Shown here: positions 1 to 64,000 of the stretch, piece after piece
Numbering within the stretch: the first letter of the stretch is position 1
Layout: each line of letters opens with the position of its first letter
Source of the DNA: Bacteroidota bacterium
GTDB taxonomy: Bacteria; Bacteroidota; Bacteroidia; Bacteroidales; P3
Reading direction: 5' to 3'
DNA: 64,000 bases
Assembly (NCBI GenBank): GCA_017860275.1
Contig: JAFNAQ010000010.1
Location: 1 to 64,000, forward strand
Position numbers and translations under genes: made by a program
The notes under the pieces: model-generated
Told to the model about the DNA's origin: nothing
Databases searched by the model: none
Seen by the model: the letters and a program-made list of their open reading frames with translations, nothing else

Positions 1-116
1 TGAAAAAAGAAGGAGAGTTTTCAGAAAAAATCGGTGATTTTTTTTGGAAAATCAGCCTCAAAAATAACGTGAAAAAAGATGAAAAAAAGATGAAATTTTA
101 TTTGGTTTTGGGCGAA

Positions 117-887
117 TTAATTTTCGTCCCTTTTTTTCCATTTTGTTTTGGCGGTGGCACATACTTTATTGTCTTTCTTGGTCTTTATGGTGTGGATAAA
201 GCTGTCTTGTTCTATATCTTTTTCTATAAATGAAAGTATTGTATCTCCATAATTTGCCTCCGAAATAAATCTTCCATCAATGCTATGCAGATAATAGTTT
301 TCGGTAATATCCTCTGGCAGGGTTTCTACTAGCCATTGCAAGTATTTTATATTACTTACGTGGTGGTAGGTATCTACATCGAAGGCTTTGACTTCAAATG
401 TATTTGTTGGATTGGCAGATGCAATTGGTGGTATCTTTTTCGTTATGTCATGGCTTATACTTTGAGCGCTGCACGATAACCAACCTTCTTTTATTGAATC
501 ATATATCTGCGTTGGTCTTCTGCGGCTAATATCAAAGAATACCCATAGTCCTTTTGCTCTGCCTATTATCTCCCCTTTTTCATCATAGATGATATTCTCT
601 CTTTCTCCCTTTATCAATGAGTAATTGGAGAGCCATGTTCTTATGATGATTTTTTCTTTATAGATTGGGTATCGATACATTTCGATAAATCCTGAGAGCA
701 ATACCCATCCAATATTTTCTTTCTCAAGGTCGTATAGGCTATGATTTATTGAATAGCAATGCTCAGCAGCCGTCTCTTCTAAAAGTGTTAAGATGGTTGT
801 TGAGCTTGCCTTACCAAACTTGTCCATTTCGAAATATCTCAACTCAAATTCTTTCTCAAAATAATTTTCAATTAATATGTCTTTCAT
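117..887 (-). CDS. Acyl-ACP thioesterase (FatA/FatB-like)
   Basis: A 256-residue protein with the double hot-dog layout of bacterial acyl-ACP thioesterases, cytosolic enzymes that release fatty acids from acyl carrier protein. The N-terminal half has the ELRYFEMDKFGKAS stretch (about 14-28) and an ETAAEH segment. The C-terminal half has the DxNxH-type region at 172-176, followed by SNIKYLQWLVET, and a Glu at 210 in the SEANYGD segment. The Asn normally found in DxNxH is a Tyr here (D172-T-Y174-H-H176). The gene is last in a minus-strand unit, 22 bp after tyrS. No signal peptide or membrane segment is seen. The family call is firm; full activity is less certain because of the substitution. Confidence 0.85.
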   Translation of the reverse strand: MKDILIENYFEKEFELRYFEMDKFGKASSTTILTLLEETAAEHCYSINHSLYDLEKENIGWVLLSGFIEMYRYPIYKEKIIIRTWLSNYSLIKGERENIIYDEKGEIIGRAKGLWVFFDISRRRPTQIYDSIKEGWLSCSAQSISHDITKKIPPIASANPTNTFEVKAFDVDTYHHVSNIKYLQWLVETLPEDITENYYLHSIDGRFISEANYGDTILSFIEKDIEQDSFIHTIKTKKDNKVCATAKTKWKKRDEN

Positions 888-909
888 AAGAGTAGAGATT
901 TTTTAATGC

Positions 910-2190
910 CTATTTGACTATTATTAAATAGTAGTTCTTCTTGCCTTTTTGCACTAAGATATATTTTTCGTTTAAGAGGTCTTGTTTTGTTGCCACAAAA
1001 TCTTCTTTTACCTTAGTCTTATTGATGCTTAGGGCATTTTCTTTTAGTGTTCTTCTTGCCTCTGCCTTCGAAGGAAAGATTGCTGCCTTTTCGCTTGTTA
1101 GGTCTACGATATTTACTCCCTCTTCAAGCATTTCCTTATCTATTTCGAACATTGGCACTCCTTCAAAGATTGACAATAATGTATCTTCGTCAAGGTTCTT
1201 TAGGGTTTCTGTTGTTCCTTTCCCAAATAGTATCTCCGATGCTTCGAGGGCTGAGTTATAGTCTGCCTCTGAGTGTACTCTTATGGTCATATCCTTTGCA
1301 AGTGCCTTTTGAAGTATTCTTAGATGTGGTTCCTTATCGTGGTTTTCTATCATTTGTTCTATCTCTTCCTTAGAAAATAAAGTAAAAATCTTAATAAAAC
1401 GCTTTGCATCTTCGTCGGAGCAGTTTAACCAAAACTGATAGAAGGCATAAGGTGTGGTCTTCTTCGCATCTAACCATATATTTCCCTTCTCTGTCTTTCC
1501 AAACTTTCCTCCGTCTGCCTTAGTTATTAGTGGGCAGGTTAGTGCAAAGGCTTCTCCCTTTGACATTCTGCGTATTAATTCTGTCCCTGTTGTAATATTT
1601 CCCCATTGGTCTGAGCCTCCCATCTGTAAGCGGCAGTTATAGTTATCATATAGGTACTTAAAATCATATCCTTGGAGTAATTGATAAGAGAATTCTGTGA
1701 AGGATATTCCTGTTTCCATTCTCTTCTTTACGCTATCTTTGCTCATCATATAGTTTACAGTTATATGCTTTCCTATATCACGAATGAAGTCGATAAAGCT
1801 AAAGTCCTTTGTCCAATCGTAGTTGTTTAGTATCTCTGCTTTTATTGGTGATGGTGTGTCGAAGTCCATAAACTTAGATAGCTGCGATTTAAGACAAGCT
1901 TGATTATGATTTATCTCATCTATTGTCAAAAGCACTCTTTCTTGTGACTTAAAGGAAGGGTCTCCAATCATTCCTGTTGCTCCTCCAAGTACTACCAAAG
2001 GGCGGTGTCCACAACGTTGAAGGTGGGTTAGCATCATCACTCCTACTAAATGTCCTATATGTAGCGAATCGGCTGTGGGGTCTATTCCTACGTATGCAGT
2101 TGTAAGTTCTTTCTTTAATTGTTCTTCAGTTCCTGGCATTACGTCGTGAATCATTCCTCTCCAACGCAATTCTTCTACAAAGTTCTTCAT
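910..2190 (-). CDS. tyrS: Tyrosyl-tRNA synthetase
   Basis: A class I aminoacyl-tRNA synthetase of 426 residues that charges tRNA-Tyr. The HIGH motif is HIGH at 44-47 and the KMSKS-like loop is KFGKT at 229-233, the form usual in bacterial TyrRS. GSDQWGN (192-198) is the tyrosine and tRNA site. The last 65 residues or so form an S4-like RNA-binding tail with the pattern [17 protein letters not shown]. The start ATG shares its A with the TAA stop of the upstream glycosyltransferase (TAATG), so the two are probably translationally coupled. No T-box or other leader is possible at this junction. Length is normal for the family. Confidence 0.97.
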
Positions 2191-3062
2191 TATTTTATTA
2201 TTGTATAATTTTTATATTCTCCTATTCTCCACCCTATTAGGTTTTCTACAAGGTGCAAAATCCTTGCCTTTAGCCCAAAATTCTTCTTTGTGGGGTCAAA
2301 GTCAAAGCTCCAGTTTGCTTTCTCTATCCTATCTTTCATTACTTGAGGGTGTGTGCCTTCAAATTTCTTAAGTGAGTCTATTGTCCCATAGTCAAAACTA
2401 TCCTCTGGGGCTATATTCTTCTTCATCCAATTATCATCATGCCAAAGAGAATTAAAGTATTTCTGTTTCTCTTGTTGCAGAAAGGGTGACTTAACCCATC
2501 CATAATGATATACAAAGGCATCTATTGGCTTTACTCTTAGCTTCCTTGCTTCTATCCTAAAGCCTTGTGCATCTCTATATGAGCTAATTGTTTTCCATGG
2601 TCTAACAACTCTTATCTCCTTCCTGTACCAACGTCTTGAATTGCCTATAAAATCGTATGAGCCATAGAAATGTGTGTAGTTTAATAGCAATCCTTCTACA
2701 CTCTTATCGTCTTTGTATTTCAACATTCCTTGGCGTATATTTTCTAAATAATCCTCATGTATTACCTCGTCTCCTTGGATATAAAATGCCCAATCGGCAT
2801 CCTCAGAAATTGAGGCAAAGGCTTTGTTTGTCTCATCGGCTAAGACTCTTCCTCCTTCTCTTAGAGAGTCGTCCCATACTGTATTTATTATTCTTATCTT
2901 ATCGGAATTGATTGATGAAATTAATTCTAAGGTCGAATCTTCGGAGTTTCCTAAGGCTACTACAAACTCATCGCAAATTGGTAATATTGATTTAATTGCC
3001 TCAACTATTGGATAGTCAAATCTTACGGCATTTCTTATAAAGGTGAATCCCACTACTTTCAT
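2190..3062 (-). CDS. Family 2-like glycosyltransferase (GT-A fold)
   Basis: A cytosolic glycosyltransferase-like protein of 290 residues from the ATG at 3062. It opens with a beta strand and loop ([11 protein letters not shown]) and has [14 protein letters not shown] at 31-44, typical of the nucleotide-sugar pocket of GT-A enzymes. [12 protein letters not shown] (93-104) holds the acidic DxD-like metal site. A longer reading from a TTG at 3071 adds only three residues and overlaps a promoter-like box, so I prefer the ATG. The gene heads the unit with tyrS and the thioesterase. Donor and acceptor sugars cannot be read from the sequence. Its place before tyrS may reflect shared transcription more than shared function. 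Confidence 0.82.
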
Positions 3063-3068
3063 AGCTTG

Positions 3069-3076
3069 CAAAGATA
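3069..3076 (-). promoter_or_regulatory. Candidate -7 box for the glycosyltransferase unit
   Basis: On the minus strand this reads TATCTTTG, a full match to the Bacteroidota -7 consensus TAnnTTTG. Its 3' end lies 6 bp before the ATG at 3062, so transcription would begin at or right next to the start codon and give a leaderless mRNA. No clear TTTG is seen at the expected -33 distance, so this rests on the -7 box alone. Confidence 0.5.
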
Positions 3077-3110
3077 ATAAGAATTAAGGGAATTGAAAAT
3101 TTTTGGAATA

Positions 3111-3138
3111 AAAAAAGGAGAGTAATTTCTTACTCTCC
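3111..3138 (-). terminator. Rho-independent terminator after tRNA-Asn
   Basis: A perfect 9-bp stem (GGAGAGTAA at 3117-3125 with TTACTCTCC at 3130-3138) with a 4-nt loop. On the minus strand it is followed by six or more T residues (the A-run at 3111-3116). It starts 3 bp past the end of the tRNA-Asn gene. Confidence 0.85.
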
Positions 3139-3140
3139 TG

Positions 3141-3214
3141 CTCCCCCTCTAGGACTTGAACCTAGGACCCCATGATTAACAGTCATGTGCTCTAACCAAC
3201 TGAGCTAAGGAGGA
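3141..3214 (-). tRNA. tRNA-Asn (GTT)
   Basis: A 74-nt cloverleaf on the minus strand. The acceptor stem is TCCTCCT (3214-3208) with AGGGGGA (3148-3142), containing one T-G wobble, and the discriminator base is G at 3141. The D arm contains TTAGCTCAGTTGGTTAGAGC and the T arm contains GGTTCAAGTCC. The anticodon GTT lies at 3180-3178 inside the loop CTGTTAA. The 3' CCA is not encoded. It has its own promoter and terminator. Confidence 0.97.
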
Positions 3215-3244
3215 ATGTTTTGATTTGGTGTTCAAAAGCGAGTG

Positions 3245-3275
3245 CAAAGTTACGACCTTTTTTTAATTGCCCAAA
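3245..3275 (-). promoter_or_regulatory. Promoter of tRNA-Asn
   Basis: On the minus strand, TTTG at 3275-3272 (-33) and TAACTTTG at 3252-3245 (-7, a full match to TAnnTTTG) are 19 bp apart, the normal spacing for the primary sigma factor of Bacteroidota. The -7 box lies about 30 bp before the mature tRNA 5' end. Confidence 0.85.
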
Positions 3276-3410
3276 TTTTTGAATAGTTTTTTTTGCATTT
3301 TTTTTTCATAAGACTGATTTCCAACACAAAAAATTTAATCATTACTTCCTGTACAAAATTCTTGTTCTATATAAGCAAAGCCATTGTATGCCTAATATTT
3401 TTTTGTATGT

Positions 3411-3442
3411 ATTGTATTTTTAAGATTTTATGTGTACATTTG
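3411..3442 (+). promoter_or_regulatory. Promoter of the FnIII/T9SS gene
   Basis: ATTG at 3411-3414 (near the TTTG -33 consensus), 20 bp, then TACATTTG at 3435-3442, which fully matches TAnnTTTG. The start codon follows about 43 bp later. It may also serve exbB, exbD and the TonB-like gene, since no terminator separates them. Confidence 0.65.
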
Positions 3443-3484
3443 CATCTTGGTAAAATTAAGTTTTGAATGTATAAGTAAACCAAT

Positions 3485-5026
3485 ATGAAAAAGATTATTT
3501 TATTTCTATTTACATTAATATGCTTTATATCTGTAAATAAAGCAATTGCACAACCAACTCTTCAAATGGCTGGTGTGAATAACTCTTTATACGATAGAAC
3601 AACAGTCTCTGCTGTTTGCACAAATCTTGGCGGATGGCCTTCTAGTGGTTTTGGTTATGGATTTATATATGATACTGTTACTCCTCCACTGAAGAAGACT
3701 GGGGCTAAACTAAAACAGGTTTCTGCCTCTGCACCAGTTGTTAATACAATTTTCAATACCACAATAGATGGACTTGTATCTGGGAAAACTTATTATGTGA
3801 GGGCTTATGCAAAAAGGACATCGCCTGCTGACACTGTATACTCAGATATTTTAACAGTTAATATTCCTTTGGCAGATGATCCAATTATGGTTGCATATCC
3901 TGCATCGGGCATCGGTTTGAACTCTGCTACAATAACTGGGGAGATTACCGATAAAAAAGATGCTCCAGCAATTTTGACTAAGGGATTAGTTTATGATACC
4001 CTACCTAATCCTAAATTAAAAGTTGGTACTCATATATTTTTCACTGCAGCAATTACGTCCTACCCTTTCACAATGACATCCAATCTTACAAATCTTAAGG
4101 AGGGACAGGATTATTATTTTAGATCATTCTGCATCATAAAATTTGCTAACAGAACAAAAAATGACACTATATACTCCGACACTATTATGTTCAAAACATT
4201 TCATGCTTGTGGTAATGTCCCAACTAATGTTGTTATTGATAGCATTGGAATAACATCCGCTTTTGTAAGCTGGACAAAGGGAGAGGGACAAACAAAATGG
4301 GAGATAGATTGCGACATTGCTGGGCATGTACCTGGTGGTGTAGGTGTTAGACCTACTATTATGAGTACAAATGATACTATCACATTAACTGGTTTAACCG
4401 GTAACGTATCATATACAGTTTTTATTCGAGCCGTTTGCCCAGATAGATATAGCGATTGGTCATTAGTGAAAATATTTACAACCCTGCCTCCGCCATGCGC
4501 TCCAATAACTAATCTTTCTGTGGTGTCTTACGAAAATTCTTCGGCTATTGTAACATGGACTCCAGGTTCAATGATACAAAATCAATGGGAAGTATTATTT
4601 GTAAAATCAAATCAAAATTTTCCTGATAATGGTACAATAATAAGGAATAATCCTATTTTTCACCCTATCGGTCTAACCGATACTACTCAGTATAAAGTAA
4701 AAGTTAGAGCTATATGTGAAAATGATGTAAATAGTGAATGGTCTGATGAATATAGGTTTAGAACCAAGCTTAGTGGTTTAGAAGATATTGATAATGAAAT
4801 ACCAAAAGTATCAATTTATCCAAATCCTACTGATGGAACTATCAATTTCAAAACTGAAAATAACGATGTTACTAAAATTGAAATCTGGAATAGTTTGGGT
4901 GAATTAATTTTCTATTCTGATAAACTGCCTAAAACTTACACTCTTAATAACCAATCTAAAGGCTTGTTCTTGATAAAAATATTTACAGGAGAAAAAGTTC
5001 AAATTGAGAAAGTAATATTAAAATAA
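3485..5026 (+). CDS. Secreted fibronectin-III protein with T9SS sorting domain
   Basis: A 513-residue exported protein. A Sec signal peptide (MKKIILFLFTLICF..., cut after about AIAQ, residue 23) is followed by two related N-terminal modules built around GKTYYVRAYA and GQDYYFRSFC, then two clear fibronectin-III-like domains (from PTNVVIDSIG and from ITNLSVVSYE). The last 75 residues or so carry the T9SS type A signal: SIYPNPTDGTINF, then IEIWNSLGELIF, then a final SKGLFLIKIFTGEK. It is therefore likely to be exported and anchored or released through type IX secretion. It lies 19 bp upstream of exbB and is probably cotranscribed with it. Binding partner unknown. Confidence 0.85.
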   Translation: MKKIILFLFTLICFISVNKAIAQPTLQMAGVNNSLYDRTTVSAVCTNLGGWPSSGFGYGFIYDTVTPPLKKTGAKLKQVSASAPVVNTIFNTTIDGLVSGKTYYVRAYAKRTSPADTVYSDILTVNIPLADDPIMVAYPASGIGLNSATITGEITDKKDAPAILTKGLVYDTLPNPKLKVGTHIFFTAAITSYPFTMTSNLTNLKEGQDYYFRSFCIIKFANRTKNDTIYSDTIMFKTFHACGNVPTNVVIDSIGITSAFVSWTKGEGQTKWEIDCDIAGHVPGGVGVRPTIMSTNDTITLTGLTGNVSYTVFIRAVCPDRYSDWSLVKIFTTLPPPCAPITNLSVVSYENSSAIVTWTPGSMIQNQWEVLFVKSNQNFPDNGTIIRNNPIFHPIGLTDTTQYKVKVRAICENDVNSEWSDEYRFRTKLSGLEDIDNEIPKVSIYPNPTDGTINFKTENNDVTKIEIWNSLGELIFYSDKLPKTYTLNNQSKGLFLIKIFTGEKVQIEKVILK

Positions 5027-5045
5027 TAACTAGAAAAAAACATTT

Positions 5046-5747
5046 ATGTTAGCTAATGTTCTATTACAAATACAAGAAGGTGCTCAAGCAGCTGTAGAAA
5101 CTGCTCAAAATGTAGTACAGACTGAAAAAACATTGAACATCATAGACCTTGCAATTAAGGGAGGATGGATAATGATTGTTCTTGGGATAATGTCAATTGT
5201 CGCAGTATATATCTTCGTTGAAAGATATATTGCTCTAAATAAAGCGGGTAAAGAAGATAAAAACTTTATCAATAATATTAAAATGCATATACACCAAGGA
5301 AATCTTCAAGGTGCAAAACAACTTTGTGCTAGTAATAAAACTCCTATTGGTGCAATGATTGATAAGGGTATTTCTCGTCTTGGACGTCCTCTTAATGATA
5401 TTGACCAAGCCGTTGAAAATGTTGCAAAACTCGAAGTTGCAAAACTCGAGAATGGAGTATCTATGCTCGCAACAATTGCAAACTTAGGACCTTCTCTAGG
5501 TTTCTTAGGTACCGTAACTGGTATGGTAAAAGCATTCTTTGATATGGCTGCTGCTGGGAATAATATTGATATCCAACTTCTTTCTGGTGGTATTTATGAA
5601 GCTATGGTTACTACCGTTGGAGGTTTAATTGTTGGTATTATGGCTAGTTTTATGTATAGCGTCGTTGTGGCAAAAATAAATAAGATGGTATTCTTATTGG
5701 AAGCAAGAACTATGGAGTTTATGGACATGTTACATGAACCAGCTTAA
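5046..5747 (+). CDS. exbB: ExbB/TolQ/MotA-family proton channel subunit
   Basis: An inner-membrane protein of 233 residues that, with ExbD, would turn the proton gradient into force for TonB-dependent outer-membrane transport. It has a periplasmic N-terminal amphipathic segment, a first membrane helix around GWIMIVLGIMSIVAVYIFVE (39-59), a cytoplasmic loop with NVAKLEVAKLENG, and two further helices: LATIANLGPSLGFLGTVTGM and EAMVTTVGGLIVGIMASFMY. The last two hold the conserved Thr/Gly pattern of the family. The gene is followed 11 bp later by exbD and then a tonB-like gene, the usual order. Confidence 0.93.
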   Translation: MLANVLLQIQEGAQAAVETAQNVVQTEKTLNIIDLAIKGGWIMIVLGIMSIVAVYIFVERYIALNKAGKEDKNFINNIKMHIHQGNLQGAKQLCASNKTPIGAMIDKGISRLGRPLNDIDQAVENVAKLEVAKLENGVSMLATIANLGPSLGFLGTVTGMVKAFFDMAAAGNNIDIQLLSGGIYEAMVTTVGGLIVGIMASFMYSVVVAKINKMVFLLEARTMEFMDMLHEPA

Positions 5748-5758
5748 TCTTTTAGAGT

Positions 5759-6172
5759 ATGATTGAAAATAGAAATAAAATAGACCCTAACTTCAATGCT
5801 GCTTCTATGAGTGACTTGGTTTTCTTGTTGCTTATATTCTTTATGATTACATCAACTCTTATTAGTCCTAACGCAATTAAAGTGCTTCTACCTAAGAGTA
5901 CTTCTGGTCAAACAATGGCTAAGCAAAATGTCGTTGTGACTATTGATTCTAAAAATGAGTATTTTGTGGAAAACCAACCAACACCTACAAATGAATTGGT
6001 TGCAACAATTTCAAACTACTTAGGGAATATTAAAGATGGAACAATAAAACTTCACGCTGATAAAACAGTCCCTGTTCAATATGTGGTAAATGTAATTGAT
6101 GCGGTAAATAAAATTAATGCTTCTACAAATCAAAAACATAAGGTAATCTTAGCTACTCAGGCTCCAGAATAA
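5759..6172 (+). CDS. exbD: ExbD/TolR-family biopolymer transport protein
   Basis: A 137-residue protein with a short cytoplasmic N-terminus, one membrane helix (SDLVFLLLIFFMITSTLI, about 18-35) and a periplasmic domain. Asp19 at the start of the helix matches the proton-carrying Asp of ExbD. The periplasmic part (VVVTIDSKNEYFVENQ ... TIKLHADKTVPVQYVVNVIDAV) fits the ExbD/TolR fold. Many Bacteroidota loci carry two exbD genes; only one is present here. The stop overlaps the start of the next gene by 1 bp (TAATG), implying coupled translation. Confidence 0.93.
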   Translation: MIENRNKIDPNFNAASMSDLVFLLLIFFMITSTLISPNAIKVLLPKSTSGQTMAKQNVVVTIDSKNEYFVENQPTPTNELVATISNYLGNIKDGTIKLHADKTVPVQYVVNVIDAVNKINASTNQKHKVILATQAPE

Positions 6173-6927
6173 TGGAAATAAAGGATAAAGATAATAAACG
6201 AACAATTATAAGTATACTTGCAACTATTTTATTCCACGTTGCATTTGTGCTATTATTGATGTTCATGGGCTTTAAATATCCCGACCCTCCTCCTGCGGAA
6301 AGAGGTGTAGAAATGGATATTGGCAGTCTTTTAGATGCTGGGAATGCTATGCCTGGAGAGCTTGGAGGAAGCGATGAGTCTAATCCGATTCACGATGTTT
6401 CGGATGTAGATGAAAATACTGTTAATCAGAATTCTGAGGAGGCTCCTATTTCTTCTAAGAAAGTCGATAATAAACAAGTTAATAAAAAGAAAGTTACTGA
6501 TAAACCTAAAGAAGTTGAAGAGAAAATAAATCCTAATGCTCTTTTTCAAAAAGGTAAAGTAAAGGCTTCAGGTTCTGGAGAAGGTACTGGAAGTGGTGAT
6601 GGAAAAGGTGATAAAGATGGTGGTGGTGGTGGAACTGGCTCTGATATGAGTGGTTCTGGAACATCTTTTTCTTTAGCAGGTAGAGGAAAGAAATCAATTG
6701 GACTACCAAGCTCTAAAACAAATGAAGTTGGGTCAATTATTGTTACTATTTTTGTTGACCAAGATGGGAATGTAACAAGAGCTATAGCTGGTGCTAGAGG
6801 AACTACAATAGATAATAAATCTATGTGGAGACATTGTGAGTATGCAGCTAGACAGTCAAAATTCTCTTCAAATCCAAATGCCCCTGAAGAACAAAAAGGG
6901 ACGATTACCTATAAATTTCGAAGGTAA
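6172..6927 (+). CDS. TonB-like energy transducer
   Basis: A 251-residue protein with a cytoplasmic N-terminus, one membrane helix (ISILATILFHVAFVLLLMFM, about 13-32) and a PDPPPAERG segment just after it. A long Lys/Glu-rich spacer and a Gly/Ser-rich stretch (about 128-166) lead to a C-terminal domain with SIIVTIFVDQDGNVTRA, typical of TonB-type C-termini in this phylum. The spacer has little of the Pro-Lys repeat found in E. coli TonB. Its position directly after exbB-exbD supports the role of carrying energy to outer-membrane receptors. A TolA-like role is the main alternative. Confidence 0.78.
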   Translation: MEIKDKDNKRTIISILATILFHVAFVLLLMFMGFKYPDPPPAERGVEMDIGSLLDAGNAMPGELGGSDESNPIHDVSDVDENTVNQNSEEAPISSKKVDNKQVNKKKVTDKPKEVEEKINPNALFQKGKVKASGSGEGTGSGDGKGDKDGGGGGTGSDMSGSGTSFSLAGRGKKSIGLPSSKTNEVGSIIVTIFVDQDGNVTRAIAGARGTTIDNKSMWRHCEYAARQSKFSSNPNAPEEQKGTITYKFRR

Positions 6928-7063
6928 TATCAAGTTTTTCATAAAAAATATTCAATTAATTAGGGCTCGAATAAATAAACTTATTCTTTTCCTTTTCTCG
7001 TATACTTCTGGAATCAATACAATTATATTAGGATTTAATATGCCATAATTAAAAAAAATATCT

Positions 7064-7071
7064 TATTTTTG
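7064..7071 (+). promoter_or_regulatory. Candidate -7 box of the pilus operon
   Basis: TATTTTTG matches TAnnTTTG and is followed by CAACGAAAG. It would give a leader of about 155 nt before the DUF3575 start. A good TTTG at -33 is not seen, so an activator may be needed, or the call may be wrong. Confidence 0.45.
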
Positions 7072-7196
7072 CAACGAAAGTGAATATTGGTTATATTTAT
7101 GTATTTAACTAGAACAAAAATATCGATAAATATAGTTTAAAAGGCATAAAATTTAGAGCCCAATACAATATGTTTAGCTATATTTCGCTATCCAAC

Positions 7197-7218
7197 GCCC
7201 TAAATTCTTATTTAGGGC
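7197..7218 (+). promoter_or_regulatory. Leader hairpin before the DUF3575 start
   Basis: A perfect 9-bp inverted repeat, GCCCTAAAT (7197-7205) with ATTTAGGGC (7210-7218), and a TCTT loop. It ends 16 bp before the TTG start codon and has no T-run after it, so it looks like a leader structure rather than a terminator. Function is inferred only. Confidence 0.4.
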
Positions 7219-7234
7219 TAAAACTAAAAAACAT

Positions 7235-8041
7235 TTGAAGCTTATAGTATATATTTATTACTTATTAATAACTTTATCACCATTGTTTTGCTTAGCAAAT
7301 TCTGATGGTGTTTTTAATGTTAATAAAATAGGGGGGACACAAAGAATAAATGACTATTCTAATATTAATTCATCTATTATTGATAGGGGGGATTTTGAAT
7401 TATTAGAAGGTCCAAAGAAAAAGAAAAAAGGAGGAATATTTGGAAATCCAAAAAAGAAAAACAGTAAGTTTAAAGGAGTAATTAAAAGTAAATCGAAATC
7501 TAGTAGATATGGACGAAATGAATACTTTTCTTTGCCTTTTCCTTTAGCAATAAAGACAAACCTTGCTTATAATGCAATAATAACACCGAATTTAGCTTTA
7601 GAAATCCCTTTTAAACGGAGATATTCGATTGAGATTCATTCAACATATAATGCTTGGGATATGAAGGATAATGTTAAATGGAAAAATATAATTGTAATGC
7701 CTGAGTTGAGGTATTGGCTAAAGAGAAGTATGGATGGAAATTATTTTGGAGCTCATATAGGCTGGTCAAGATACAATATTGGAGGATTAATGATGCCATA
7801 TTTCTCAGATGCGAAATATTATAGATACGATGGATGGGCTGTAGCTTTAGGAGTGTCATACGGCAAACAAACAAGATTGTTTGGAAATCTATATTTTGAT
7901 ATGAATATTGGTTTAGGAGTAATATATACAGAATATGATAAGTATCTTCAGCCTAAATGTGGGGCATATTGGGGAACCTTCAAAAATATATTAGTTGCAC
8001 CAACTAAAATTGGCCTGAGCTTAGTATACTTAATTGAATAA
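7235..8041 (+). CDS. DUF3575-family protein of the pilus locus
   Basis: A 268-residue exported protein. The start is a TTG at 7235: it gives a good signal peptide (KLIVYIYYLLITLSPLFCLANS) and there is no ATG until far into the protein. After a basic stretch (GPKKKKKGGIFGNPKKKNSK, about 52-71) comes the DUF3575 region, from LPFPLAIKTNLAYNAIITPN to the C-terminus, with aromatic beta strands suggesting a small outer-membrane barrel. DUF3575 genes often precede FimB/Mfa2-like and fimbrillin genes in Bacteroidota; here it is first in such a set. Its exact role in pilus assembly is not established. Confidence 0.78.
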   Translation: MKLIVYIYYLLITLSPLFCLANSDGVFNVNKIGGTQRINDYSNINSSIIDRGDFELLEGPKKKKKGGIFGNPKKKNSKFKGVIKSKSKSSRYGRNEYFSLPFPLAIKTNLAYNAIITPNLALEIPFKRRYSIEIHSTYNAWDMKDNVKWKNIIVMPELRYWLKRSMDGNYFGAHIGWSRYNIGGLMMPYFSDAKYYRYDGWAVALGVSYGKQTRLFGNLYFDMNIGLGVIYTEYDKYLQPKCGAYWGTFKNILVAPTKIGLSLVYLIE

Positions 8042-9173
8042 TAAAATGAGGAAATTTTTGTATTATATTTTCATAGTTTTACCATTCTTGTGCAGTTGTA
8101 TAGGAGACGATTGTTCTACTTGCGTAGAAATGGCATATGACACTAGAGTCACTCTTAAAATATCAAATACTAACTCCCTTTCCAAGTCTAGTAATCCTGA
8201 ATTAGATATTAATAATATTGCTTTTTTTGTGTTTAATGCAGATGGTTCTCTAAATACTGTTAAGAAATTTATAGTTTCGATGCCCTCTTCTTCGTCCCAG
8301 AATTTTAACCTAAACATTTCCTCTGATTCAAAATCAATATACGCTATTGCTAATTGCAGCGACATTCTTACTTCAAATCCTTCTTCTTTTATTGGAACTC
8401 AAATTAATAGTTCTGCCGACTTATATGTGCTATTTTCTAAGTTGGCTGTCTCTCATAATGAAATTTTTGACGGACAAAACTTAATCCTCACGGGTTACAC
8501 TAATTCTATTTCATTAATAGGATCAAATCCATATCAATATCAGGCATCAATTACTCTGAAACCAATTGTTTCAAAATTCTCAATCACTGTTGAAACCTCT
8601 GGAACACCTCCTTCCGATTTTGTGACTTCCATAGACTATGTTAAGACCTTTGTACTTAATGCGAGAGATAGTGCATCTCTTTTTGATACTAATTTATCCA
8701 ACTTTAAGTATATGCATGGCAATTATCAGTCTTTTTGGAATGGGACAGATTTCTCAGCACAAAGCATCTCTCCTATTATTGATAGCAATTTGTATAGCCA
8801 AACGTTCTCTATTAACAACTCCTCTCCTATCGTCTTTTATATTTCTCAAAATAATACAACAATAGGTTCTGGTTATAGAACAATTGCTGTCCTTGAAGTG
8901 GGTTATAAGATGATTAGCATTGATGGAAATGAGGAGCGTTTCACAAGGTTTTTCTCTGTTGCACTTATTCCTCCAACAAACTCTTCTCTTTCAGTTGCTA
9001 GAGGTAAGAACTATAATATTTCTTTTAAACTATCAGGGAAATTTTTTGGTGCATTATCACCTCTTTCTTCAATGATGGCTCCTTTTTCTCCAATTCCTTC
9101 GAAAAACACAAAGGGACTTATATATGTTCCTCAAGAAAAGTATTCAAAGATAGTAATAAATGACTGGCAATAA
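8034..9173 (+). CDS. FimB/Mfa2-like fimbrial lipoprotein
   Basis: A 379-residue lipoprotein with signal peptide and lipobox PFLCSC (modified Cys at 22 in this reading). The mature N-terminus (IGDDCSTCVEMAYDTRVTLKI), the IAFFVFNADGSL strand and the IYAIANCSD strand follow the pattern of FimB/Mfa2-type anchor or minor fimbrial subunits. The start shown overlaps the DUF3575 gene by 8 bp. The ATG at 8046, 4 bp after that stop, is equally good and leaves the lipobox intact. The C-terminus ends in NDWQ. Likely surface-exposed and attached to the outer membrane; an anchor or length-control role is inferred from the family. Confidence 0.7.
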   Translation: MNNKMRKFLYYIFIVLPFLCSCIGDDCSTCVEMAYDTRVTLKISNTNSLSKSSNPELDINNIAFFVFNADGSLNTVKKFIVSMPSSSSQNFNLNISSDSKSIYAIANCSDILTSNPSSFIGTQINSSADLYVLFSKLAVSHNEIFDGQNLILTGYTNSISLIGSNPYQYQASITLKPIVSKFSITVETSGTPPSDFVTSIDYVKTFVLNARDSASLFDTNLSNFKYMHGNYQSFWNGTDFSAQSISPIIDSNLYSQTFSINNSSPIVFYISQNNTTIGSGYRTIAVLEVGYKMISIDGNEERFTRFFSVALIPPTNSSLSVARGKNYNISFKLSGKFFGALSPLSSMMAPFSPIPSKNTKGLIYVPQEKYSKIVINDWQ

Positions 9174-9202
9174 TTAAATATAACAATTTAAAAAATAAAT
9201 AG

Positions 9203-9259
9203 ATTTAAACAAAATGAAAACAAAACATTATCAATTTAATTTAAACAAAATGAAAACAA
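9203..9259 (+). repeat. Duplicated translation-start segment
   Basis: A 21-bp sequence containing AAACAAAATGAAAACAA occurs twice, at 9203-9223 and 9239-9259, offset by 36 bp. Each copy carries an ATG in the frame of the fimbrillin gene, so two equivalent start sites exist 12 codons apart. Confidence 0.85.
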
Positions 9260-10500
9260 TGAAAGTAAAAGCTTTATTATTAAGCCTCGTAGCTGTTCTA
9301 ACCCTCGGTTTAACAAGCTGTACAGATGAATTAGGTGACAACACACAAGGTCAACCAGGTTATTTAACCTTAAACCTAAAAACCCTAAAACCAAAAGCAA
9401 CAAAAGTTGGAACAGCTGCCGCAGATGACTATAAATTTATTAAAGACTTAAATATCTTTGTATTTGATGGATCACATAACTTAATATTGAATAAATATTA
9501 CGATAATGCTACAACTACATTTGATTTAACTGGAGGAGCAACATCTCTTAGTATACAAGTTAATACACTCCCTTCGAATGCTTATGTTGTTGCTGTTGCA
9601 AACTATGGATCAAGAATGTCTACTATAACAAACTATACAGACCTTGAAGCTACACCAATTGTAACAGTAAAAGATTTTGCGACTAATGGTTTACATATGA
9701 CAGGAAAAGGAGATATTGTTCATGCAGCGGGTACTTATGTATATTCAGCAGTAGTTAAAATTGCTCCTGTTGAAGCAAAAATAACAGTAAATTGGAATTT
9801 TACTGCAGGGTCAGATGCAGAAAATTATGATGTTACAGGCGTTTATGTTGTAAATGCAATAGACAAAACTACAATGCCAATTATTTTAAATACAACAACA
9901 GTACCTGCAACTGGCAACATAAATCCAACTGCAACCACTAATAATATTACTACTGTTACCGGTGCAAGAACTGCCTCAACAGGTTTAGCAGCTGTAGCCT
10001 TAAGAGATTTTAATTTCTACGGAGCAATGAATACAAACACTGCACTTTTAAGTGATGAAAAAACAACAGAAATTACTGGTAATGTATTGGATGCCGGATA
10101 CACAGCTATGACAAAACCTTACCATTATTATGTAGGTGAAAACTATAATACCGATGCCTTTCCAACACAAGGGGGCGGAGCTATTCGTGCAGACAATACT
10201 GCTCAAAATGAAAACACATTAGTTGTAATAAAAGTTACTCCAAAAAGTACTGCACCTTCTTATATTAAAGCAATGGGACATAAATACTATACTTATGAAT
10301 TTAATAAAAATAGTGCAGCTCAAAATAATACTAATTTAGGTAGTGTTCCTGCTACCGGATTTTCAGTAAGAAGGAAAACTAATTACTCGTTAACATTCAA
10401 CTTATCAGAAATTGGGGCAAATCAACCATTTACAAGATTATCAACTTTAAACGTTTCAGTTACTGCTGAAGGATGGGACCCAGCAACTGTTACTTTCTAA
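9214..10500 (+). CDS. Major fimbrillin (FimA/Mfa1-like lipoprotein)
   Basis: A 428-residue pilus subunit precursor. The likely start is the internal ATG at 9250 or 9259; the first 12 codons come from a duplicated start segment. The signal peptide ends in the lipobox LGLTSC (Cys36). The mature part begins with Thr/Gly-rich strands (GYLTLNLKTLKPKATK) and has the fimbrillin N-domain strand FIKDLNIFVFDGSHNLI and the C-terminal NYSLTFNLSEIG ... VTAEGWDPATVTF. Such proteins (type V pili) are exported as lipoproteins, trimmed by a protease on the surface and polymerised by strand exchange. Codon composition is richer in A and C than its neighbours, consistent with a highly expressed or exchanged subunit. 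Confidence 0.83.
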   Translation: MKTKHYQFNLNKMKTMKVKALLLSLVAVLTLGLTSCTDELGDNTQGQPGYLTLNLKTLKPKATKVGTAAADDYKFIKDLNIFVFDGSHNLILNKYYDNATTTFDLTGGATSLSIQVNTLPSNAYVVAVANYGSRMSTITNYTDLEATPIVTVKDFATNGLHMTGKGDIVHAAGTYVYSAVVKIAPVEAKITVNWNFTAGSDAENYDVTGVYVVNAIDKTTMPIILNTTTVPATGNINPTATTNNITTVTGARTASTGLAAVALRDFNFYGAMNTNTALLSDEKTTEITGNVLDAGYTAMTKPYHYYVGENYNTDAFPTQGGGAIRADNTAQNENTLVVIKVTPKSTAPSYIKAMGHKYYTYEFNKNSAAQNNTNLGSVPATGFSVRRKTNYSLTFNLSEIGANQPFTRLSTLNVSVTAEGWDPATVTF

Positions 10501-10512
10501 AAATAATATTTA

Positions 10513-10550
10513 TTACCCCTCTCTGAGAGGAGGGGTAATTTTTGTTTTTT
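10513..10550 (+). terminator. Terminator/attenuator after the major fimbrillin
   Basis: A stem of TTACCCCTCTC with GAGGAGGGGTAA (one bulge, 3-nt loop) at 10513-10538 is followed by a T-rich run to 10550. It lies 13 bp after the fimbrillin stop and 25 bp before the next gene of the same locus, so partial read-through would give much less of the downstream minor proteins. Confidence 0.8.
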
Positions 10551-10574
10551 CTCTAATGTTTTATTTAATTATTT

Positions 10575-11519
10575 ATGAATAAATTCTTCTATATATTCAT
10601 ATTCTGTATTGGTATGTTCTGTGTTAGCTGCGATAGTATCGAGGACGATTTATCTGATTGTGTACAGATGAGAGTATATGCTGATTTTGATGACCCAGAA
10701 CCTATTGAATGGGGTAATTATTTTGGCACAAGAACTTTAATTGATAATCATAAGTATGCTAAGATATATATTTTTGATAAGGAGTATCATTTTATTGCTT
10801 CTCATATAATAAATACAACCACTGTTGTTGAGCTACCATATAAACAATATGACTCAATAAGATACGTGTTAATATCTAGCAATGACATAAATAATAGTAT
10901 CTTCCCTGAATATCACTCTGGTGACAAACTAAATGACAGCATATTTATCTCTCTTGATAGAGGAGAAGATAGATGTAATATAAAAAATATTGCAAAATCC
11001 CCTGTAGATTTCCAAATAGATAATGGATATATTAAAACTATACGTTCTGATATCCCAATGGCTCCTCACTATTTGTATCTAAAAAGAAAGGTTGGTGCAA
11101 TTAGATGTATTGTTATAGGATTGGAAAAATTCTTAGAAAAAAACTATGCAAATAAGTATAAAAATGATGACCCTGTCACTGTTATTTTTGGAGACACAAA
11201 AAATAAAATAAATTATAAAGGCAACTACGTTGGAGAATGGGTTAGCTATGCCTTTTCCCAGTATAATAACAGAAATGACACAATAGTAACTGAGTATATT
11301 AACTCACTTGCCTCACTAGATGAAAAAGAAAGTGAAATAAAAGTATTTAAAGGTGATCTTTTAGTAAATAAGAAAGATGCAACAAAAAATGCTGCAAGGG
11401 TTCGTCAGGGACAGGTTACAACCGTAATAATTAACTTCAATGAACTATATTCAAGTGAAGGAGGGTTCGGCGTATCAAGTGACGAATGGGACCCTGTAAA
11501 CGTTGATGCTCAATTCTAG
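10575..11519 (+). CDS. FimB/Mfa2-family minor fimbrial lipoprotein
   Basis: A 314-residue lipoprotein with lipobox FCVSC (Cys19), then DSIEDDLSDCVQMRVYADFD, the usual Mfa2/FimB mature start with an early second Cys. The KYAKIYIFDKEYHFI strand and the C-terminal VRQGQVTTVIINFNELY fit the family, in which the protein sits at the base of the pilus as outer-membrane anchor. It follows the attenuator and precedes the GLUG adhesin by 39 bp. It is more like classical Mfa2 than the first lipoprotein of the operon, so this may be the anchor and the other an accessory or tip subunit; that split is inference. Confidence 0.77.
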   Translation: MNKFFYIFIFCIGMFCVSCDSIEDDLSDCVQMRVYADFDDPEPIEWGNYFGTRTLIDNHKYAKIYIFDKEYHFIASHIINTTTVVELPYKQYDSIRYVLISSNDINNSIFPEYHSGDKLNDSIFISLDRGEDRCNIKNIAKSPVDFQIDNGYIKTIRSDIPMAPHYLYLKRKVGAIRCIVIGLEKFLEKNYANKYKNDDPVTVIFGDTKNKINYKGNYVGEWVSYAFSQYNNRNDTIVTEYINSLASLDEKESEIKVFKGDLLVNKKDATKNAARVRQGQVTTVIINFNELYSSEGGFGVSSDEWDPVNVDAQF

Positions 11520-11558
11520 TATTATAAAAATAGAAAATAAATAATATCAACATATAAA

Positions 11559-14500
11559 ATGAGGAAACTACTAATACCAATAATTATTACCCTTCTGCTA
11601 ACAATAAGTAATAATACCTTTGCCCAATTCGGAGGAGGTACAGGCACGGCTGGTAATCCTTATTTAATAAACAATAGAACTCAATTAAATTATTTTTCCT
11701 CAGAAATAAATGGGTCTAACTCTGCAAATTATATTAATAAATATTTTAAGATAACAACAAACATCAACGTTAACACTATCACCCCAATAGGAACAGCAAT
11801 TAAAAGTTTTCAAGGACATTTAGATGGAGGAGGATATACGCTTTCTAACGTGAATATTTCATCAAGTACTTATGTAGGAATATTTGGATATATTTCAGGG
11901 GCTACTATTAAAAATGTAAAAATTGGGAGTGGGAGTAATATTAGTTCTGCTACTAATGGATACACAGGTGCACTAGTTGGATATGCAGTAAATTCAACAA
12001 TAGATAATTGTAATACAATAGTAACTCCATCGGGTAATAGTGGATGTAGTTTAGGAGGATTAATTGGTTATGCAAAAGACTGTATAATTAGCAATTGTAG
12101 TAATACATCAACTTCTTCAATTAATAGTTCAAATAGTAATTATGGAGGGATAGTTGGCTATGCTAATAACACAACATTTAATTCATGTTATTCAACAGCA
12201 AGAATGGAAGGGAATAGTAATAGCAAGATAGGTGGATTGATAGGTTATGCTACTAATAATTGCATAATAAATGAATGCTATTCAACTGTAATTTTTAATA
12301 ATGTTAATGGTTATATAGGTGGCTTGATAGGACATTCTAGTGGTTCTCAAATATATAAATCATACTCAACCCCAAGTATAACTAGAAGTGATAATAGTAA
12401 TAGAATAGGAGGATTAATTGGTTCTGCAGATAGCACAATAATTAATAATTGTTATAGCAAAGCATCTTTTTCTAGTATGAATGGTTCAGGATATACTGGA
12501 GGGTTAATTGGATATATTGGAAATGGAACAACAATATCAAATTCTTATTCTGCTCCTTCAGGTCTTGGCACAATAACAAATTCAGGTTTTCTATATGGCT
12601 ATTGTACTTCTAATTGTTTTACTAATTCTTATTATCTAAGTGGAGGGAATACTCAAACCTATGGAACATTAAGAACAGAAGTACAAATGAAACTACAACC
12701 ATTCGCTATTGAATTAAATGCTTGTCAAAATCAAACATGGAAAAGTGTAACAAGTAATTATCCTATACTTTATTGGCAAGCGGGGGGCAATACTCTTCCA
12801 CGATGTTTAGACGGTTCAGGAACAGAAGCAGATCCTTTCAGAATTAGATGTGTGGCTGATTTAGTTACTCTCTCAAATAATGTTACTGGTGGAACAACAT
12901 ATTCAAGTAATTTTTTATTAGTAGAGAATGAAATTGATTTTAATAATGATACAACAGGAACTTCAAGTGATTTTAGTCCAATAGGGAATTCGACAAATAC
13001 TTTTCAAGGTAAGTTTAATGGAGGTGGAAATATTATTTCAAATCTAACTATTACTTCAGGCTCTTATGTTGGTTTGTTCGGCAATATTGTAAATGCAAAA
13101 ATTGATAGTCTTGGAATAGAAGGTTTTAATATTACTACTGCTGAAAATAATGGTTATGCTGGTTCATTAGTAGGATATGCTAGTAATTCTGAAATAAATT
13201 GGTGTTATTCTGTTAACTCCACCATTAATGGAAATAGGCAGAGCCTTAATGATATATATATTGGAGGTCTAGTAGGTTATTTAAACGGTACGAGTAAAAT
13301 AAATAACTCTTATTCAAGATCTTCTTTAGAAGCATTAAATGATAATGGTTGGTTTTTCCGAGATTTTATAAGTTATGTTGGTGGGCTTGTTGCATATATT
13401 TCCGGTGGTTCAACAATTTCAAATTCTTATTCAGCTCCACAAAGTTTAGGTACAAAGGGTACAAGAAGAGCGTTTTATGCCAGTGGAACGGTTACAACGG
13501 TGAATTCTTATTATGATAATGCTAATACTAATAATAACAATACTGGTTTAACTTCAAAATCTTCCTCTGAAATGAAATCTGGTTGTTTTGTTGTTAGTTT
13601 AAATAATAGCCAAAGTCCTATTGTATGGTTTAAGGCAAAATCGGGAGTTAATAGTGGTTATCCTGTTTTATCTTGGCAAAAGCTTAGTGACAATATTACT
13701 CCTGCAGGTTTTGAGGGAAATTGCTTAAGTGTTAGTGTAAATGATGGGCATCAAACAAATCCTTATAAAGTAAAATATGTAAAAGACCTTATTTATATTT
13801 CTAATATGGTTGCAAATGATACAACCTATAATGAGAATGGAAATAAAAAATATTTTCAAATGCTGAATGATATTAGTTTTATTAAATATGATAATATTAA
13901 TACAGTAATAGTCGATAGTTCAAATCTATACACTGCAATAGGGAATTTCACAAATAATAAGCCTTTTAGTGGAAGTTTTAGTGGGAATAGATTTGCTTTA
14001 GCTAATTATAGTTTTTCTGATGTAACAAAAGATAATTTTGGATTATTTGGATATATAAAGAATGCAACAATAAAAGATTTAGGTATTAGCAATATTAATA
14101 TTAGGGCTAAAGATAATGTTGGTGGATTAGTTGGAAATATGGATGCTTCTTCTGCAATAGAGGCATGCTTTGTTTACGGATATATCAACGGAGTTAGTAA
14201 TGTTGGTGGTTTAGTTGGTAATTCAAGAACGGCATCATGTAGTATTCTCAAATCTTTTTCTAATACAACTATTGATGCGCAAACAAATGTTGGAGGACTC
14301 GTTGGAAATCATAGTGGTGGAGCAATTAGTAATTCCTATTCTAATTCAGAGATATATTCTTCAACTTATGGGAATAATTATGTTGGAGGAATTATTGGTC
14401 TTGCTAACTCTGCCTCTAATCTTACTAATGTTTATTCTACATGTAAGATTATTCGAAATGGAACAAATACAAATTTTGGTAAGATAAAGGGTAACAATAT

Positions 14501-16133
14501 AGGTTCTAATACAAATTGTTATTCTCGCGATAGTGTTTTTGTGAATTATACTAATATTACTCCTTCTGGATATAATGAAACAGCTATGACTAATGCAGAT
14601 TTAAGAAATTCAAGTTTTATTACAACATTAGGTGGCAGTACATATTGGAAGGCTGATTACTCTTCTGGGAATATTAATGATGGTTATCCTATATTAAGCT
14701 ATCAATTATCTCCAGTCATACTTAGCGTAACAGGAAGTTTGCAAAGCAATTTGGGAGGAGCTCTACCAATCGCCTCCCAAGTAGTAATAATTCCTTCAGG
14801 GAAACAATTAAAAATTGATTTAGCTTCTTCACCAATGTGTCCATATATTATCATTGAAAAGGGGGGGGAGTTATATAATAATACAGATATTAGTTTATTT
14901 GGAGAACAAAGAAGAGAACTTGTGCTAGGAAAATGGAATTTTATTGGAATTACTACAAATAATCCAACAATGTCCTTTCTATATAATTATTCAGATATTC
15001 CCTATAAAACCTTCGTGAAACAATTTGACCCAAGCATAAATAACTGGGCGACAACTACTATTCAAAATAATAATGCTCAATTAAACTATAATACTGGCTT
15101 TTTGGTTATGCCAAACTACTCTTTGGATGCTCAACAGCTAACGACATCAAAAATTGCTTCAAAAGGAGTTCTTTATAATACAAATACCTCATCCAAAACA
15201 TTTACAAATGATGCTACAAAACTAGTCCCATTAGCCAATAGCTATAATGCAAACCTTAGTATCAATCAATTCATAACCTCTAACCCGACAAAGATTCAAG
15301 GAGGAATTGTCTATGCCTTAAATGCAAATTGTAGAGATTGGAATAATAATCTAAATAGTGCAACCTTAATTACTAATATCAATCCAAGTGAAGGTTTCTT
15401 TGTTTTTGCAACAAATGCAAATTCATCAATTGACTTTTCTAGGTCTCAGTTAATTTCATCTGCAAAGAAGGTTGCATTTAAAGAGCTTATGTATGTGAAA
15501 GTAAAGACTAACGATATTACAAGAGAGGCTTTTATTGAGTTTAATGAAGATTCAGAGAATGGATTTGATGTTGAGGATGGCTTAATGTTATTCGGAACAA
15601 ATGAAGATATTGTAGAACCATATTTCAAAAAAGAAGATAATGAAATCCTTAAGGATGCCTTTTCTTCTCTTCCATATAGTACTGAACTAAACCTGAGATC
15701 GTATTCTGCAAATAATATCAATTTAGAATTTTCAAATATCCCTAAAGATATAAAGGTTTATCTTATAGATAGCTTAGTTAGAAAGGTACAGGAACTTAAT
15801 TCCAATCCTCTATACAATTTAGATATTAGCGAGGGAAATAATGATAATAGGTTAAAGATTCTATTTACAAATAACGAAAAGGATATTGTCAATTATTTTA
15901 ATACTGACGAATTAGATAAGATACAAATTTGGAATTCCAATTCAATAATAAATATTAATGGCATAGGATTAAATAGTTTTGAGGTTTATGACATAATGGG
16001 GCAAAAAATTCTTCAGCAAGTAATCACTAGCGACGAATACCAAACCAATCTCAACCTAAAATCTGGTATATATATTATAAAAGCTTATTCACAAACATCT
16101 ATCAGTTCTAGAAAAATTAGTATTTGCAGATAG
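11559..16133 (+). CDS. Giant GLUG-repeat adhesin with T9SS sorting domain
   Basis: A 1524-residue secreted protein. A signal peptide (MRKLLIPIIITLLLTISNNTFAQ) is followed by three similar modules, each opening with a GT(A/E)xxPxxI-type strand: AGNPYLINNRTQLNYFS, EADPFRIRCVADLVTL and QTNPYKVKYVKDLIYI. Each module carries GLUG-type repeats of the form GGLIGYA ... I(S/N)NC; I count about 14. Then comes a region from the PIASQVVIIPSGKQLKIDL strand and, at the end, a T9SS type A domain (IQIWNSNSIININGIGLNSF ... FEVYDIMGQKILQQ ... LKSGIYIIKAYS). Such beta-solenoid proteins are usually adhesins. It is the last gene of the pilus locus. It is Asn/Ser-rich and very AT-rich. Confidence 0.83.
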   Translation: MRKLLIPIIITLLLTISNNTFAQFGGGTGTAGNPYLINNRTQLNYFSSEINGSNSANYINKYFKITTNINVNTITPIGTAIKSFQGHLDGGGYTLSNVNISSSTYVGIFGYISGATIKNVKIGSGSNISSATNGYTGALVGYAVNSTIDNCNTIVTPSGNSGCSLGGLIGYAKDCIISNCSNTSTSSINSSNSNYGGIVGYANNTTFNSCYSTARMEGNSNSKIGGLIGYATNNCIINECYSTVIFNNVNGYIGGLIGHSSGSQIYKSYSTPSITRSDNSNRIGGLIGSADSTIINNCYSKASFSSMNGSGYTGGLIGYIGNGTTISNSYSAPSGLGTITNSGFLYGYCTSNCFTNSYYLSGGNTQTYGTLRTEVQMKLQPFAIELNACQNQTWKSVTSNYPILYWQAGGNTLPRCLDGSGTEADPFRIRCVADLVTLSNNVTGGTTYSSNFLLVENEIDFNNDTTGTSSDFSPIGNSTNTFQGKFNGGGNIISNLTITSGSYVGLFGNIVNAKIDSLGIEGFNITTAENNGYAGSLVGYASNSEINWCYSVNSTINGNRQSLNDIYIGGLVGYLNGTSKINNSYSRSSLEALNDNGWFFRDFISYVGGLVAYISGGSTISNSYSAPQSLGTKGTRRAFYASGTVTTVNSYYDNANTNNNNTGLTSKSSSEMKSGCFVVSLNNSQSPIVWFKAKSGVNSGYPVLSWQKLSDNITPAGFEGNCLSVSVNDGHQTNPYKVKYVKDLIYISNMVANDTTYNENGNKKYFQMLNDISFIKYDNINTVIVDSSNLYTAIGNFTNNKPFSGSFSGNRFALANYSFSDVTKDNFGLFGYIKNATIKDLGISNINIRAKDNVGGLVGNMDASSAIEACFVYGYINGVSNVGGLVGNSRTASCSILKSFSNTTIDAQTNVGGLVGNHSGGAISNSYSNSEIYSSTYGNNYVGGIIGLANSASNLTNVYSTCKIIRNGTNTNFGKIKGNNIGSNTNCYSRDSVFVNYTNITPSGYNETAMTNADLRNSSFITTLGGSTYWKADYSSGNINDGYPILSYQLSPVILSVTGSLQSNLGGALPIASQVVIIPSGKQLKIDLASSPMCPYIIIEKGGELYNNTDISLFGEQRRELVLGKWNFIGITTNNPTMSFLYNYSDIPYKTFVKQFDPSINNWATTTIQNNNAQLNYNTGFLVMPNYSLDAQQLTTSKIASKGVLYNTNTSSKTFTNDATKLVPLANSYNANLSINQFITSNPTKIQGGIVYALNANCRDWNNNLNSATLITNINPSEGFFVFATNANSSIDFSRSQLISSAKKVAFKELMYVKVKTNDITREAFIEFNEDSENGFDVEDGLMLFGTNEDIVEPYFKKEDNEILKDAFSSLPYSTELNLRSYSANNINLEFSNIPKDIKVYLIDSLVRKVQELNSNPLYNLDISEGNNDNRLKILFTNNEKDIVNYFNTDELDKIQIWNSNSIININGIGLNSFEVYDIMGQKILQQVITSDEYQTNLNLKSGIYIIKAYSQTSISSRKISICR

Positions 16134-16229
16134 ATATCTGATCCAAAAAAGAGATACTAATAATCTAGTTTCCACCTAGTAACAAATCATAAAAAAACAC
16201 AAAACAAAACAAAGACAATAATTCTGTGT

Positions 16230-16237
16230 TATCTTTG
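16230..16237 (+). promoter_or_regulatory. Candidate -7 box for the D/N-rich lipoprotein gene
   Basis: TATCTTTG fully matches TAnnTTTG, followed by CAGAG; the start codon is 48 bp downstream. It suggests that the lipoprotein gene at 16285 is transcribed separately from the pilus operon. No clear TTTG at -33. Confidence 0.55.
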
Positions 16238-16284
16238 CAGAGTAAATAATTTATATTTACCTACAAAAATAAATTTGAATTAAT

Positions 16285-17244
16285 ATGAAAAAGATAATAG
16301 CAATAATACTAGGGGTTGTAACTTTAACCTCTTGTATGTCGGACTTTGAACCAAAAAAGATTGACCTAAAAAACCTCGACCCTTATGTAACAATGGTTGC
16401 TCCTACTGAGGAAGGGAAGCTTACTGTGATTAGAATTGGTACAAGCATTATAGGAAGAACAGATGTTGCCATGGAATTTCTTGTTCCAAAAGGCGTTCAA
16501 CCTACCTATGAGTTTATCCCTCAAACTAAAAAATATCAAAATGGAGGATGGTTTTCATATCAGCAAATGGCTTGTTTCGAAGATACAAAAAATGGAGATA
16601 ATGATTATAATGATTTCGTTGCGTTCATTACAACTATTGTAACAAACGATTACTCTGATTGGCAAAACCCAACAACTAATACAACTGTCTATGTTCAGCC
16701 TATAGCTCTTGGTTCTAGTCTTGATTTACAGTTTGGAATTCGTTATCCTAATGGACAAATATGGATGGCTACAGATAATATTAGAAGAGATTTCTTTAAG
16801 GGTAAAGTTGGATTTATTAATACAGATGTAGATACATATAATAAGCCTAATCCAAATGCATATTATACTAAAGATAAAAATCATATAATGAGAGCACCAG
16901 TTATCACATTACCTATTAATACTTACTCTCAAAATCCTAGAATTAATCCATTTATAATAAGTGGTACAGATACTATTTATCTTGCAATTTATAGTCATAA
17001 TCTTGAAACCACAAATTATAATAACACAATAGGGGGACTTGGTTATCCTTATGGTATAACCTTCGATGGTTCTTTCAGTTACCCTTATGAAAAGACAAAC
17101 ATTATAGGAGCTTATGAAGATTTTTTACCTTGGGTTAATGGAACTAAGGATAAGATTAGAAAGAACAAAAACAATCCTAATAAAGTACATGGAAGGATTG
17201 AAGACTTCATATTATACAATCCTCAAAATCTTTCTTGGAACTAG
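16285..17244 (+). CDS. Lipoprotein with LruC/DUF4114-like Asp-rich motif
   Basis: A 319-residue lipoprotein with signal peptide and lipobox LTSC (Cys17). Around residues 96-111 it reads ACFEDTKNGDNDYNDF, close to the FED ... GDxDYND motif of LruC/DUF4114-type surface proteins, where the Asp/Asn cluster is thought to bind calcium. Ahead of it is a beta-rich segment (VTMVAPTEEGKLTVIRIGTS), and after it a domain with WQNPTTNTTVYVQPIALGSS and GIRYPNGQIW. It follows the pilus adhesin but has its own candidate promoter and two terminators. Function unknown; matrix or surface attachment is a guess from the motif. Confidence 0.6.
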   Translation: MKKIIAIILGVVTLTSCMSDFEPKKIDLKNLDPYVTMVAPTEEGKLTVIRIGTSIIGRTDVAMEFLVPKGVQPTYEFIPQTKKYQNGGWFSYQQMACFEDTKNGDNDYNDFVAFITTIVTNDYSDWQNPTTNTTVYVQPIALGSSLDLQFGIRYPNGQIWMATDNIRRDFFKGKVGFINTDVDTYNKPNPNAYYTKDKNHIMRAPVITLPINTYSQNPRINPFIISGTDTIYLAIYSHNLETTNYNNTIGGLGYPYGITFDGSFSYPYEKTNIIGAYEDFLPWVNGTKDKIRKNKNNPNKVHGRIEDFILYNPQNLSWN

Positions 17245-17278
17245 GTAATCAATATTAGGCATTAAAGAAATGCCATAA

Positions 17279-17314
17279 AAAAACCTCGTAATTTTTTCAA
17301 ATTACGAGGTTTTT
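17279..17314. terminator. Bidirectional terminator
   Basis: A perfect 16-bp stem, AAAAACCTCGTAATTT (17279-17294) with its complement at 17299-17314 and a 4-nt loop. The A-run and T-run at its ends let it act on both strands: for the lipoprotein gene on plus and for rseP on minus. Confidence 0.85.
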
Positions 17315-17322
17315 GATATATA

Positions 17323-17362
17323 AACTCTTCGTATTTTTTCTTGAAAACGAAGAGTTTTTTTT
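17323..17362 (+). terminator. Second terminator-like hairpin
   Basis: AACTCTTCGT (17323-17332) pairs with ACGAAGAGTT (17347-17356) and is followed by a run of T. It backs up the first terminator on the plus strand and abuts the rseP stop codon. Confidence 0.7.
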
Positions 17363-18744
17363 TAGAACTTTGCACTTATCCAACGGAATAGGTCGTTTCC
17401 ATTTGCATAGATTAGTAAGGCAAATAACAATGCCATTCCAACCATCTGCGCTCTTTCCATAAACTTATCACCTGGTTTTCTTCCTGTAATCATTTCCCAA
17501 AGAGTAAACATTACGTGTCCTCCATCAAGAGCAGGGATAGGAAGTATATTCATAAAGGCAAGGATTATCGACAGAAAGGCCGTCATATTCCAAAATATTT
17601 GCCAATCCCATGATGTTGGGAATAGGTTTCCTATTGTTCCAAAGCCTCCTAATTGAGATGCTCCTTCTTTTGAGAAAACATATTTGAATTGTTTTACATA
17701 GTTCACAAGGCTTTCTGTTCCTTGAGCAATTCCTGCTGGGATTGATTCTAAGAAACTATATTCTGTTTTCTTAGTTTGATACATCTTATAAGGACTTCTC
17801 GAAACAGCTCCAATCTTTCCTGATGCGTCAAGCTTAAATTTTGTTTGAGCAAGAGTACCATTTCTATAGTAATCTACCGCTACTTCTTTATTCTTTAGAT
17901 TTGCTATCTCTGCAACAAAGTCAGTAAATGTTGGAGTTGGAACACCATTTATTCCTACAATACTATCCCCTACCTTCATTCCATTCTTTTCTGCCAATGA
18001 TCCAATGGCGAAATTATCTATTACAAAAGGAAAACGAGGCACAGCAAATATCTTTGAGTTTTCTGATATTAATTGCTTCGCAAAATCCTTTGGAATATCT
18101 ATTTTTACTATTTCATTTCCTCTCTTTACAGTACAAGAATTAGAACCATCTAAAAGCATCATCTCAATAACTTCCGACATCTCCGATACTGGTTTAGCAT
18201 TTACAGCAAGAATTATATCTCCATTCTTAAATCCATTCTTAAGAACAGCCTCTGTATAGTCATAACCTTGTGTTGCATTTTGAATAGGGAGAGATTCTCT
18301 ACCCCATGTAAATAGAATAAATGAGAATATTATTAATGCTCCAACGAAATTCATAATAACTCCACCAAGTACAATAAGAAGACGTTGCCAAGCTTTCTTA
18401 GAACGATATTCCCACTTTTGAGGCTCTGATGCCATTTTTGAGGCTGAGGTATTGTTTTCATCAATCATTCCTGCAATTGAACAATATCCTCCTAGTGGCA
18501 CCCAACCAATTCCCCACTCAGTATTATCATTATCTTGTTTAAAGCTTTCTGGAGCTGTTTTACTAAAGAAAGAGAAAGCCCATTTCCCATTTACTTTCTT
18601 TGCCCTAAGGATTGAAAAGTAAGGATTAAAGAACAAGTAGAACTTCTCTACCCTTGTCTTAAAGAGTCTTGCAAAAAAGTAATGCCCTAGTTCGTGTATA
18701 AATACTAACAACGAAAGGCTAAGTAATAATGCGATAATTTTCAT
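17362..18744 (-). CDS. rseP: RIP metalloprotease RseP (site-2 protease)
   Basis: A 460-residue inner-membrane zinc protease that cuts membrane-bound substrates such as anti-sigma factors. The first helix carries HELGH at 17-21; the second active-site motif LDGG is at 406-409 in LPIPALDGGH. Between them lie two PDZ-like regions (one around NGFKNGDIILAVNAKPVSEM, one around EKNGMKVGDSIVGINGVP). The length fits the Bacteroidota form. It is 28 bp downstream of dxr, the usual neighbour in this phylum. Confidence 0.95.
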   Translation of the reverse strand: MKIIALLLSLSLLVFIHELGHYFFARLFKTRVEKFYLFFNPYFSILRAKKVNGKWAFSFFSKTAPESFKQDNDNTEWGIGWVPLGGYCSIAGMIDENNTSASKMASEPQKWEYRSKKAWQRLLIVLGGVIMNFVGALIIFSFILFTWGRESLPIQNATQGYDYTEAVLKNGFKNGDIILAVNAKPVSEMSEVIEMMLLDGSNSCTVKRGNEIVKIDIPKDFAKQLISENSKIFAVPRFPFVIDNFAIGSLAEKNGMKVGDSIVGINGVPTPTFTDFVAEIANLKNKEVAVDYYRNGTLAQTKFKLDASGKIGAVSRSPYKMYQTKKTEYSFLESIPAGIAQGTESLVNYVKQFKYVFSKEGASQLGGFGTIGNLFPTSWDWQIFWNMTAFLSIILAFMNILPIPALDGGHVMFTLWEMITGRKPGDKFMERAQMVGMALLFALLIYANGNDLFRWISAKF

Positions 18745-18772
18745 ATTTGATTATAATTTGTATCTAATTAAT

Positions 18773-19939
18773 TTAGTGTTTAATATTATATTTTGAAGCA
18801 AGCTCTTCTCTTACCAATAAATCTGTTTCAAAGAAATCATTAACGCTTGCAGAGGCAATAAAATTGTACTCACTCATAGCTTTTTCTATGATTTCTGGTA
18901 TTTCTAAGAACCTAATTTTTTCATTTAGAAATGCTTCAACAGCAATTTCATTCGCTGCATTCATTATTGTTGGAATATTCCCTCCCTTCTCCATAGCCAT
19001 ATATGCTAAGGATAGACAACGAAATATATCTGTATTAGGACTTTCGAAACTTAGATTTGGATAAGCTAAGATATCTAGTTTTGGAAAATTAGTCTTAAGC
19101 CTTTCTGGATAAGTGAGTGCGTATTGAATTGGAAGACGCATATCTGCAAGACCTAATTGTGCCTTAATAGAACCATCTTCAAACTCAACCATAGAATGTA
19201 TTATCGACTGAGGATGAACTACTGCCTTAATTTTCTCTCCCTTTAATCCAAATAACCATTTTGCTTCTATAACCTCAAGTCCTTTATTCATCAGGGTTGC
19301 AGAATCAATAGTTACCTTCTTACCCATCGACCAATTAGGGTGATTGAGTGCTTGTTTAACTGTTACTTTTTCTAATTCCTCTCTTAACCAACCTCTAAAA
19401 GGGCCTCCAGAAGCAGTAAGAATTATCTTCTCGATTGGATTATAAAACTCTCCTGCTAAGCATTGAAATATTGCAGAATGTTCAGAGTCAACAGGGAGAA
19501 TGGGAACATTATTTTTTGCAGCAAGTGAAGTTATCAACTCTCCAGCAACAACTAAGGTTTCTTTATTTGCAAGAGCAATAGGCTTACCTGCTTCAATTGC
19601 CTTAATGGTAGGTCTTAGTCCGGCAAAGCCAACAAGTGCAGTAAGAACCATATCTATTGTTTCCATTTGCACTACTTCTTCAAGAGCTTGTTGCCCTGCA
19701 AAAACCTTTACATCTGTCGAAGATAAAGCTTCTTTTACCTTAGAATAGTATCTCTCATCTGCAATAACCACAGCATTTGGGTCATATTTTAAGGCTTGCT
19801 CTATTAATAAATCTGCCTGAGTGTTGGCTGTTAATACTTCAACTGATAATTTATCACTGTGATGTTCTATAACCTCTAAGGCTTGTGTCCCTATTGAGCC
19901 TGTGGAACCAATAATTGCTATTCGTTTTTTGTTTGTCAT
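18773..19939 (-). CDS. dxr: 1-deoxy-D-xylulose-5-phosphate reductoisomerase
   Basis: A cytosolic 388-residue enzyme of the MEP isoprenoid pathway that converts DXP to MEP using NADPH. The N-terminal NADPH loop is GSTGSIGTQALEVI. ANKETLV, the metal and substrate segments (PVDSEHSAI, ASGGPFRGW) and WSMGKKVTIDSATLMNKGLE are all present. The stop is 28 bp before rseP and the start 5 bp after the M23 gene, so the three form one unit. Length is normal. Confidence 0.97.
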   Translation of the reverse strand: MTNKKRIAIIGSTGSIGTQALEVIEHHSDKLSVEVLTANTQADLLIEQALKYDPNAVVIADERYYSKVKEALSSTDVKVFAGQQALEEVVQMETIDMVLTALVGFAGLRPTIKAIEAGKPIALANKETLVVAGELITSLAAKNNVPILPVDSEHSAIFQCLAGEFYNPIEKIILTASGGPFRGWLREELEKVTVKQALNHPNWSMGKKVTIDSATLMNKGLEVIEAKWLFGLKGEKIKAVVHPQSIIHSMVEFEDGSIKAQLGLADMRLPIQYALTYPERLKTNFPKLDILAYPNLSFESPNTDIFRCLSLAYMAMEKGGNIPTIMNAANEIAVEAFLNEKIRFLEIPEIIEKAMSEYNFIASASVNDFFETDLLVREELASKYNIKH

Positions 19940-19944
19940 TAGTT

Positions 19945-20838
19945 TTAGAAAGATATATAGTCTGAAGGGTTTACTGCATTACCACTATTCCATAATTCAA
20001 AATGGAGCAATGGTACTTTAGAACCATGCCCTGATTTTCCGCAAAAAGCAATTGGTTCTCCTGCTCTAACATAATCCCCCATACTCTTGATAATTGAAGA
20101 ACAATTTTTATAAACTGAAATAAATGAATTTGAATGTTGAATTCCAATTACTTTTTCATCCTCAACTGTCAAATAAGAAAAGATTACTACTCCATTAGCA
20201 ATAGATTTTATGCTTTCATTTAGATTAACAGAGATGTCTACACCATAATTCTTTTTAGAAGGATTAAAAGGAGATATTATCCTCCCCTTTATTGGAGTAA
20301 AGAAAAAACTTTCTTTCAGATGAGAATAATTACTAATTTGAGTTTGAGAGGAAGCTACTTGATACTTATCTTCGTTTTCAACAGATAATCTAAATAATGA
20401 ATCTGCTTTTGACCTCTTTAATTCAATTTTATCATAGTCTTTGGTAGAGTCACTTGTTTTTGAATCATACTTAATAGTTGGAATATCTTCTCCATATAAT
20501 ACCATCTTTAAGTTTTTTATCATATTCTCTTGCATATTTACATAGTTCTCAAGAGAATCTAATTTTTGATAGTTTCGATATGACTCTCTCTCTAGTTTTA
20601 CACTTGGGTAGCCTGGGATATATTCTCTTAAGGGAGTAAATGCAATAATAACAGTTGTTATTAAAACTAAAGCAATAGCAGATAAACCAATAGCGGTAAA
20701 GAGATTTACTGCGGTTAGATTAAAACTAAACTTTTCAACAAAAGTATTAGCATCCATCACAATCAATCTATGCTTATGCTTTAATTGAGGATAGATATCC
20801 TTCCAAATATCTTTTATTTTTCTAAAGTTTAATTTCAT
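19945..20838 (-). CDS. Degenerate M23 (LytM-type) peptidase homologue
   Basis: A 297-residue inner-membrane protein from the ATG at 20838, placed 2 bp after the nadK stop; an upstream start would overlap nadK. One membrane helix (about 35-62, NLFTAIGLSAIALVLITTVI) is followed by a coiled-coil-like stretch and a C-terminal LytM domain. The three His-bearing motifs have changed: the usual HxGxD reads NYGVD, the YAH/YKH motif reads YKNC, and HLHFE reads LLHFE. Zinc binding and hydrolysis are thus unlikely. It may act like EnvC/NlpD-type activators of cell-wall amidases. Related Bacteroidota proteins at this position usually keep these His residues (from memory). Confidence 0.8.
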   Translation of the reverse strand: MKLNFRKIKDIWKDIYPQLKHKHRLIVMDANTFVEKFSFNLTAVNLFTAIGLSAIALVLITTVIIAFTPLREYIPGYPSVKLERESYRNYQKLDSLENYVNMQENMIKNLKMVLYGEDIPTIKYDSKTSDSTKDYDKIELKRSKADSLFRLSVENEDKYQVASSQTQISNYSHLKESFFFTPIKGRIISPFNPSKKNYGVDISVNLNESIKSIANGVVIFSYLTVEDEKVIGIQHSNSFISVYKNCSSIIKSMGDYVRAGEPIAFCGKSGHGSKVPLLHFELWNSGNAVNPSDYISF

Positions 20839-20840
20839 AA

Positions 20841-21719
20841 TTATCTTTGGCGAATAGAGGTTCCCCACATTAATTTATTTCTTATTGCTGTATAGAATGA
20901 TTGGTTATGCATTCTAATTACCTTTACCTTAAATTCTGCCTTATTTATTGTAACACTAAATGGAGGTTTCATTTCATTTGTTAATGAATCCATATGTAGT
21001 GAAATACTTGTACTTGTTTCTGCTACTTCTAATCTTAGCTTTGAACTATCTGGAATAATTATCGGACGAAAGGTTAGATTATGAGGACATATAGGTGTTA
21101 TTCCTATACAAGACGATTTTGGAGAAATAATAGGTCCTCCTGCACTCATATTATAAGCTGTAGAACCAGTAGGTGTTGTAATAATTACTCCATCGGCTGT
21201 ATATGTAGCTAGAAATTCATCATCAACAAAAATATCAATATCTAATATATCACCAGCCTTACTACTACGCAAACAAATATCATTCAGAGCATATTTATCC
21301 TCAATACCCAAATCCTTATCATTAATCATGAGTAAGGAGTGATTCTCTATATTGAATTTCTTTTGTTTTAATTCCTCTATTAGGTTTTCTAATCCATTGC
21401 GACCAACAGATGTTAGAAACCCAAGATGCCCAAGATTAATTCCTATAATTGGTATTTGACTATCCTTAACTATTGGAAGTGTGTCTAAAAAAGTACCATC
21501 ACCTCCTAAAGACAAAAGAATATCGGCACCATTTATAAGTTCTTCTTTAGTATTGAAAAGCTTTAGTGGTTTTGAAAAACAAACCTTCTCCTTTATCTTG
21601 TTATAAAATTTCTCGTGTATAAAAACAAAATCGAAGTTCTGCTCAATTTGATTTATTAGATTTTGGACATAAATAATATCTTCATCCTTTGGTCTTCTTC
21701 CAAATAAAGCAACTCTCAT
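20841..21719 (-). CDS. nadK: NAD kinase
   Basis: A cytosolic 292-residue enzyme that phosphorylates NAD to NADP. The GGDGT signature is at 72-76 (LLSLGGDGTFLDT). The NAD-site region YALNDICL and the TTPTGSTAYNMSAGGPI loop are present, as is the late region with ICPHNLTFRPIIIPD. The gene follows sufD by 4 bp and precedes the M23 gene by 2 bp, so it is cotranscribed with both. Confidence 0.96.
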   Translation of the reverse strand: MRVALFGRRPKDEDIIYVQNLINQIEQNFDFVFIHEKFYNKIKEKVCFSKPLKLFNTKEELINGADILLSLGGDGTFLDTLPIVKDSQIPIIGINLGHLGFLTSVGRNGLENLIEELKQKKFNIENHSLLMINDKDLGIEDKYALNDICLRSSKAGDILDIDIFVDDEFLATYTADGVIITTPTGSTAYNMSAGGPIISPKSSCIGITPICPHNLTFRPIIIPDSSKLRLEVAETSTSISLHMDSLTNEMKPPFSVTINKAEFKVKVIRMHNQSFYTAIRNKLMWGTSIRQR

Positions 21720-21723
21720 CGTG

Positions 21724-22893
21724 TTATACTTTTGATAGGTCTATTTCAAATGCTAAATCAGGAGTAGAGCAATGTAGCACACAGTTATCACAAGTAGAAA
21801 GTTCTCCATGTAAACGGCGCTTAATAATATCTGCTAATCTCTCCTTTAATTCTTCAAGTGAAGCTTTTATTAGAACATCATTACAGAAAGCATACATTAG
21901 TAGCATTTTTGCACTACGCTCAGAAATACCTCTTGAACGAAGATAAAACATTGCATTATCATCAAGCTGACCAATTGTAGCTCCATGAGAACATTTCACA
22001 TCATCGTTATATATCTCTAAGAATGGCTGAGTATTTACTGTTGCCTTATCTGTCAATAATATATTCTTATTATTCTGCATTGCAACTGTCTGAATTGCTT
22101 TCTCTGCTACATACACATGACCTTGAAAATTTGCTTTAGCACTATCATCAAGTATACCCTTGTATAGTTGATTAGAAAAACAATTAGGCTTATTATGATT
22201 AACAGTAACCTTATTATCTACAACCTGATCTCTATCTGTAAGATATAAACCATTTAATTCTGCACTAGCATATTCTCCTTCAAAGTCTATAGTTAGATTA
22301 TTTTTAATATCTCCTCCATTAAGACTTAGCCAAAATGTTTTTAACTCCGATGAATCCTTTAGAACAAAACTTGTATTAGTTATAATTGATGCATGGTTAC
22401 TAATATTCTCCATTTTATAATACTCTAAATTGGAGTTTTTATCCAAGAATATCTTTGTGGAATTATTTGAAACACTCTTGTTATTATTTATAGAGTCATC
22501 GCAATGTATTAGTATTAGCTTACTATTTTCCCCAAGAATAACAATATTATTAGTCTGAATCAAAATTGGTTCTTCAGCCTTTATTACATCTAGCATCTGC
22601 AAAGGAATTTCTACTTCCTTATTAGCAGGGACGAAAACAAATACTCCTTCTTCAACTAGTGATTCTAATTCTATCTCTGAGTTTTTTATTAAATCTGAAT
22701 AATATTTTTTTGCATCGTCAAGACTACATACAATAACATTATCTAAATCTTTCTTATCTACACTATTTCTTTCCGAATAGAAACCATTTGCTTGAATAAT
22801 TCTATTTGTCTTAAGTTGAGGAATATTACAACTAAATCCTTGAAAATCTTCATCTCTTGGCCTAAGCGCTTTTTTAATCTCTTCCATCTTCAA
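21724..22893 (-). CDS. sufD: Fe-S assembly scaffold protein SufD
   Basis: A 389-residue beta-helical protein that, with SufB and SufC, forms the scaffold for iron-sulphur cluster assembly. The family's C-terminal signature CSHGATIGQLDDNAMFYLRSRGI is present (about 320-342), with the conserved His in SHGA. It ends in a Cys-bearing helix (CDNCVLHCSTPD). Start at 22893, with an alternative ATG two codons in. It lies 13 bp downstream of sufC. SufB, normally encoded just upstream of sufC, is not in this window. Confidence 0.9.
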   Translation of the reverse strand: MKMEEIKKALRPRDEDFQGFSCNIPQLKTNRIIQANGFYSERNSVDKKDLDNVIVCSLDDAKKYYSDLIKNSEIELESLVEEGVFVFVPANKEVEIPLQMLDVIKAEEPILIQTNNIVILGENSKLILIHCDDSINNNKSVSNNSTKIFLDKNSNLEYYKMENISNHASIITNTSFVLKDSSELKTFWLSLNGGDIKNNLTIDFEGEYASAELNGLYLTDRDQVVDNKVTVNHNKPNCFSNQLYKGILDDSAKANFQGHVYVAEKAIQTVAMQNNKNILLTDKATVNTQPFLEIYNDDVKCSHGATIGQLDDNAMFYLRSRGISERSAKMLLMYAFCNDVLIKASLEELKERLADIIKRRLHGELSTCDNCVLHCSTPDLAFEIDLSKV

Positions 22894-22906
22894 TCCTTAG
22901 TTTAAT

Positions 22907-23656
22907 TTATAAGCCTCTTAACCATTCATAACCTTTTTCTTCTAACTCGTATGCTAATTCTTTTGTGCCACTCTTAACTATCCTACCTTCGAATAATACA
23001 TGAACAAAATCAGGAACAATATAATCAAGAAGTCTTTGGTAGTGAGTAATTACAATAGTTGAATTTTCTGGAGAACGAAGTGCATTAACCCCTGAGGCAA
23101 CAATTCTTAATGCATCTATATCTAGTCCAGAATCTGTTTCGTCAAGAATTGCAAGAGTTGGGTTTAACATCGCCATTTGGAAGATTTCGTTCTTTTTCTT
23201 TTCTCCTCCCGAAAATCCTTCATTAACTGAACGATTTGCAAGCTTGGCAGTCATCTCTACAACTTTTTTCTTTTCTTCCATTAATTGAAGAAATTCCTTC
23301 GCTGGCATTGGGTCTAATCCCTTATATTTTCTTTGCTCATTGATTGCAGTCTTCATAAAGTTAGCTATGCTTACTCCAGGTATTTCGACTGGGTATTGAA
23401 ACCCTAGGAAAATCCCTTCTGCCGCCCTAGCCTCAATAGGCAAATCCATTATATTTTTTTCATTGTAGAATATCTCTCCCTGAGTAACATCGAAAGTTTC
23501 TTTCCCTGCTATTATAGATGCAAGTGTACTTTTTCCATTACCATTTGGTCCCATAATTGCATGAACCTCTCCTTTATTTATCTTTAAATCTACTCCTTTT
23601 AATATCTCTTTTCCATTAATTGAAGCGTGTAAATTTTTTATTTCTAATAATGACAT
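22907..23656 (-). CDS. sufC: Fe-S assembly ATPase SufC
   Basis: A 249-residue soluble ABC-type ATPase that drives the SufBCD scaffold. Walker A is GPNGNGKST (36-44), the signature is FSGGEKKK (148-155) and Walker B is LAILDETDSGLD (168-179). FQYPVEIPGVS (87-97) is the SufC-specific Q-loop region, and HYQRLL holds the H-loop His. It lies between the nuclease-domain gene (5 bp away) and sufD. Confidence 0.96.
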   Translation of the reverse strand: MSLLEIKNLHASINGKEILKGVDLKINKGEVHAIMGPNGNGKSTLASIIAGKETFDVTQGEIFYNEKNIMDLPIEARAAEGIFLGFQYPVEIPGVSIANFMKTAINEQRKYKGLDPMPAKEFLQLMEEKKKVVEMTAKLANRSVNEGFSGGEKKKNEIFQMAMLNPTLAILDETDSGLDIDALRIVASGVNALRSPENSTIVITHYQRLLDYIVPDFVHVLFEGRIVKSGTKELAYELEEKGYEWLRGL

Positions 23657-23661
23657 ATACT

Positions 23662-24240
23662 TTACTTTTCGTTTTTCAATAACTTAATTTCATCTCTTAA
23701 CTTTGCTGCAATATCATAATCTTCTTTTTCAATTGCAACCTCAAGCAGAGATTCTAAATCCTTAATTAGATTAGCCACAGGCTTTTCAATAATAATAGAA
23801 ATTTCATCAAGAACTATTTCATCTTTCTCAATTTCATTTGCTGAAAATCCAACCTGTTCTAATATTTCTTCGTTTGCAAAGATAGAAGTTTTATATTTAA
23901 GAGCCATATTTATTGCATCGGAAGTTCTTGCATCAATTACTTTTCTATTGATACCATCAAAACAGACAATATTTGCATAATAAATTCCTTCGTAAAATCT
24001 ATCAATACAAACTTCCTCTACTTCAATATTGTATTCTCGTAATACGTTACAAAACAAATCATATGTCAAAGGTCTTACTGGAGCTATTCCATCTATTTCT
24101 ATTGACATCCTCTGAGCCTCAAATTCACCAACGGTTATATTTAATACCCTATCGCCATCTTCTTCTTGCAAGAATACATTAAAAAAACTCCCAGTCAAGG
24201 CTGGTTCAATCTTTTTAATAAACATCTTCTTCTTTCCCAT
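23662..24240 (-). CDS. Bifunctional-nuclease-domain (DUF151) protein with UVR motif
   Basis: A 192-residue cytosolic protein. Its first 130 residues or so match the bifunctional nuclease (DUF151) domain: RVLNITVGEFEAQRMSIEI, RPLTYDLFCNVLREY and ARTSDAINMALKYKTSIF. The C-terminus carries a UvrB/UvrC-type motif (LEVAIEKEDYDIAAKLRDEI, about 166-185). This two-domain form is common in Bacteroidota. It heads the minus-strand run leading to sufCD, nadK, the M23 gene, dxr and rseP. Biochemical role in this phylum is unclear; nuclease activity is inferred from plant and actinobacterial relatives. Confidence 0.85.
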   Translation of the reverse strand: MGKKKMFIKKIEPALTGSFFNVFLQEEDGDRVLNITVGEFEAQRMSIEIDGIAPVRPLTYDLFCNVLREYNIEVEEVCIDRFYEGIYYANIVCFDGINRKVIDARTSDAINMALKYKTSIFANEEILEQVGFSANEIEKDEIVLDEISIIIEKPVANLIKDLESLLEVAIEKEDYDIAAKLRDEIKLLKNEK

Positions 24241-24370
24241 AATAAATATTATTATTTTCTCTTCATTACATTATGTATCTAAATAACGACGAGAGGCAAT
24301 AATTGTTTGCAAAAATAAACTATTTAAGTTATTTAACTCTATTATTAAATATTAAAAACACTGAATCGTA

Positions 24371-24400
24371 TTTGTTTTATAAAAAAAATTCTTTTCTTTG
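24371..24400 (+). promoter_or_regulatory. Candidate promoter of hppA
   Basis: TTTG at 24371-24374 and TTTCTTTG at 24393-24400 are 18 bp apart. The second box differs from TAnnTTTG at one base. The hppA start codon is 41 bp downstream. The facing minus-strand gene starts at 24240, so the roughly 200-bp gap must also hold its promoter; a CAAAAATA (TATTTTTG on minus) at 24310-24317 is a candidate. Confidence 0.55.
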
Positions 24401-24440
24401 CACTCTGAAAAATAGTCAAAAATTTAATCTCTATTAACCT

Positions 24441-26855
24441 ATGAAAAAAACATTTACGACATTAACTTTTTCCTTGCTAGCCCCTATTATGCTCAAAGCA
24501 AGTGAAGCTGATTTGAAAATCCCCGACGCTGTTCATGAATTTGGAATATTGCATTGGGGATTTTTTGTAACCATACTTGGTTTATTATTTGGTCTTTATC
24601 AATTTCTCCAAGTCAAAAAACTACCTTCTCATAGTTCAATGTTAGACATAGCTGCAGTTATATACAAGACATGTATGACATACCTTAAACAGCAAGGGAA
24701 GTTCTTAGCAATATTATTTATATTTATAGGTACTGCTGTTGCAGGTTATTTTGGTTTTCTTTCAAAAGGAGAAAATGGAGAAAATCTATTTGGAATAGGT
24801 GGAGTATTACTTATATTGTTCTGGACAGTAATAGGAATACTTGGTTCATATTCTGTTGCTGCCTATGGAATAAGGATGAATACTCTTGCAAACTCAAGAA
24901 TGGCTTTTGCATCTTTGAGAAGAAACCCATTAAAGCTTCTAAATATCCCTCTTGCTGCGGGTATGAGTATAGGTGTTGTTCTTATCTGTGTAGAGCTATT
25001 TATGATGTTAGTCATATTACTATTAGTTCCTGGACATTTAGCAGGAGCTTGTTTTATTGGTTTTGCAATTGGAGAATCTTTAGGAGCCTCAGTACTTAGA
25101 ATTGCAGGAGGAATATTCACTAAGATTGCAGATATTGGCTCCGACCTAATGAAAGTTGTATTTAAGATTGGAGAAGATGACCCAAGAAACCCTGGAGTAA
25201 TTGCCGATTGCACAGGAGATAATGCTGGTGATTCAGTTGGACCTACTGCCGATGGTTTTGAAACTTATGGGGTAACGGGTGTTGCATTGATTAGTTTTAT
25301 ACTTCTTGCTGTTTCGGGTTTAGAAATACAAACAGAACTTCTAATTTGGATTTTTGCTATGCGTATCCTTATGGTTATTACATCTGTTGTTTCATATTAT
25401 ATTAATCATGCATTAAGCAATTTCAAATATAGCAAAAAGGATGAGCTTGATTTTGAGCAACCTCTAACTAACCTTGTTTGGATTACATCTATACTTTCAA
25501 TAATCGTAACCTATATCATTTCCTATATACTTATCCCAAATATAAATGGTAATACCGATATTTGGTGGATTCTTTCATCAATCATTAGTTGTGGTACTCT
25601 TGGTGCTGCACTTATCCCTGAAATTACTAAGATATTTACTTCTCCAAAGTCTAAACACGTAAAAGAAGTAGTTACAGCATCTGAAGAAGGAGGAGCTTCT
25701 CTAACAATACTCTCTGGATTTGTTGCTGGTAATTTCTCTGCCTTTTGGACTGGACTTGTATTTGTTTTCTTAATGTTTGGAGCTTATCTTGCATCGACAT
25801 TTATCCCTAACGACATGATGCTCTATCCTGCAATCTTTGCCTTTGGGCTTGTTGCCTTTGGTATGCTTGGAATGGGACCGGTTACAATAGCGGTGGACTC
25901 TTACGGACCTGTAACCGATAATGCTCAATCTGTTTATGAACTTTCACTTATTGAAGAAATTGAGGATATTGATAAAGAAATAGAAAAGGACTTTGGCTTT
26001 AAACCTGATTGGGAAAAATCAAAGTACTATCTTGAGGCTAATGATGGAGCAGGAAATACATTTAAAGCTACTGCAAAACCTGTATTAATTGGAACTGCTG
26101 TTGTTGGAGCTACAACGATGATATTTTCATTAATTCTAATGATAAACAAGACTCTTGGTGTTGACCCAGCCACCATTCTAAATATTTTAAATCCATACAC
26201 TATACTTGGATTTATTCTTGGAGGTGCAGTTATATATTGGTTTACTGGTGCCTCAACTCAAGCAGTTACAACAGGTGCATATCGTGCTGTTGAATATATT
26301 AAGAAGCATATCAATCTTGACCCTAATGCTCCTAAGAAAGCAGATGCTAAGCAAAGTATTGAAGTTGTAAAGATATGCACACAATATGCTCAAAAGGGTA
26401 TGTTTAATATCTTTATATCAATTTTCTTCTTTGCTCTAGGCATTGCTTGTCTTTCTTCTCCTTCAAATATTGGAGGCAACGAGGCTGTTTCATTATTTGT
26501 TAGTTATCTTGTTGCAATTGCATTATTTGGTTTATTCCAAGCTGTCTTTATGGCGAATGCTGGAGGTGCTTGGGATAATGCAAAAAAGGTTGTAGAGGTA
26601 GATATGAAACAAAAAGGAACTCCTCTTCACGATGCAACAGTTATTGGAGATACAGTTGGAGACCCATTCAAAGACACCTCATCTGTTGCCCTAAACCCAA
26701 TCATAAAATTCACAACCCTATTTGGACTATTAGCAATGGAGATTTCAATCTCTGAATCATTCAGAGACTTCGCCCCATATTTCGGGATAATATTCTTCCT
26801 AATAGCCCTATACTTCGTATGGCGTTCATTCTACAAAATGCGAATAGAGAAATAA
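24441..26855 (+). CDS. hppA: Membrane-bound ion-translocating pyrophosphatase
   Basis: An 804-residue inner-membrane pump that couples pyrophosphate hydrolysis to export of H+ and/or Na+. The core signature is DCTGDNAGDSVGPTADGFETYG (257-278), the second conserved loop runs AVDSYGPVTDNAQ (484-496), and the C-terminal GGAWDNAKK and DTVGDPFKDTS motifs provide the remaining metal and PPi ligands. About 15-16 helices are predicted. The N-terminus looks like a cleavable or membrane segment followed by an extra helix pair, giving the longer form found in Bacteroidota. It stands alone between a divergent gene and a strong terminator. Confidence 0.96.
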   Translation: MKKTFTTLTFSLLAPIMLKASEADLKIPDAVHEFGILHWGFFVTILGLLFGLYQFLQVKKLPSHSSMLDIAAVIYKTCMTYLKQQGKFLAILFIFIGTAVAGYFGFLSKGENGENLFGIGGVLLILFWTVIGILGSYSVAAYGIRMNTLANSRMAFASLRRNPLKLLNIPLAAGMSIGVVLICVELFMMLVILLLVPGHLAGACFIGFAIGESLGASVLRIAGGIFTKIADIGSDLMKVVFKIGEDDPRNPGVIADCTGDNAGDSVGPTADGFETYGVTGVALISFILLAVSGLEIQTELLIWIFAMRILMVITSVVSYYINHALSNFKYSKKDELDFEQPLTNLVWITSILSIIVTYIISYILIPNINGNTDIWWILSSIISCGTLGAALIPEITKIFTSPKSKHVKEVVTASEEGGASLTILSGFVAGNFSAFWTGLVFVFLMFGAYLASTFIPNDMMLYPAIFAFGLVAFGMLGMGPVTIAVDSYGPVTDNAQSVYELSLIEEIEDIDKEIEKDFGFKPDWEKSKYYLEANDGAGNTFKATAKPVLIGTAVVGATTMIFSLILMINKTLGVDPATILNILNPYTILGFILGGAVIYWFTGASTQAVTTGAYRAVEYIKKHINLDPNAPKKADAKQSIEVVKICTQYAQKGMFNIFISIFFFALGIACLSSPSNIGGNEAVSLFVSYLVAIALFGLFQAVFMANAGGAWDNAKKVVEVDMKQKGTPLHDATVIGDTVGDPFKDTSSVALNPIIKFTTLFGLLAMEISISESFRDFAPYFGIIFFLIALYFVWRSFYKMRIEK

Positions 26856-26867
26856 AAAAATAAAACA

Positions 26868-26901
26868 AAAAAAAAGCGTTGCCAACCACAACGCTTTTTT
26901 T
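26868..26901 (+). terminator. Terminator of hppA
   Basis: GCGTTG (26876-26881) pairs with CAACGC (26889-26894), extended by an A-run before it and seven T after it. It lies about 13 bp past the hppA stop and 11 bp before the left end of the insertion sequence. Confidence 0.85.
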
Positions 26902-26908
26902 ATTAAAT

Positions 26909-26911
26909 AAC
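26909..26911. repeat. Target-site duplication, left copy (AAC)
   Basis: AAC directly left of the insertion sequence is repeated directly right of it at 28312-28314. A 3-bp duplication is usual for IS3-family transposition. Confidence 0.75.
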
Positions 26912-26936
26912 TGTCTAGTCCTAACATAGCGTTACA
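26912..26936 (+). repeat. IS left inverted repeat
   Basis: A 25-bp repeat starting TG, with CTAGTCCTAA and AGCGTTACA blocks. It matches the inverted right end at 21 of 25 positions. Confidence 0.88.
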
Positions 26937-26950
26937 CAAAAAGTAACAAA

Positions 26951-27385
26951 ATGGAAGAACAAATTAAACCGCAGTACGTTAGGCGCACGCAAAAAGACTA
27001 CACCATGTCTTTAAAATTACAAATTGTATCCGAAATAGAACACGGATTACTTACAAAAAATGGTGCAAAAAAGAAATATGGTATTCAAGGAGAAGCAACA
27101 ATTGATGTTTGGTTAGAAAAATATGGTACTTTTGACTGGTCAAATAAAAATCCTTTAGCCATGGGAAAGAGTCCAGAACAAAAAGTCTTGGAGTTGGAAC
27201 AAAAAGTAAAACTCTTAGAGAAACAGAAACATCTATTGGAACATCAGTTGGAAAATGCAGAGCAAAAGGCTATCTTTTTTGATATGATGATAGATATAGC
27301 AGAAGAAGAGCTAAATATTCCAATAAGAAAAAAATCTTTACCCGAACAGTCGACAAATTCAGACACACAGAAAATAAAACGATAG
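26951..27385 (+). CDS. IS3-family transposase OrfA
   Basis: A 144-residue DNA-binding protein. The N-terminal helix-turn-helix (about 15-55, SLKLQIVSEIEHGLLTKNGA ... GEATIDVWLEKYG) recognises the IS ends. It is followed by a leucine-zipper-like coiled coil (VLELEQKVKLLEKQKHLLEH, about 80-99) used for dimerisation. In IS3 elements OrfA alone tends to regulate transposition, while the OrfA-OrfB fusion made by frameshifting is the transposase. The slippery site lies at codons 127-128 of this frame. Confidence 0.9.
   Translation: MEEQIKPQYVRRTQKDYTMSLKLQIVSEIEHGLLTKNGAKKKYGIQGEATIDVWLEKYGTFDWSNKNPLAMGKSPEQKVLELEQKVKLLEKQKHLLEHQLENAEQKAIFFDMMIDIAEEELNIPIRKKSLPEQSTNSDTQKIKR
27328..27334 (+). promoter_or_regulatory. 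-1 programmed frameshift site (A AAA AAA)
   Basis: Seven A residues whose last six are two in-frame Lys codons of orfA (27329 and 27332). Slipping back one base continues into the orfB frame at the ATC codon at 27334, which is open from before this point through to 28245. This is the standard heptamer geometry of IS3-family -1 frameshifting. Confidence 0.85.
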
Positions 27386-28245
27386 GTTTTACCTGTAGAC
27401 TGGTCGGGGTAACGAGACAGGTTTATTATAGAAATAATTGGTCTGTAAAAGAGAAGCAAAATAAGGCATCTCAAGTTGTAGATTTGGTTAATACCGTTCG
27501 TAATAGTATGCCTAAACTAGGGACTAGAAAATTATATTATATCCTAGAAAGAGAACTTAAAACATTAAACATAGGCAGAGACAAACTCTTTGATATATTA
27601 AGAGCTAATAGGATGTTAATACAACCAAAACGCAGTTATCATATAACTACTAACTCTCATCATCGATTTAGAGAGCATAAAGATCTAATACAGAATATTC
27701 AATACACAAGACCTGAGCAAGTGTGGGTAAGCGATATTACATATATTGGAAATAGGAATAATCATCAGTATCTGTCATTAATTACAGATGCTTATTCAAA
27801 GAAGATAGTTGGATATTGTGTTTCTGACAGTCTAAGTAATTCAATTGTAATCAAAGCGTTAAAAATGGCTATAAAGAATAGAAAGTACAAAGAACAACCA
27901 TTGATACATCATTCTGATAGAGGAATACAATATTGTAGCGATGAGTATCAAAAACTTTTGCGCAAACATAATATCATTGTAAGTATGACAGAAAGTTATG
28001 ATCCTTATGCAAATGCAATTGCCGAAAGAGTAAACGGGATACTAAAACAGGAATTTCTGATTGAAGATTATGCTCTGAGTTTGGATAATATGAGATTATT
28101 AGTCAAAGAATCTGTGGAAATATATAATACTAAAAGACCACATTATTCTTGTTATATGAAAACTCCTGAACAAATGCATAACCAAGAAAGAACCTTGGTA
28201 AGAAGATATAAAAAAATAACCCCAAAAACTTTTTGGGGTTATTGA
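27334..28245 (+). CDS. IS3-family transposase OrfB (DDE integrase), by frameshift
   Basis: About 303 residues, read after the -1 shift from orfA; a separate start would have to be the TTG at 27484. The N-terminal part (GFTCRLVGVTRQVYYRNN) is the usual OrfB opening. The integrase core has the first Asp in VWVSDITYIG, the second in HHSDRGIQYCS and the Glu in AIAERVNGILKQEF, about 35 residues after the second Asp. The end of the gene overlaps a hairpin that could stop transcription at the IS end. The fused OrfAB would be about 431 residues. Confidence 0.9.
   Translation: MFTRTVDKFRHTENKTIGFTCRLVGVTRQVYYRNNWSVKEKQNKASQVVDLVNTVRNSMPKLGTRKLYYILERELKTLNIGRDKLFDILRANRMLIQPKRSYHITTNSHHRFREHKDLIQNIQYTRPEQVWVSDITYIGNRNNHQYLSLITDAYSKKIVGYCVSDSLSNSIVIKALKMAIKNRKYKEQPLIHHSDRGIQYCSDEYQKLLRKHNIIVSMTESYDPYANAIAERVNGILKQEFLIEDYALSLDNMRLLVKESVEIYNTKRPHYSCYMKTPEQMHNQERTLVRRYKKITPKTFWGY
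28215..28243 (+). terminator. Terminator-like hairpin at the end of OrfB
   Basis: AATAACCCCAAAAA (28215-28228) pairs with TTTTTGGGGTTATT (28230-28243), followed shortly by TTTTTT at 28251-28256. It overlaps the last codons of orfB and would stop transcripts leaving the element. Confidence 0.65.
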
Positions 28246-28286
28246 GGTTATTTTTTAACTTTGCCCAAGAAAATAAGTGTAAAATC

Positions 28287-28311
28287 TGTAACGCTTATTT
28301 AGGACTAGTCA
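28287..28311 (-). repeat. IS right inverted repeat
   Basis: The reverse complement starts TGACTAGTCCTAA and ends GCGTTACA. It pairs with the left repeat at 21 of 25 positions. Confidence 0.88.
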
Positions 28312-28314
28312 AAC
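28312..28314. repeat. Target-site duplication, right copy (AAC)
   Basis: AAC directly right of the IS, equal to 26909-26911. The next base begins the stop codon of the minus-strand gene at 28315. Confidence 0.75.
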
Positions 28315-29292
28315 TTATTCCTTAATAAACTTCCTATTAACTATTCCCTTTTCGGTTTTTAATTCAATTATATATAATCCTTTGTTTAAGGTTGATATAT
28401 CAATAGTTTTATTCGTAGTATTTATCTTTTCTCTGTATACTCTTTGACCAAGTGAGTTTAAAATATCTATTGAGTTGATAATACATTGAGAAGTGATATT
28501 TATTTCCTTACTACTTGGATTAGGATAAACTTCAATTCTATTATCAATATCAACATCATCCAACGAACTTAAAGACCTTTTAAGAATTGGAAAAACATTC
28601 ATCTCATAAGGAACAGATGTAGAATCCAAAAATTTGGGATCATTTGTATTATTAATAAGTGATTGCAAAATAGGTTTCCAACCTCCTTGCTCTCCTCCTA
28701 TTAATATAGGAAAATCATCCCTATCATTGCATTCGTAGAGATTTCTAAATACAGAACCAAAACTGAGATTATAACCATCACAAAGTTTATTTACAGTAGA
28801 GAAAGTAATTGTTACATAAAAAACACGGCCAGTTACAGTAATTGCACTGTCAAATAATGCTTCAATATATCTATTATTAAATGATGAACTTGGTTGATTC
28901 ACAAAAATATATGATTTAGGTATCAATGTATCATATCTTATTTGAGCAAGAACATTATTCAAAGAGGAATCTCTTATTTGTAAATATCTAAAATTATCAT
29001 CATAAATAGGACCTGTGTAATTAGGTTTAATAACAAAAGCTCCAATTCCTTTAATTGAAATTGATGAATCAATAAAAAATGGCTGGGCAATAATCGTTTC
29101 GTTAGTAGGGAAAGAAGAACAATTCCAAAAGTAACTAACTCTATTTATACTTAAATCATTTGTATCATAACAACCACTTGCCATATAACGTGGGAAAAGG
29201 TAATCATCAAAATATAAAGGTCTTTGCCCTGATTGTCCTATTGCAGCCAAACAACTTATCGTTGCTAATACTGCTATTAATATTTTTTTCAT
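28315..29292 (-). CDS. Secreted protein with T9SS sorting domain
   Basis: About 325 residues from the ATG at 29292, which puts the start 2 bp after the previous stop and gives a clean signal peptide (MKKILIAVLATISCLAAIGQ). The middle is beta-rich without a family I can name (GIGAFVIKPNYTGPIYDD, RVFYVTITFSTVNKLC). The last 75 residues or so are a type A T9SS domain: RIEVYPNPSSKEINI, SIDILNSLGQRVY and LNKGLYIIELKTEKG. It is probably exported and surface-bound. It pairs with the longer gene just upstream. The IS element sits directly after its stop codon without altering it. Confidence 0.8.
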   Translation of the reverse strand: MKKILIAVLATISCLAAIGQSGQRPLYFDDYLFPRYMASGCYDTNDLSINRVSYFWNCSSFPTNETIIAQPFFIDSSISIKGIGAFVIKPNYTGPIYDDNFRYLQIRDSSLNNVLAQIRYDTLIPKSYIFVNQPSSSFNNRYIEALFDSAITVTGRVFYVTITFSTVNKLCDGYNLSFGSVFRNLYECNDRDDFPILIGGEQGGWKPILQSLINNTNDPKFLDSTSVPYEMNVFPILKRSLSSLDDVDIDNRIEVYPNPSSKEINITSQCIINSIDILNSLGQRVYREKINTTNKTIDISTLNKGLYIIELKTEKGIVNRKFIKE

Positions 29293-29294
29293 AT

Positions 29295-30584
29295 TTAATT
29301 GCATAAAATGGTTTTATTTACTGATATTATACTATTAGTTCCCCTAATCCATTCAAAATTATACCAATCTTCCAGGTATAGGTAAAAATGAAATGACGGT
29401 TGTATAGTCACATCGTTCAATTCGTATGGACGTATAAGATTACAATTTCCACCCATTATCGACCTATTCCCTTCCCATAACTCAACTTGATTATTTGATG
29501 GATTTATCCCTGTTGCAAGAAAAACATAAGGATCTTTTTCTATTAAATTGTTATATTTATGGTCTATTCCTTGAATATATGAATATATTGCATCTCTATT
29601 AGTTAAAGATTGAACAATATCTAAAACCATTATTGAAGTTATTAATTGTGTAAATGGAGAAGGAGCTGTAAATGAATATGGATATTCTTCCAGAATAAGA
29701 AGCTTATTATCAGCTGTGCTAAACATTATATCTTTTATACGTGCGAACTCTCCATTATTTCCTTTGTATTTGTCTGAACCAAACCATTTAGTGAAATGAG
29801 GAATAGCATTGTTTAGATCAACGAAAGAGGCTAAAGTAATAAGATTATCCCCACCGTCCTCTCCTTCTCCAACTATTGCTATTGAATTGCCATTTAATGG
29901 GGTTGCTAATAATCTATTTGTATAACTCCAGCCAGTACCATTGTCATATCTGTCATAAAATGTTTGAGAATAGTTATATCTGTCAAATCCTCTAATAATA
30001 AAGTCAGATGCGTAGTTTGGGTCTCTTCCAACTATTATTATATCTTGACCTTGTAATATTAAGTCATCAAATACTTCATTTTGAATAGTGGTTTTAAATA
30101 TTTCGATCATAGTAGAATTTAACTGGCAATGTACAAACATTGATACTCCAGTATTGTCTATACCTATGCATGCAAGATTATATGTTCCACTATATGTGTC
30201 TAGCAACATCTTGTCGATGGAAATAGCACCTCTAACATAAGTAAAATAATATTCATTATTGGTAAAGAAATCATTAAGATTAGCTCTTGCAATAAATCCT
30301 AATCCTGATGATACTCCACAAAAAAATAACTGTGTCCCAAAGATTGCAAAGTCTTTTACTTGAATATTACTTGGAAGAACTGCTACTTGTGAACTATTTA
30401 CTTTATAAATCTCTGAATTAGTCCCGTTTTGTGATAATATGTATGTTATATTATTATCAATTACTGTTCTTTGGGTGTATATATCACCCGTGCGATTAAA
30501 ATCTTCAACCACACTACTTATTGATTGCGAATTTGCTTGGATAGTAAGAAGCGAAACTATCCCGAATAATATTAATTTTCTCAT
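29295..30584 (-). CDS. Secreted protein of unknown function, propeller-like
   Basis: A 429-residue exported protein with signal peptide MRKLILFGIVSLLTIQANSQ. It has many short beta strands ending in D/N-G turns (YILSQNGTNSEIYKV, NLACIGIDNTGVSMFVHC, SIAIVGEGEDGGDNLIT), which suggests a beta-propeller, but no named family is recognised. Unlike its downstream partner it has no T9SS tail; it ends in NKTILCN. The two genes are 2 bp apart, so they probably work together, one anchored and one free or bound to it. Confidence 0.6.
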   Translation of the reverse strand: MRKLILFGIVSLLTIQANSQSISSVVEDFNRTGDIYTQRTVIDNNITYILSQNGTNSEIYKVNSSQVAVLPSNIQVKDFAIFGTQLFFCGVSSGLGFIARANLNDFFTNNEYYFTYVRGAISIDKMLLDTYSGTYNLACIGIDNTGVSMFVHCQLNSTMIEIFKTTIQNEVFDDLILQGQDIIIVGRDPNYASDFIIRGFDRYNYSQTFYDRYDNGTGWSYTNRLLATPLNGNSIAIVGEGEDGGDNLITLASFVDLNNAIPHFTKWFGSDKYKGNNGEFARIKDIMFSTADNKLLILEEYPYSFTAPSPFTQLITSIMVLDIVQSLTNRDAIYSYIQGIDHKYNNLIEKDPYVFLATGINPSNNQVELWEGNRSIMGGNCNLIRPYELNDVTIQPSFHFYLYLEDWYNFEWIRGTNSIISVNKTILCN

Positions 30585-31167
30585 ATTCTATTTTTTTGTT
30601 TATTAAATTGAAATATACTTTAAAGCGTTTGGTTTATCTTGGAAATAATGATAAAGCAAACGCTAAATCGTTACAAATTTATTCTTGCAAATAAAAAAAA
30701 TTGAAAGTTTGAGGGATAGGTTAAATAATGTCTTTTTACTTTGTAATGTTTGCAGAAAATTTAGCAAAACAATAGTCAGTACTATTATGAAAACAATGGT
30801 ACAAACACTTTGTAATAATGGATAAATACATGATATCATATTAGATCCTATTATAATTCTTTGGCAAATATACTATATTTATTTAATTGAAGCATAAAAC
30901 TTGTTATTAATTCATTAATTATTGACTTTTATAACATAATCTTCAGAATTATCTTTAACTAAAACACCATAAAACCTGTATTGTTCTAACATTATGTAAG
31001 TTTTGATGTTAATTGTTCACAAGATAATTGTGGCTCAAGACTTGAATATTTGAAGAGGACTTGTGAGAAAGAGAAAAAGGCTTGTTAATTACTCATAATA
31101 AAATTGAGAAAAAAGGCTTGAAATTATGGGAATTTGATGTGTTTTGAAAAAATCCTTGATTTTTTGG

Positions 31168-31207
31168 AAAAAGACTTCGTTTTTTTGTCTAGAAACGAAG
31201 TCTTTTT
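31168..31207. terminator. Strong bidirectional hairpin terminator
   Basis: A perfect 15-bp stem, AAAAAGACTTCGTTT (31168-31182) with AAACGAAGTCTTTTT (31193-31207), and a 10-nt loop. The ends are A-run and T-run, so it can act either way; on minus it would end the transcript of the gene at 31400. Confidence 0.8.
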
Positions 31208-31283
31208 AGATTTTTGTCTGATAAAAATTTACAGAAACAGCGTTTATTTTCAAGTAAATAGCGATTTTATTGAAATAGAACTT

Positions 31284-31330
31284 GATTCTAGCAAAATAGA
31301 ATCTTATTCTACAAAAATAGAATAAGATTC
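31284..31330. repeat. Overlapping, mutually exclusive inverted repeats
   Basis: GATTCTA (31284-31290) can pair with TAGAATC (31297-31303). Alternatively GAATCTTATTCTA (31299-31311) pairs perfectly over 13 bp with 31318-31330. The two stems share 31299-31303, so only one can form at a time. Confidence 0.6.
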
Positions 31331-31399
31331 CAGAGCGATAAAACAAGAAAATCGGGTTTTAGTGAGGATTGTATTTCTTAATATTAACAGGAGAGAAAA

Positions 31400-32659
31400 T
31401 TACTTCTTTTTTATTTTTGGTGGGGCGATGGTAATTCTACATTCTAATCTTGCAAGATATGATTGTTTTCTTACATTATCCCAGCGATAACTCACATCGT
31501 TTGAGGTTAATGTATTCTCGTTGTAATTCAAATACCCAAATATTCCTGAAAGGTATACATTATTAAACCTTTTGGAGATTGAAAAATCAAATTCATTTAA
31601 ACCATTACTTTCAAACTCTGAGGTATATTGTGCCTTGAAATGTAGAGAGTATTTTGGTAAGGAATGACGTATTGAGGCTTGATATAAAGGTGCATCACGA
31701 GCATCTAAACGCACAACATCTCCTAAGAATAGATTACTAAATGAATTTCTTATTATTGCAGCCTTATCCATCTCAAGAACACCTATTGCACGAGCATAAA
31801 GCTCTGTTCTATGACCGAAATCCCAGTTTATCATCTTCTTCGCACTTAGGCTTAGGATATATGCTTTTTCTTTTTCAAGGGTTTGGTATTGACAATTTGC
31901 ATTAAGGTCTACACCAAATACATTCATGCTACCAAAGGCTCCAACGAGTAGGACATTCTTATTAAAAGATGTATCACTCCTATTAATATAGAACTCATCA
32001 TAGATAGAAAGTCCAAACTTAGCCTTAAGTTTTGAATCCTTTGAGGTCTTTATTGCAAGTGTTGCTCCAGCAAAGTTTGTTTCTCCTAGCTTACTCCCAA
32101 TAAAGCCCCTATCTCTATAAAGAATATCATATACATAACCAACATTACAGAATAAACCATTTCTTGCAAAATACTTCATCACTGTACCTGAGGCAGCTTG
32201 AAGCTCCAATTGCTTGAATCTATGTTCAAACTTAAGTCCTAACATTCTTTCATTAACCAAATAATCATCACCCAAGGTTGTGGTCTGAACTCCGGCTCTT
32301 AACAATGTATTAGGTAAACTCAATTGATAAAAAGCCTCACGAAAGCCTCCAAAACGATTATTAAAGTTTTGAGAATTGTTATTATCCCAACGAGAAAACC
32401 CCTTAGCACCACCTTCAAGATATATATTATGCACTCCCTTAGTATAATCTATACCTAAGTATGCAGCATAAAACCCATAATAATTATCGGCAAGATAACC
32501 TGTGCTACCTGTAATCTCTGCTCCAATCTTTAAGCCTGGAATCATAGGCGAAATAGGTTGGATAACAGAGCCTAGCTTACTTGGACAGTTCCACTGAGCA
32601 TTAGTATTAAAGTATGATAAAAGAGCAAATAAGATTATTAGAGATACGTTTTTCTTCAT
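31400..32659 (-). CDS. Predicted outer-membrane beta-barrel protein
   Basis: A 419-residue protein with signal peptide MKKNVSLIILFALLSYFNTNAQ and a run of amphipathic, aromatic-rich strands to the end (YYGFYAAYLGIDYTKGVHNIYL, LQASIRHSLPKYSLHFKAQY, VYLSGIFGYLNYNENTL), as expected for a barrel of roughly 16-18 strands. I do not recognise a named family. It is last in a minus-strand run after a small cysteine-bearing protein (4 bp) and a DUF2271/T9SS protein. The grouping suggests one envelope system, possibly redox-linked given the Fe-S lipoprotein next door. Substrate unknown. Confidence 0.6.
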   Translation of the reverse strand: MKKNVSLIILFALLSYFNTNAQWNCPSKLGSVIQPISPMIPGLKIGAEITGSTGYLADNYYGFYAAYLGIDYTKGVHNIYLEGGAKGFSRWDNNNSQNFNNRFGGFREAFYQLSLPNTLLRAGVQTTTLGDDYLVNERMLGLKFEHRFKQLELQAASGTVMKYFARNGLFCNVGYVYDILYRDRGFIGSKLGETNFAGATLAIKTSKDSKLKAKFGLSIYDEFYINRSDTSFNKNVLLVGAFGSMNVFGVDLNANCQYQTLEKEKAYILSLSAKKMINWDFGHRTELYARAIGVLEMDKAAIIRNSFSNLFLGDVVRLDARDAPLYQASIRHSLPKYSLHFKAQYTSEFESNGLNEFDFSISKRFNNVYLSGIFGYLNYNENTLTSNDVSYRWDNVRKQSYLARLECRITIAPPKIKKK

Positions 32660-32663
32660 AAGT

Positions 32664-33044
32664 CTAACTATGTTTTATTACTAATCGACCAAAGCCACCC
32701 TCTCTTTCACATGTTCTTGTCATTGTAAGTCTGGCATCCTTTGGAAAATTAGGCATAACCTTTAGAGTAATTTCTTTTTTATAGCCTCCATCTTCTGTCT
32801 CTATCCATTTTGATTCAGAGACAACTTCCAATCCCTCAAACTTAAGCTTCGATTCCTCTATACTTAGAGGACAAGGCTTGTGTACAAAGTTCATAAGAAT
32901 AGTTACCTTTATTTCTTCATTTGGTTGATAGACCTTTTTGCTGTCATATTTCTCTAAACCATTAACCAAAAATTTTATATCACATGCATAAGAAGTGAAG
33001 GATATAAAAAATAATGCTGTAATTAATAATAAAATCTTTTTCAT
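32664..33044 (-). CDS. Small exported protein, Ig-like, cysteine-bearing
   Basis: About 126 residues from the ATG at 33044, which gives a clean signal peptide (MKKILLLITALFFISFTSYA) and starts 1 bp after the DUF2271 stop. The mature protein is a single beta-sandwich-like domain (CDIKFLVNGLEKYDSKKVYQ, EEIKVTILMNFVHKPCPLSI) with three Cys: at the mature N-terminus, in KPCP and in RTCER. No family is recognised. Close spacing to its neighbours on both sides implies an operon with them and a periplasmic or surface role. Confidence 0.6.
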   Translation of the reverse strand: MKKILLLITALFFISFTSYACDIKFLVNGLEKYDSKKVYQPNEEIKVTILMNFVHKPCPLSIEESKLKFEGLEVVSESKWIETEDGGYKKEITLKVMPNFPKDARLTMTRTCEREGGFGRLVIKHS

Positions 33045-33045
33045 A

Positions 33046-33849
33046 CTATCTTGAGATATTAATCTTTGATGAATACTTATTCGAAGGAGTTTCAACAACT
33101 ATAAAGTAAACTCCATTTTTAATGTTTTTATTAGGAGAATAAATTATCTGAGAATTTGAGTCAATTGATTTATGATTAATAATATCTACTCTCTTTCCTG
33201 TTAAATCAATCAAGTACATTGATTTGATTTCTTTAGATATAAAAGAAGACATTGCAATTACTGCGCTATTATTAATTGGGTTAGGATAAACTGATATATT
33301 GTTATTCTTTGGATATATATCCACTAAAGAAGAAGTTGATGGAGTCCATGTTAGGGTTATATTTTTGAAGTTTGTTGTAGCTGCTGGAGTTAAACTAACA
33401 GCCGAAGGTCCTTTCACAAAAGAATAAGTAGAATATGGACCACTTCCATTACTTTCTGTAAATTCAACACATACTCTATAATTGCCATCTTCCACTATAT
33501 TTCCATCTACATCTGTTGCGTTCCAAGCTACTGTTCTTGCTGCATGCGAAGAATATGTTGCACCAGTTGCAGCATCAACACTATTATATGTATTGCTTGT
33601 CGCTGCCTTAAAGTTTGTCAAATAAGTTCGGTACCCAGTACCTCCACGAAAAAGCTTTGTTTTAACAAAACTACCTGTTGTCCCATTATCTTTTTCTATC
33701 CAAATAGCCAAAATATGTTTTGGTCTATATTGTCCATTATGAGTTACTGTTGTAACACCAAAGTTTAATGTTCCTTGAGTTTGTGCGCTTACAAACCCTG
33801 CTGCCATTAGGCAAAATACAAATGATAGGATAAAATATTTTCTATTCAT
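33046..33849 (-). CDS. DUF2271 protein with T9SS sorting domain
   Basis: A 267-residue exported protein. The signal peptide MNRKYFILSFVFCLMAAGFVSA is followed by a DUF2271-like domain (about 25-165) with HILAIWIEKDNGTTGSFVKT, GTGYRTYLTNFKAATS, GATYSSH and the late strand YRVCVEFTESNG. The last 80 residues or so are a T9SS type A domain (ISVYPNPINNSAVIAM, MYLIDLTGKRVDII, IKNGVYFIVVETPSNK). DUF2271 proteins have been noted near flavinylation and PepSY redox genes (from memory). The gene diverges from the Fe-S lipoprotein gene at 33995 and heads a three-gene run. Confidence 0.75.
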   Translation of the reverse strand: MNRKYFILSFVFCLMAAGFVSAQTQGTLNFGVTTVTHNGQYRPKHILAIWIEKDNGTTGSFVKTKLFRGGTGYRTYLTNFKAATSNTYNSVDAATGATYSSHAARTVAWNATDVDGNIVEDGNYRVCVEFTESNGSGPYSTYSFVKGPSAVSLTPAATTNFKNITLTWTPSTSSLVDIYPKNNNISVYPNPINNSAVIAMSSFISKEIKSMYLIDLTGKRVDIINHKSIDSNSQIIYSPNKNIKNGVYFIVVETPSNKYSSKINISR

Positions 33850-33950
33850 TTTCTTTTAGTTTAATATTTTTTTTTGTTTCTAATTAAGAAAAATAGCTTG
33901 CAATATTACAATAATTTTGAATTAGAAAAAACAATATTCAAAATTAATTC

Positions 33951-33958
33951 TATCTTTG
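33951..33958 (+). promoter_or_regulatory. Candidate -7 box for the Fe-S lipoprotein gene
   Basis: TATCTTTG fully matches TAnnTTTG and lies 36 bp before the start codon. No clear TTTG at -33. The 145-bp gap must also hold the promoter of the divergent DUF2271 gene. Confidence 0.5.
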
Positions 33959-33994
33959 CTAGGAAATTAACTGAAAAAATACACATAATTAAAG

Positions 33995-34312
33995 ATGAAA
34001 AAATTACTTATTTTAATATCAATAATCTTTATTTTTATTGCATGTGAAGGAAAACCTGAATATGCTGTTGACAAAAGCAAATGCACAGGATGCTGGAAAT
34101 GTATGAAGAAATGTCCTAATAATATGATTGTAAAAGATATTGACTCAACAGATAAAGAAGCAATTAAAGAAACAGCTAGAATAAGAACAGAAAGATGTGT
34201 TGGTTGTGGAAAATGTTACAAGGAATGTAATGAAGTAGGCTCTAAAGCAATATATTGCGTAGATGGCACTCCAGATATAGACACCAACGAAAACCATCAA
34301 GAGGATAATTAA
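33995..34312 (+). CDS. Ferredoxin-like lipoprotein with two 4Fe-4S motifs
   Basis: A 105-residue protein. The N-terminus is a lipoprotein signal (MKKLLILISIIFIFIAC, Cys17 in the lipobox FIAC). Two full 4Fe-4S motifs follow: C30-x2-C33-x2-C36-x3-C40-P and C68-x2-C71-x2-C74-x3-C78, separated by a charged linker. The tail is acidic (DIDTNENHQEDN). It thus looks like a bacterial 2[4Fe-4S] ferredoxin tethered to a membrane outside the cytoplasm, which is unusual because Sec-exported proteins leave unfolded, before cluster insertion. It lies 24 bp before the TolC gene and divergent to a DUF2271 gene. Role unknown; envelope electron transfer is the obvious idea. Confidence 0.8.
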   Translation: MKKLLILISIIFIFIACEGKPEYAVDKSKCTGCWKCMKKCPNNMIVKDIDSTDKEAIKETARIRTERCVGCGKCYKECNEVGSKAIYCVDGTPDIDTNENHQEDN

Positions 34313-34336
34313 ACTAATAATCAAAAAATAAATATT

Positions 34337-35626
34337 ATGAGAAGGTTTTTACTACATGCTTTTGGAATAATTCTCTGCCTACCATTTTCCTTTCTCACTC
34401 TCAATGCACAAATAACATTAGATTATTGTCAAACCAAAGCAAGAGAACATTATCCACTAGTTGCAAACTATGGTCTAATTGAAAAGACTAAGGAATATAA
34501 TCTTGAGAATGCAAACAAGTCTTATCTCCCTCAACTTTCGCTTTCGGCAAAAGCAACTATTCAATCTGATGTAACAAATCTCCCTATTAAACTACCATTT
34601 ATTGAAATCCCTCAGCTTAATAAAGACCAATACCAAGCAACCCTTGAAGTTTCTCAAATTATTTGGGATGGTGGAATGATTAAGTCAAATAAAGATATTC
34701 TAAAGGCAAGCTCTGAGGTAGAAAAGAATAATTTAGAGCTTAATTTATATGGCTTAAAGGATAGGATTTCCGAACTATATTTTGGAATTCTCCTGATAAA
34801 AGAACAAATTAAGCAAGCAAAAATAATGGATAGTGAGCTTAATAGAAATCTTGATAAGGTAAAGACTTATATTGAAAATGGTGTTGCAAACCTTTCGGAC
34901 GAAAGTCTAATAAAGGTTGAGATACTAAACAATAAACAAAAGATAACCGAAGCAGAAACTAGGCTAAGAACTTATTGCAAAATACTCTCCACATTTATTG
35001 GTCAAGAAATAAACCAAGAAACTCAACTTGAGGCGCCATCATACCTATTAGTAGATAACGAACAAGAAAAGATAGGAGTCTATTTTTCAAATCGTCCAGA
35101 GCTCAAACTCTTCGATTCCCAGTATTCTGTCTTGGAATCGAATAAGAAAATCATAGATTCAAAGAATCTTCCAAAGATTGGAGCCTTCGCTCAAGGAGGA
35201 TATGGTCGACCAGGTTTAAATATGCTTACAAATGAGTTTTCTTTTTTTGCAATAGCAGGACTAAGACTTAATTGGAATTTTGGTAATTTATATACAATGA
35301 AGAATGAGAATAAAATTATCTCAAATAACCAAACCAATATTCTTAACCAAAAGGAAACCTTTGTATTTAATACAAATATGATGCTTGAACAACAAAAAGC
35401 AGATATCCAAAGATTAAAACAACTACTGATTACAGACAATGAGATAATCTCACTAAGAGAATCAATAAAGAAAAGTACTGAATATAAGGTTGAGAATGGC
35501 ACAAAGAATATCAATGATTTAATGCAAGATATTAGTTATGAGGATATGGCTAAACAGACAAAAATCCTTAGAGAAATACAACTACTCATGTCAATATATA
35601 GATACAATACAATTATTAATGAATAG
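34337..35626 (+). CDS. TolC-family outer-membrane efflux protein
   Basis: A 429-residue outer-membrane channel. A signal peptide (MRRFLLHAFGIILCLPFSFLTLNAQ) is followed by the repeated TolC halves: long alpha-helical stretches (LDYCQTKAREHYPLVANYGL, and ELKLFDSQYSVLESNKKIID in the second half) with short strands (PQLSLSAKATIQS; FFAIAGLRLNWNFGN). It is the outer component of the exporter encoded just downstream (fusion protein 15 bp after it). Confidence 0.9.
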   Translation: MRRFLLHAFGIILCLPFSFLTLNAQITLDYCQTKAREHYPLVANYGLIEKTKEYNLENANKSYLPQLSLSAKATIQSDVTNLPIKLPFIEIPQLNKDQYQATLEVSQIIWDGGMIKSNKDILKASSEVEKNNLELNLYGLKDRISELYFGILLIKEQIKQAKIMDSELNRNLDKVKTYIENGVANLSDESLIKVEILNNKQKITEAETRLRTYCKILSTFIGQEINQETQLEAPSYLLVDNEQEKIGVYFSNRPELKLFDSQYSVLESNKKIIDSKNLPKIGAFAQGGYGRPGLNMLTNEFSFFAIAGLRLNWNFGNLYTMKNENKIISNNQTNILNQKETFVFNTNMMLEQQKADIQRLKQLLITDNEIISLRESIKKSTEYKVENGTKNINDLMQDISYEDMAKQTKILREIQLLMSIYRYNTIINE

Positions 35627-35641
35627 AAATAAATTATAGAT

Positions 35642-36529
35642 ATGAAAAAAATATATTTAATAATTACAATAGGAGTTTTACTTATTGGCTGTAAAAAAGA
35701 TAATCAAGATTTTGATGCCTCAGGAGTCTTTGAATCAACAGAGGTATTAGTATCTTCGGAGGTTAATGGAAGAATTTTAGAATTAAATATTGAAGAAGGA
35801 CAAAGTCTTGAACTTAATCAAACAATTGGACTTATAGATACTGTTCAACTTTATCTAAAAAAACAACAATTAATATTTAGCACAAAGGGTGTTCAAAGTC
35901 GTAAGCAAGATATTGCAACACAAATCTCAGCAATTAAACAACAAATTATTACTGCCAAAAGAGAAAAGACAAGAATTGAAAGACTCCTTGCTAATAATGC
36001 AGCAAACAAGAAACAATTAGATGATATAAATTCTCAAATCTCAGTTCTTGAGTCTCAACTTGCAGCACAAACCTCATCTTTAGAAAAGGGGAATAATGCA
36101 ATAGGCTCTGAGAAGTCTGCCCTTGAGGTTCAAATATCTCAGATTGAAGACCAACTAAAAAGGAGTAGTATAAGCTCTCCAATAAAAGGTGTAGTATTAG
36201 TGAAATATGCACAAGAAGGAGAAGTAACCTCTGCTGGCAAACCATTATTTAAGATAGCAGATGTGGATAATATGATTCTTAGAGCATATATTACCTCTGA
36301 ACAACTCTCAAAGATAAAGCTCGGACAAGAGATAAGAGTATTTGCTGATTACGGAGAAAGCAGGAAAGAATATAAAGGGAAGGTAAGCTGGATTAGCTCA
36401 AAAGCAGAATTTACTCCAAAGTCAATACAAGTAAAAGACGATAGAGATAACTTAGTTTATGCAATTAAGATTGGTTTGAAGAACGATGGTTATCTAAAGA
36501 TTGGAATGTACGCAGATATTTTGTTCTAA
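35642..36529 (+). CDS. HlyD-family membrane fusion lipoprotein
   Basis: A 295-residue periplasmic adaptor. The signal ends in a lipobox (LLIGC, Cys17). The barrel-lipoyl start VLVSSEVNGRILELNIEEGQ, a long coiled coil (about 70-175) and the returning lipoyl half SSISSPIKGVVLVKYAQEGE follow, then a beta-barrel domain ending LKIGMYADILF. It would link the TolC channel to the ABC-2 permeases encoded downstream. The next gene starts 6 bp later. Confidence 0.92.
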   Translation: MKKIYLIITIGVLLIGCKKDNQDFDASGVFESTEVLVSSEVNGRILELNIEEGQSLELNQTIGLIDTVQLYLKKQQLIFSTKGVQSRKQDIATQISAIKQQIITAKREKTRIERLLANNAANKKQLDDINSQISVLESQLAAQTSSLEKGNNAIGSEKSALEVQISQIEDQLKRSSISSPIKGVVLVKYAQEGEVTSAGKPLFKIADVDNMILRAYITSEQLSKIKLGQEIRVFADYGESRKEYKGKVSWISSKAEFTPKSIQVKDDRDNLVYAIKIGLKNDGYLKIGMYADILF

Positions 36530-36535
36530 TAAAAT

Positions 36536-37444
36536 ATGAATCCAATAATTGCAAAAGATATTAAGCGCTCCTATGGTAAGGTTGAAGCACTAAAAGGCAT
36601 AAGCTTTGAGGTTTCTAAGGGGGAGATATTTGGGATTATTGGTCCTGATGGTGCTGGGAAGACTACTCTCTTTAGAATACTCTCCACTCTTTTGCTTGCC
36701 GATAGCGGAGAAGCTAAAATTGATGGATTTGATGTAATAAAAGATTATAAGGCAATAAGACAAATCGTTGGTTATATGCCTGGAAGATTCTCTCTTTACC
36801 AAGACCTTAGCGTTGAGGAGAATATTAATTTCTTTGCAAAACTCTTTAATACTAGTCTAAAGGAGAACTATTATTTGGTAGAAGAGATATATCGTCATAT
36901 AGAGCCATTTAAAAAACGTAGAGCTGGAGCACTAAGTGGAGGAATGAAACAAAAGCTTGCCCTTTCTTGTGCATTAATCCATAAACCTTCGGTGCTTTTT
37001 CTTGATGAACCAACAACAGGAGTTGACCCTGTATCGAGAAAAGAGTTTTGGCATATGCTTAAAATGCTCAAAGCTCAAGGAATTACTATTTTGGTTTCAA
37101 CTCCTTATATGGATGAGGCTTCACTTTGCAACAGAGTAGCACTAATTCAAGAAGGAAGCTTTCTGGATATAGACACTCCAGAAAATATTGTAAATAAGTT
37201 TGACCAAGAAATATGGAGTGCAAACTCAAACAATATGCCTAAGCTACTCATTGACCTTAGGAACCTTAAGGAAATAAAATCTGCCTTTGCCTTTGGAGAT
37301 ACTAATCATATTACTATTGATAAGGAAACTTTCAATAAAGAAATTATTGAAGAAAAGCTCAAATCACTTGGGCATAAGGATATTATTCTAAAGGGTATAA
37401 AGCCTACAATTGAAGACTGTTTTATGGAACTTGCAAAAAAATAA
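36536..37444 (+). CDS. ABC transporter ATPase (exporter subunit 1)
   Basis: A 302-residue ATPase with Walker A GPDGAGKTT (36-44), signature LSGGM (133-137) and Walker B LFLDEP (154-159). At the H-loop the usual His is Pro190 (STPYMDEA). The last 90 residues or so form a C-terminal domain usual in this exporter class. The signature is good but the switch residue is missing, the reverse of the second ATPase encoded next. The pair probably forms a heterodimer with one normal and one degenerate ATP site. Confidence 0.92.
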   Translation: MNPIIAKDIKRSYGKVEALKGISFEVSKGEIFGIIGPDGAGKTTLFRILSTLLLADSGEAKIDGFDVIKDYKAIRQIVGYMPGRFSLYQDLSVEENINFFAKLFNTSLKENYYLVEEIYRHIEPFKKRRAGALSGGMKQKLALSCALIHKPSVLFLDEPTTGVDPVSRKEFWHMLKMLKAQGITILVSTPYMDEASLCNRVALIQEGSFLDIDTPENIVNKFDQEIWSANSNNMPKLLIDLRNLKEIKSAFAFGDTNHITIDKETFNKEIIEEKLKSLGHKDIILKGIKPTIEDCFMELAKK

Positions 37445-37448
37445 GAGG

Positions 37449-38189
37449 ATGGAAACAGTAATAAAGGTTGAGAATCTGATAAAACGTTTTGGCAATTTCA
37501 CTGCCGTAGATAATATCTCTTTTGAGGTAAAAAAGGGAGAGATATTTGGATTTCTTGGTGCAAATGGAGCAGGAAAAACTACTGTAATGAGGATGCTTTG
37601 TGGTTTAAGTAAACCTAGCTCTGGAAAGGCTATAGTTGCTGGCTTTGATGTGGATAAGGATGCAGAAGAGATAAAGAAAAGAATTGGATACATGAGTCAA
37701 AAGTTTTCTCTCTACGAAGACCTAAAGGTGTGGGAAAACATAAAACTATTTGCAGGCATATATGGAGTAAAGAAAACAGATATTAAAGCCAAAACAGATG
37801 AATTATTAAGAGAGCTTGGGTTTGAATCAGAAAGAGAAACCTATGTAAAGGCCTTGCCTCTTGGTTGGAAACAAAAGCTAGCCTTCTCTGTGGCAATTTT
37901 TCATGAGCCAAAGGTTGTTTTCCTTGACGAACCAACAGGAGGAGTAGACCCTGCAACAAGAAGAACTTTTTGGGAGCTAATTTATAAGGCTGCCGAAAAA
38001 GGAATAACTTGTTTTGTCACCACACATTATATGGATGAAGCAGAGTATTGCGATAGGGTATCGATAATGGTTGATGGAAGAATAGATGCTCTTGACACTC
38101 CAAAAAGATTAAAAGAGATTTACTCAGCAAAGAATATGGATGAGGTCTTTCAACACTTAGCCAAAAAGGCAGAAAGGCAGGCAGACTAA
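37449..38189 (+). CDS. ABC transporter ATPase (exporter subunit 2)
   Basis: A 246-residue ATPase. The start is the ATG at 37449, preceded by AAGAGG, 4 bp after the first ATPase; an earlier frame opening at 37410 lies inside that gene. Walker A is GANGAGKTT (37-45), Walker B is VFLDEP and the H-loop His is His193 (TTHYMDEA). The signature motif reads LPLGW (136-140) in place of LSGGQ. The stop overlaps the first permease start by 1 bp. Confidence 0.92.
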   Translation: METVIKVENLIKRFGNFTAVDNISFEVKKGEIFGFLGANGAGKTTVMRMLCGLSKPSSGKAIVAGFDVDKDAEEIKKRIGYMSQKFSLYEDLKVWENIKLFAGIYGVKKTDIKAKTDELLRELGFESERETYVKALPLGWKQKLAFSVAIFHEPKVVFLDEPTGGVDPATRRTFWELIYKAAEKGITCFVTTHYMDEAEYCDRVSIMVDGRIDALDTPKRLKEIYSAKNMDEVFQHLAKKAERQAD

Positions 38190-39295
38190 TGAAACAACTA
38201 TTATCATTTATACATAAAGAATTTCTTCATATCTTTAGGGATACTTGGACAATGATGATAATTATTGCCCTACCAATAGTGATGATGATTCTCTTTGGAT
38301 ATGCAGTAACAACGGAGATTAAGAATACAAATTTTGGAGTATTAGATTATTCTAAGGATGACCTTTCAAAGGGTATAGTCAATAAGCTAAAGTCTAGTGA
38401 GTATTTTATTTACGAAAACGATGGTTATAATAATTATCAAGAAGCAGAGGAGTCGTTTAAAAATGGAGACGTTGGGATAATTCTTGTTTTTGAGGAGAAT
38501 TTCTATGAGAATCTTACTCATACAGGAAAGGCAAATATTCAAATCCTTGCCGATGGTTCTGACCCCAACACAGCAAGGACATTAGTTACCTATGCTTCGA
38601 GTATAATAAATATTTATCTTCAAGAAAAGAACCCAAGCCCAACACCTTATCAGATTACTCCCGAAATAAAATTCCTTTACAACCCACAACTTAAAGGCTC
38701 ATATAACTCTGTACCTGGAGTTATTGGGATGATAATAATGCTTATATGTGCTATGATGACGGCCGTCTCGATAACAAGAGAGAAAGAAAGGGGGACTATG
38801 GAAGTTCTACTGGTTTCACCAATCAAACCCATATATATTATAATAGCTAAGCTCACGCCCTATTTCGTTATTTCAGTAATAAATGTGATAATAATTTTTA
38901 TTATATCTCATTTTATAATGGGTGTTCCTATTGCTGGCAATATGTTTTGGATTACAATCCTATGTATATTATATATCATTGTATCTCTAGCCTTAGGGTT
39001 ATTGATCTCCACCATTGCACATACACAAGTAATTGCATTACTTATTTCAGGAATGGTAATGATGCTCCCTGCCGTATATCTTTCGGGTATGATGTTCCCA
39101 ATTGAGAATATGCCATGGATACTTCAATTTATTTCAAATATTATTCCTGCTAGGTGGTTTGTTGCTGCAATTAGAAAGATAATGATAATGGGTGTTGAGG
39201 TAAGATATATTGTAAACGAGATGGTAATCCTTGTAACAATGATTATTGTTTTGGTTGCAATTAGTTTAAAGAAATTCAAGCAAAGATTGGAGTAG
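38189..39295 (+). CDS. ABC-2 type permease (first)
   Basis: A 368-residue inner-membrane permease. One N-terminal helix (TMMIIIALPIVMMILFGYAV) is followed by a large extracytoplasmic domain (about 45-170) and five C-terminal helices, the ABC-2 layout of the YhhJ/YhiH type. The conserved cytoplasmic loop SITREKERGTMEVLLVSPIK is present. It pairs with the permease encoded 3 bp downstream. Confidence 0.92.
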   Translation: MKQLLSFIHKEFLHIFRDTWTMMIIIALPIVMMILFGYAVTTEIKNTNFGVLDYSKDDLSKGIVNKLKSSEYFIYENDGYNNYQEAEESFKNGDVGIILVFEENFYENLTHTGKANIQILADGSDPNTARTLVTYASSIINIYLQEKNPSPTPYQITPEIKFLYNPQLKGSYNSVPGVIGMIIMLICAMMTAVSITREKERGTMEVLLVSPIKPIYIIIAKLTPYFVISVINVIIIFIISHFIMGVPIAGNMFWITILCILYIIVSLALGLLISTIAHTQVIALLISGMVMMLPAVYLSGMMFPIENMPWILQFISNIIPARWFVAAIRKIMIMGVEVRYIVNEMVILVTMIIVLVAISLKKFKQRLE

Positions 39296-39298
39296 ATT

Positions 39299-40402
39299 AT
39301 GTTTAGATACTTATTAGAGAAAGAGTTTAAGCTTATATTTCGTAACAAGATTTTTGTTGCAATTATATTTGTATTCCCAATCATGGCACTTATTCTTATG
39401 CCCTTTGCTGCAAATTTTGAGATAAAACATACAAGGGTAACAGTTATTGATAATGACCATAGTTCATATTCTTCTCAATTAATAAATAGAATATCATCAA
39501 ATAAGTATTTCCAATTATCTAGTATTAGTACAAATTACTCCTCAGCAAAGGATGAAATAGAAAAGAACGATGCCGATGTTATACTTACCATTGATAAAGA
39601 TTTTGAGAAAAACTTTATTAATGGCAAACCCACACTTCCTATAATTAGTGCCAATGCTGTTAATGGTATGAAGGGAAGTATTGGAGCTGCATATTTAATG
39701 AATTGTATAAATGAGTTTCTTTCCGATAAAAAACCATCAATAGCGCCTATTCAATCTACTTACCAACTAAAGGTTGCCGAGAATTACCTATACAACAAAA
39801 CACTAAACTATAAACTCTTTATGGTTCCTGCTCTAATGGTAATGCTACTGACAATAATTTGTGGTTTCCTTCCTGCTCTTAATATTGTGGGAGAAAAAGA
39901 AAATGGGACAATAGAGCAGATAAATGTTACACCAATAAGTAGGTTCTATTTTATTCTTTCCAAACTAATCCCATATTGGATAATAGGTACATTTGTAATA
40001 AGTATAGGCTTCTTGGTAGCTTGGGTATTATATGGCATAACTCCTAGTGGTAATATATTGGTATGTTATCTTTTCTCCTTTGTCTTTATTCTAACGGTTT
40101 CGGGTCTTGGGTTAATACTTTCTAACTATGCTCACACCTATCATCAAGCAATGTTTATGATGTTTTTCTTCCTAATAATACTTATACTTATGAGTGGACT
40201 CTTCACTCCTATTCGCTCAATGCCAGAGTGGACACAATGGATAGCAAAGGTTAGTCCTCTAAGATATTATATCGAAGCAATGCGTGCGGTATATATTAAA
40301 GGAAGTGGAGTATCAAACCTCATCCCTCAATTAACATATCTCACAAGCTTTGCAATAATCTTCAACCTAATAGCCGTCTGGTCATACAGAAAGAAAAACT
40401 AA
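39299..40402 (+). CDS. ABC-2 type permease (second)
   Basis: A 367-residue permease of the same layout as its neighbour: N-terminal helix (IFVAIIFVFPIMALILMPFA), large outer domain, then five helices. The loop IVGEKENGTIEQINVTPISR corresponds to the EKERGT loop. It is last in the export operon, which ends 65 bp before a convergent lipoprotein gene; no hairpin terminator is visible in that gap. The substrate is not apparent. Confidence 0.92.
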   Translation: MFRYLLEKEFKLIFRNKIFVAIIFVFPIMALILMPFAANFEIKHTRVTVIDNDHSSYSSQLINRISSNKYFQLSSISTNYSSAKDEIEKNDADVILTIDKDFEKNFINGKPTLPIISANAVNGMKGSIGAAYLMNCINEFLSDKKPSIAPIQSTYQLKVAENYLYNKTLNYKLFMVPALMVMLLTIICGFLPALNIVGEKENGTIEQINVTPISRFYFILSKLIPYWIIGTFVISIGFLVAWVLYGITPSGNILVCYLFSFVFILTVSGLGLILSNYAHTYHQAMFMMFFFLIILILMSGLFTPIRSMPEWTQWIAKVSPLRYYIEAMRAVYIKGSGVSNLIPQLTYLTSFAIIFNLIAVWSYRKKN

Positions 40403-40467
40403 TTACACAAAAAAAAGAACAAAACAAAAGTTTAATACATTAAGAATATGTATATCTCAAATTGAAT

Positions 40468-41100
40468 TTACAGTTTTGTCTCTAAGTCTATAATAGAATT
40501 AATTTTTACTGTTTCATCAACTGAGTAAATACCTTCTGAGATAATGTTTAGATTTTTATCTATTAGAAGATAAGCATTTAATCCTATATCTAATTTTGAT
40601 GAAGGAGATAAATCTTTTGCAAATGCAATAAACTTATTGTGTAGATTAAAACCATTTCCATATTTGTGCATATCGAGCATAAAGCTTGGGTATTTATAGT
40701 TATTCATCTTTAGATATTCGAGAGTTTGCTTTTTGTACATCCAATCATCAATACAAACTAAAATAAGTTGAGTATTTCCTTTTTTACCATACTTGGGTAA
40801 AATATCACTAAAAAGAATATTTGTTGAACTTGCACACCAACTATTATACCCTATAATTAAAAAATATTCTTTTGAAGAATTATTTACTATACTTTTAAGA
40901 ATCTCCTTATCTAACAAATAGATTTTTGGGATTTTATTAATATAGTTTAATATATCCTTTTTATCAAAACTAATGTCTTCAGGTTTGTATTTACCTTGCT
41001 TCTCAATAGGCATTCTAACTGCTTTATGCATATTGATCGTAATACAAGATGAGAAACCAACAGCTAAAAACACTAATATTATAAACTTATTCATTGCCAT
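40468..41100 (-). CDS. Thioredoxin-like lipoprotein (degenerate, second copy)
   Basis: A 210-residue lipoprotein with signal MNKFIILVFLAVGFSSC (lipobox Cys19 counting from the first Met; the ATG at 41094 is an equal start). The core resembles a TlpA/thioredoxin fold: EYFLIIGYNSWCASSTNILF (WC at the active-site position, but Cys-x-x-Ser), TQLILVCIDD, the likely cis-Pro strand YKYPSFMLD, and NAYLLIDKNLNIISEGIY at the end. With one Cys it is unlikely to be a normal disulphide oxidoreductase. It overlaps its paralogue's stop by 14 bp (8 bp from the later start). Probably periplasmic or surface-attached. Confidence 0.65.
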   Translation of the reverse strand: MAMNKFIILVFLAVGFSSCITINMHKAVRMPIEKQGKYKPEDISFDKKDILNYINKIPKIYLLDKEILKSIVNNSSKEYFLIIGYNSWCASSTNILFSDILPKYGKKGNTQLILVCIDDWMYKKQTLEYLKMNNYKYPSFMLDMHKYGNGFNLHNKFIAFAKDLSPSSKLDIGLNAYLLIDKNLNIISEGIYSVDETVKINSIIDLETKL

Positions 41101-41728
41101 TTGATGTTTTAATTAATTCAAGCATCTCTTTATATGTTGAAGATTTGTATAAACCTTCACTTATTATATTTAGGCTTTTATCTAAAAATACATACGAATT
41201 CATTGATTCAGTAGTTTTTGTTCTTGGATTTACATCAGAAATAAAAGATGTATATCTGGCAGCTGAAAATAAATTTCTTTTGTTCCCATATTTGTTAGCA
41301 TCAAGAAAAAAAGTAGGATAATAAAATCTATAAGCATTTAGGAATCTCTCTGTACTTTCTTTTTCCAGAATATTATCGGCACAAATAAGTATTAATTGAA
41401 TATCTCTTGTACCTTGAAAATTATGCAGAACAGTATCAAAGTAACCACATTGAGCACTAGAACACCAGCTATTGTATGCATACAACATAAAATAATCCTT
41501 ATCGCTATTATTTATAACGGATTTTAATATATCCTTATCTAGCTTATAAATTTTCACTTCCTTTCCCTTTGTTGATAAAAAGTTTCTACATGATAAATCC
41601 ACATCAGCCAGTTTATATTTCTCAGGGTTCTTTTCCTCTAGTCCCATATATGATGGGTTCACAACGCATGAACCCATCATAAAGGAAATAGACAATAAAA
41701 CAGCTAAGAATAATAATACTTTTTTCAT
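41087..41728 (-). CDS. Thioredoxin-like lipoprotein (first copy)
   Basis: A 213-residue lipoprotein from the ATG at 41728 (MKKVLLFLAVLLSISF..., lipobox MGSC, Cys21). It is clearly paralogous to the next gene: YFMLYAYNSWCSSAQCGYFD, IQLILICADN, YYPTFFLDANKYG and NSYVFLDKSLNIISEGLY align throughout. The active-site region has two Cys spaced C89-x4-C94 rather than CxxC. This copy may still do redox chemistry while the other has lost the second Cys. No partner is encoded next to them. A -7-like TATATTTG lies at 41770-41777 on the minus strand. Confidence 0.65.
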   Translation of the reverse strand: MKKVLLFLAVLLSISFMMGSCVVNPSYMGLEEKNPEKYKLADVDLSCRNFLSTKGKEVKIYKLDKDILKSVINNSDKDYFMLYAYNSWCSSAQCGYFDTVLHNFQGTRDIQLILICADNILEKESTERFLNAYRFYYPTFFLDANKYGNKRNLFSAARYTSFISDVNPRTKTTESMNSYVFLDKSLNIISEGLYKSSTYKEMLELIKTSNGNE

Positions 41729-41916
41729 ATTGTTTTTATTTTTCACATTTATCAAAATAAATTACTCGGCAAATATATAAATTATTATTTATTATGCTGT
41801 TTTTTTAGTAAAATATTTAATTGAAAATTTATTTATTTAAATAACTGCGTATAGGTCAAAAATCAGAGATTTTCTTTAGTGGCTTTATGTTTGTTTTATC
41901 AATTTAGTTTTTAAAA

Positions 41917-41948
41917 AAAGGTGGTCAGAATCTCTTCCGACCACCTTT
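41917..41948 (-). terminator. Terminator of iorAB
   Basis: AAAGGTGGTC (41917-41926) pairs with GACCACCTTT (41939-41948). On the minus strand the stem is followed by a T-run (the A-run 41913-41919). It lies about 30 bp past the iorB stop. Confidence 0.8.
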
Positions 41949-41978
41949 AGTGTATTTGATATTTTGTATCGTTTATGA

Positions 41979-42566
41979 TTACATTTTGTCTGCGACTTCT
42001 CTTCCTGCTCTTAGGGCTGAAATGTTTGCTGCTACTACTGCTTCTCCTTTTCTTGAGAAGATATCGCTGATTGCTTTTTCAAGTTTTTCGATATCTATCT
42101 TAAGATATTTTGAAGCTGCTCCCAAAACAACCATATTTGTTCCTTTTGGGTTTCCTGATTCTCTTGCTATTTTATCAGCATCAAATACTATTGAGTTCTT
42201 TACCTTTCTTACCTCTGCTAAAACTACATCCTTTTCTGGGTAGTTAGAGATATTGATAAATGGATTTTCGTTTGTAATTACCCATCCTTCTTCTCTGTTT
42301 AGGAAAGGAAGATAACGTAGTGCTTCCATTGGTTCAACAGAAAGAATAATATCGCATTGTCCTTCTGGGATTAAGTCTGAAGCAATTTCTTTATCAGAAA
42401 GGCGAAGGTGAGATTGAACATCTCCCCCTCTTTGGCTCATACCATGAGTTTCTGCTTGCTTCATATACATTCCCATATCTAAAGCAGCTTGCGAGATAAT
42501 AGCAGCAGTACTTAATGCTCCCATTCCTCCAACTCCACATAATATAATATCTATTTTCATATTCAA
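41979..42566 (-). CDS. iorB: Indolepyruvate ferredoxin oxidoreductase, beta subunit
   Basis: A 195-residue subunit of the enzyme that oxidatively decarboxylates aryl pyruvates (from aromatic amino acids) to aryl-acetyl-CoA with ferredoxin. It has the gamma-type POR fold: DIILCGVGGMGALSTAAII at the start, then QAETHGMSQRGGDVQSHLRL and ASDLIPEGQCDIILSVEPME. It is 19 bp downstream of iorA and followed by a terminator. Confidence 0.93.
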   Translation of the reverse strand: MNMKIDIILCGVGGMGALSTAAIISQAALDMGMYMKQAETHGMSQRGGDVQSHLRLSDKEIASDLIPEGQCDIILSVEPMEALRYLPFLNREEGWVITNENPFINISNYPEKDVVLAEVRKVKNSIVFDADKIARESGNPKGTNMVVLGAASKYLKIDIEKLEKAISDIFSRKGEAVVAANISALRAGREVADKM

Positions 42567-42585
42567 TATCTATTTAAAAAGTTAA

Positions 42586-44190
42586 TTACTCAGCCTTAGC
42601 TGCTTTACGTTTTTTGTTAGCTGCAACAATACAGTCACGTCTTGGAATAATTACTGATACTCCTTGGTATGCTAATTCTTCTTTTACCACTTGAAGATTT
42701 TCTTGGTGGAATTTCTTCAATGGGTTTAATACTCTAATATGAGCTGGGTCTACACCTATTCCTGCACATATTGCCTCAACACGACCTGTTGCAGAAGATT
42801 TTTGAGAACCTGTCATACCTGTGATTTCATTATCTAAAATCATTACAGTTACAGGAGTATTGTCAACAACACAGTCCAAAAGACCTGTCATTCCTGAGTG
42901 AGTGAAGGTTGAGTCACCAATTACAGCAACAGCTGGTAAAAGACCTGCATCAGCAGCTCCCTTAGCCATTGTGATTGAAGCTCCCATATCTACAGTTGAA
43001 TAGATTGCATTGTATGGAGGTAATGCTCCTAATGTATAGCAACCAATATCTGAAAATACTTTTCCTACTCCATATTCTAACATTGCTTCATTGATTGCAG
43101 CGTAAGAATCGATATGAGGACATCCGTCACATAATTTTGGTGGACGAGCAGCAACGATTGAAGGAACTGGTAAACCTTGAGAAACTGGTAAACCTAATGC
43201 CTTTCCAACTAGTGCTGGGTTTAGTTCTCCATCTCTTGGAATAGAACCATCTAATCTTCCCATTACTTTTTTACCTTTATTCAACATACCTCTAAGAAGT
43301 CTTTCGAAAAGAGGTTGTCCTTCTTCTAAAACTAATACGCTATCACATTCTTCGTATAGCTTATTAACCATAGTTTCAGGCATAGGGTATTGAACAATCT
43401 TAAGTACTGGATAAGGACATTTTCTATCTGAATAGTTTTCCATCAAATAGTTGAATGAAAGACCACAAGCAATAATACCTATTTTCTTGTTATCTCCATC
43501 GATATATTGGTTAAATCCTTTTGTTGCAGAAGCATTCATTAGTCCTTCTTGCTTTGCCATAAGCTCTTTGTATTGTTTACGAGCAATTGCAGGAAGAAGA
43601 ATAAATTGTTTTGGGTTTTCGTGAAGTTTCACTGGGTTTTGTTCTCTTTGAGTGTTTCTACGAACAACACCTGCACGAGAGTGAGCTAAACGAGTAGTGA
43701 TACGAATCATTACAGGGATATGGAATTCTTCTGAAAGGTCAAAAGCGTAGTGTACCATATCATAAGCCTCTTGTTGGTTCGATGGTTCAAGGATTGGAAT
43801 CATTGCCCAATCACCAAAGAAACGAGAGTCTTGTTCGTCTTGAGAAGAGTGCATAGATGGATCATCAGCAGCTATATAAACCAAGCCACCGTTAGCTCCA
43901 GTAATTGCTGAGTTCATAAAAGGGTCAGCAGCAACGTTCATACCTACGTGTTTGCAAGTAAACATAGCACGTTTTCCTGCATAACTCATACCTAAAGCTG
44001 CTTCCATTGCAGTCTTTTCGTTTGCGCCCCAATTGCTTCGGATACCTTTTTCCTTAGCCTCTTTTGATTCTTGTATATATTCTGTAATCTCTGTTGAAGG
44101 AGTGCCTGGATAACCAAAGATACCTGATAATCCTGCATCAATAGCGGCTTGAGCAATAGCCTCGTCGCCTAATAGAAGTAATTTCTCCAT
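42586..44190 (-). CDS. iorA: Indolepyruvate ferredoxin oxidoreductase, alpha subunit
   Basis: A 534-residue thiamine-pyrophosphate subunit. It starts with GDEAIAQAAIDAGLSGIFGYPGTP and AALGMSYAGKRAMFTCKHVG, and has the TPP-binding region GDSTFTHSGMTGLLDC ... LDNEITGMTG near 415-455. CDGCPHIDSYAAIN (348-361) is the usual Cys pair. The C-terminus stops after PRRDCIVA and a basic tail; the two 4Fe-4S motifs that end many archaeal IorA proteins are absent. This shorter form is familiar in Bacteroidota, so electron transfer presumably uses a separate ferredoxin. Confidence 0.93.
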   Translation of the reverse strand: MEKLLLLGDEAIAQAAIDAGLSGIFGYPGTPSTEITEYIQESKEAKEKGIRSNWGANEKTAMEAALGMSYAGKRAMFTCKHVGMNVAADPFMNSAITGANGGLVYIAADDPSMHSSQDEQDSRFFGDWAMIPILEPSNQQEAYDMVHYAFDLSEEFHIPVMIRITTRLAHSRAGVVRRNTQREQNPVKLHENPKQFILLPAIARKQYKELMAKQEGLMNASATKGFNQYIDGDNKKIGIIACGLSFNYLMENYSDRKCPYPVLKIVQYPMPETMVNKLYEECDSVLVLEEGQPLFERLLRGMLNKGKKVMGRLDGSIPRDGELNPALVGKALGLPVSQGLPVPSIVAARPPKLCDGCPHIDSYAAINEAMLEYGVGKVFSDIGCYTLGALPPYNAIYSTVDMGASITMAKGAADAGLLPAVAVIGDSTFTHSGMTGLLDCVVDNTPVTVMILDNEITGMTGSQKSSATGRVEAICAGIGVDPAHIRVLNPLKKFHQENLQVVKEELAYQGVSVIIPRRDCIVAANKKRKAAKAE

Positions 44191-44449
44191 AGAAAAATAT
44201 GTTTTTTTAATGAATAAATCTCAAATACTATATAGGTATTATCCTATATAAATAAAAGCCCAAAATTAGTCATATTCTACCATTTAACCAAATAATTGGA
44301 TTCAAAATAAGAAAGATTAAGAACCTTACAACAAAGCAAAAGGAAGCAAAAAGTGATTATATTTAATCTTTTTGGTTTTTTATTAGCTTTCTATCATTTT
44401 TTACTTCGTTTTGTTCTATGGAAACCTTATTTTGTTCTGAGGAATAGCT

Positions 44450-44478
44450 GATTTAAACTATTAAATCGGGGATTTAAT
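44450..44478. repeat. Alternating GATTTAA / TTAAATC words
   Basis: GATTTAA at 44450-44456, TTAAATC at 44461-44467 and GATTTAA at 44471-44477. The middle word can pair with either flank; with the right flank it forms an 8-bp stem around GGG. Confidence 0.55.
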
Positions 44479-44486
44479 GTGCGAAT

Positions 44487-44542
44487 GATGCACATCGTTT
44501 GATACAAATGATGCACATCATTTACTATGAAAGATGTGCATC
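44487..44542. repeat. Three GATGCACATC sites at 23-bp spacing
   Basis: GATGCACATC at 44487-44496 and 44510-44519, and its reverse complement GATGTGCATC at 44533-44542; each start is exactly 23 bp from the last. The second and third sites, with flanks, form a 14-bp stem (44506-44519 with 44533-44546) that could end transcripts of the hydrolase gene. Confidence 0.75.
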
Positions 44543-44583
44543 ATTTTTATTTAAGGAATTTTAGGCTTTGATTTTGATTGGGT

Positions 44584-44605
44584 GGGCGAACACATAGGTT
44601 CGCCC
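44584..44605. repeat. GC-rich hairpin GGGCGAAC ... GTTCGCCC
   Basis: A perfect 8-bp stem with an ACATAG loop, followed by CCTACA, much GC-richer than its surroundings. From memory it resembles a short palindromic repeat scattered in many gut bacterial genomes; I cannot check this here. Confidence 0.6.
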
Positions 44606-44672
44606 CTACATAACGCTTATGCAAATATACAAAAAATAATTATAGAAACAGCCATTTCCGAACTGGTCATTT

Positions 44673-46088
44673 CTATTTACTAAACTTTTGGATAAAGGTT
44701 TTGAGTTTTTCTAGTATTATTGGGGAGATGGTTTGTTCTATTGTTTGATATTCATCTATTGTACCTTCTTTACATTCTTGGCTAAGGTGATTCATCCCCT
44801 TTGCTTCGAAGTATTCGAAATTATTGTTTTTGGCAACCTTCATTGCCTTCTTAATTGCTGGAAGATTATATCTGCTTATAACTTGAATATCCTTGTCTCC
44901 GTTTAATGCTAAGACTGGTTGGCTAAGTTTTGTAAGATAGTCTTGAGGATCAAGAACAAAGAATATCCTCATCCAAGGTAAATTGATTTGAGAAATAAAC
45001 TGAGTTCTTGCAGCAGGGCTTGTGTATTGGTAATCTTTCTTCTTCTTTTCTGAAAGCTTTGAAATAATACTATCGAAGTATGTATTCATCTTTGTTTCAA
45101 GTTCTGAGCTAGAAACATTAGACCTAATTAATACATTAATCTTAGAAAGAGCATCAAGTTGACTATTTATCTGAAACTTGCTTGCCTTTGCCTTTTGCAT
45201 TATCTCTTTATTTTGCTGCATTAGTACATCATATCCACTAACACCTGGACCTGCCAAAAGTATAACGAAAGCAATATCATTATTCTGAGAAGCACATATT
45301 GGAGCTATCAATCCTCCTTCGCTATGCCCAAGCATACCTATCTTCTTAGAGTCAATATTAGGATTGGATTTAAGCATATTGAAAGCACTCTGTGCATCCT
45401 TTACATAGTCAAGACTTGTAGCATTAAAGAGATCTGCATTCTTAGAACCCCAGCCTCTATCGTCATAACGGAATACTGCTATACCATTCTTTGTTAGGTA
45501 ATCTGCAATAACCTTAAATGGTTTATGACCAAATACTTCTTCATCTCTGTTTTGAAGCCCAGAGCCAGTAATTAATATAACACAAGGATACTTACCCTCT
45601 TTTGAAGGAAGGGTTAGAGTTCCTTTGAAATCATAATCTACTCCAGGGGTAGTAAACGAAAGCTCTTGCTCAACATAAGAGAATGGTGGCTTTGGTTCTT
45701 GAGGACGTTTGTATTCAAACTTCTCTTGAAGTTTTTTAAAGGTTAGGTCTGTAAGTAATAGACCTTGTTTGAATACTCCAACTATCTCATCCTTTGACTT
45801 ATTAAGTTTACCCCTATATACAATACTCATATTCTTAATTGAGAATATTATTGAATCGCCTTCTATTCTTTGTTTTGTAACAGAGAACATCTCCTTTGTT
45901 TGAGCAGGAGAACCCATAAGAATAATTGTGGTGTCTGCTTTCTTCTCAATATTCAATGTTATTGGAAGCACAGCCCCCTGAACCTTAATCTCTCCATACC
46001 AATTTGTGGTTTGAGCAAATGCACTTGCACTAAAGAAGATTAAAAAAAGAGCAAGACATATCTTGCTCATAAAATTATTATTTTTCAT
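44673..46088 (-). CDS. Secreted alpha/beta hydrolase (S9/BAAT-like)
   Basis: A 471-residue exported hydrolase from the ATG at 46088, 4 bp after the M16 gene; a TTG at 46103 would overlap it. A signal peptide (MSKICLALFLIFFSASAFAQ within the start) is followed by an N-terminal beta domain of about 110 residues (WYGEIKVQGAVLPITLNIEK) and the hydrolase domain: GSGLQNRDEEVFGHKPFKVI oxyanion region, nucleophile in LGHSEGGLIAP, Asp in LNGDKDIQV and His in GMNHLSQ. This architecture is common in Bacteroidota. It probably acts on small esters or peptides in the periplasm; true substrate unknown. Cotranscribed with the M16 peptidase. Confidence 0.85.
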   Translation of the reverse strand: MKNNNFMSKICLALFLIFFSASAFAQTTNWYGEIKVQGAVLPITLNIEKKADTTIILMGSPAQTKEMFSVTKQRIEGDSIIFSIKNMSIVYRGKLNKSKDEIVGVFKQGLLLTDLTFKKLQEKFEYKRPQEPKPPFSYVEQELSFTTPGVDYDFKGTLTLPSKEGKYPCVILITGSGLQNRDEEVFGHKPFKVIADYLTKNGIAVFRYDDRGWGSKNADLFNATSLDYVKDAQSAFNMLKSNPNIDSKKIGMLGHSEGGLIAPICASQNNDIAFVILLAGPGVSGYDVLMQQNKEIMQKAKASKFQINSQLDALSKINVLIRSNVSSSELETKMNTYFDSIISKLSEKKKKDYQYTSPAARTQFISQINLPWMRIFFVLDPQDYLTKLSQPVLALNGDKDIQVISRYNLPAIKKAMKVAKNNNFEYFEAKGMNHLSQECKEGTIDEYQTIEQTISPIILEKLKTFIQKFSK

Positions 46089-46092
46089 ATTC

Positions 46093-49059
46093 TTAGTATC
46101 CAAAAATTTGTTCTAATGTTAGGGTTTGAACCTTGCCAAACTTTTCTAATCCTTTTAGGTTTACTTGGTCTTTGTTTCCTAAAACTATATATGTTCTTGG
46201 CTTGTTCTTGATATATTTCTCATTAAAGGCTTGAACATCTTTTATAGTCATCTTACCTACTTTTTCAAATAGTTCTTTTCTTGAATCGACCTTTTGACCA
46301 AGTCTTTCTGCTGAAAGGAAGCTAGAGATAATTCCCATCTTAGATATTCTTTGAGTACGGATATTTGAAATGATTCCATCCTTTGCTAGTTGGAAGTTTT
46401 GTTCAGCAATTGGCATTTGATCGAAAAGTTCGTTGAAAGCATTGAAAGCATCAAGTACTTTATCGTTTTGTGTTGCAATATGCGAAAGGTTCATATAGCT
46501 ATCCTCAAGTCTTGAAGGAATAGAATAAGAAGCTGATGATTGGTAAGCAAGAGAGCGTTTTTCTCTCATTTCTTGGAAAACAATAGAGTTCATTGAACCA
46601 CCAAAATATTGGTTATACATTGTGATGCTTGGGTTAAGCTTAGCATCGTATTTTCCTCCTTTTGTGAATTGACGGCAATAAGATTGTTTTGCATCATAAT
46701 GAGTGAAATATACCTTAGATTCTTTTGTTTCAAGAGGTTCAAATCTCTTAACCTTTGGTGCTTTCACAAGTTTCGAAGGAGATTTATGTTCTTTGTCTAA
46801 AAGATTTTTTAAATCATTTACTTGCATATCTCCATAGAATAATACTCTATGCTCGTAACGAGAAAGGTCTTTGAGGTCTGCAATTAACTGCTCTGGAGTA
46901 ATTGATGAAAGTTCTTTTTCTGAAAGCATATCGGTTTGTGGATTCTTTTCTCCATACATAGCATAAGATTGTAATGCAGATAAAGCACTTTGTTGTTTTG
47001 CCTTAGCATCTTTTCTTGACTTAAGAATATTGCTTACAAGTTTTCCAAGTGCTTCCTTGTTTGGCTTAGCATCGCTTAAAAGATTTTCCAAAAGAACAAT
47101 AGCCTTTGGTAGATTTTCTGTCAAACCACTAATTGAAACTGTTGTTACATCATCCCCAACTCTTAGAGAATAGCTACAAGCTAGGTTGTAGAACTCACGA
47201 GAGATTTGCTCAGCAGTCTTTGTTGAAGTTCCAAGGAAATTGATATAGCTTGACATTAAGCCTAAACGTTTATTGTGTAACTCACCAAAATCATATCTAA
47301 AGGTTAGATCAAAGGTTTTGTTTTCCTTGTTTTGAACATAAAGGATTTCAGCACCATTTTTTAGTTTCGCTCTTGTAATGTCTTTATTAAAGTCAACAAA
47401 TACTGGTTCTATAGGGTTAACTTTGTTTGATTTAATATCAGTAAAGAATGAACTTTCTGCATCACGATTGATAAATATTGGAGTAATTGGTGGTTTTTCT
47501 ACCTTTTCTGCTTGCTCAGGTTTGCCTTGACGTTTGTTGATAATAACATAGTTATTGTCTAAGAACATATTATTTGCAAAATCAACCAAGTCTTTCTTAG
47601 TTATCTTAGACAAACGATCCAATTCTCCAACGCTTTCTTCCCAGCTTTGACCAGAAAGATAACTCATTGACATTTGCATTGCTCTTGAATTATTGCTTTC
47701 TTGTCCTTTTATTTGAGAAAGACGGTAGTTATTGATTGTAGCCTCCATTAATGACTCATCCCAATCTCCTTTTTTAAATACATTTATTTGTTCTAATAAT
47801 ATCTTTTGAGCTTCTTCAAGGCTTTGTCCTTGTTTTGGTGTTGCAGAAAGGATTAGAGCAGTATAGTCATTCATACCATAGGTTGAAGCACCTGAACCCA
47901 TTGTCAATTGTTTCTTGTTCACATTTTCGTCAATAAGTCCACATTTACCATTATATAATATTGAACCAATAAGGTCAGCGTACATTGCTTCTTTAGATGT
48001 TTGTCCTGCATTAATTCTAAACGCAATTCTTGTATTTTCAGCTTCCATTCCAACAACATCAACAGTCTTCACTGTAGTAATTGGAGCCTCATATTCGAAC
48101 TTAAATGGTTCAATTGGCTTTGGTGCAATATTTCCAAAATGTTTATTGATAATAAGAATTGCTTCCTCTGGGTTGAAGTCTCCACTCATAGAAATACAAT
48201 AGTTATTTGGAACATAATATTTATCGAAGAATTTATTGATTGCAACCATTGAAGGGTTACGCAAATGTTCTTGTGTTCCTAAAGTCGTTTGTTTTCCATA
48301 AGGGTGATTTGAATAAAGAGCTTTAAGCATAGCCTCATTAGCCTTTCTTCCATCATTTGTCAAAGACATATTCTTTTCTTCATAAACTGTTTCAAGCTCT
48401 GTGTGGAAAAGACGAAGAATTGGGCTTTGGAAACGATCGGCTTGAATTCTTGCCCAGTTTTCAATTTGATTAGAAGGGATATTCTCTAAATAATATGTGT
48501 AGTCGTTAGATGTTGCAGCGTTTGTTCCTGTAGAGCCAATAAACTTCATAAGTTTATCATACTCATTTGGAATAGCTAGCTTAGATGCTTCATAAGAAAC
48601 AGCATCAATCTTCTTATATATCTCATTTCTTTTTTGAGTATCTGTCTCGCCTCTATAAACCTCATAAAGTTCTTCTATTTCCTTAATAAGTTTTGACTCT
48701 TTTTCCCAATCGGCTGTACCAATTTTCTTAGTACCCTTAAACATCATATGTTCAAAATAATGAGCAAGACCTGTTGTTTCTGCTGGGTCATTCTTCGAAC
48801 CAACCTTTACAGCGATAAAAGTTTGTATTCTTGGCTCATTTTTGTTTACAGACATATAAACCTTTAAACCATTTTTCAATGTATAAATTCTTGCATTTAG
48901 AGCATCATTCTTAACGCTCTCGTAAGCAAACCCATTCTTATCTACACCCTTAATTGTAGAAGTAGGTTTTCCTGCTACATTAACACTAGGTTGCGCAATA
49001 ATACCAGAGGTAAAAAACGCTAGTGCAAAGACTAAAATAAATAATTTAATTCTTTTCAT
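46093..49059 (-). CDS. M16-family zinc metallopeptidase (two-unit)
   Basis: A 988-residue exported peptidase. After the signal peptide (MKRIKLFILVFALAFFTSGI) comes the active first half with the inverted zinc motif HYFEH at 100-104 and a downstream Glu in ELETVYEEKNMS. Further M16 domains follow; the last lacks the HxxEH motif and serves as the non-catalytic half, as in pitrilysin and PqqL-type proteins. Such enzymes degrade small peptides in the periplasm. It has its own candidate promoter after the ftsZ terminator. Confidence 0.93.
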   Translation of the reverse strand: MKRIKLFILVFALAFFTSGIIAQPSVNVAGKPTSTIKGVDKNGFAYESVKNDALNARIYTLKNGLKVYMSVNKNEPRIQTFIAVKVGSKNDPAETTGLAHYFEHMMFKGTKKIGTADWEKESKLIKEIEELYEVYRGETDTQKRNEIYKKIDAVSYEASKLAIPNEYDKLMKFIGSTGTNAATSNDYTYYLENIPSNQIENWARIQADRFQSPILRLFHTELETVYEEKNMSLTNDGRKANEAMLKALYSNHPYGKQTTLGTQEHLRNPSMVAINKFFDKYYVPNNYCISMSGDFNPEEAILIINKHFGNIAPKPIEPFKFEYEAPITTVKTVDVVGMEAENTRIAFRINAGQTSKEAMYADLIGSILYNGKCGLIDENVNKKQLTMGSGASTYGMNDYTALILSATPKQGQSLEEAQKILLEQINVFKKGDWDESLMEATINNYRLSQIKGQESNNSRAMQMSMSYLSGQSWEESVGELDRLSKITKKDLVDFANNMFLDNNYVIINKRQGKPEQAEKVEKPPITPIFINRDAESSFFTDIKSNKVNPIEPVFVDFNKDITRAKLKNGAEILYVQNKENKTFDLTFRYDFGELHNKRLGLMSSYINFLGTSTKTAEQISREFYNLACSYSLRVGDDVTTVSISGLTENLPKAIVLLENLLSDAKPNKEALGKLVSNILKSRKDAKAKQQSALSALQSYAMYGEKNPQTDMLSEKELSSITPEQLIADLKDLSRYEHRVLFYGDMQVNDLKNLLDKEHKSPSKLVKAPKVKRFEPLETKESKVYFTHYDAKQSYCRQFTKGGKYDAKLNPSITMYNQYFGGSMNSIVFQEMREKRSLAYQSSASYSIPSRLEDSYMNLSHIATQNDKVLDAFNAFNELFDQMPIAEQNFQLAKDGIISNIRTQRISKMGIISSFLSAERLGQKVDSRKELFEKVGKMTIKDVQAFNEKYIKNKPRTYIVLGNKDQVNLKGLEKFGKVQTLTLEQIFGY

Positions 49060-49087
49060 AATATATATTTTAAAATAATTCAGCCGT

Positions 49088-49095
49088 CAAAGTTA
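49088..49095 (-). promoter_or_regulatory. Candidate -7 box of the M16 peptidase gene
   Basis: TAACTTTG on the minus strand fully matches TAnnTTTG and lies 28 bp before the start codon, just after the ftsZ terminator. The -33 element is not clear. Confidence 0.6.
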
Positions 49096-49114
49096 CAATT
49101 AAATATCAAATAAA

Positions 49115-49154
49115 AAAATATCCCTGCTAAAGTATATTATAGCAGGGATATTTT
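49115..49154 (-). terminator. Terminator at the end of the dcw cluster (after ftsZ)
   Basis: A perfect 15-bp stem (49115-49129 with 49140-49154, core TATCCCTGCTA/TAGCAGGGATA), 10-nt loop, followed on minus by a T-run. It begins 24 bp past the ftsZ stop and separates the dcw cluster from the peptidase operon. Confidence 0.9.
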
Positions 49155-49177
49155 AATTTATCTACCAAATAGTTTTA

Positions 49178-50920
49178 TCAATCTGGGTTATCGTGTAGGT
49201 AGGTGTTATTCATCGTTATATTCCCACCGTTTAGATTTATTCTTGAGCTTTCGATTGCTGATGAGGAAGCTGGTTTTCCTTCTATATCCATACCATATTG
49301 TTCGTAGGCTGGGGTATTGATTATTCTTTCTAGTCCATCTTTATCTCTCATTAATTGTGAGAATAGCTCCATTCTCTTTTGACGGTCTGCAACAATCTTT
49401 TCTTGATTTTTGTTTTCATCGAAGAAAGGGTTCTTTGTTGTTTGTTCTCTCTGCAAAGGTTTTATTTCTACCTCAGGTTGAACAGAAAGTGGTTTCTCTA
49501 TTGGCTCGTCAATAAATGTAATTGTTGTAGATTGCCTTGGCTCGGTTTGAATAGCTTGTGGTTGTTGAATTGTTTGAGTTGGTTGGTTCTGACGAGATGG
49601 TTGTTCTACGACTGAAGGTCTTGAAAATACTTCGTTTATTTGAGATGTTGGTATTTCAACATCAAGATAATGTTTTAAAGGAGCATTCGCCTCTACCTCT
49701 ACTTTAGCAACTTCTACAATAGGTTCTATTGCCTTAACAAAATGAGGTTCTTCTACTACCTTTGCAATAGGAGTTGTTACTATTGTATTTGTTTCTATCT
49801 TGTTTTCTTGAGCTATCTCAGCTGGCTTTACTGGAGCTGGTTTCTCTGGAGTCAATACCTTAACTCTATTGATTGAGTCCATTGTATGAGGATTATATAT
49901 TTCTCTTTCCTCAAAGCCTGTTGCTATCAAGGTTAGGTCTATCCTATCCTTATATGACTTGTCGAATCTTACTCCCCAAATAATATCAGGTTCGCATCCT
50001 GTCTTTTCATTTATGTATTCAGCAATAACAGCTTGTTCGTCAAGAGTAATTGCATATTCATCCTCTGGAGATGATGTTATATAAAGTAAAATATTCTTTG
50101 TTCCTTTGATATCACAATCATTAAGTAGATCAGATGATGCTGCTTTTGCAATTGCCTCAAGTGCTCTTTCTTCTCCAGAACCATAAGCTGTGCCTACGCC
50201 CATTAAAGCAACGCCAGATTTTTGCATTACTTCTTGAACATCTCTAAAGTCAACGTTGATATGTGAGTTATCTAATGTTATGATTTCGGCTATTCCTTTC
50301 GATGCTGTTAATAATACATCATCAGCTATTGGGAACATCTGAGGGAGAGTTACATTGCCTCTATCTCTTATCTTATCTGTATTCACAATGATTATTGCAT
50401 CAACAACTTCCTTAAGATTTCTAATTCCCTCTTGTGCTTGTTCTTTTCTTCTCTTTCCCTCGAATGATAATGGCAAGGTAACTATTGCAACTACCAATAT
50501 TTCATCCTCTATCTTCTCTCCGTTATCATCTATAAATTCTATCTCTTTTGCAAATTTTGCAATCACAGGAGCTGCCCCAGTTCCTGTTCCTCCTCCCATA
50601 CCTGCTGTAATGAAAAGCATTTGAGTTCTATTACTCAAAAATGTCTTTATCCCTTCTTCTGCTGCAAGAGCTGCTGCTCTCCCAACCTCAGGGCGATTTC
50701 CTGCCCCAAGTCCATCTTTGCCAATTTTGATTTTATTTTTAACTGGACTGGCATTTAATGATTTTGAATCAGTGTTGCAAACAATGAAATCAACACCTTC
50801 AATGCCTTGGTTGAACATGTGGTTTACTGCATTAGTACCACCTCCACCTACACCAATTACCTTAATATAATTGGAATTTTCTTTAGGTGCTTCAAATTGT
50901 AATACTTCAAATTCTGGCAT
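49178..50920 (-). CDS. ftsZ: Cell division GTPase FtsZ
   Basis: A 580-residue tubulin homologue that forms the division ring. The GTPase core has GVGGGGTNAVNHM (23-35), the tubulin signature GGGTGTG (near 110) and the T7-type loop FRDVQEVMQKSG. After about residue 340 comes an unusually long linker rich in Pro, Glu, Val and Gln, followed by a conserved-looking tail (ADRQKRMELFSQLMRDKDGL and INTPAYEQYGM). At 580 residues it is clearly longer than E. coli FtsZ (383) and long even for this phylum. The gene is last in the dcw cluster, 190 bp after ftsA, with its own terminator. Confidence 0.97.
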   Translation of the reverse strand: MPEFEVLQFEAPKENSNYIKVIGVGGGGTNAVNHMFNQGIEGVDFIVCNTDSKSLNASPVKNKIKIGKDGLGAGNRPEVGRAAALAAEEGIKTFLSNRTQMLFITAGMGGGTGTGAAPVIAKFAKEIEFIDDNGEKIEDEILVVAIVTLPLSFEGKRRKEQAQEGIRNLKEVVDAIIIVNTDKIRDRGNVTLPQMFPIADDVLLTASKGIAEIITLDNSHINVDFRDVQEVMQKSGVALMGVGTAYGSGEERALEAIAKAASSDLLNDCDIKGTKNILLYITSSPEDEYAITLDEQAVIAEYINEKTGCEPDIIWGVRFDKSYKDRIDLTLIATGFEEREIYNPHTMDSINRVKVLTPEKPAPVKPAEIAQENKIETNTIVTTPIAKVVEEPHFVKAIEPIVEVAKVEVEANAPLKHYLDVEIPTSQINEVFSRPSVVEQPSRQNQPTQTIQQPQAIQTEPRQSTTITFIDEPIEKPLSVQPEVEIKPLQREQTTKNPFFDENKNQEKIVADRQKRMELFSQLMRDKDGLERIINTPAYEQYGMDIEGKPASSSAIESSRINLNGGNITMNNTYLHDNPD

Positions 50921-51110
50921 AAGATTATATTTTAACTATAAATTATCGTCGTTCTATATATATGTTTTCTTGCTTTTGTATATTTAAAATATTAAATATC
51001 AATCAAGATAGTATTATTAGTAATATGTTATTGATGTGTAAAATTACAAACAAAAATTTTCTAAAACCCATCATGTTTAATTACTTTCTAACAAAAACCT
51101 GTTTATAACT

Positions 51111-52460
51111 CTACTCAACTCCATCATCTTTGAATAGATTTTTCAAGAAGTTGTCAATTACACCACTCATTCTTCCTTTTTTTGGATCTTTATTGTTGTT
51201 TGAAACTTCGGTTTCTTCAGGCTCTGGCTCAACAATTGGCTCATGAGTTATTGGTGCATCTTCTTCAATTTTCTCAGCCATTTTAGAACCTCCAATTTTA
51301 TCTTCTTTTTCAATCTCTTTTAAGCCTTCAAGCAATAAACCAATACCCGTAGCATGCATAGGATGAGTCATTTCTTCGGTAATTGTTCCTCCAAGATGAT
51401 CATGTGGAGTACCAATTCTTGCGTCAATACCACTTATGAACTCAGAAAGTTGAACAATATCCTTCATCTTAGCACCTCCACCAGAAAGCACAATACCAGC
51501 AATCATCTTTCTTTCGTAGCCCTTGCTCTTAATCTCAAACAATACTTGCTCAAGTATCATCTGCATACGAGCCTGAATGATTCCAGCAAGAGTTTTCATA
51601 GAAATTTCTCGTGGTTCACGACCTCTGAAACCTGGTATTGCAATTATTTCATCCTCTCTTGCAGATGCTGCTAAACAAGAACCAAATCTACATTTTAAAG
51701 CCTCTGCCTGAGTCTTAATAATTGAACATCCCTCTTTAATATCTTCTGTTATTACGTTACCAGCCAATGGAATAACCGCTGTATGACGTAAAATCCCTTC
51801 ATGGAATATTGCTATATCTGTAGTACCACCACCAATATCGACCAAACACACTCCTGCCTCTTTCTCACTTGCATCAACAACAGCCTCTGCCGAAGCTATT
51901 GGCTCAAGAATCAAATTCCTTACCTTATATCCTGCTATTTCAACACTTCTATATATATTTTCAATATTAATAATATTACCAGTAATAATATTAAAATTAC
52001 CTTCTAAGCATGAACCTGGAACTCCTACAGGACTAGTAATTCCCGTCTCCCCATCAACAATAAAGCTTTGTGGAATAACATGAATTATTTTCTCCCCTGC
52101 ATTTAGAACAAGATTATGCTGATCCTTTATTAGTCTATTTACATCAGAATCCTTAATAATATGACCTTTGCTTTCAAGCATAATCTGACCTCTATGTTGG
52201 ATATTGCGTATTTGATGACCAGCAATTCCAACAAAGACTTCTCTGACAATATAGCCTGTTTTTTCTTCAGCCTCTTGAACGGCTTTTTGAATTGAATTGG
52301 CTGTCTGTTCAATGTTTTTTACAACACCTCTGTCAACCCCAATTGACTCAGATTTACCCATACCAAGGATAATAGGTTCTCCTTCTTCGTTTCTTGAACC
52401 TATAAAGACTGCAATTTTTGTTGTACCTATGTCGATTCCAACAACTATTTCTCTTTCCAT
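51111..52460 (-). CDS. ftsA: Cell division protein FtsA
   Basis: A 449-residue actin-like protein that ties FtsZ to the membrane. VVGIDIGTTKIAVFIGS at the start is the phosphate-1 loop, CLVDIGGGTTDIAIF is phosphate-2 and GIVLSGGGAKMKDI is the adenosine region. The C-terminus (MSGVIDNFLKNLFKDDG) fits a membrane-targeting amphipathic helix after an acidic linker. It follows ftsQ by 42 bp and precedes ftsZ. Confidence 0.95.
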   Translation of the reverse strand: MEREIVVGIDIGTTKIAVFIGSRNEEGEPIILGMGKSESIGVDRGVVKNIEQTANSIQKAVQEAEEKTGYIVREVFVGIAGHQIRNIQHRGQIMLESKGHIIKDSDVNRLIKDQHNLVLNAGEKIIHVIPQSFIVDGETGITSPVGVPGSCLEGNFNIITGNIINIENIYRSVEIAGYKVRNLILEPIASAEAVVDASEKEAGVCLVDIGGGTTDIAIFHEGILRHTAVIPLAGNVITEDIKEGCSIIKTQAEALKCRFGSCLAASAREDEIIAIPGFRGREPREISMKTLAGIIQARMQMILEQVLFEIKSKGYERKMIAGIVLSGGGAKMKDIVQLSEFISGIDARIGTPHDHLGGTITEEMTHPMHATGIGLLLEGLKEIEKEDKIGGSKMAEKIEEDAPITHEPIVEPEPEETEVSNNNKDPKKGRMSGVIDNFLKNLFKDDGVE

Positions 52461-52502
52461 AATATTATATATTTAATTTGTATATTTCCTTTATTATTTG
52501 TT

Positions 52503-53297
52503 TCATTTCCTAGTACATACAACTTGATCCTTATAGCAAAGATTAACAACACTATAATTATCCCAGCCAATTACCGAAAATGCCTCCTTATATAAATAGT
52601 TTAACTTATTAAACTTTTCCTCCAAATTATTAATATCCCCAACCTTTATTGTATAGTCTCCAATCTTAGGGAAAAACTCAAACTCAGATTGATTAGGTAT
52701 ATATATTTGATCAATCTGATAAGCTAATATTGTATCATTGTATAGCTTTAGTGCCAAATAATAAAGAGAGGATGCTGTTTTCTCAACACCTTTCTTTGAA
52801 TCAATATCAATTGTGTCCAATCTCCCTTTTGATAATAATGCAGTATTTATAATAATATCTCCACTAGCAATAACAACATCAGAAAGAGCATCGTCCTTAA
52901 TATTTATTATCTTCCCAACCCTGTCTATATAAAACTGCATACCATTTCTAGAGTATAGCCTAAGAATAGGCACAGCTTGTGTTATAGTTATCTTTACCTT
53001 TCCAGTGAAATTAAGATATACTTCAGCATCCTCAATATAAGGTTGAGATTTTAAAAACTTCTCCACCTCATCTGCATCAACATCCTTTATATTCTTTTGA
53101 GACAAATCTCCAAATCTTGAGATCAAATCTAGTCTAATTGATTCAGAAGATATTATTGTATCCGAATTACCATAGCTAACACTAACAACAACCTTATCGA
53201 TGGGTTGTCTACCAACAAAAATATTAGCACCTATTATTAGAATAACCAATAATATTATGGCAATTAATGAAACAAATATTCTTCTACGTTTTTTCAT
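52503..53297 (-). CDS. ftsQ: Cell division protein FtsQ
   Basis: A 264-residue bitopic membrane protein of the divisome. A basic N-terminus (MKKRRRIF) is followed by one membrane helix (VSLIAIILLVILIIGANIFV) and a periplasmic POTRA-like region (VVVSVSYGNSDTIISSESIR ... FLKSQPYIEDAEVYLNFTGK) and beta domain. The ATG overlaps the last base of the murC stop. Called FtsQ from position and domain pattern. Confidence 0.85.
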   Translation of the reverse strand: MKKRRRIFVSLIAIILLVILIIGANIFVGRQPIDKVVVSVSYGNSDTIISSESIRLDLISRFGDLSQKNIKDVDADEVEKFLKSQPYIEDAEVYLNFTGKVKITITQAVPILRLYSRNGMQFYIDRVGKIINIKDDALSDVVIASGDIIINTALLSKGRLDTIDIDSKKGVEKTASSLYYLALKLYNDTILAYQIDQIYIPNQSEFEFFPKIGDYTIKVGDINNLEEKFNKLNYLYKEAFSVIGWDNYSVVNLCYKDQVVCTRK

Positions 53298-54652
53298 TAC
53301 TTTGAAAATCTCTCCTCAATTGGTTTAACTAACTTATCAATATCTCCTGCTCCCAATGTCAAAAGAACTTCTGGGTAAAGAGCCTCCAATAAATCTAATA
53401 ATGTATCCTCAGTACTATAATACTTATCCATCTTATCTATCTTGTGAAGTAACATCTTTGAGCTAACTCCTGGCAATGGTTTCTCCCTTGCAGGATAAAT
53501 ATCTATTAGCACAACCTCATCCAAAAGCTCTAAGGCTCTAGCAAAATCATCGGCGAAATCCTTAGTTCTCGAAAAAAGATGCGGCTGAAAAACTCCTGTT
53601 ATCTTCTTATTTGGATAAAGATCTCTCACAGATTCTATACAAGAGCGCAGCTCTTGTGGATGATGGGCGTAATCATCTATATAAACAAAATCATCCCTTT
53701 TTATCCTATAATCAAACCTCCTCTTAACTCCAGAGAAAGAAGAAATAGCCGTTCTTAACTCATCCTCATTTACCCCACAGTTCCATGCAATAGCCATAGC
53801 CAAAACTGAGTTTTCAATATTATGCAAGCCAGGGTAATTTAGGCAAATATCATAAATAACCTTCTCTGGAGTATGGAAATCGAAATAATAAGCTCCCTTA
53901 TAATTTCTAATATTCCAAGCATAGTATTCTGCCTCGTAGCCCGAAATTGTATATATCAATGTCTCAATACCCTCATTAACTTCAATATCAAGACCCTTCT
54001 TTAAGAATAGCTTTTCCTTAGAGTCATTGGTTTTAATAGGTATCTTGTTAGCAAACTCAACAAAGGTATTCTTCATTTCTTCGTGTGAGCCATAAATATC
54101 TAAATGATCTGCATCAACAGAAGTTATTGCAGCATAATATGGAGATAATTGGAGGAAAGAACGATCAAACTCATCTGCCTCAACCACCACAAATTCACTA
54201 TCCTTATTAATTACAAAATTAGATCCAAAATCCTTAGAAACACCACCAAGAAATGCGCTACAACCAATTGAGCTATTATGCAATAGATGAGCAACCATTG
54301 TTGTTACCGTAGTCTTTCCATGAGTTCCAGCAATTGCAATACATTTCTTCCCCATTGTCAACTCTCCCAACACTTGAGAGCGTTTCTTCATTGGAAAATT
54401 ATTATCGATAAAATAATTTAGCAGGACAGAATCCTTAGGGATAGCTGGAGTAAAGACAACTAAATCTATATCCTTAGGTAGATAAGAAATATCATCCATA
54501 TAAGAAATCTCAATACCTTCATTCTCTAGTTGCAATGTAAGCTCTGTCTTTGTTAAGTCATATCCACAAACCTTACATCCCATACCATTGAAGTATCTTG
54601 CAATAGCACTCATTCCAATGCCACCAATACCTAAAAAATAATACGTCTTCAT
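53297..54652 (-). CDS. murC: UDP-N-acetylmuramate--L-alanine ligase
   Basis: A 451-residue cytosolic ligase that adds the first amino acid of the peptidoglycan stem. The N-terminal UDP-binding loop is GIGGIGMSAIARYF (8-21), the ATP loop is GTHGKTTVTTM, and the C-terminal part has DDYAHHPQELRSCIES and FQPHLFSRT, all typical of MurC. It overlaps murG by 4 bp (ATGA) and ftsQ by 1 bp. Confidence 0.97.
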   Translation of the reverse strand: MKTYYFLGIGGIGMSAIARYFNGMGCKVCGYDLTKTELTLQLENEGIEISYMDDISYLPKDIDLVVFTPAIPKDSVLLNYFIDNNFPMKKRSQVLGELTMGKKCIAIAGTHGKTTVTTMVAHLLHNSSIGCSAFLGGVSKDFGSNFVINKDSEFVVVEADEFDRSFLQLSPYYAAITSVDADHLDIYGSHEEMKNTFVEFANKIPIKTNDSKEKLFLKKGLDIEVNEGIETLIYTISGYEAEYYAWNIRNYKGAYYFDFHTPEKVIYDICLNYPGLHNIENSVLAMAIAWNCGVNEDELRTAISSFSGVKRRFDYRIKRDDFVYIDDYAHHPQELRSCIESVRDLYPNKKITGVFQPHLFSRTKDFADDFARALELLDEVVLIDIYPAREKPLPGVSSKMLLHKIDKMDKYYSTEDTLLDLLEALYPEVLLTLGAGDIDKLVKPIEERFSK

Positions 54653-55740
54653 TTTACTAAACCCTCAACAATTTTTAAAATTCTTTCATCTGCATCTTTT
54701 ATCCCTAAGCTAAGAATATTCTCGCTCATACGCCTTTGTTTATCTTCATCCTTAATAAGCATATCAAGTTGAGCCAAAAGAGTATTTCTAGAATCAACAT
54801 CCTTAACCAAAATAGCTGCATCCTTATCAACCAAAGCCATAGCATTCTTGGTTTGATGATCCTCAGCAACATTAGGACTAGGAATTAATATTGTAGGTTT
54901 TCCAACAATACAAAGCTCACTTATAGCAATAGCTCCTGCTCTTGATATTATTATATCAGCAACAGAATAAGCCAAATCCATTTCATAGATAAACTCAAAA
55001 ACATTAATATTCTTACTATTAATCGTAGCGCTCTGCTCTTTAGCCTTTTCGAAATATCCCTTACCAGTTTGCCAAATCAACTGAATATCATTTTCCACAA
55101 AATAGTTTAGCCCTGTGGTAATACTCTCATTAATCGTTCTTGCTCCAAGACTTCCACCCACCACAAGAACAGTTCTTTTATTTGGATCCAAGCTAAAATG
55201 TTTAATAGCATCCTCTCTTTTATTTGTAAGAGAGCTTATCATCTGACGAATAGGATTGCCAGTAAACTCTATCTTAGAGGCATTAAACCAACGAGTCATA
55301 TTATCATAAGCCACGCAAATCTTATCAACCTTACTTGCTAACATCTTATTGGTAATCCCAGGATAGGAATTTTGTTCCTGAATTAGAGTTGGCACTTTGA
55401 GTCTTGCAGCAGCTTCAAGTGTTGGACCAGAGGCAAAGCCTCCAACACCAATTACTATATCTGGTTTAAATCTTTTAATAATTCTACGAGCCTTGAGGGT
55501 ACTACAAATAACCTTTAGAGGAAAAAGAAAATTCTTCCAAGTGAAGCGTCTTTGAAGACCACTAATCCATAAACCTTCAATCTTATAACCCGCTTGAGGC
55601 ACCTTCTCCATCTCCATTCTACCCTTAGCCCCAATAAATAATATTTCTGCATCGGCATATTTAGCCTTAATTGCATTAGCAATTGCAACGGCAGGGAATA
55701 TATGTCCCCCTGTTCCACCTCCACTAATTATTGCTCTCAT
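54649..55740 (-). CDS. murG: UDP-GlcNAc transferase MurG
   Basis: A 363-residue GT-B enzyme that makes lipid II from lipid I on the inner membrane face. The N-terminal loop GGGTGGHIFPAVAIA, the second glycine-rich motif GGSLGARTINES and the donor-site region DIIISRAGAIAISELCIVGK ... AEDHQTKNA are present. The gene lies 30 bp after ftsW and overlaps murC by 4 bp. Confidence 0.97.
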   Translation of the reverse strand: MRAIISGGGTGGHIFPAVAIANAIKAKYADAEILFIGAKGRMEMEKVPQAGYKIEGLWISGLQRRFTWKNFLFPLKVICSTLKARRIIKRFKPDIVIGVGGFASGPTLEAAARLKVPTLIQEQNSYPGITNKMLASKVDKICVAYDNMTRWFNASKIEFTGNPIRQMISSLTNKREDAIKHFSLDPNKRTVLVVGGSLGARTINESITTGLNYFVENDIQLIWQTGKGYFEKAKEQSATINSKNINVFEFIYEMDLAYSVADIIISRAGAIAISELCIVGKPTILIPSPNVAEDHQTKNAMALVDKDAAILVKDVDSRNTLLAQLDMLIKDEDKQRRMSENILSLGIKDADERILKIVEGLVK

Positions 55741-55770
55741 ATTATTATATTTTATAAATTAAATACTAAA

Positions 55771-56988
55771 CTAATTACTCCCCTTCTCAGAATCTTCAAC
55801 ACTTTCTTTCATTTCACCCTCTTCTTGAGATTCCACATCTTGTTCTAGTTGTTGCTTGGCAAGGTCTTTGTTTGCCTCAGCACTAATACTTAGCACTATT
55901 CCCAAGGCAACACAACTAAATAAGAAAGAAGTACCTCCATAACTAATAAATGGCAGAGTTTGCCCCGTTACAGGAGTTAGACTCGTGGCAACAAACATAT
56001 TAATCATAGCTTGAAAAACAATCATAACTATCAATCCAATAGAACAAAAAGCTCCAAAATATCCCTTTGAACGTCTTGCAATAATAATTCCTCTATAAAG
56101 AAGAATCATATATAAAGCCATTAATAGAACTCCAAAAATCATACCTCCCTCTTCAATAATAATGGCAAAAATAAAGTCATTATGACTCTCACTAAGGAAT
56201 CTTGCCTGCTCTGTATTTCCTAAAAACTTACCAAAGAAACCTCCAGTAGATATAGCCATACGAGCAAGATTAGGCTGAGTGATAGCATCCAAATCAACAT
56301 AATACCAATCCGAGATTCTATTAGACCAAGTCATAAAACGATCAATCAAATCAGGATTAATCGTATTGACAATAAAGACTATAAATAAGAATCCAAATAG
56401 TATAATAGGCAGAATGCTTAAATACTTAAGACTCACCCTTCCAATAAACATCATTATAAAACATACAGCAAAAAGAATTGCAGCAGTCGAGAAGTTCTCT
56501 GGGAAGATAAGTAGACAAACAATAATAATTGGAATTATCAATTTCTTAAATACCTCCTTAGACTTTATATTGTCTTGATATAAAGCCAAAAGACGAGCAA
56601 TATACACAATAAGAATTATCTTAACAATCTCTGAGGGTTGGAACTGCCCAACAAAAGGAATTGCTATCCACCTTGCAGCTGCCTTACCACCTATAGTACC
56701 AATCAATAGTGTAACAGTTAATAAGGCAATAGAAACATATAGTCCAATCTTAGAGAATCTTGAGAAGAATTTATATTTAATATTATGAGTAAGATACAAG
56801 ACAACAGTACCAAGAAGCAAAAGGAATATATGCTTACCAAACATAGAGGTAGGGCTCTTATGATTGTCAAAGACTTCCTTTCCTAAGGTGCTATAAACCT
56901 CTAAAATAGATATAGCTACGAATAATAGAAATATCATCCATATAACCTTATCTCCCTTGAGCTTTATTTTAAAGTTTCTTATATCCAT
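55771..56988 (-). CDS. ftsW: Peptidoglycan polymerase FtsW (SEDS family)
   Basis: A 405-residue membrane protein with about 10 helices. SEDS marks include GKAAARWIAIPFVGQFQPSE, the large outer loop with SESHNDFIFAIIIEEGGMIF (catalytic Asp region) and TPVTGQTLPFISYGGTSFLF near the C-terminus. It polymerises septal glycan together with the FtsI encoded in the same cluster. The tail is acidic (QDVESQEEGEMKESVEDSEK). It lies 15 bp after the MurD-like remnant. Confidence 0.96.
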   Translation of the reverse strand: MDIRNFKIKLKGDKVIWMIFLLFVAISILEVYSTLGKEVFDNHKSPTSMFGKHIFLLLLGTVVLYLTHNIKYKFFSRFSKIGLYVSIALLTVTLLIGTIGGKAAARWIAIPFVGQFQPSEIVKIILIVYIARLLALYQDNIKSKEVFKKLIIPIIIVCLLIFPENFSTAAILFAVCFIMMFIGRVSLKYLSILPIILFGFLFIVFIVNTINPDLIDRFMTWSNRISDWYYVDLDAITQPNLARMAISTGGFFGKFLGNTEQARFLSESHNDFIFAIIIEEGGMIFGVLLMALYMILLYRGIIIARRSKGYFGAFCSIGLIVMIVFQAMINMFVATSLTPVTGQTLPFISYGGTSFLFSCVALGIVLSISAEANKDLAKQQLEQDVESQEEGEMKESVEDSEKGSN

Positions 56989-57003
56989 CTTAGCTTTGTT
57001 TTT

Positions 57004-57540
57004 CTATAATGTATTTACAGCGTGACGAAAGCCCTCACCCTTAATGTCAATTTCATCCTCCATACCATTGGCAGGAGAATACATAACAACATCTTCGCTT
57101 TCTGCAATTGCATTAGCAAGCATAACAGCCTCATTAATATTATTAACCTCGAAGATATTATGAATTAACCCTTCGAAAGTATTTTTAAGATTTAGTCTTT
57201 CCTTACCAAAGCAAATCATTGCACCCACCTTCTCTCTAGCTATTGGGATAAGACAAGTGAAATTATTGTCCTTGCTATCAACATCTGCAATCCAAACAAT
57301 TTTATTTGTTACCGATTCCATTGAAAACCAAGTAGCATTAGGATTGATTGAACGAGCGTCATTAACAAATGAAACATCCTTAATCCTTGCCACAAGTTCT
57401 CTTTTATGTTCTTGTTCAACATTATTCCCAAAACAATTTAATAAGTTTTGTCTCTTAGCTAGAATATCGTTATAATTTCTGCCAGCAAGAGAAGAATATA
57501 CCTTTTCTCTACCTTGATTTGCTAATAATTCTAAAGTCAT
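57004..57540 (-). CDS. MurD-like protein reduced to the C-terminal ligase domain
   Basis: A 178-residue protein in the normal place of murD. From about residue 57 it follows MurD domain 3: FVNDARSINPNATWFSMESV (usual form FVNDSKATNxxATWxAL), KIVWIADVDSKDNNFTCLIP, EKVGAMICFGKER, INEAVMLANAIAESEDVVMY and SPAN. The first 55 residues match at most the end of the central domain. The UDP-binding domain and the ATP loop (GTNGKT type), about 270 residues, are absent. The gene starts 1 bp after the mraY stop, so nothing lies upstream, and the frame is intact. It cannot be a full ligase alone; it may be a regulatory or scaffold remnant, or work with a central domain encoded elsewhere. Confidence 0.8.
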   Translation of the reverse strand: MTLELLANQGREKVYSSLAGRNYNDILAKRQNLLNCFGNNVEQEHKRELVARIKDVSFVNDARSINPNATWFSMESVTNKIVWIADVDSKDNNFTCLIPIAREKVGAMICFGKERLNLKNTFEGLIHNIFEVNNINEAVMLANAIAESEDVVMYSPANGMEDEIDIKGEGFRHAVNTL

Positions 57541-57541
57541 A

Positions 57542-58795
57542 CTATCTAAGTTTTAATGTTATTACAGTTACTACAGCTAAGACTATTGAGATAATCATAA
57601 AACGCTGAACAATTTTTGGTTCCGCAAAACCCTTCTTCTGATAATGGTGATGAAGTGGAGCCATTAAGAATATCCTTCTACCCTCACCATATTTTCTCTT
57701 TGTCAATTTAAAATAGAATACCTGCATTACAACAGAAAGATTCTCCATAATAAATACCCCACAAAGAATAGGTATTAGTAATTCTTTTCTAATAAGTACA
57801 GCAAACACTGCTATAATACCTCCAATTGCCAAAGATCCCGTATCTCCCATAAATATCTGAGCAGGGTAAGTATTATACCATAAGAAACCTACTGTTGCCC
57901 CAACAAAGGCACTGATAAATATTGTAAGCTCTCCAGAATTTGGAATATACATTATATCTAAATAGTTGGCGAATATAATATTTCCCGACACCCATGCCAA
58001 GATAGCAAGAGTGGCACCAATTACTGCCGAAGTACCCGTGGCGAGCCCATCTATACCATCTGTGAGATTAGCACCATTGGAAATAGCTGTTACAATAAAT
58101 ATTACAATAGGAATAAAAATAATCCAAGCCCAATCTCTAAAGTCATCTCCTATCCATTTCACAAGATAAGCATAGTCGAACTCATTATTCTTCACAAAAG
58201 GAATAGTAGTCTTAGTAGACTGTTCTGCTTGAGCTGAAAATACACTCTTAGCCTTATCATAAGTCCTATCGTTTTGTAGGTTATGAGACATTGCATATCT
58301 TTCAACATCTTGTTTTTCCTTAATAGAAATATCTGGATGGAAATACATCATTGCTCCAACAACAATACCTAATGTTACTTGCCCCACAACCTTGAACTTT
58401 CCAGAAAGTCCTTTTTTATCATGCTTAAATACCTTAATATAATCGTCTAAGAAACCTATCAAACCAAGCCAAATGGTAGAGAATATCATTATTATTACAT
58501 AGATATTATCTAGCTTAGCAAACAAAAGAGTAGGGATAAGAATAGCACCAAGAATAATTAATCCTCCCATTGTAGGAGTACCCTCTTTTTCTTTTTGACC
58601 ATTCAAACCCAAGTCTCTAACACTCTCTCCTATCTGTTTTCTGCGTAAATAATCAATAATCCTTTTACCATAAACTATGCTTATAATAAGCGATGTGATT
58701 ACCGCAGCAGCAGCTCTAAAAGAAATATATTGGAAAACACCTGCTCCAGGTATTCCAAATTCTGTATGTAACCAAGTAAATAAATAGTACAACAT
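57542..58795 (-). CDS. mraY: Phospho-MurNAc-pentapeptide transferase MraY
   Basis: A 417-residue integral membrane enzyme that makes lipid [31 protein letters not shown] (first DD motif), [33 protein letters not shown] and the HHH loop ([11 protein letters not shown]) are all present. An insert of about 60 residues between helices (around 165-225) makes it longer than proteobacterial MraY, as usual in this phylum. It is 4 bp after murE. Confidence 0.97.
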
Positions 58796-58799
58796 ATGC

Positions 58800-60221
58800 T
58801 TAATATTTTAAAGTTTCTTCTTTGTCGTCGAAATGATGTCTTACACCATTAATCTCTTGATACTTCTCATGCCCCTTACCAGCCACAAGGATAATATCTT
58901 CCTTTTGAGCAATTTGGCAAGCAAGCTTAATAGCATCATGACGATTAGTTATAGTAAAGGTCTTCTTCTGAGTTATTATATCGAGTCCCTCTTGCATTTG
59001 ACGAATAATTTCCTCTGGGTCTTCCGTTCTTGGATTATCACTAGTAAGGATAACATTGTCTGAGTTTTCGGCAGCAATCTTAGCCATAATAGGACGTTTT
59101 GTTCTGTCTCTATCTCCACCACAACCAACAACGGTAATAAGTTTGCCCAATCCTTCTCTTATAGTATTAATAGTATTTATCACATTCAATAAGGCATCAG
59201 GAGTATGAGCATAATCGATAATAGCCTTAGCACCAGAGGATATTGTAACACAATCGAACCTACCCTCAGCAGATTCTAACTCACTAATACCTCTTAGGGC
59301 CTCCTCTTTCTTTATTCCACAAAGAATTGCAGTAGAATAAATAGCAAGAATATTATAAGCATTAAACTTTCCAACAAGTCTTGTCCAAAGCTCAATACCA
59401 TCAATATTCAATAATATTCCCTCGAAACTATTCTCTAAAATAATTGCATGAAAGTCGGCTAAGGTCTGAAGGCTATAGCTATATTTCTTTGCCTTAGTAT
59501 TCTGAAGCATAATATCTCCATTCTTATCATCGATATTTGTTAGAGCAAAGGAAGTCTTTGGAAGAAAGTCGAAGAATTGTTTCTTAGCCTTGATGTATTC
59601 TGAAAAAGTCTTATGAAAATCTAAATGGTCATGGGTGATATTTGAGAATATACCTCCATAGAACTCAACTCCTTCAATTCTATGTTGAACAATAGAATGA
59701 GAGCTAACCTCCATAAATACAAATTCGCAACCTGCCTCAACCATTTCAAGAAATAACTTATTCAAAGAAATTGCATCTGGAGTAGTATGAGTTGCCTTAA
59801 CCTCAAGGTTATTTATCTTATTTACTATTGTAGAAACGAGTCCTGTCTTAAACCCAAGGTTCATAAAAAGTCTATGAAGAAGAGTAACCGTTGTCGTCTT
59901 ACCATTAGTACCCGTTATCCCAATAATCTTTAGCTTTGAAGATGGGTTATCATAATATTTAGAAGCAATAATACCTAAAGCCTTTGAGGAATCTTCAACC
60001 TTAATAAAGGTTACATCATAATCCTCTTGAGGAATATTTTCACAAACAATAAACTTTGCACCCTGTTCAATAGCCATAGGTATAAACTTATGACCATCTA
60101 CCAAGGTACCAGTTTGAGCAACAAATAGAAAACCTTCTGCAACCTCTCTTGAGTCGAAGCAAATACCCTTAACTAAGTCAAGTTTATTAAATAATTCATT
60201 TAGTTCTATATATTTTGCCAT
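58800..60221 (-). CDS. murE: UDP-MurNAc-tripeptide synthetase MurE (DAP-adding)
   Basis: A 473-residue cytosolic ligase that adds the third stem residue. The ATP loop is [33 protein letters not shown] lies in the centre and [15 protein letters not shown] in the C-terminal part. The DNPR motif ([12 protein letters not shown]) marks meso-diaminopimelate as the added residue. [20 protein letters not shown] ends the protein. It is 1 bp after ftsI. Confidence 0.97.
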
Positions 60222-60222
60222 A

Positions 60223-62550
60223 TTATTTCTTCTTTTTATCCTTAGGTTTCTCTTGTTTAACTTTTTCTATCTTAGTGGCTAAAGTGTCTATCTTTGCAAT
60301 TGTTGAATCCAAAAGCACTGGTCTAAGCTCATTTATAGTAGCTGTATTTAGTTGAAGATGAATTCTATTTCCTTTTCTAAAAGCCGAACCTCCTTGAAGC
60401 GACTGAGAGGCAACTTTTCCCTTACCCTCAAAACTTACCTTTAAGCCAGATTTCTCTAATAGAAAAACTGCATCTCTAACACTCATCCCAATTACATTAG
60501 GGACAATATTCTTTGGTGCAAAGCTAGTCTTTGGAGCAGGTTTTGGAGCATTAAGTTTTAAGTTAGTGCAGAACTTTGTAAAGCTCTTAACATTACCATT
60601 TACATAGGCTGGAGCAGTCTTAATGGCGGAATTATTGCTCTTATATGTTATCATTGTACCCACAACCCTATCGGAAAGGTCCTTGAAAACGGGAGCTGCT
60701 AAATCTCCACCATGAGTCCTCGATTTCTGAGGTTTAGAGATAACCACAATACATGAGAACTGAGGATTATCTGCTGGAAAATATCCAACAAAAGAAGCCC
60801 TATGTTGAAGGATATTTTGTTTATTATCATAACCTATCTCGGCAGTACCTGTCTTTCCTGCAATTCCATAGTCTGGATTTCTCAACCTCTTGGCTGTACC
60901 AAACAAAACAACCTTTTCCAAAATATCTCTAACCTCTTTCAGGGTCTTATCCTTACATATCTTATCTCTTAAGACAACAGGTTCAAAGGTCTTAAAAGGC
61001 TGACCGTCTTTCATAACTTGAGAAACAAACATTGGCTTAAGCATCTTTCCATCGTTAGCAATAGCATTATAGAAAGTAAGCAGTTGCAGAGGAGTCATAA
61101 CAGAAACATATCCAAAACCAAGGCGAAGAATATCATCTACCGAGGTAGCCTTTTCGTTGATATATGGCTTAGGTTCGTCTAAATCGATATCCAAACCAAG
61201 TTTCTCAAACAAGAAGTATTCCTTTAGGTCCTTAGCTATCTGAGTTCTCTTGCCCTTAGCAATATAATTATTGTAAACAAGCTGACTTATTGAAACATTG
61301 GAACTCATCTGCATAGCCCTTGTCAAAGAAACCATACCATGATTAATCTCTCCAACGTCTTTTATAGGTTTAGTAGCACCAGGGAACTGTTTTGAGAAGG
61401 TAGGCAACATAATTGAAGTATCTGCCATGCCCTTATCGAGCATCATCATTGCAGTAATTGTCTTAAATGTAGAACCTGGTTCTAGCAAATGTGATACGGC
61501 AATATTCTCGCTCTCTAAATATTGACCATCTTTGTTAATAGTAAGGTTTGAGATTGCACGAACATAACCTGTCTTAACCTCCATAAGGATTACACAACCA
61601 CTCTCAGCACTATTAGAGTCTAAACATTTTCTAAGACTATTTTCTGCCAACTCTTGTAAACGAACATCGATAGTAGAGACAATATCCATACCATCTATAG
61701 CCTTAATTTGCTCATTATCATCGACAGGAATCCAAATACCTGGGTTAATCTTTTTCTCAAGACGCTTCCCATGCATACCTCTTAGGTAGGAGGAGTAGAA
61801 ACCATCAATCCCATTATAGCATGTGTCGCAACCATTAGCCCTTACCATAGTGCCAATAGTCCTTCGAGCCATATTACCATAAGGATAATATCTTACCGTT
61901 CTCTCAACAATACTAATATAATTTGCAGTGAAGAACTTACCCGTGCCGATAGTTCTTTTAATTATCTTTTCCTCTCCTCTAATTGTTTTTTTCTCTCTGA
62001 TAGTTTTCTTTTTCTCCTTAGAAATTAGAGGGAACTTCCTAAAACGCTCATATTGTTCGAAGGTTATATCCTTTTGAATAAGTACATATTTATTTCCAGA
62101 GTCCTTACCCCTAAAACTAGCGAAATAGTTCATATACTCACGCTTTGACTTAGGATTCTTAGAGCCCTTAAACATAAAAGCCAAGCTATCGCATAGCTCG
62201 GAAATATTCTTTCTATAAATTGAATCTTCAAGAACTCTCACCCTCTCCTTCTTTCGAGTATCCTTGTTCATCCTGTACTCGTAACCAAGGTCTATATAGG
62301 CATTATAAAGAGGTATATCCGTTGCCAAAAGGAGTAACTCCCCACTATCCCCATCCACAGAATATATATTTCCCCTCTTAGCCTTAACCTCCTGCATCTG
62401 AACATATCTCTCCTTGGCCTTCTTTTCCCAGAAATCTCCCTCAGCAATTTGAAGATAGGCAATTCTTGCAACAACGCATATAAACCCAATAAGGATTAAT
62501 GCATAAACCACTGCAAACCTTGCTAATATGTCCTTCTTTAAATCGCCCAC
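60223..62550 (-). CDS. ftsI: Septal penicillin-binding protein FtsI (PBP3), with PASTA
   Basis: A 775-residue class B PBP that crosslinks septal peptidoglycan. A short cytoplasmic part and one helix (FAVVYALILIGFICVVARIA) are followed by the pedestal domain, then the transpeptidase with STFK (in EPGSTFKTITAMMML), SSN (MSSNVSIS) and KTGT (GKTGTAEIG). Near the C-terminus is one PASTA domain (IVPNVIGMSVRDAVFLLEKS), then a Lys-rich tail. The length is usual for Bacteroidota forms. It lies 1 bp after the FtsL-like gene. Confidence 0.96.
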   Translation of the reverse strand: MGDLKKDILARFAVVYALILIGFICVVARIAYLQIAEGDFWEKKAKERYVQMQEVKAKRGNIYSVDGDSGELLLLATDIPLYNAYIDLGYEYRMNKDTRKKERVRVLEDSIYRKNISELCDSLAFMFKGSKNPKSKREYMNYFASFRGKDSGNKYVLIQKDITFEQYERFRKFPLISKEKKKTIREKKTIRGEEKIIKRTIGTGKFFTANYISIVERTVRYYPYGNMARRTIGTMVRANGCDTCYNGIDGFYSSYLRGMHGKRLEKKINPGIWIPVDDNEQIKAIDGMDIVSTIDVRLQELAENSLRKCLDSNSAESGCVILMEVKTGYVRAISNLTINKDGQYLESENIAVSHLLEPGSTFKTITAMMMLDKGMADTSIMLPTFSKQFPGATKPIKDVGEINHGMVSLTRAMQMSSNVSISQLVYNNYIAKGKRTQIAKDLKEYFLFEKLGLDIDLDEPKPYINEKATSVDDILRLGFGYVSVMTPLQLLTFYNAIANDGKMLKPMFVSQVMKDGQPFKTFEPVVLRDKICKDKTLKEVRDILEKVVLFGTAKRLRNPDYGIAGKTGTAEIGYDNKQNILQHRASFVGYFPADNPQFSCIVVISKPQKSRTHGGDLAAPVFKDLSDRVVGTMITYKSNNSAIKTAPAYVNGNVKSFTKFCTNLKLNAPKPAPKTSFAPKNIVPNVIGMSVRDAVFLLEKSGLKVSFEGKGKVASQSLQGGSAFRKGNRIHLQLNTATINELRPVLLDSTIAKIDTLATKIEKVKQEKPKDKKKK

Positions 62551-62551
62551 C

Positions 62552-62869
62552 TTAGTATAATATTGTCTGTTTAATCTTTTCCTTAGAAACCTTCACCCCT
62601 TGAGCCTGAAGTTTATTATCAATCTCCAGCATCTGAGTAGTCTTTTGATAAGCGCCCTTTTGGTCAGAATACTTCTTTTGAAGAGCATTTATCTCAAGTT
62701 GCATATTATCCATCTTCTTCAAAGTAGTCTCAATATAGTATCTATTTCCAATATACACCACAATCAAAACCACCCCCAACAAAATAGCAGGAAGGAAAGA
62801 CAAGAAACTTTTCTTTACCAAAAATCCTCCATCCAATAGGTTCTTAAACTCAAAATTCTTCATCCTCAA
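62552..62869 (-). CDS. ftsL: FtsL-like divisome protein
   Basis: A 105-residue bitopic membrane protein. The N-terminus is basic and cytoplasmic (GGFLVKKSF), then one helix (LSFLPAILLGVVLIVVYIG) and a periplasmic coiled coil (IETTLKKMDNMQLEINALQK ...). Position between rsmH and ftsI and the single-helix coiled-coil layout support FtsL. A second ATG two codons in is an equal start. Confidence 0.8.
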   Translation of the reverse strand: MRMKNFEFKNLLDGGFLVKKSFLSFLPAILLGVVLIVVYIGNRYYIETTLKKMDNMQLEINALQKKYSDQKGAYQKTTQMLEIDNKLQAQGVKVSKEKIKQTILY

Positions 62870-62878
62870 CTGGGTCTA

Positions 62879-63808
62879 TTATCTTTTTTCAGCAATTCTC
62901 AACTTAGCACTTCTCGAACGAGTATTCAGAGCCTGTTCCTCATCGCTTGCAATAACAGGCTTACGAGTAATCAATGTATAAGGAGAAAGGCTATTTCCAT
63001 AGAAATCCTTCTCTACCTTACCCTCAAAGTTTCCACTCTTAATAAAATTCTTTACCAGCCTATCTTCCAAAGAATGATAACTCATCACAACCAATCTACC
63101 ACCACTCTTAAGCATCTCACCCGACTGCTCAAGCATCATCTTAAGCGTCTCAAGCTCATTATTCACCTCAATTCTTAGAGCTTGGAAAACCATAGCATAG
63201 AACTTATTCTCAATACCACGAGGAGCAAGTGAGGAAAGAAGTTCCTTAAGCTCCATAGTAGTATTTATTGCCTCTGAGCGAGAGGCTACAATCTTCTTTG
63301 CAACCTGATAAGCATTAGGAAGCTCGCCATAAAGACGAAGCACCGAGCGAAGCTTATCCTCAGGGTATGAATTAATAATATCCTTAGCCGAAAGAGCTTG
63401 GTCTTGATTCATTCTCATATCCAGCTCACCATCATAGCGAGTTGAGAAACCCCTATCTGGGCAATCAATCTGATGAGAAGAAACCCCAAGGTCAGCAAGA
63501 ATGCCATCGACCTCAAACTCACGGTATAGTCTTAGATTTTCCTTAAGCGTAGAGAAATTGTCGTTGATGAAGATAAAACGATTGTCCTCAATAAGATTTC
63601 TTTTTGCATCATTGTCTTGGTCAAAAGCATAAAGCAGACCATCATCCCCAAGCTTATCTAAAATAGCACGAGAATGACCGCCACCTCCAAAGGTAACGTC
63701 GACATAATGTCCATTAGGCTTAATATCCAACCCTTCGATGCACTCAAGGAGCATCACAGGTTTATGATAAGAGCCCTGTTCCGAGTAATTCTTCTGCTGT
63801 TGCGACAT
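62879..63808 (-). CDS. rsmH: 16S rRNA (cytosine-1402-N4)-methyltransferase
   Basis: About 309 residues from the ATG at 63808. The family's start pattern (YHKPVMLLECIEGL) follows it closely, while an earlier in-frame start at 63877 would run deep into mraZ. VDVTFGGGGHSRAIL is the SAM-binding loop, ILADLGVSSHQIDCPDRGFS and LRIEVNNELETL are family motifs, and VMSYHSLEDRLVKNF lies near the end. Even from 63808 it overlaps mraZ by 47 bp. Normal length for RsmH. Confidence 0.95.
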   Translation of the reverse strand: MSQQQKNYSEQGSYHKPVMLLECIEGLDIKPNGHYVDVTFGGGGHSRAILDKLGDDGLLYAFDQDNDAKRNLIEDNRFIFINDNFSTLKENLRLYREFEVDGILADLGVSSHQIDCPDRGFSTRYDGELDMRMNQDQALSAKDIINSYPEDKLRSVLRLYGELPNAYQVAKKIVASRSEAINTTMELKELLSSLAPRGIENKFYAMVFQALRIEVNNELETLKMMLEQSGEMLKSGGRLVVMSYHSLEDRLVKNFIKSGNFEGKVEKDFYGNSLSPYTLITRKPVIASDEEQALNTRSRSAKLRIAEKR

Positions 63809-64000
63809 AATCGAATCCATCATTATCAATATTCTTATAAGTAGAAGCATCCCAGATCTCCATGCAGTTAGCAGCACTCACTATCACAATATCCTTGTCG
63901 ATACCTGTTAGTGAACGTTGCTCCATAGGGATCAGAAATCTGTCATTAGCATCTAACTCAATGATGTTCGATTCAGTTAATTTTCTAAACAAACGTTTAG
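63762..64000 (-). CDS. mraZ: MraZ, C-terminal part (cut by window edge)
   Basis: The visible 78 codons or so continue past the right edge. LFRKLTESNIIELDANDRFL and EIWDASTYKNI match the second SpoVT/AbrB-like half of MraZ (xxELDxxGRxxIP and EIWxxxxxx). MraZ binds repeats ahead of the dcw operon and represses it in E. coli; those sites would lie outside this window. It is first in the cluster visible here and overlaps rsmH. Confidence 0.9.
   Translation of the reverse strand, partial: KRLFRKLTESNIIELDANDRFLIPMEQRSLTGIDKDIVIVSAANCMEIWDASTYKNIDNDGFDYVATAEELLGTGLLS

Follow-up and report, generated by a model that had tools for sequence, protein, structure and literature searches.

A murD gene reduced to its C-terminal domain in the dcw cluster of Bacteroidales, as a putative non-catalytic partner of the Mur enzymes

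MurD features in textbooks as an essential enzyme and is a target for antibacterials. In the 64,000-nucleotide stretch of Bacteroidota DNA analysed here (the window), which comes from an uncultured member of the Bacteroidales, the dcw cluster forms a regular run, murE-mraY-stump-ftsW-murG-murC, in which the stump is a short gene retaining only the C-terminal part of MurD (Table 1). The locus raises two questions: how D-Glu is added to the peptidoglycan precursor in this organism, and why a piece of the enzyme has been kept. A sequence-only reading of the window had described an intact gene of 178 codons that lies between mraY and ftsW, 1 bp from the former and 15 bp from the latter, with no space for a frameshifted N-terminal part. 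The open reading frame coordinates bear this description out: the mraY stop lies 1 base before the stump ATG, and 15 bases separate the stump from ftsW. No match to MurD domains 1-2 was found between mraY and the stump, which rules out a frameshifted N-terminal part.

Table 1. Features of the dcw cluster in the window
Feature	Position	Strand	Description
murC	53297..54652	-	complete three-domain ligase; TIGR01082, 373 bits
murG	54649..55740	-	TIGR01133, 306.7 bits; candidate partner of the stump
ftsW	55771..56988	-	downstream neighbour of the stump; TIGR02614, 255.7 bits, below the 337.5 cut-off
murD stump	57004..57540	-	intact ORF of 178 aa; C-terminal domain of MurD preceded by the end of its central domain
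mraY	57542..58795	-	upstream neighbour of the stump; TIGR00445, 325.5 bits, above cut-off
murE	58800..60221	-	complete three-domain ligase; TIGR01085, 486.3 bits

The stump matched a single NCBIfam model, TIGR01087 (murD), over model positions 288-418 of 441 (E = 8.3e-21), with a score of 74.6 bits that lies below the curated cut-off of 211.95 bits. A Pfam search at 1e-3 matched no model. With the C-terminal domain of E. coli MurD taken as residues 300-437, as delimited in the available part of the source (PMC4816537), the stump comprises domain 3 preceded by about 40-45 residues from the end of the central domain. The earlier description of the product as MurD domain 3 only was right about the domain 3 match and has to be widened by these terminal central-domain residues. 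The UDP-binding domain is missing altogether and the ATP-binding domain almost entirely, and with no P-loop the stump does not have the three-domain architecture of a MurD ligase, P-loop ATP-binding domain included. Judged from its sequence, the remaining domain cannot act as such a ligase.

Structure prediction for the stump alone, a check proposed in the sequence-only reading, gave a confident MurD domain 3 fold. The AlphaFold2 model, made with an alignment of 29 short forms, had a mean pLDDT of 82; residues 1-40 reached only 47-54, and 10-residue blocks from residue 41 onward averaged 80-96. In a Foldseek search of the PDB with this model, ranks 1-33 were all MurD (best 7ti7, E = 8e-13), and the predicted structure has the domain 3 fold. 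At ranks 36 and 42 stood 8ras_Q and 8qma_O, two chains from the plastid RNA polymerase complex that structurally resemble the Mur C-terminal domain.

Two ways out had been suggested for D-Glu addition, a full murD elsewhere in the genome or a different chemistry, and both hold together. Outside the window, a 903-aa open reading frame of the same genome (G000:C91; L001:1492-4203) joins a MurL-type epimerase to a full MurD-like ligase. The C half (G000:C91:34227-35507), which matches the murD model over residues 475-901 with 297.7 bits, is the sole murD match above cut-off in the genome; the full-length murD that had been sought is a MurD2-type ligase fused to MurL. The N half matches the MurL model NF041275 over residues 18-455 (model positions 8-443 of 447, E = 1.6e-78) and is, on this alignment, homologous over its full length to characterised MurL. 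Its score of 264.2 bits is below the Xanthomonadales equivalog cut-off of 700, which was reached by no Bacteroidales genome searched; 0/14 control genomes matched MurL. No glutamate racemase was found in the genome of the window (completeness 98.9) with TIGR00067 at 1e-8 or PF01177 at 1e-4.

The E. coli MurD positions D182, K319 and K348 are E, I and R in 26/26 MurD2 copies examined and are retained as D, K and K in 66/66 full-length dcw MurDs. Equivalents of K115, E157, H183, R302 and D317 are present in all 26 MurD2 copies, including that of the window's genome, and the ligase motifs are complete. At the Ala414 and Leu416 sites, the MurD2 of the window's genome has P and Y, and the 26 copies have S (16), A (8) or P (2) followed by Y (26); the Leu416 site does not discriminate here because the dcw MurD of Bacteroidales already has F there. 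According to the available parts of the sources, the MurD2 of Xanthomonas oryzae has Glu, Arg, Pro and Phe at the four distinguishing sites, and the substitution K319T makes E. coli MurD accept L-Glu (PMC8788868). The system found here resembles the X. oryzae MurD2+MurL route, as those parts describe it, in its D182E, K348R ligase, its MurL homologue and the absence of a detected MurI, and differs from it in that MurL and MurD2 form one polypeptide in the window's genome (PMC8788868, PMC5808125). Pro433 and Phe435 of the X. oryzae MurD2 are not general in Bacteroidales (P in 2/26, Tyr in 26/26).

The MurD2-type residues, the fused MurL and the lack of a detected glutamate racemase together indicate that D-Glu is probably made on the precursor, with MurD2 adding L-Glu and MurL inverting it. 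An alternative D-Glu route in this genome is very likely on these sequence features, and the MurL-MurD2 fusion probably took over D-Glu addition from the dcw MurD.

Mur domains are modular, and this modularity would permit a split ligase, in which the stump works in trans with the ATP-binding and UDP-binding domains of another Mur protein. The other MurD-profile matches in the window's genome are MurC, MurE, MurC/Mpl-like, MurF and MurF-Alr proteins, with no lone central-domain or lone domain 1-2 ligase among them, so no split ligase is apparent. Moreover, MurD2 brings a domain 3 of its own, and the stump shows erosion of the GxHN, KATN and DKG residues; we regard a split ligase as highly improbable. 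The genome also encodes a second MurC/Mpl-like ligase and two MurF-type genes, one of them fused to an alanine racemase gene (L003:1183-2562, L004:1225-2520 and L007:82-2634).

A family survey of 41 genomes (the window's own and 40 relatives) showed the stump as a short ORF in 25/25 genomes of the window's family, 11 of them from its genus, flanked by mraY and ftsW wherever the contig reaches (G017 is cut at a contig end). The synteny comparison proposed earlier therefore gave the same slot in all 25, and the possibility raised with it, of relatives that have a full-length MurD here and no short form, did not materialise in the family, where the stump is fixed. In other families full-length MurD occupies this spot, and the short form recurs in some. 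The gap in BLAST matches between mraY and domain 3 is 5-181 bp at short loci and 789-991 bp at full loci, with nothing between. Many of the genomes are drafts of many contigs, and the MurL relatives are mostly metagenome-assembled, which would suit an assembly or binning artefact; the same architecture with matching flanks in 50 separately assembled genomes, and the absence of intermediate gap lengths, reduce that explanation to a negligible one. Presence in 25/25 family genomes and in 50 short forms overall rules out an assembly artefact or a private lesion.

Within this survey MurL was found in 30/41 genomes and MurI in 10/41; the ten MurI genomes are all the MurL-negative ones except G039, in which neither was found. 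In 15/25 genomes of the family, MurL and MurD2 lie in a single open frame. They are also fused in G130, from another family, in a 949-aa frame. The mraY of G015 is only 45% identical to that of the window, unlike that of its kin, groups oddly in the MraY+FtsW tree and was possibly transferred. A second partial MurD-like gene in G003 (C7) proved to be the MurD2 copy cut by a contig end.

Across an even sample of 198 Bacteroidales genomes (G000, G013, G024 and G025-G219), MurL was found in 67, MurI in 120, both in none and neither in 11, and a third of the sampled genomes seem to use the alternative D-Glu route. The 67 MurL-positive genomes divide into 27 with a stump, 36 with a full-length dcw MurD (in three of these the call is based on domain 1-2 pieces where the contig ends) and four that were not judged. 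Two of the four have no mraY in the assembly (G044, G152); in the others, G101 and G204 from one family, neither a MurD piece nor ftsW lies beside mraY, and the dcw cluster looks broken up (L209, L210). In G204, a MurL piece is encoded on the opposite strand, ~0.6 kb downstream of mraY.

The stump thus occurs in 27/63 assessable MurL-positive genomes and, with the exception of the MurL-negative G039, in 0/80 MurL-negative genomes examined (Fisher p = 7.5e-11, relatedness ignored). These 80 controls were drawn from the 130 MurL-negative genomes besides G039 and have frames of at least 436 aa or, in G076, domain 1-2 at a contig end. A tree-aware independent-pairs test of MurL against the short state yielded six pairs and was not significant, six being too few to decide. 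Short frames in G076, G118 and G130 were rejected as stumps, since they stop at contig ends and domain 1-2 pieces are present; in G183, too, domain 1-2 is present where the contig ends. The locus searches were baited with domain 3, and loci with domain 1-2 only are visible solely through mraY, by which none was seen apart from G183.

G039, the sole MurL-negative genome with a stump among those examined (L089:2049-2558), gave no match to MurL, MurI, PF01177 or full-length MurD at the thresholds used. Two genomes of family f76, G099 and G202 (99% complete), have a full-length dcw MurD and neither MurL nor MurI; a PF01177 gene is present in G099 and none in G202. In a phylum sample of 198 genomes, surveyed for MurD frames only, 195 had a match, with frames of at least 443 aa among the matches listed.

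The 36/63 assessable MurL-positive genomes that keep a full-length dcw MurD (for example G037, L099) all lack MurI. Ligase motifs were intact in 33/33 of these MurDs checked. Relaxation of the ligase part was considered and not found: the ratio of domain 1-2 to domain 3 distances is 1.37 in MurL-positive genomes vs 1.44 in MurL-negative ones, with a value as large in 190 of 500 permutations. D-Glu supply was likewise rejected as the reason for keeping a full MurD, a gene of the Asp/Glu racemase superfamily being present in 4/27 short and 8/36 full MurL-positive genomes (Fisher p = 0.53). A full-length, unrelaxed MurD in MurL-positive genomes is a puzzle that the replacement story alone does not explain.

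In a tree of 67 domain-3 sequences, the MurD2 copies form one clade (100/100) and 27/29 short forms another (100/96); the stump therefore descends from the dcw MurD and not from MurD2. The short gene was never away from the mraY-ftsW slot in the loci examined, and five families (f27, f35, f50, f74 and f94) hold both full and short states. A careful MraY+FtsW tree with 64 rows gave 13 full/short changes (at least 9 forced, bootstrap range 12-14) and a quick one with 116 rows gave 17 (12 forced by well-supported branches), counts that do not tell truncation from regain and that gene transfer or tree error could inflate. The domain-3 tree, with 7 changes and only 2 forced by well-supported branches, is poorly resolved, which leaves the flanking genes as the main basis for the number of origins. 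The quick tree left out six genus near-duplicates (G002, G003, G004, G005, G009 and G010); absent from the careful tree were 15 family rows (including G015, because of its odd mraY), rows with at least 40% gaps and all MurL-negative rows but six. Whether a rival D-Glu route freed the ligase part for deletion many times in parallel, with domain 3 kept, is a close call that we put slightly on the doubtful side.

The stumps mostly start at a single internal Met: 48/50 short forms have a Met no more than four columns from their shared start. Full-length MurDs have a Met at the stump-start column in 32/35 MurL-positive and 30/34 MurL-negative genomes, and because a Met is usually present there, the full-length gene may already yield the short protein by internal initiation, which is speculation.

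The dN/dS comparison among relatives that the sequence-only reading had proposed gave NG86 values of 0.07-0.13 for the stump in 8/10 close pairs, with two pairs saturated; the three closest pairs share branches and have 6-8 replacement changes each. The corresponding values are 0.03-0.09 for mraY in pairs of the same set and 0.03-0.17 for domain 3 of full-length MurD (5 pairs). The stump is under purifying selection. Together with the same slot in 25/25 family genomes, this supports the view that the gene is maintained and cleanly shortened rather than decaying.

Selection has preserved some columns of the short forms and not others. Fold-core columns are kept (D331, corresponding to E. coli D317, and I354 in 50/50; W341 and W353 in 49/50), and ligase columns are eroded (K333, corresponding to K319, in 20/50; T335 in 22/50; K360, corresponding to K348, in 10/50). 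In E. coli terms, the window stump has R at K319, I at T321, E-K replacing the H-N of GxHN and a deletion in the SPACASFD loop, and a K aligns at K348 amid an eroded motif; the set of substrate and ATP residues of domain 3 (K319, K348, T321, GxHN) is not found in it. Only one column, A321, appears newly constrained in the short forms. Most conserved columns belong to the fold core, and no binding surface is therefore indicated by the alignment. On this alignment the fold is kept, the ligase chemistry is lost, and there is no obvious new site in the stump.

Erosion of the ligase residues, the length of some branches and the two MurL-positive genomes of one family without a MurD piece beside mraY (G101, G204) are what a relic being slowly lost, and kept by chance alone, would show. 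Purifying selection, an open frame in all 25 sampled family genomes and domain-3-only forms in many families make such slow decay improbable. We also consider it improbable that the gene is retained in cis, its DNA or translation coupling mraY-ftsW expression or holding an internal promoter, with the protein a by-product. Tight packing, with 1 and 15 bases to the neighbours, and confinement to this slot in the loci examined would fit; coupling, however, is achievable by any short ORF, and the strong coding constraint (dN/dS about 0.1), the invariant amino acids present across 29 divergent short forms and the confident predicted fold argue against it. The stump is in all likelihood a selected, non-catalytic protein.

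Our preferred explanation, held with a little more confidence than doubt, is that the stump is a murD leftover kept as a non-catalytic scaffold or regulator of Mur enzymes. The dcw murD would have been reduced to the stump after a second D-Glu route took over, and the product would be a small structural or regulatory subunit without catalytic activity. The stump would keep a surface by which MurD docks in the cytoplasmic Mur assembly, with MurG, MraY, other Mur ligases or the incoming MurD2-MurL as candidate partners, and may help to hold or tune precursor synthesis at the membrane. For the scaffolding or regulatory role taken by itself, with its putative partner, we see the chances as evenly balanced. 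The earlier suggestion of a new job for this piece stands in that the gene is maintained and selected; the job itself we infer. MurG binds MurD, MurE and MurF in Thermotoga, according to the available part of the source (PMC6420597), and such binding of MurD-type proteins makes a docking role of the stump plausible. MigC, a MurD partner in Acinetobacter, binds residues 53-103, outside domain 3, in the part of the account available (PMC12208494). Evidence against the scaffold reading comes from G039, which has a stump and neither MurL nor MurI, and from the weak rate correlations of the stump given below. The stump may be dispensable, because the MurL-positive G101 and G204 have no MurD piece beside mraY; its retention in many relatives suggests a second use for the leftover domain.

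A narrower form of this explanation, which we consider unlikely, makes the stump a specific subunit for MurD2 or the MurL-MurD2 fusion, binding it and either activating it or recruiting it to the dcw-encoded complex. The near confinement of the stump to MurL-positive genomes would fit, as would the rates of stump and MurD2, which correlate weakly (rho 0.39, p = 0.024 uncorrected) and not significantly after correction for the 10 pairs tested. The rate correlation of the stump with MurL is 0.00; moreover, 36/63 MurL-positive genomes have a full-length dcw MurD instead, so MurD2-MurL needs no free stump, and G039 has a stump without a detected MurL. Rates were correlated over 18 genomes with all five genes (G015 and G029 left out); the stump gave 0.25 with MraY and 0.19 with FtsW, and the positive control, MurL with MurD2, gave 0.53. 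In tree length the stump (11.2) comes close to MurD2 (11.6) and FtsW (14.2), which fits a selected protein.

With the MurD ligase the stump shares descent, dcw cluster slot and domain 3 fold; unlike it, the stump has no UDP-binding domain or P-loop, its ligase residues are eroded and its score is below cut-off. Pseudoenzymes in general have lost catalytic motifs and kept fold and selection. The stump resembles them in all of this and differs in lacking two of three domains and in that the same reduction recurs in several lineages. Closer to the proposed role are the MurG-scaffolded Mur complexes of Bordetella and Thermotoga, in which MurD-type proteins bind MurG; the Mur proteins described in the available part of that source are complete enzymes, however, with no domain-3-only subunit among them (PMC6420597). 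Searches of the open-access literature turned up no description of a dcw-cluster MurD consisting of domain 3 only, nor of MurL in Bacteroidales, including its fused MurL-MurD2 form. The MurD2-MurL route itself is already known; the available parts of the sources place it in Gamma- and Alphaproteobacteria and actinobacteria, and mention MurL of low similarity in cyanobacteria, a fungus and an amoeba as well (PMC8788868, PMC5808125).

The present survey extends that route to 67/198 sampled Bacteroidales genomes, where it also occurs as a single polypeptide. MurD ligase activity appears to have been replaced in these Bacteroidales while one domain of the enzyme was kept. Such parallel reduction of MurD to one and the same domain amounts to a natural experiment, in which catalysis by MurD is set apart from any other task that the protein may have. 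It also opens the long-debated complex of Mur enzymes to direct tests with a protein of 178 residues.
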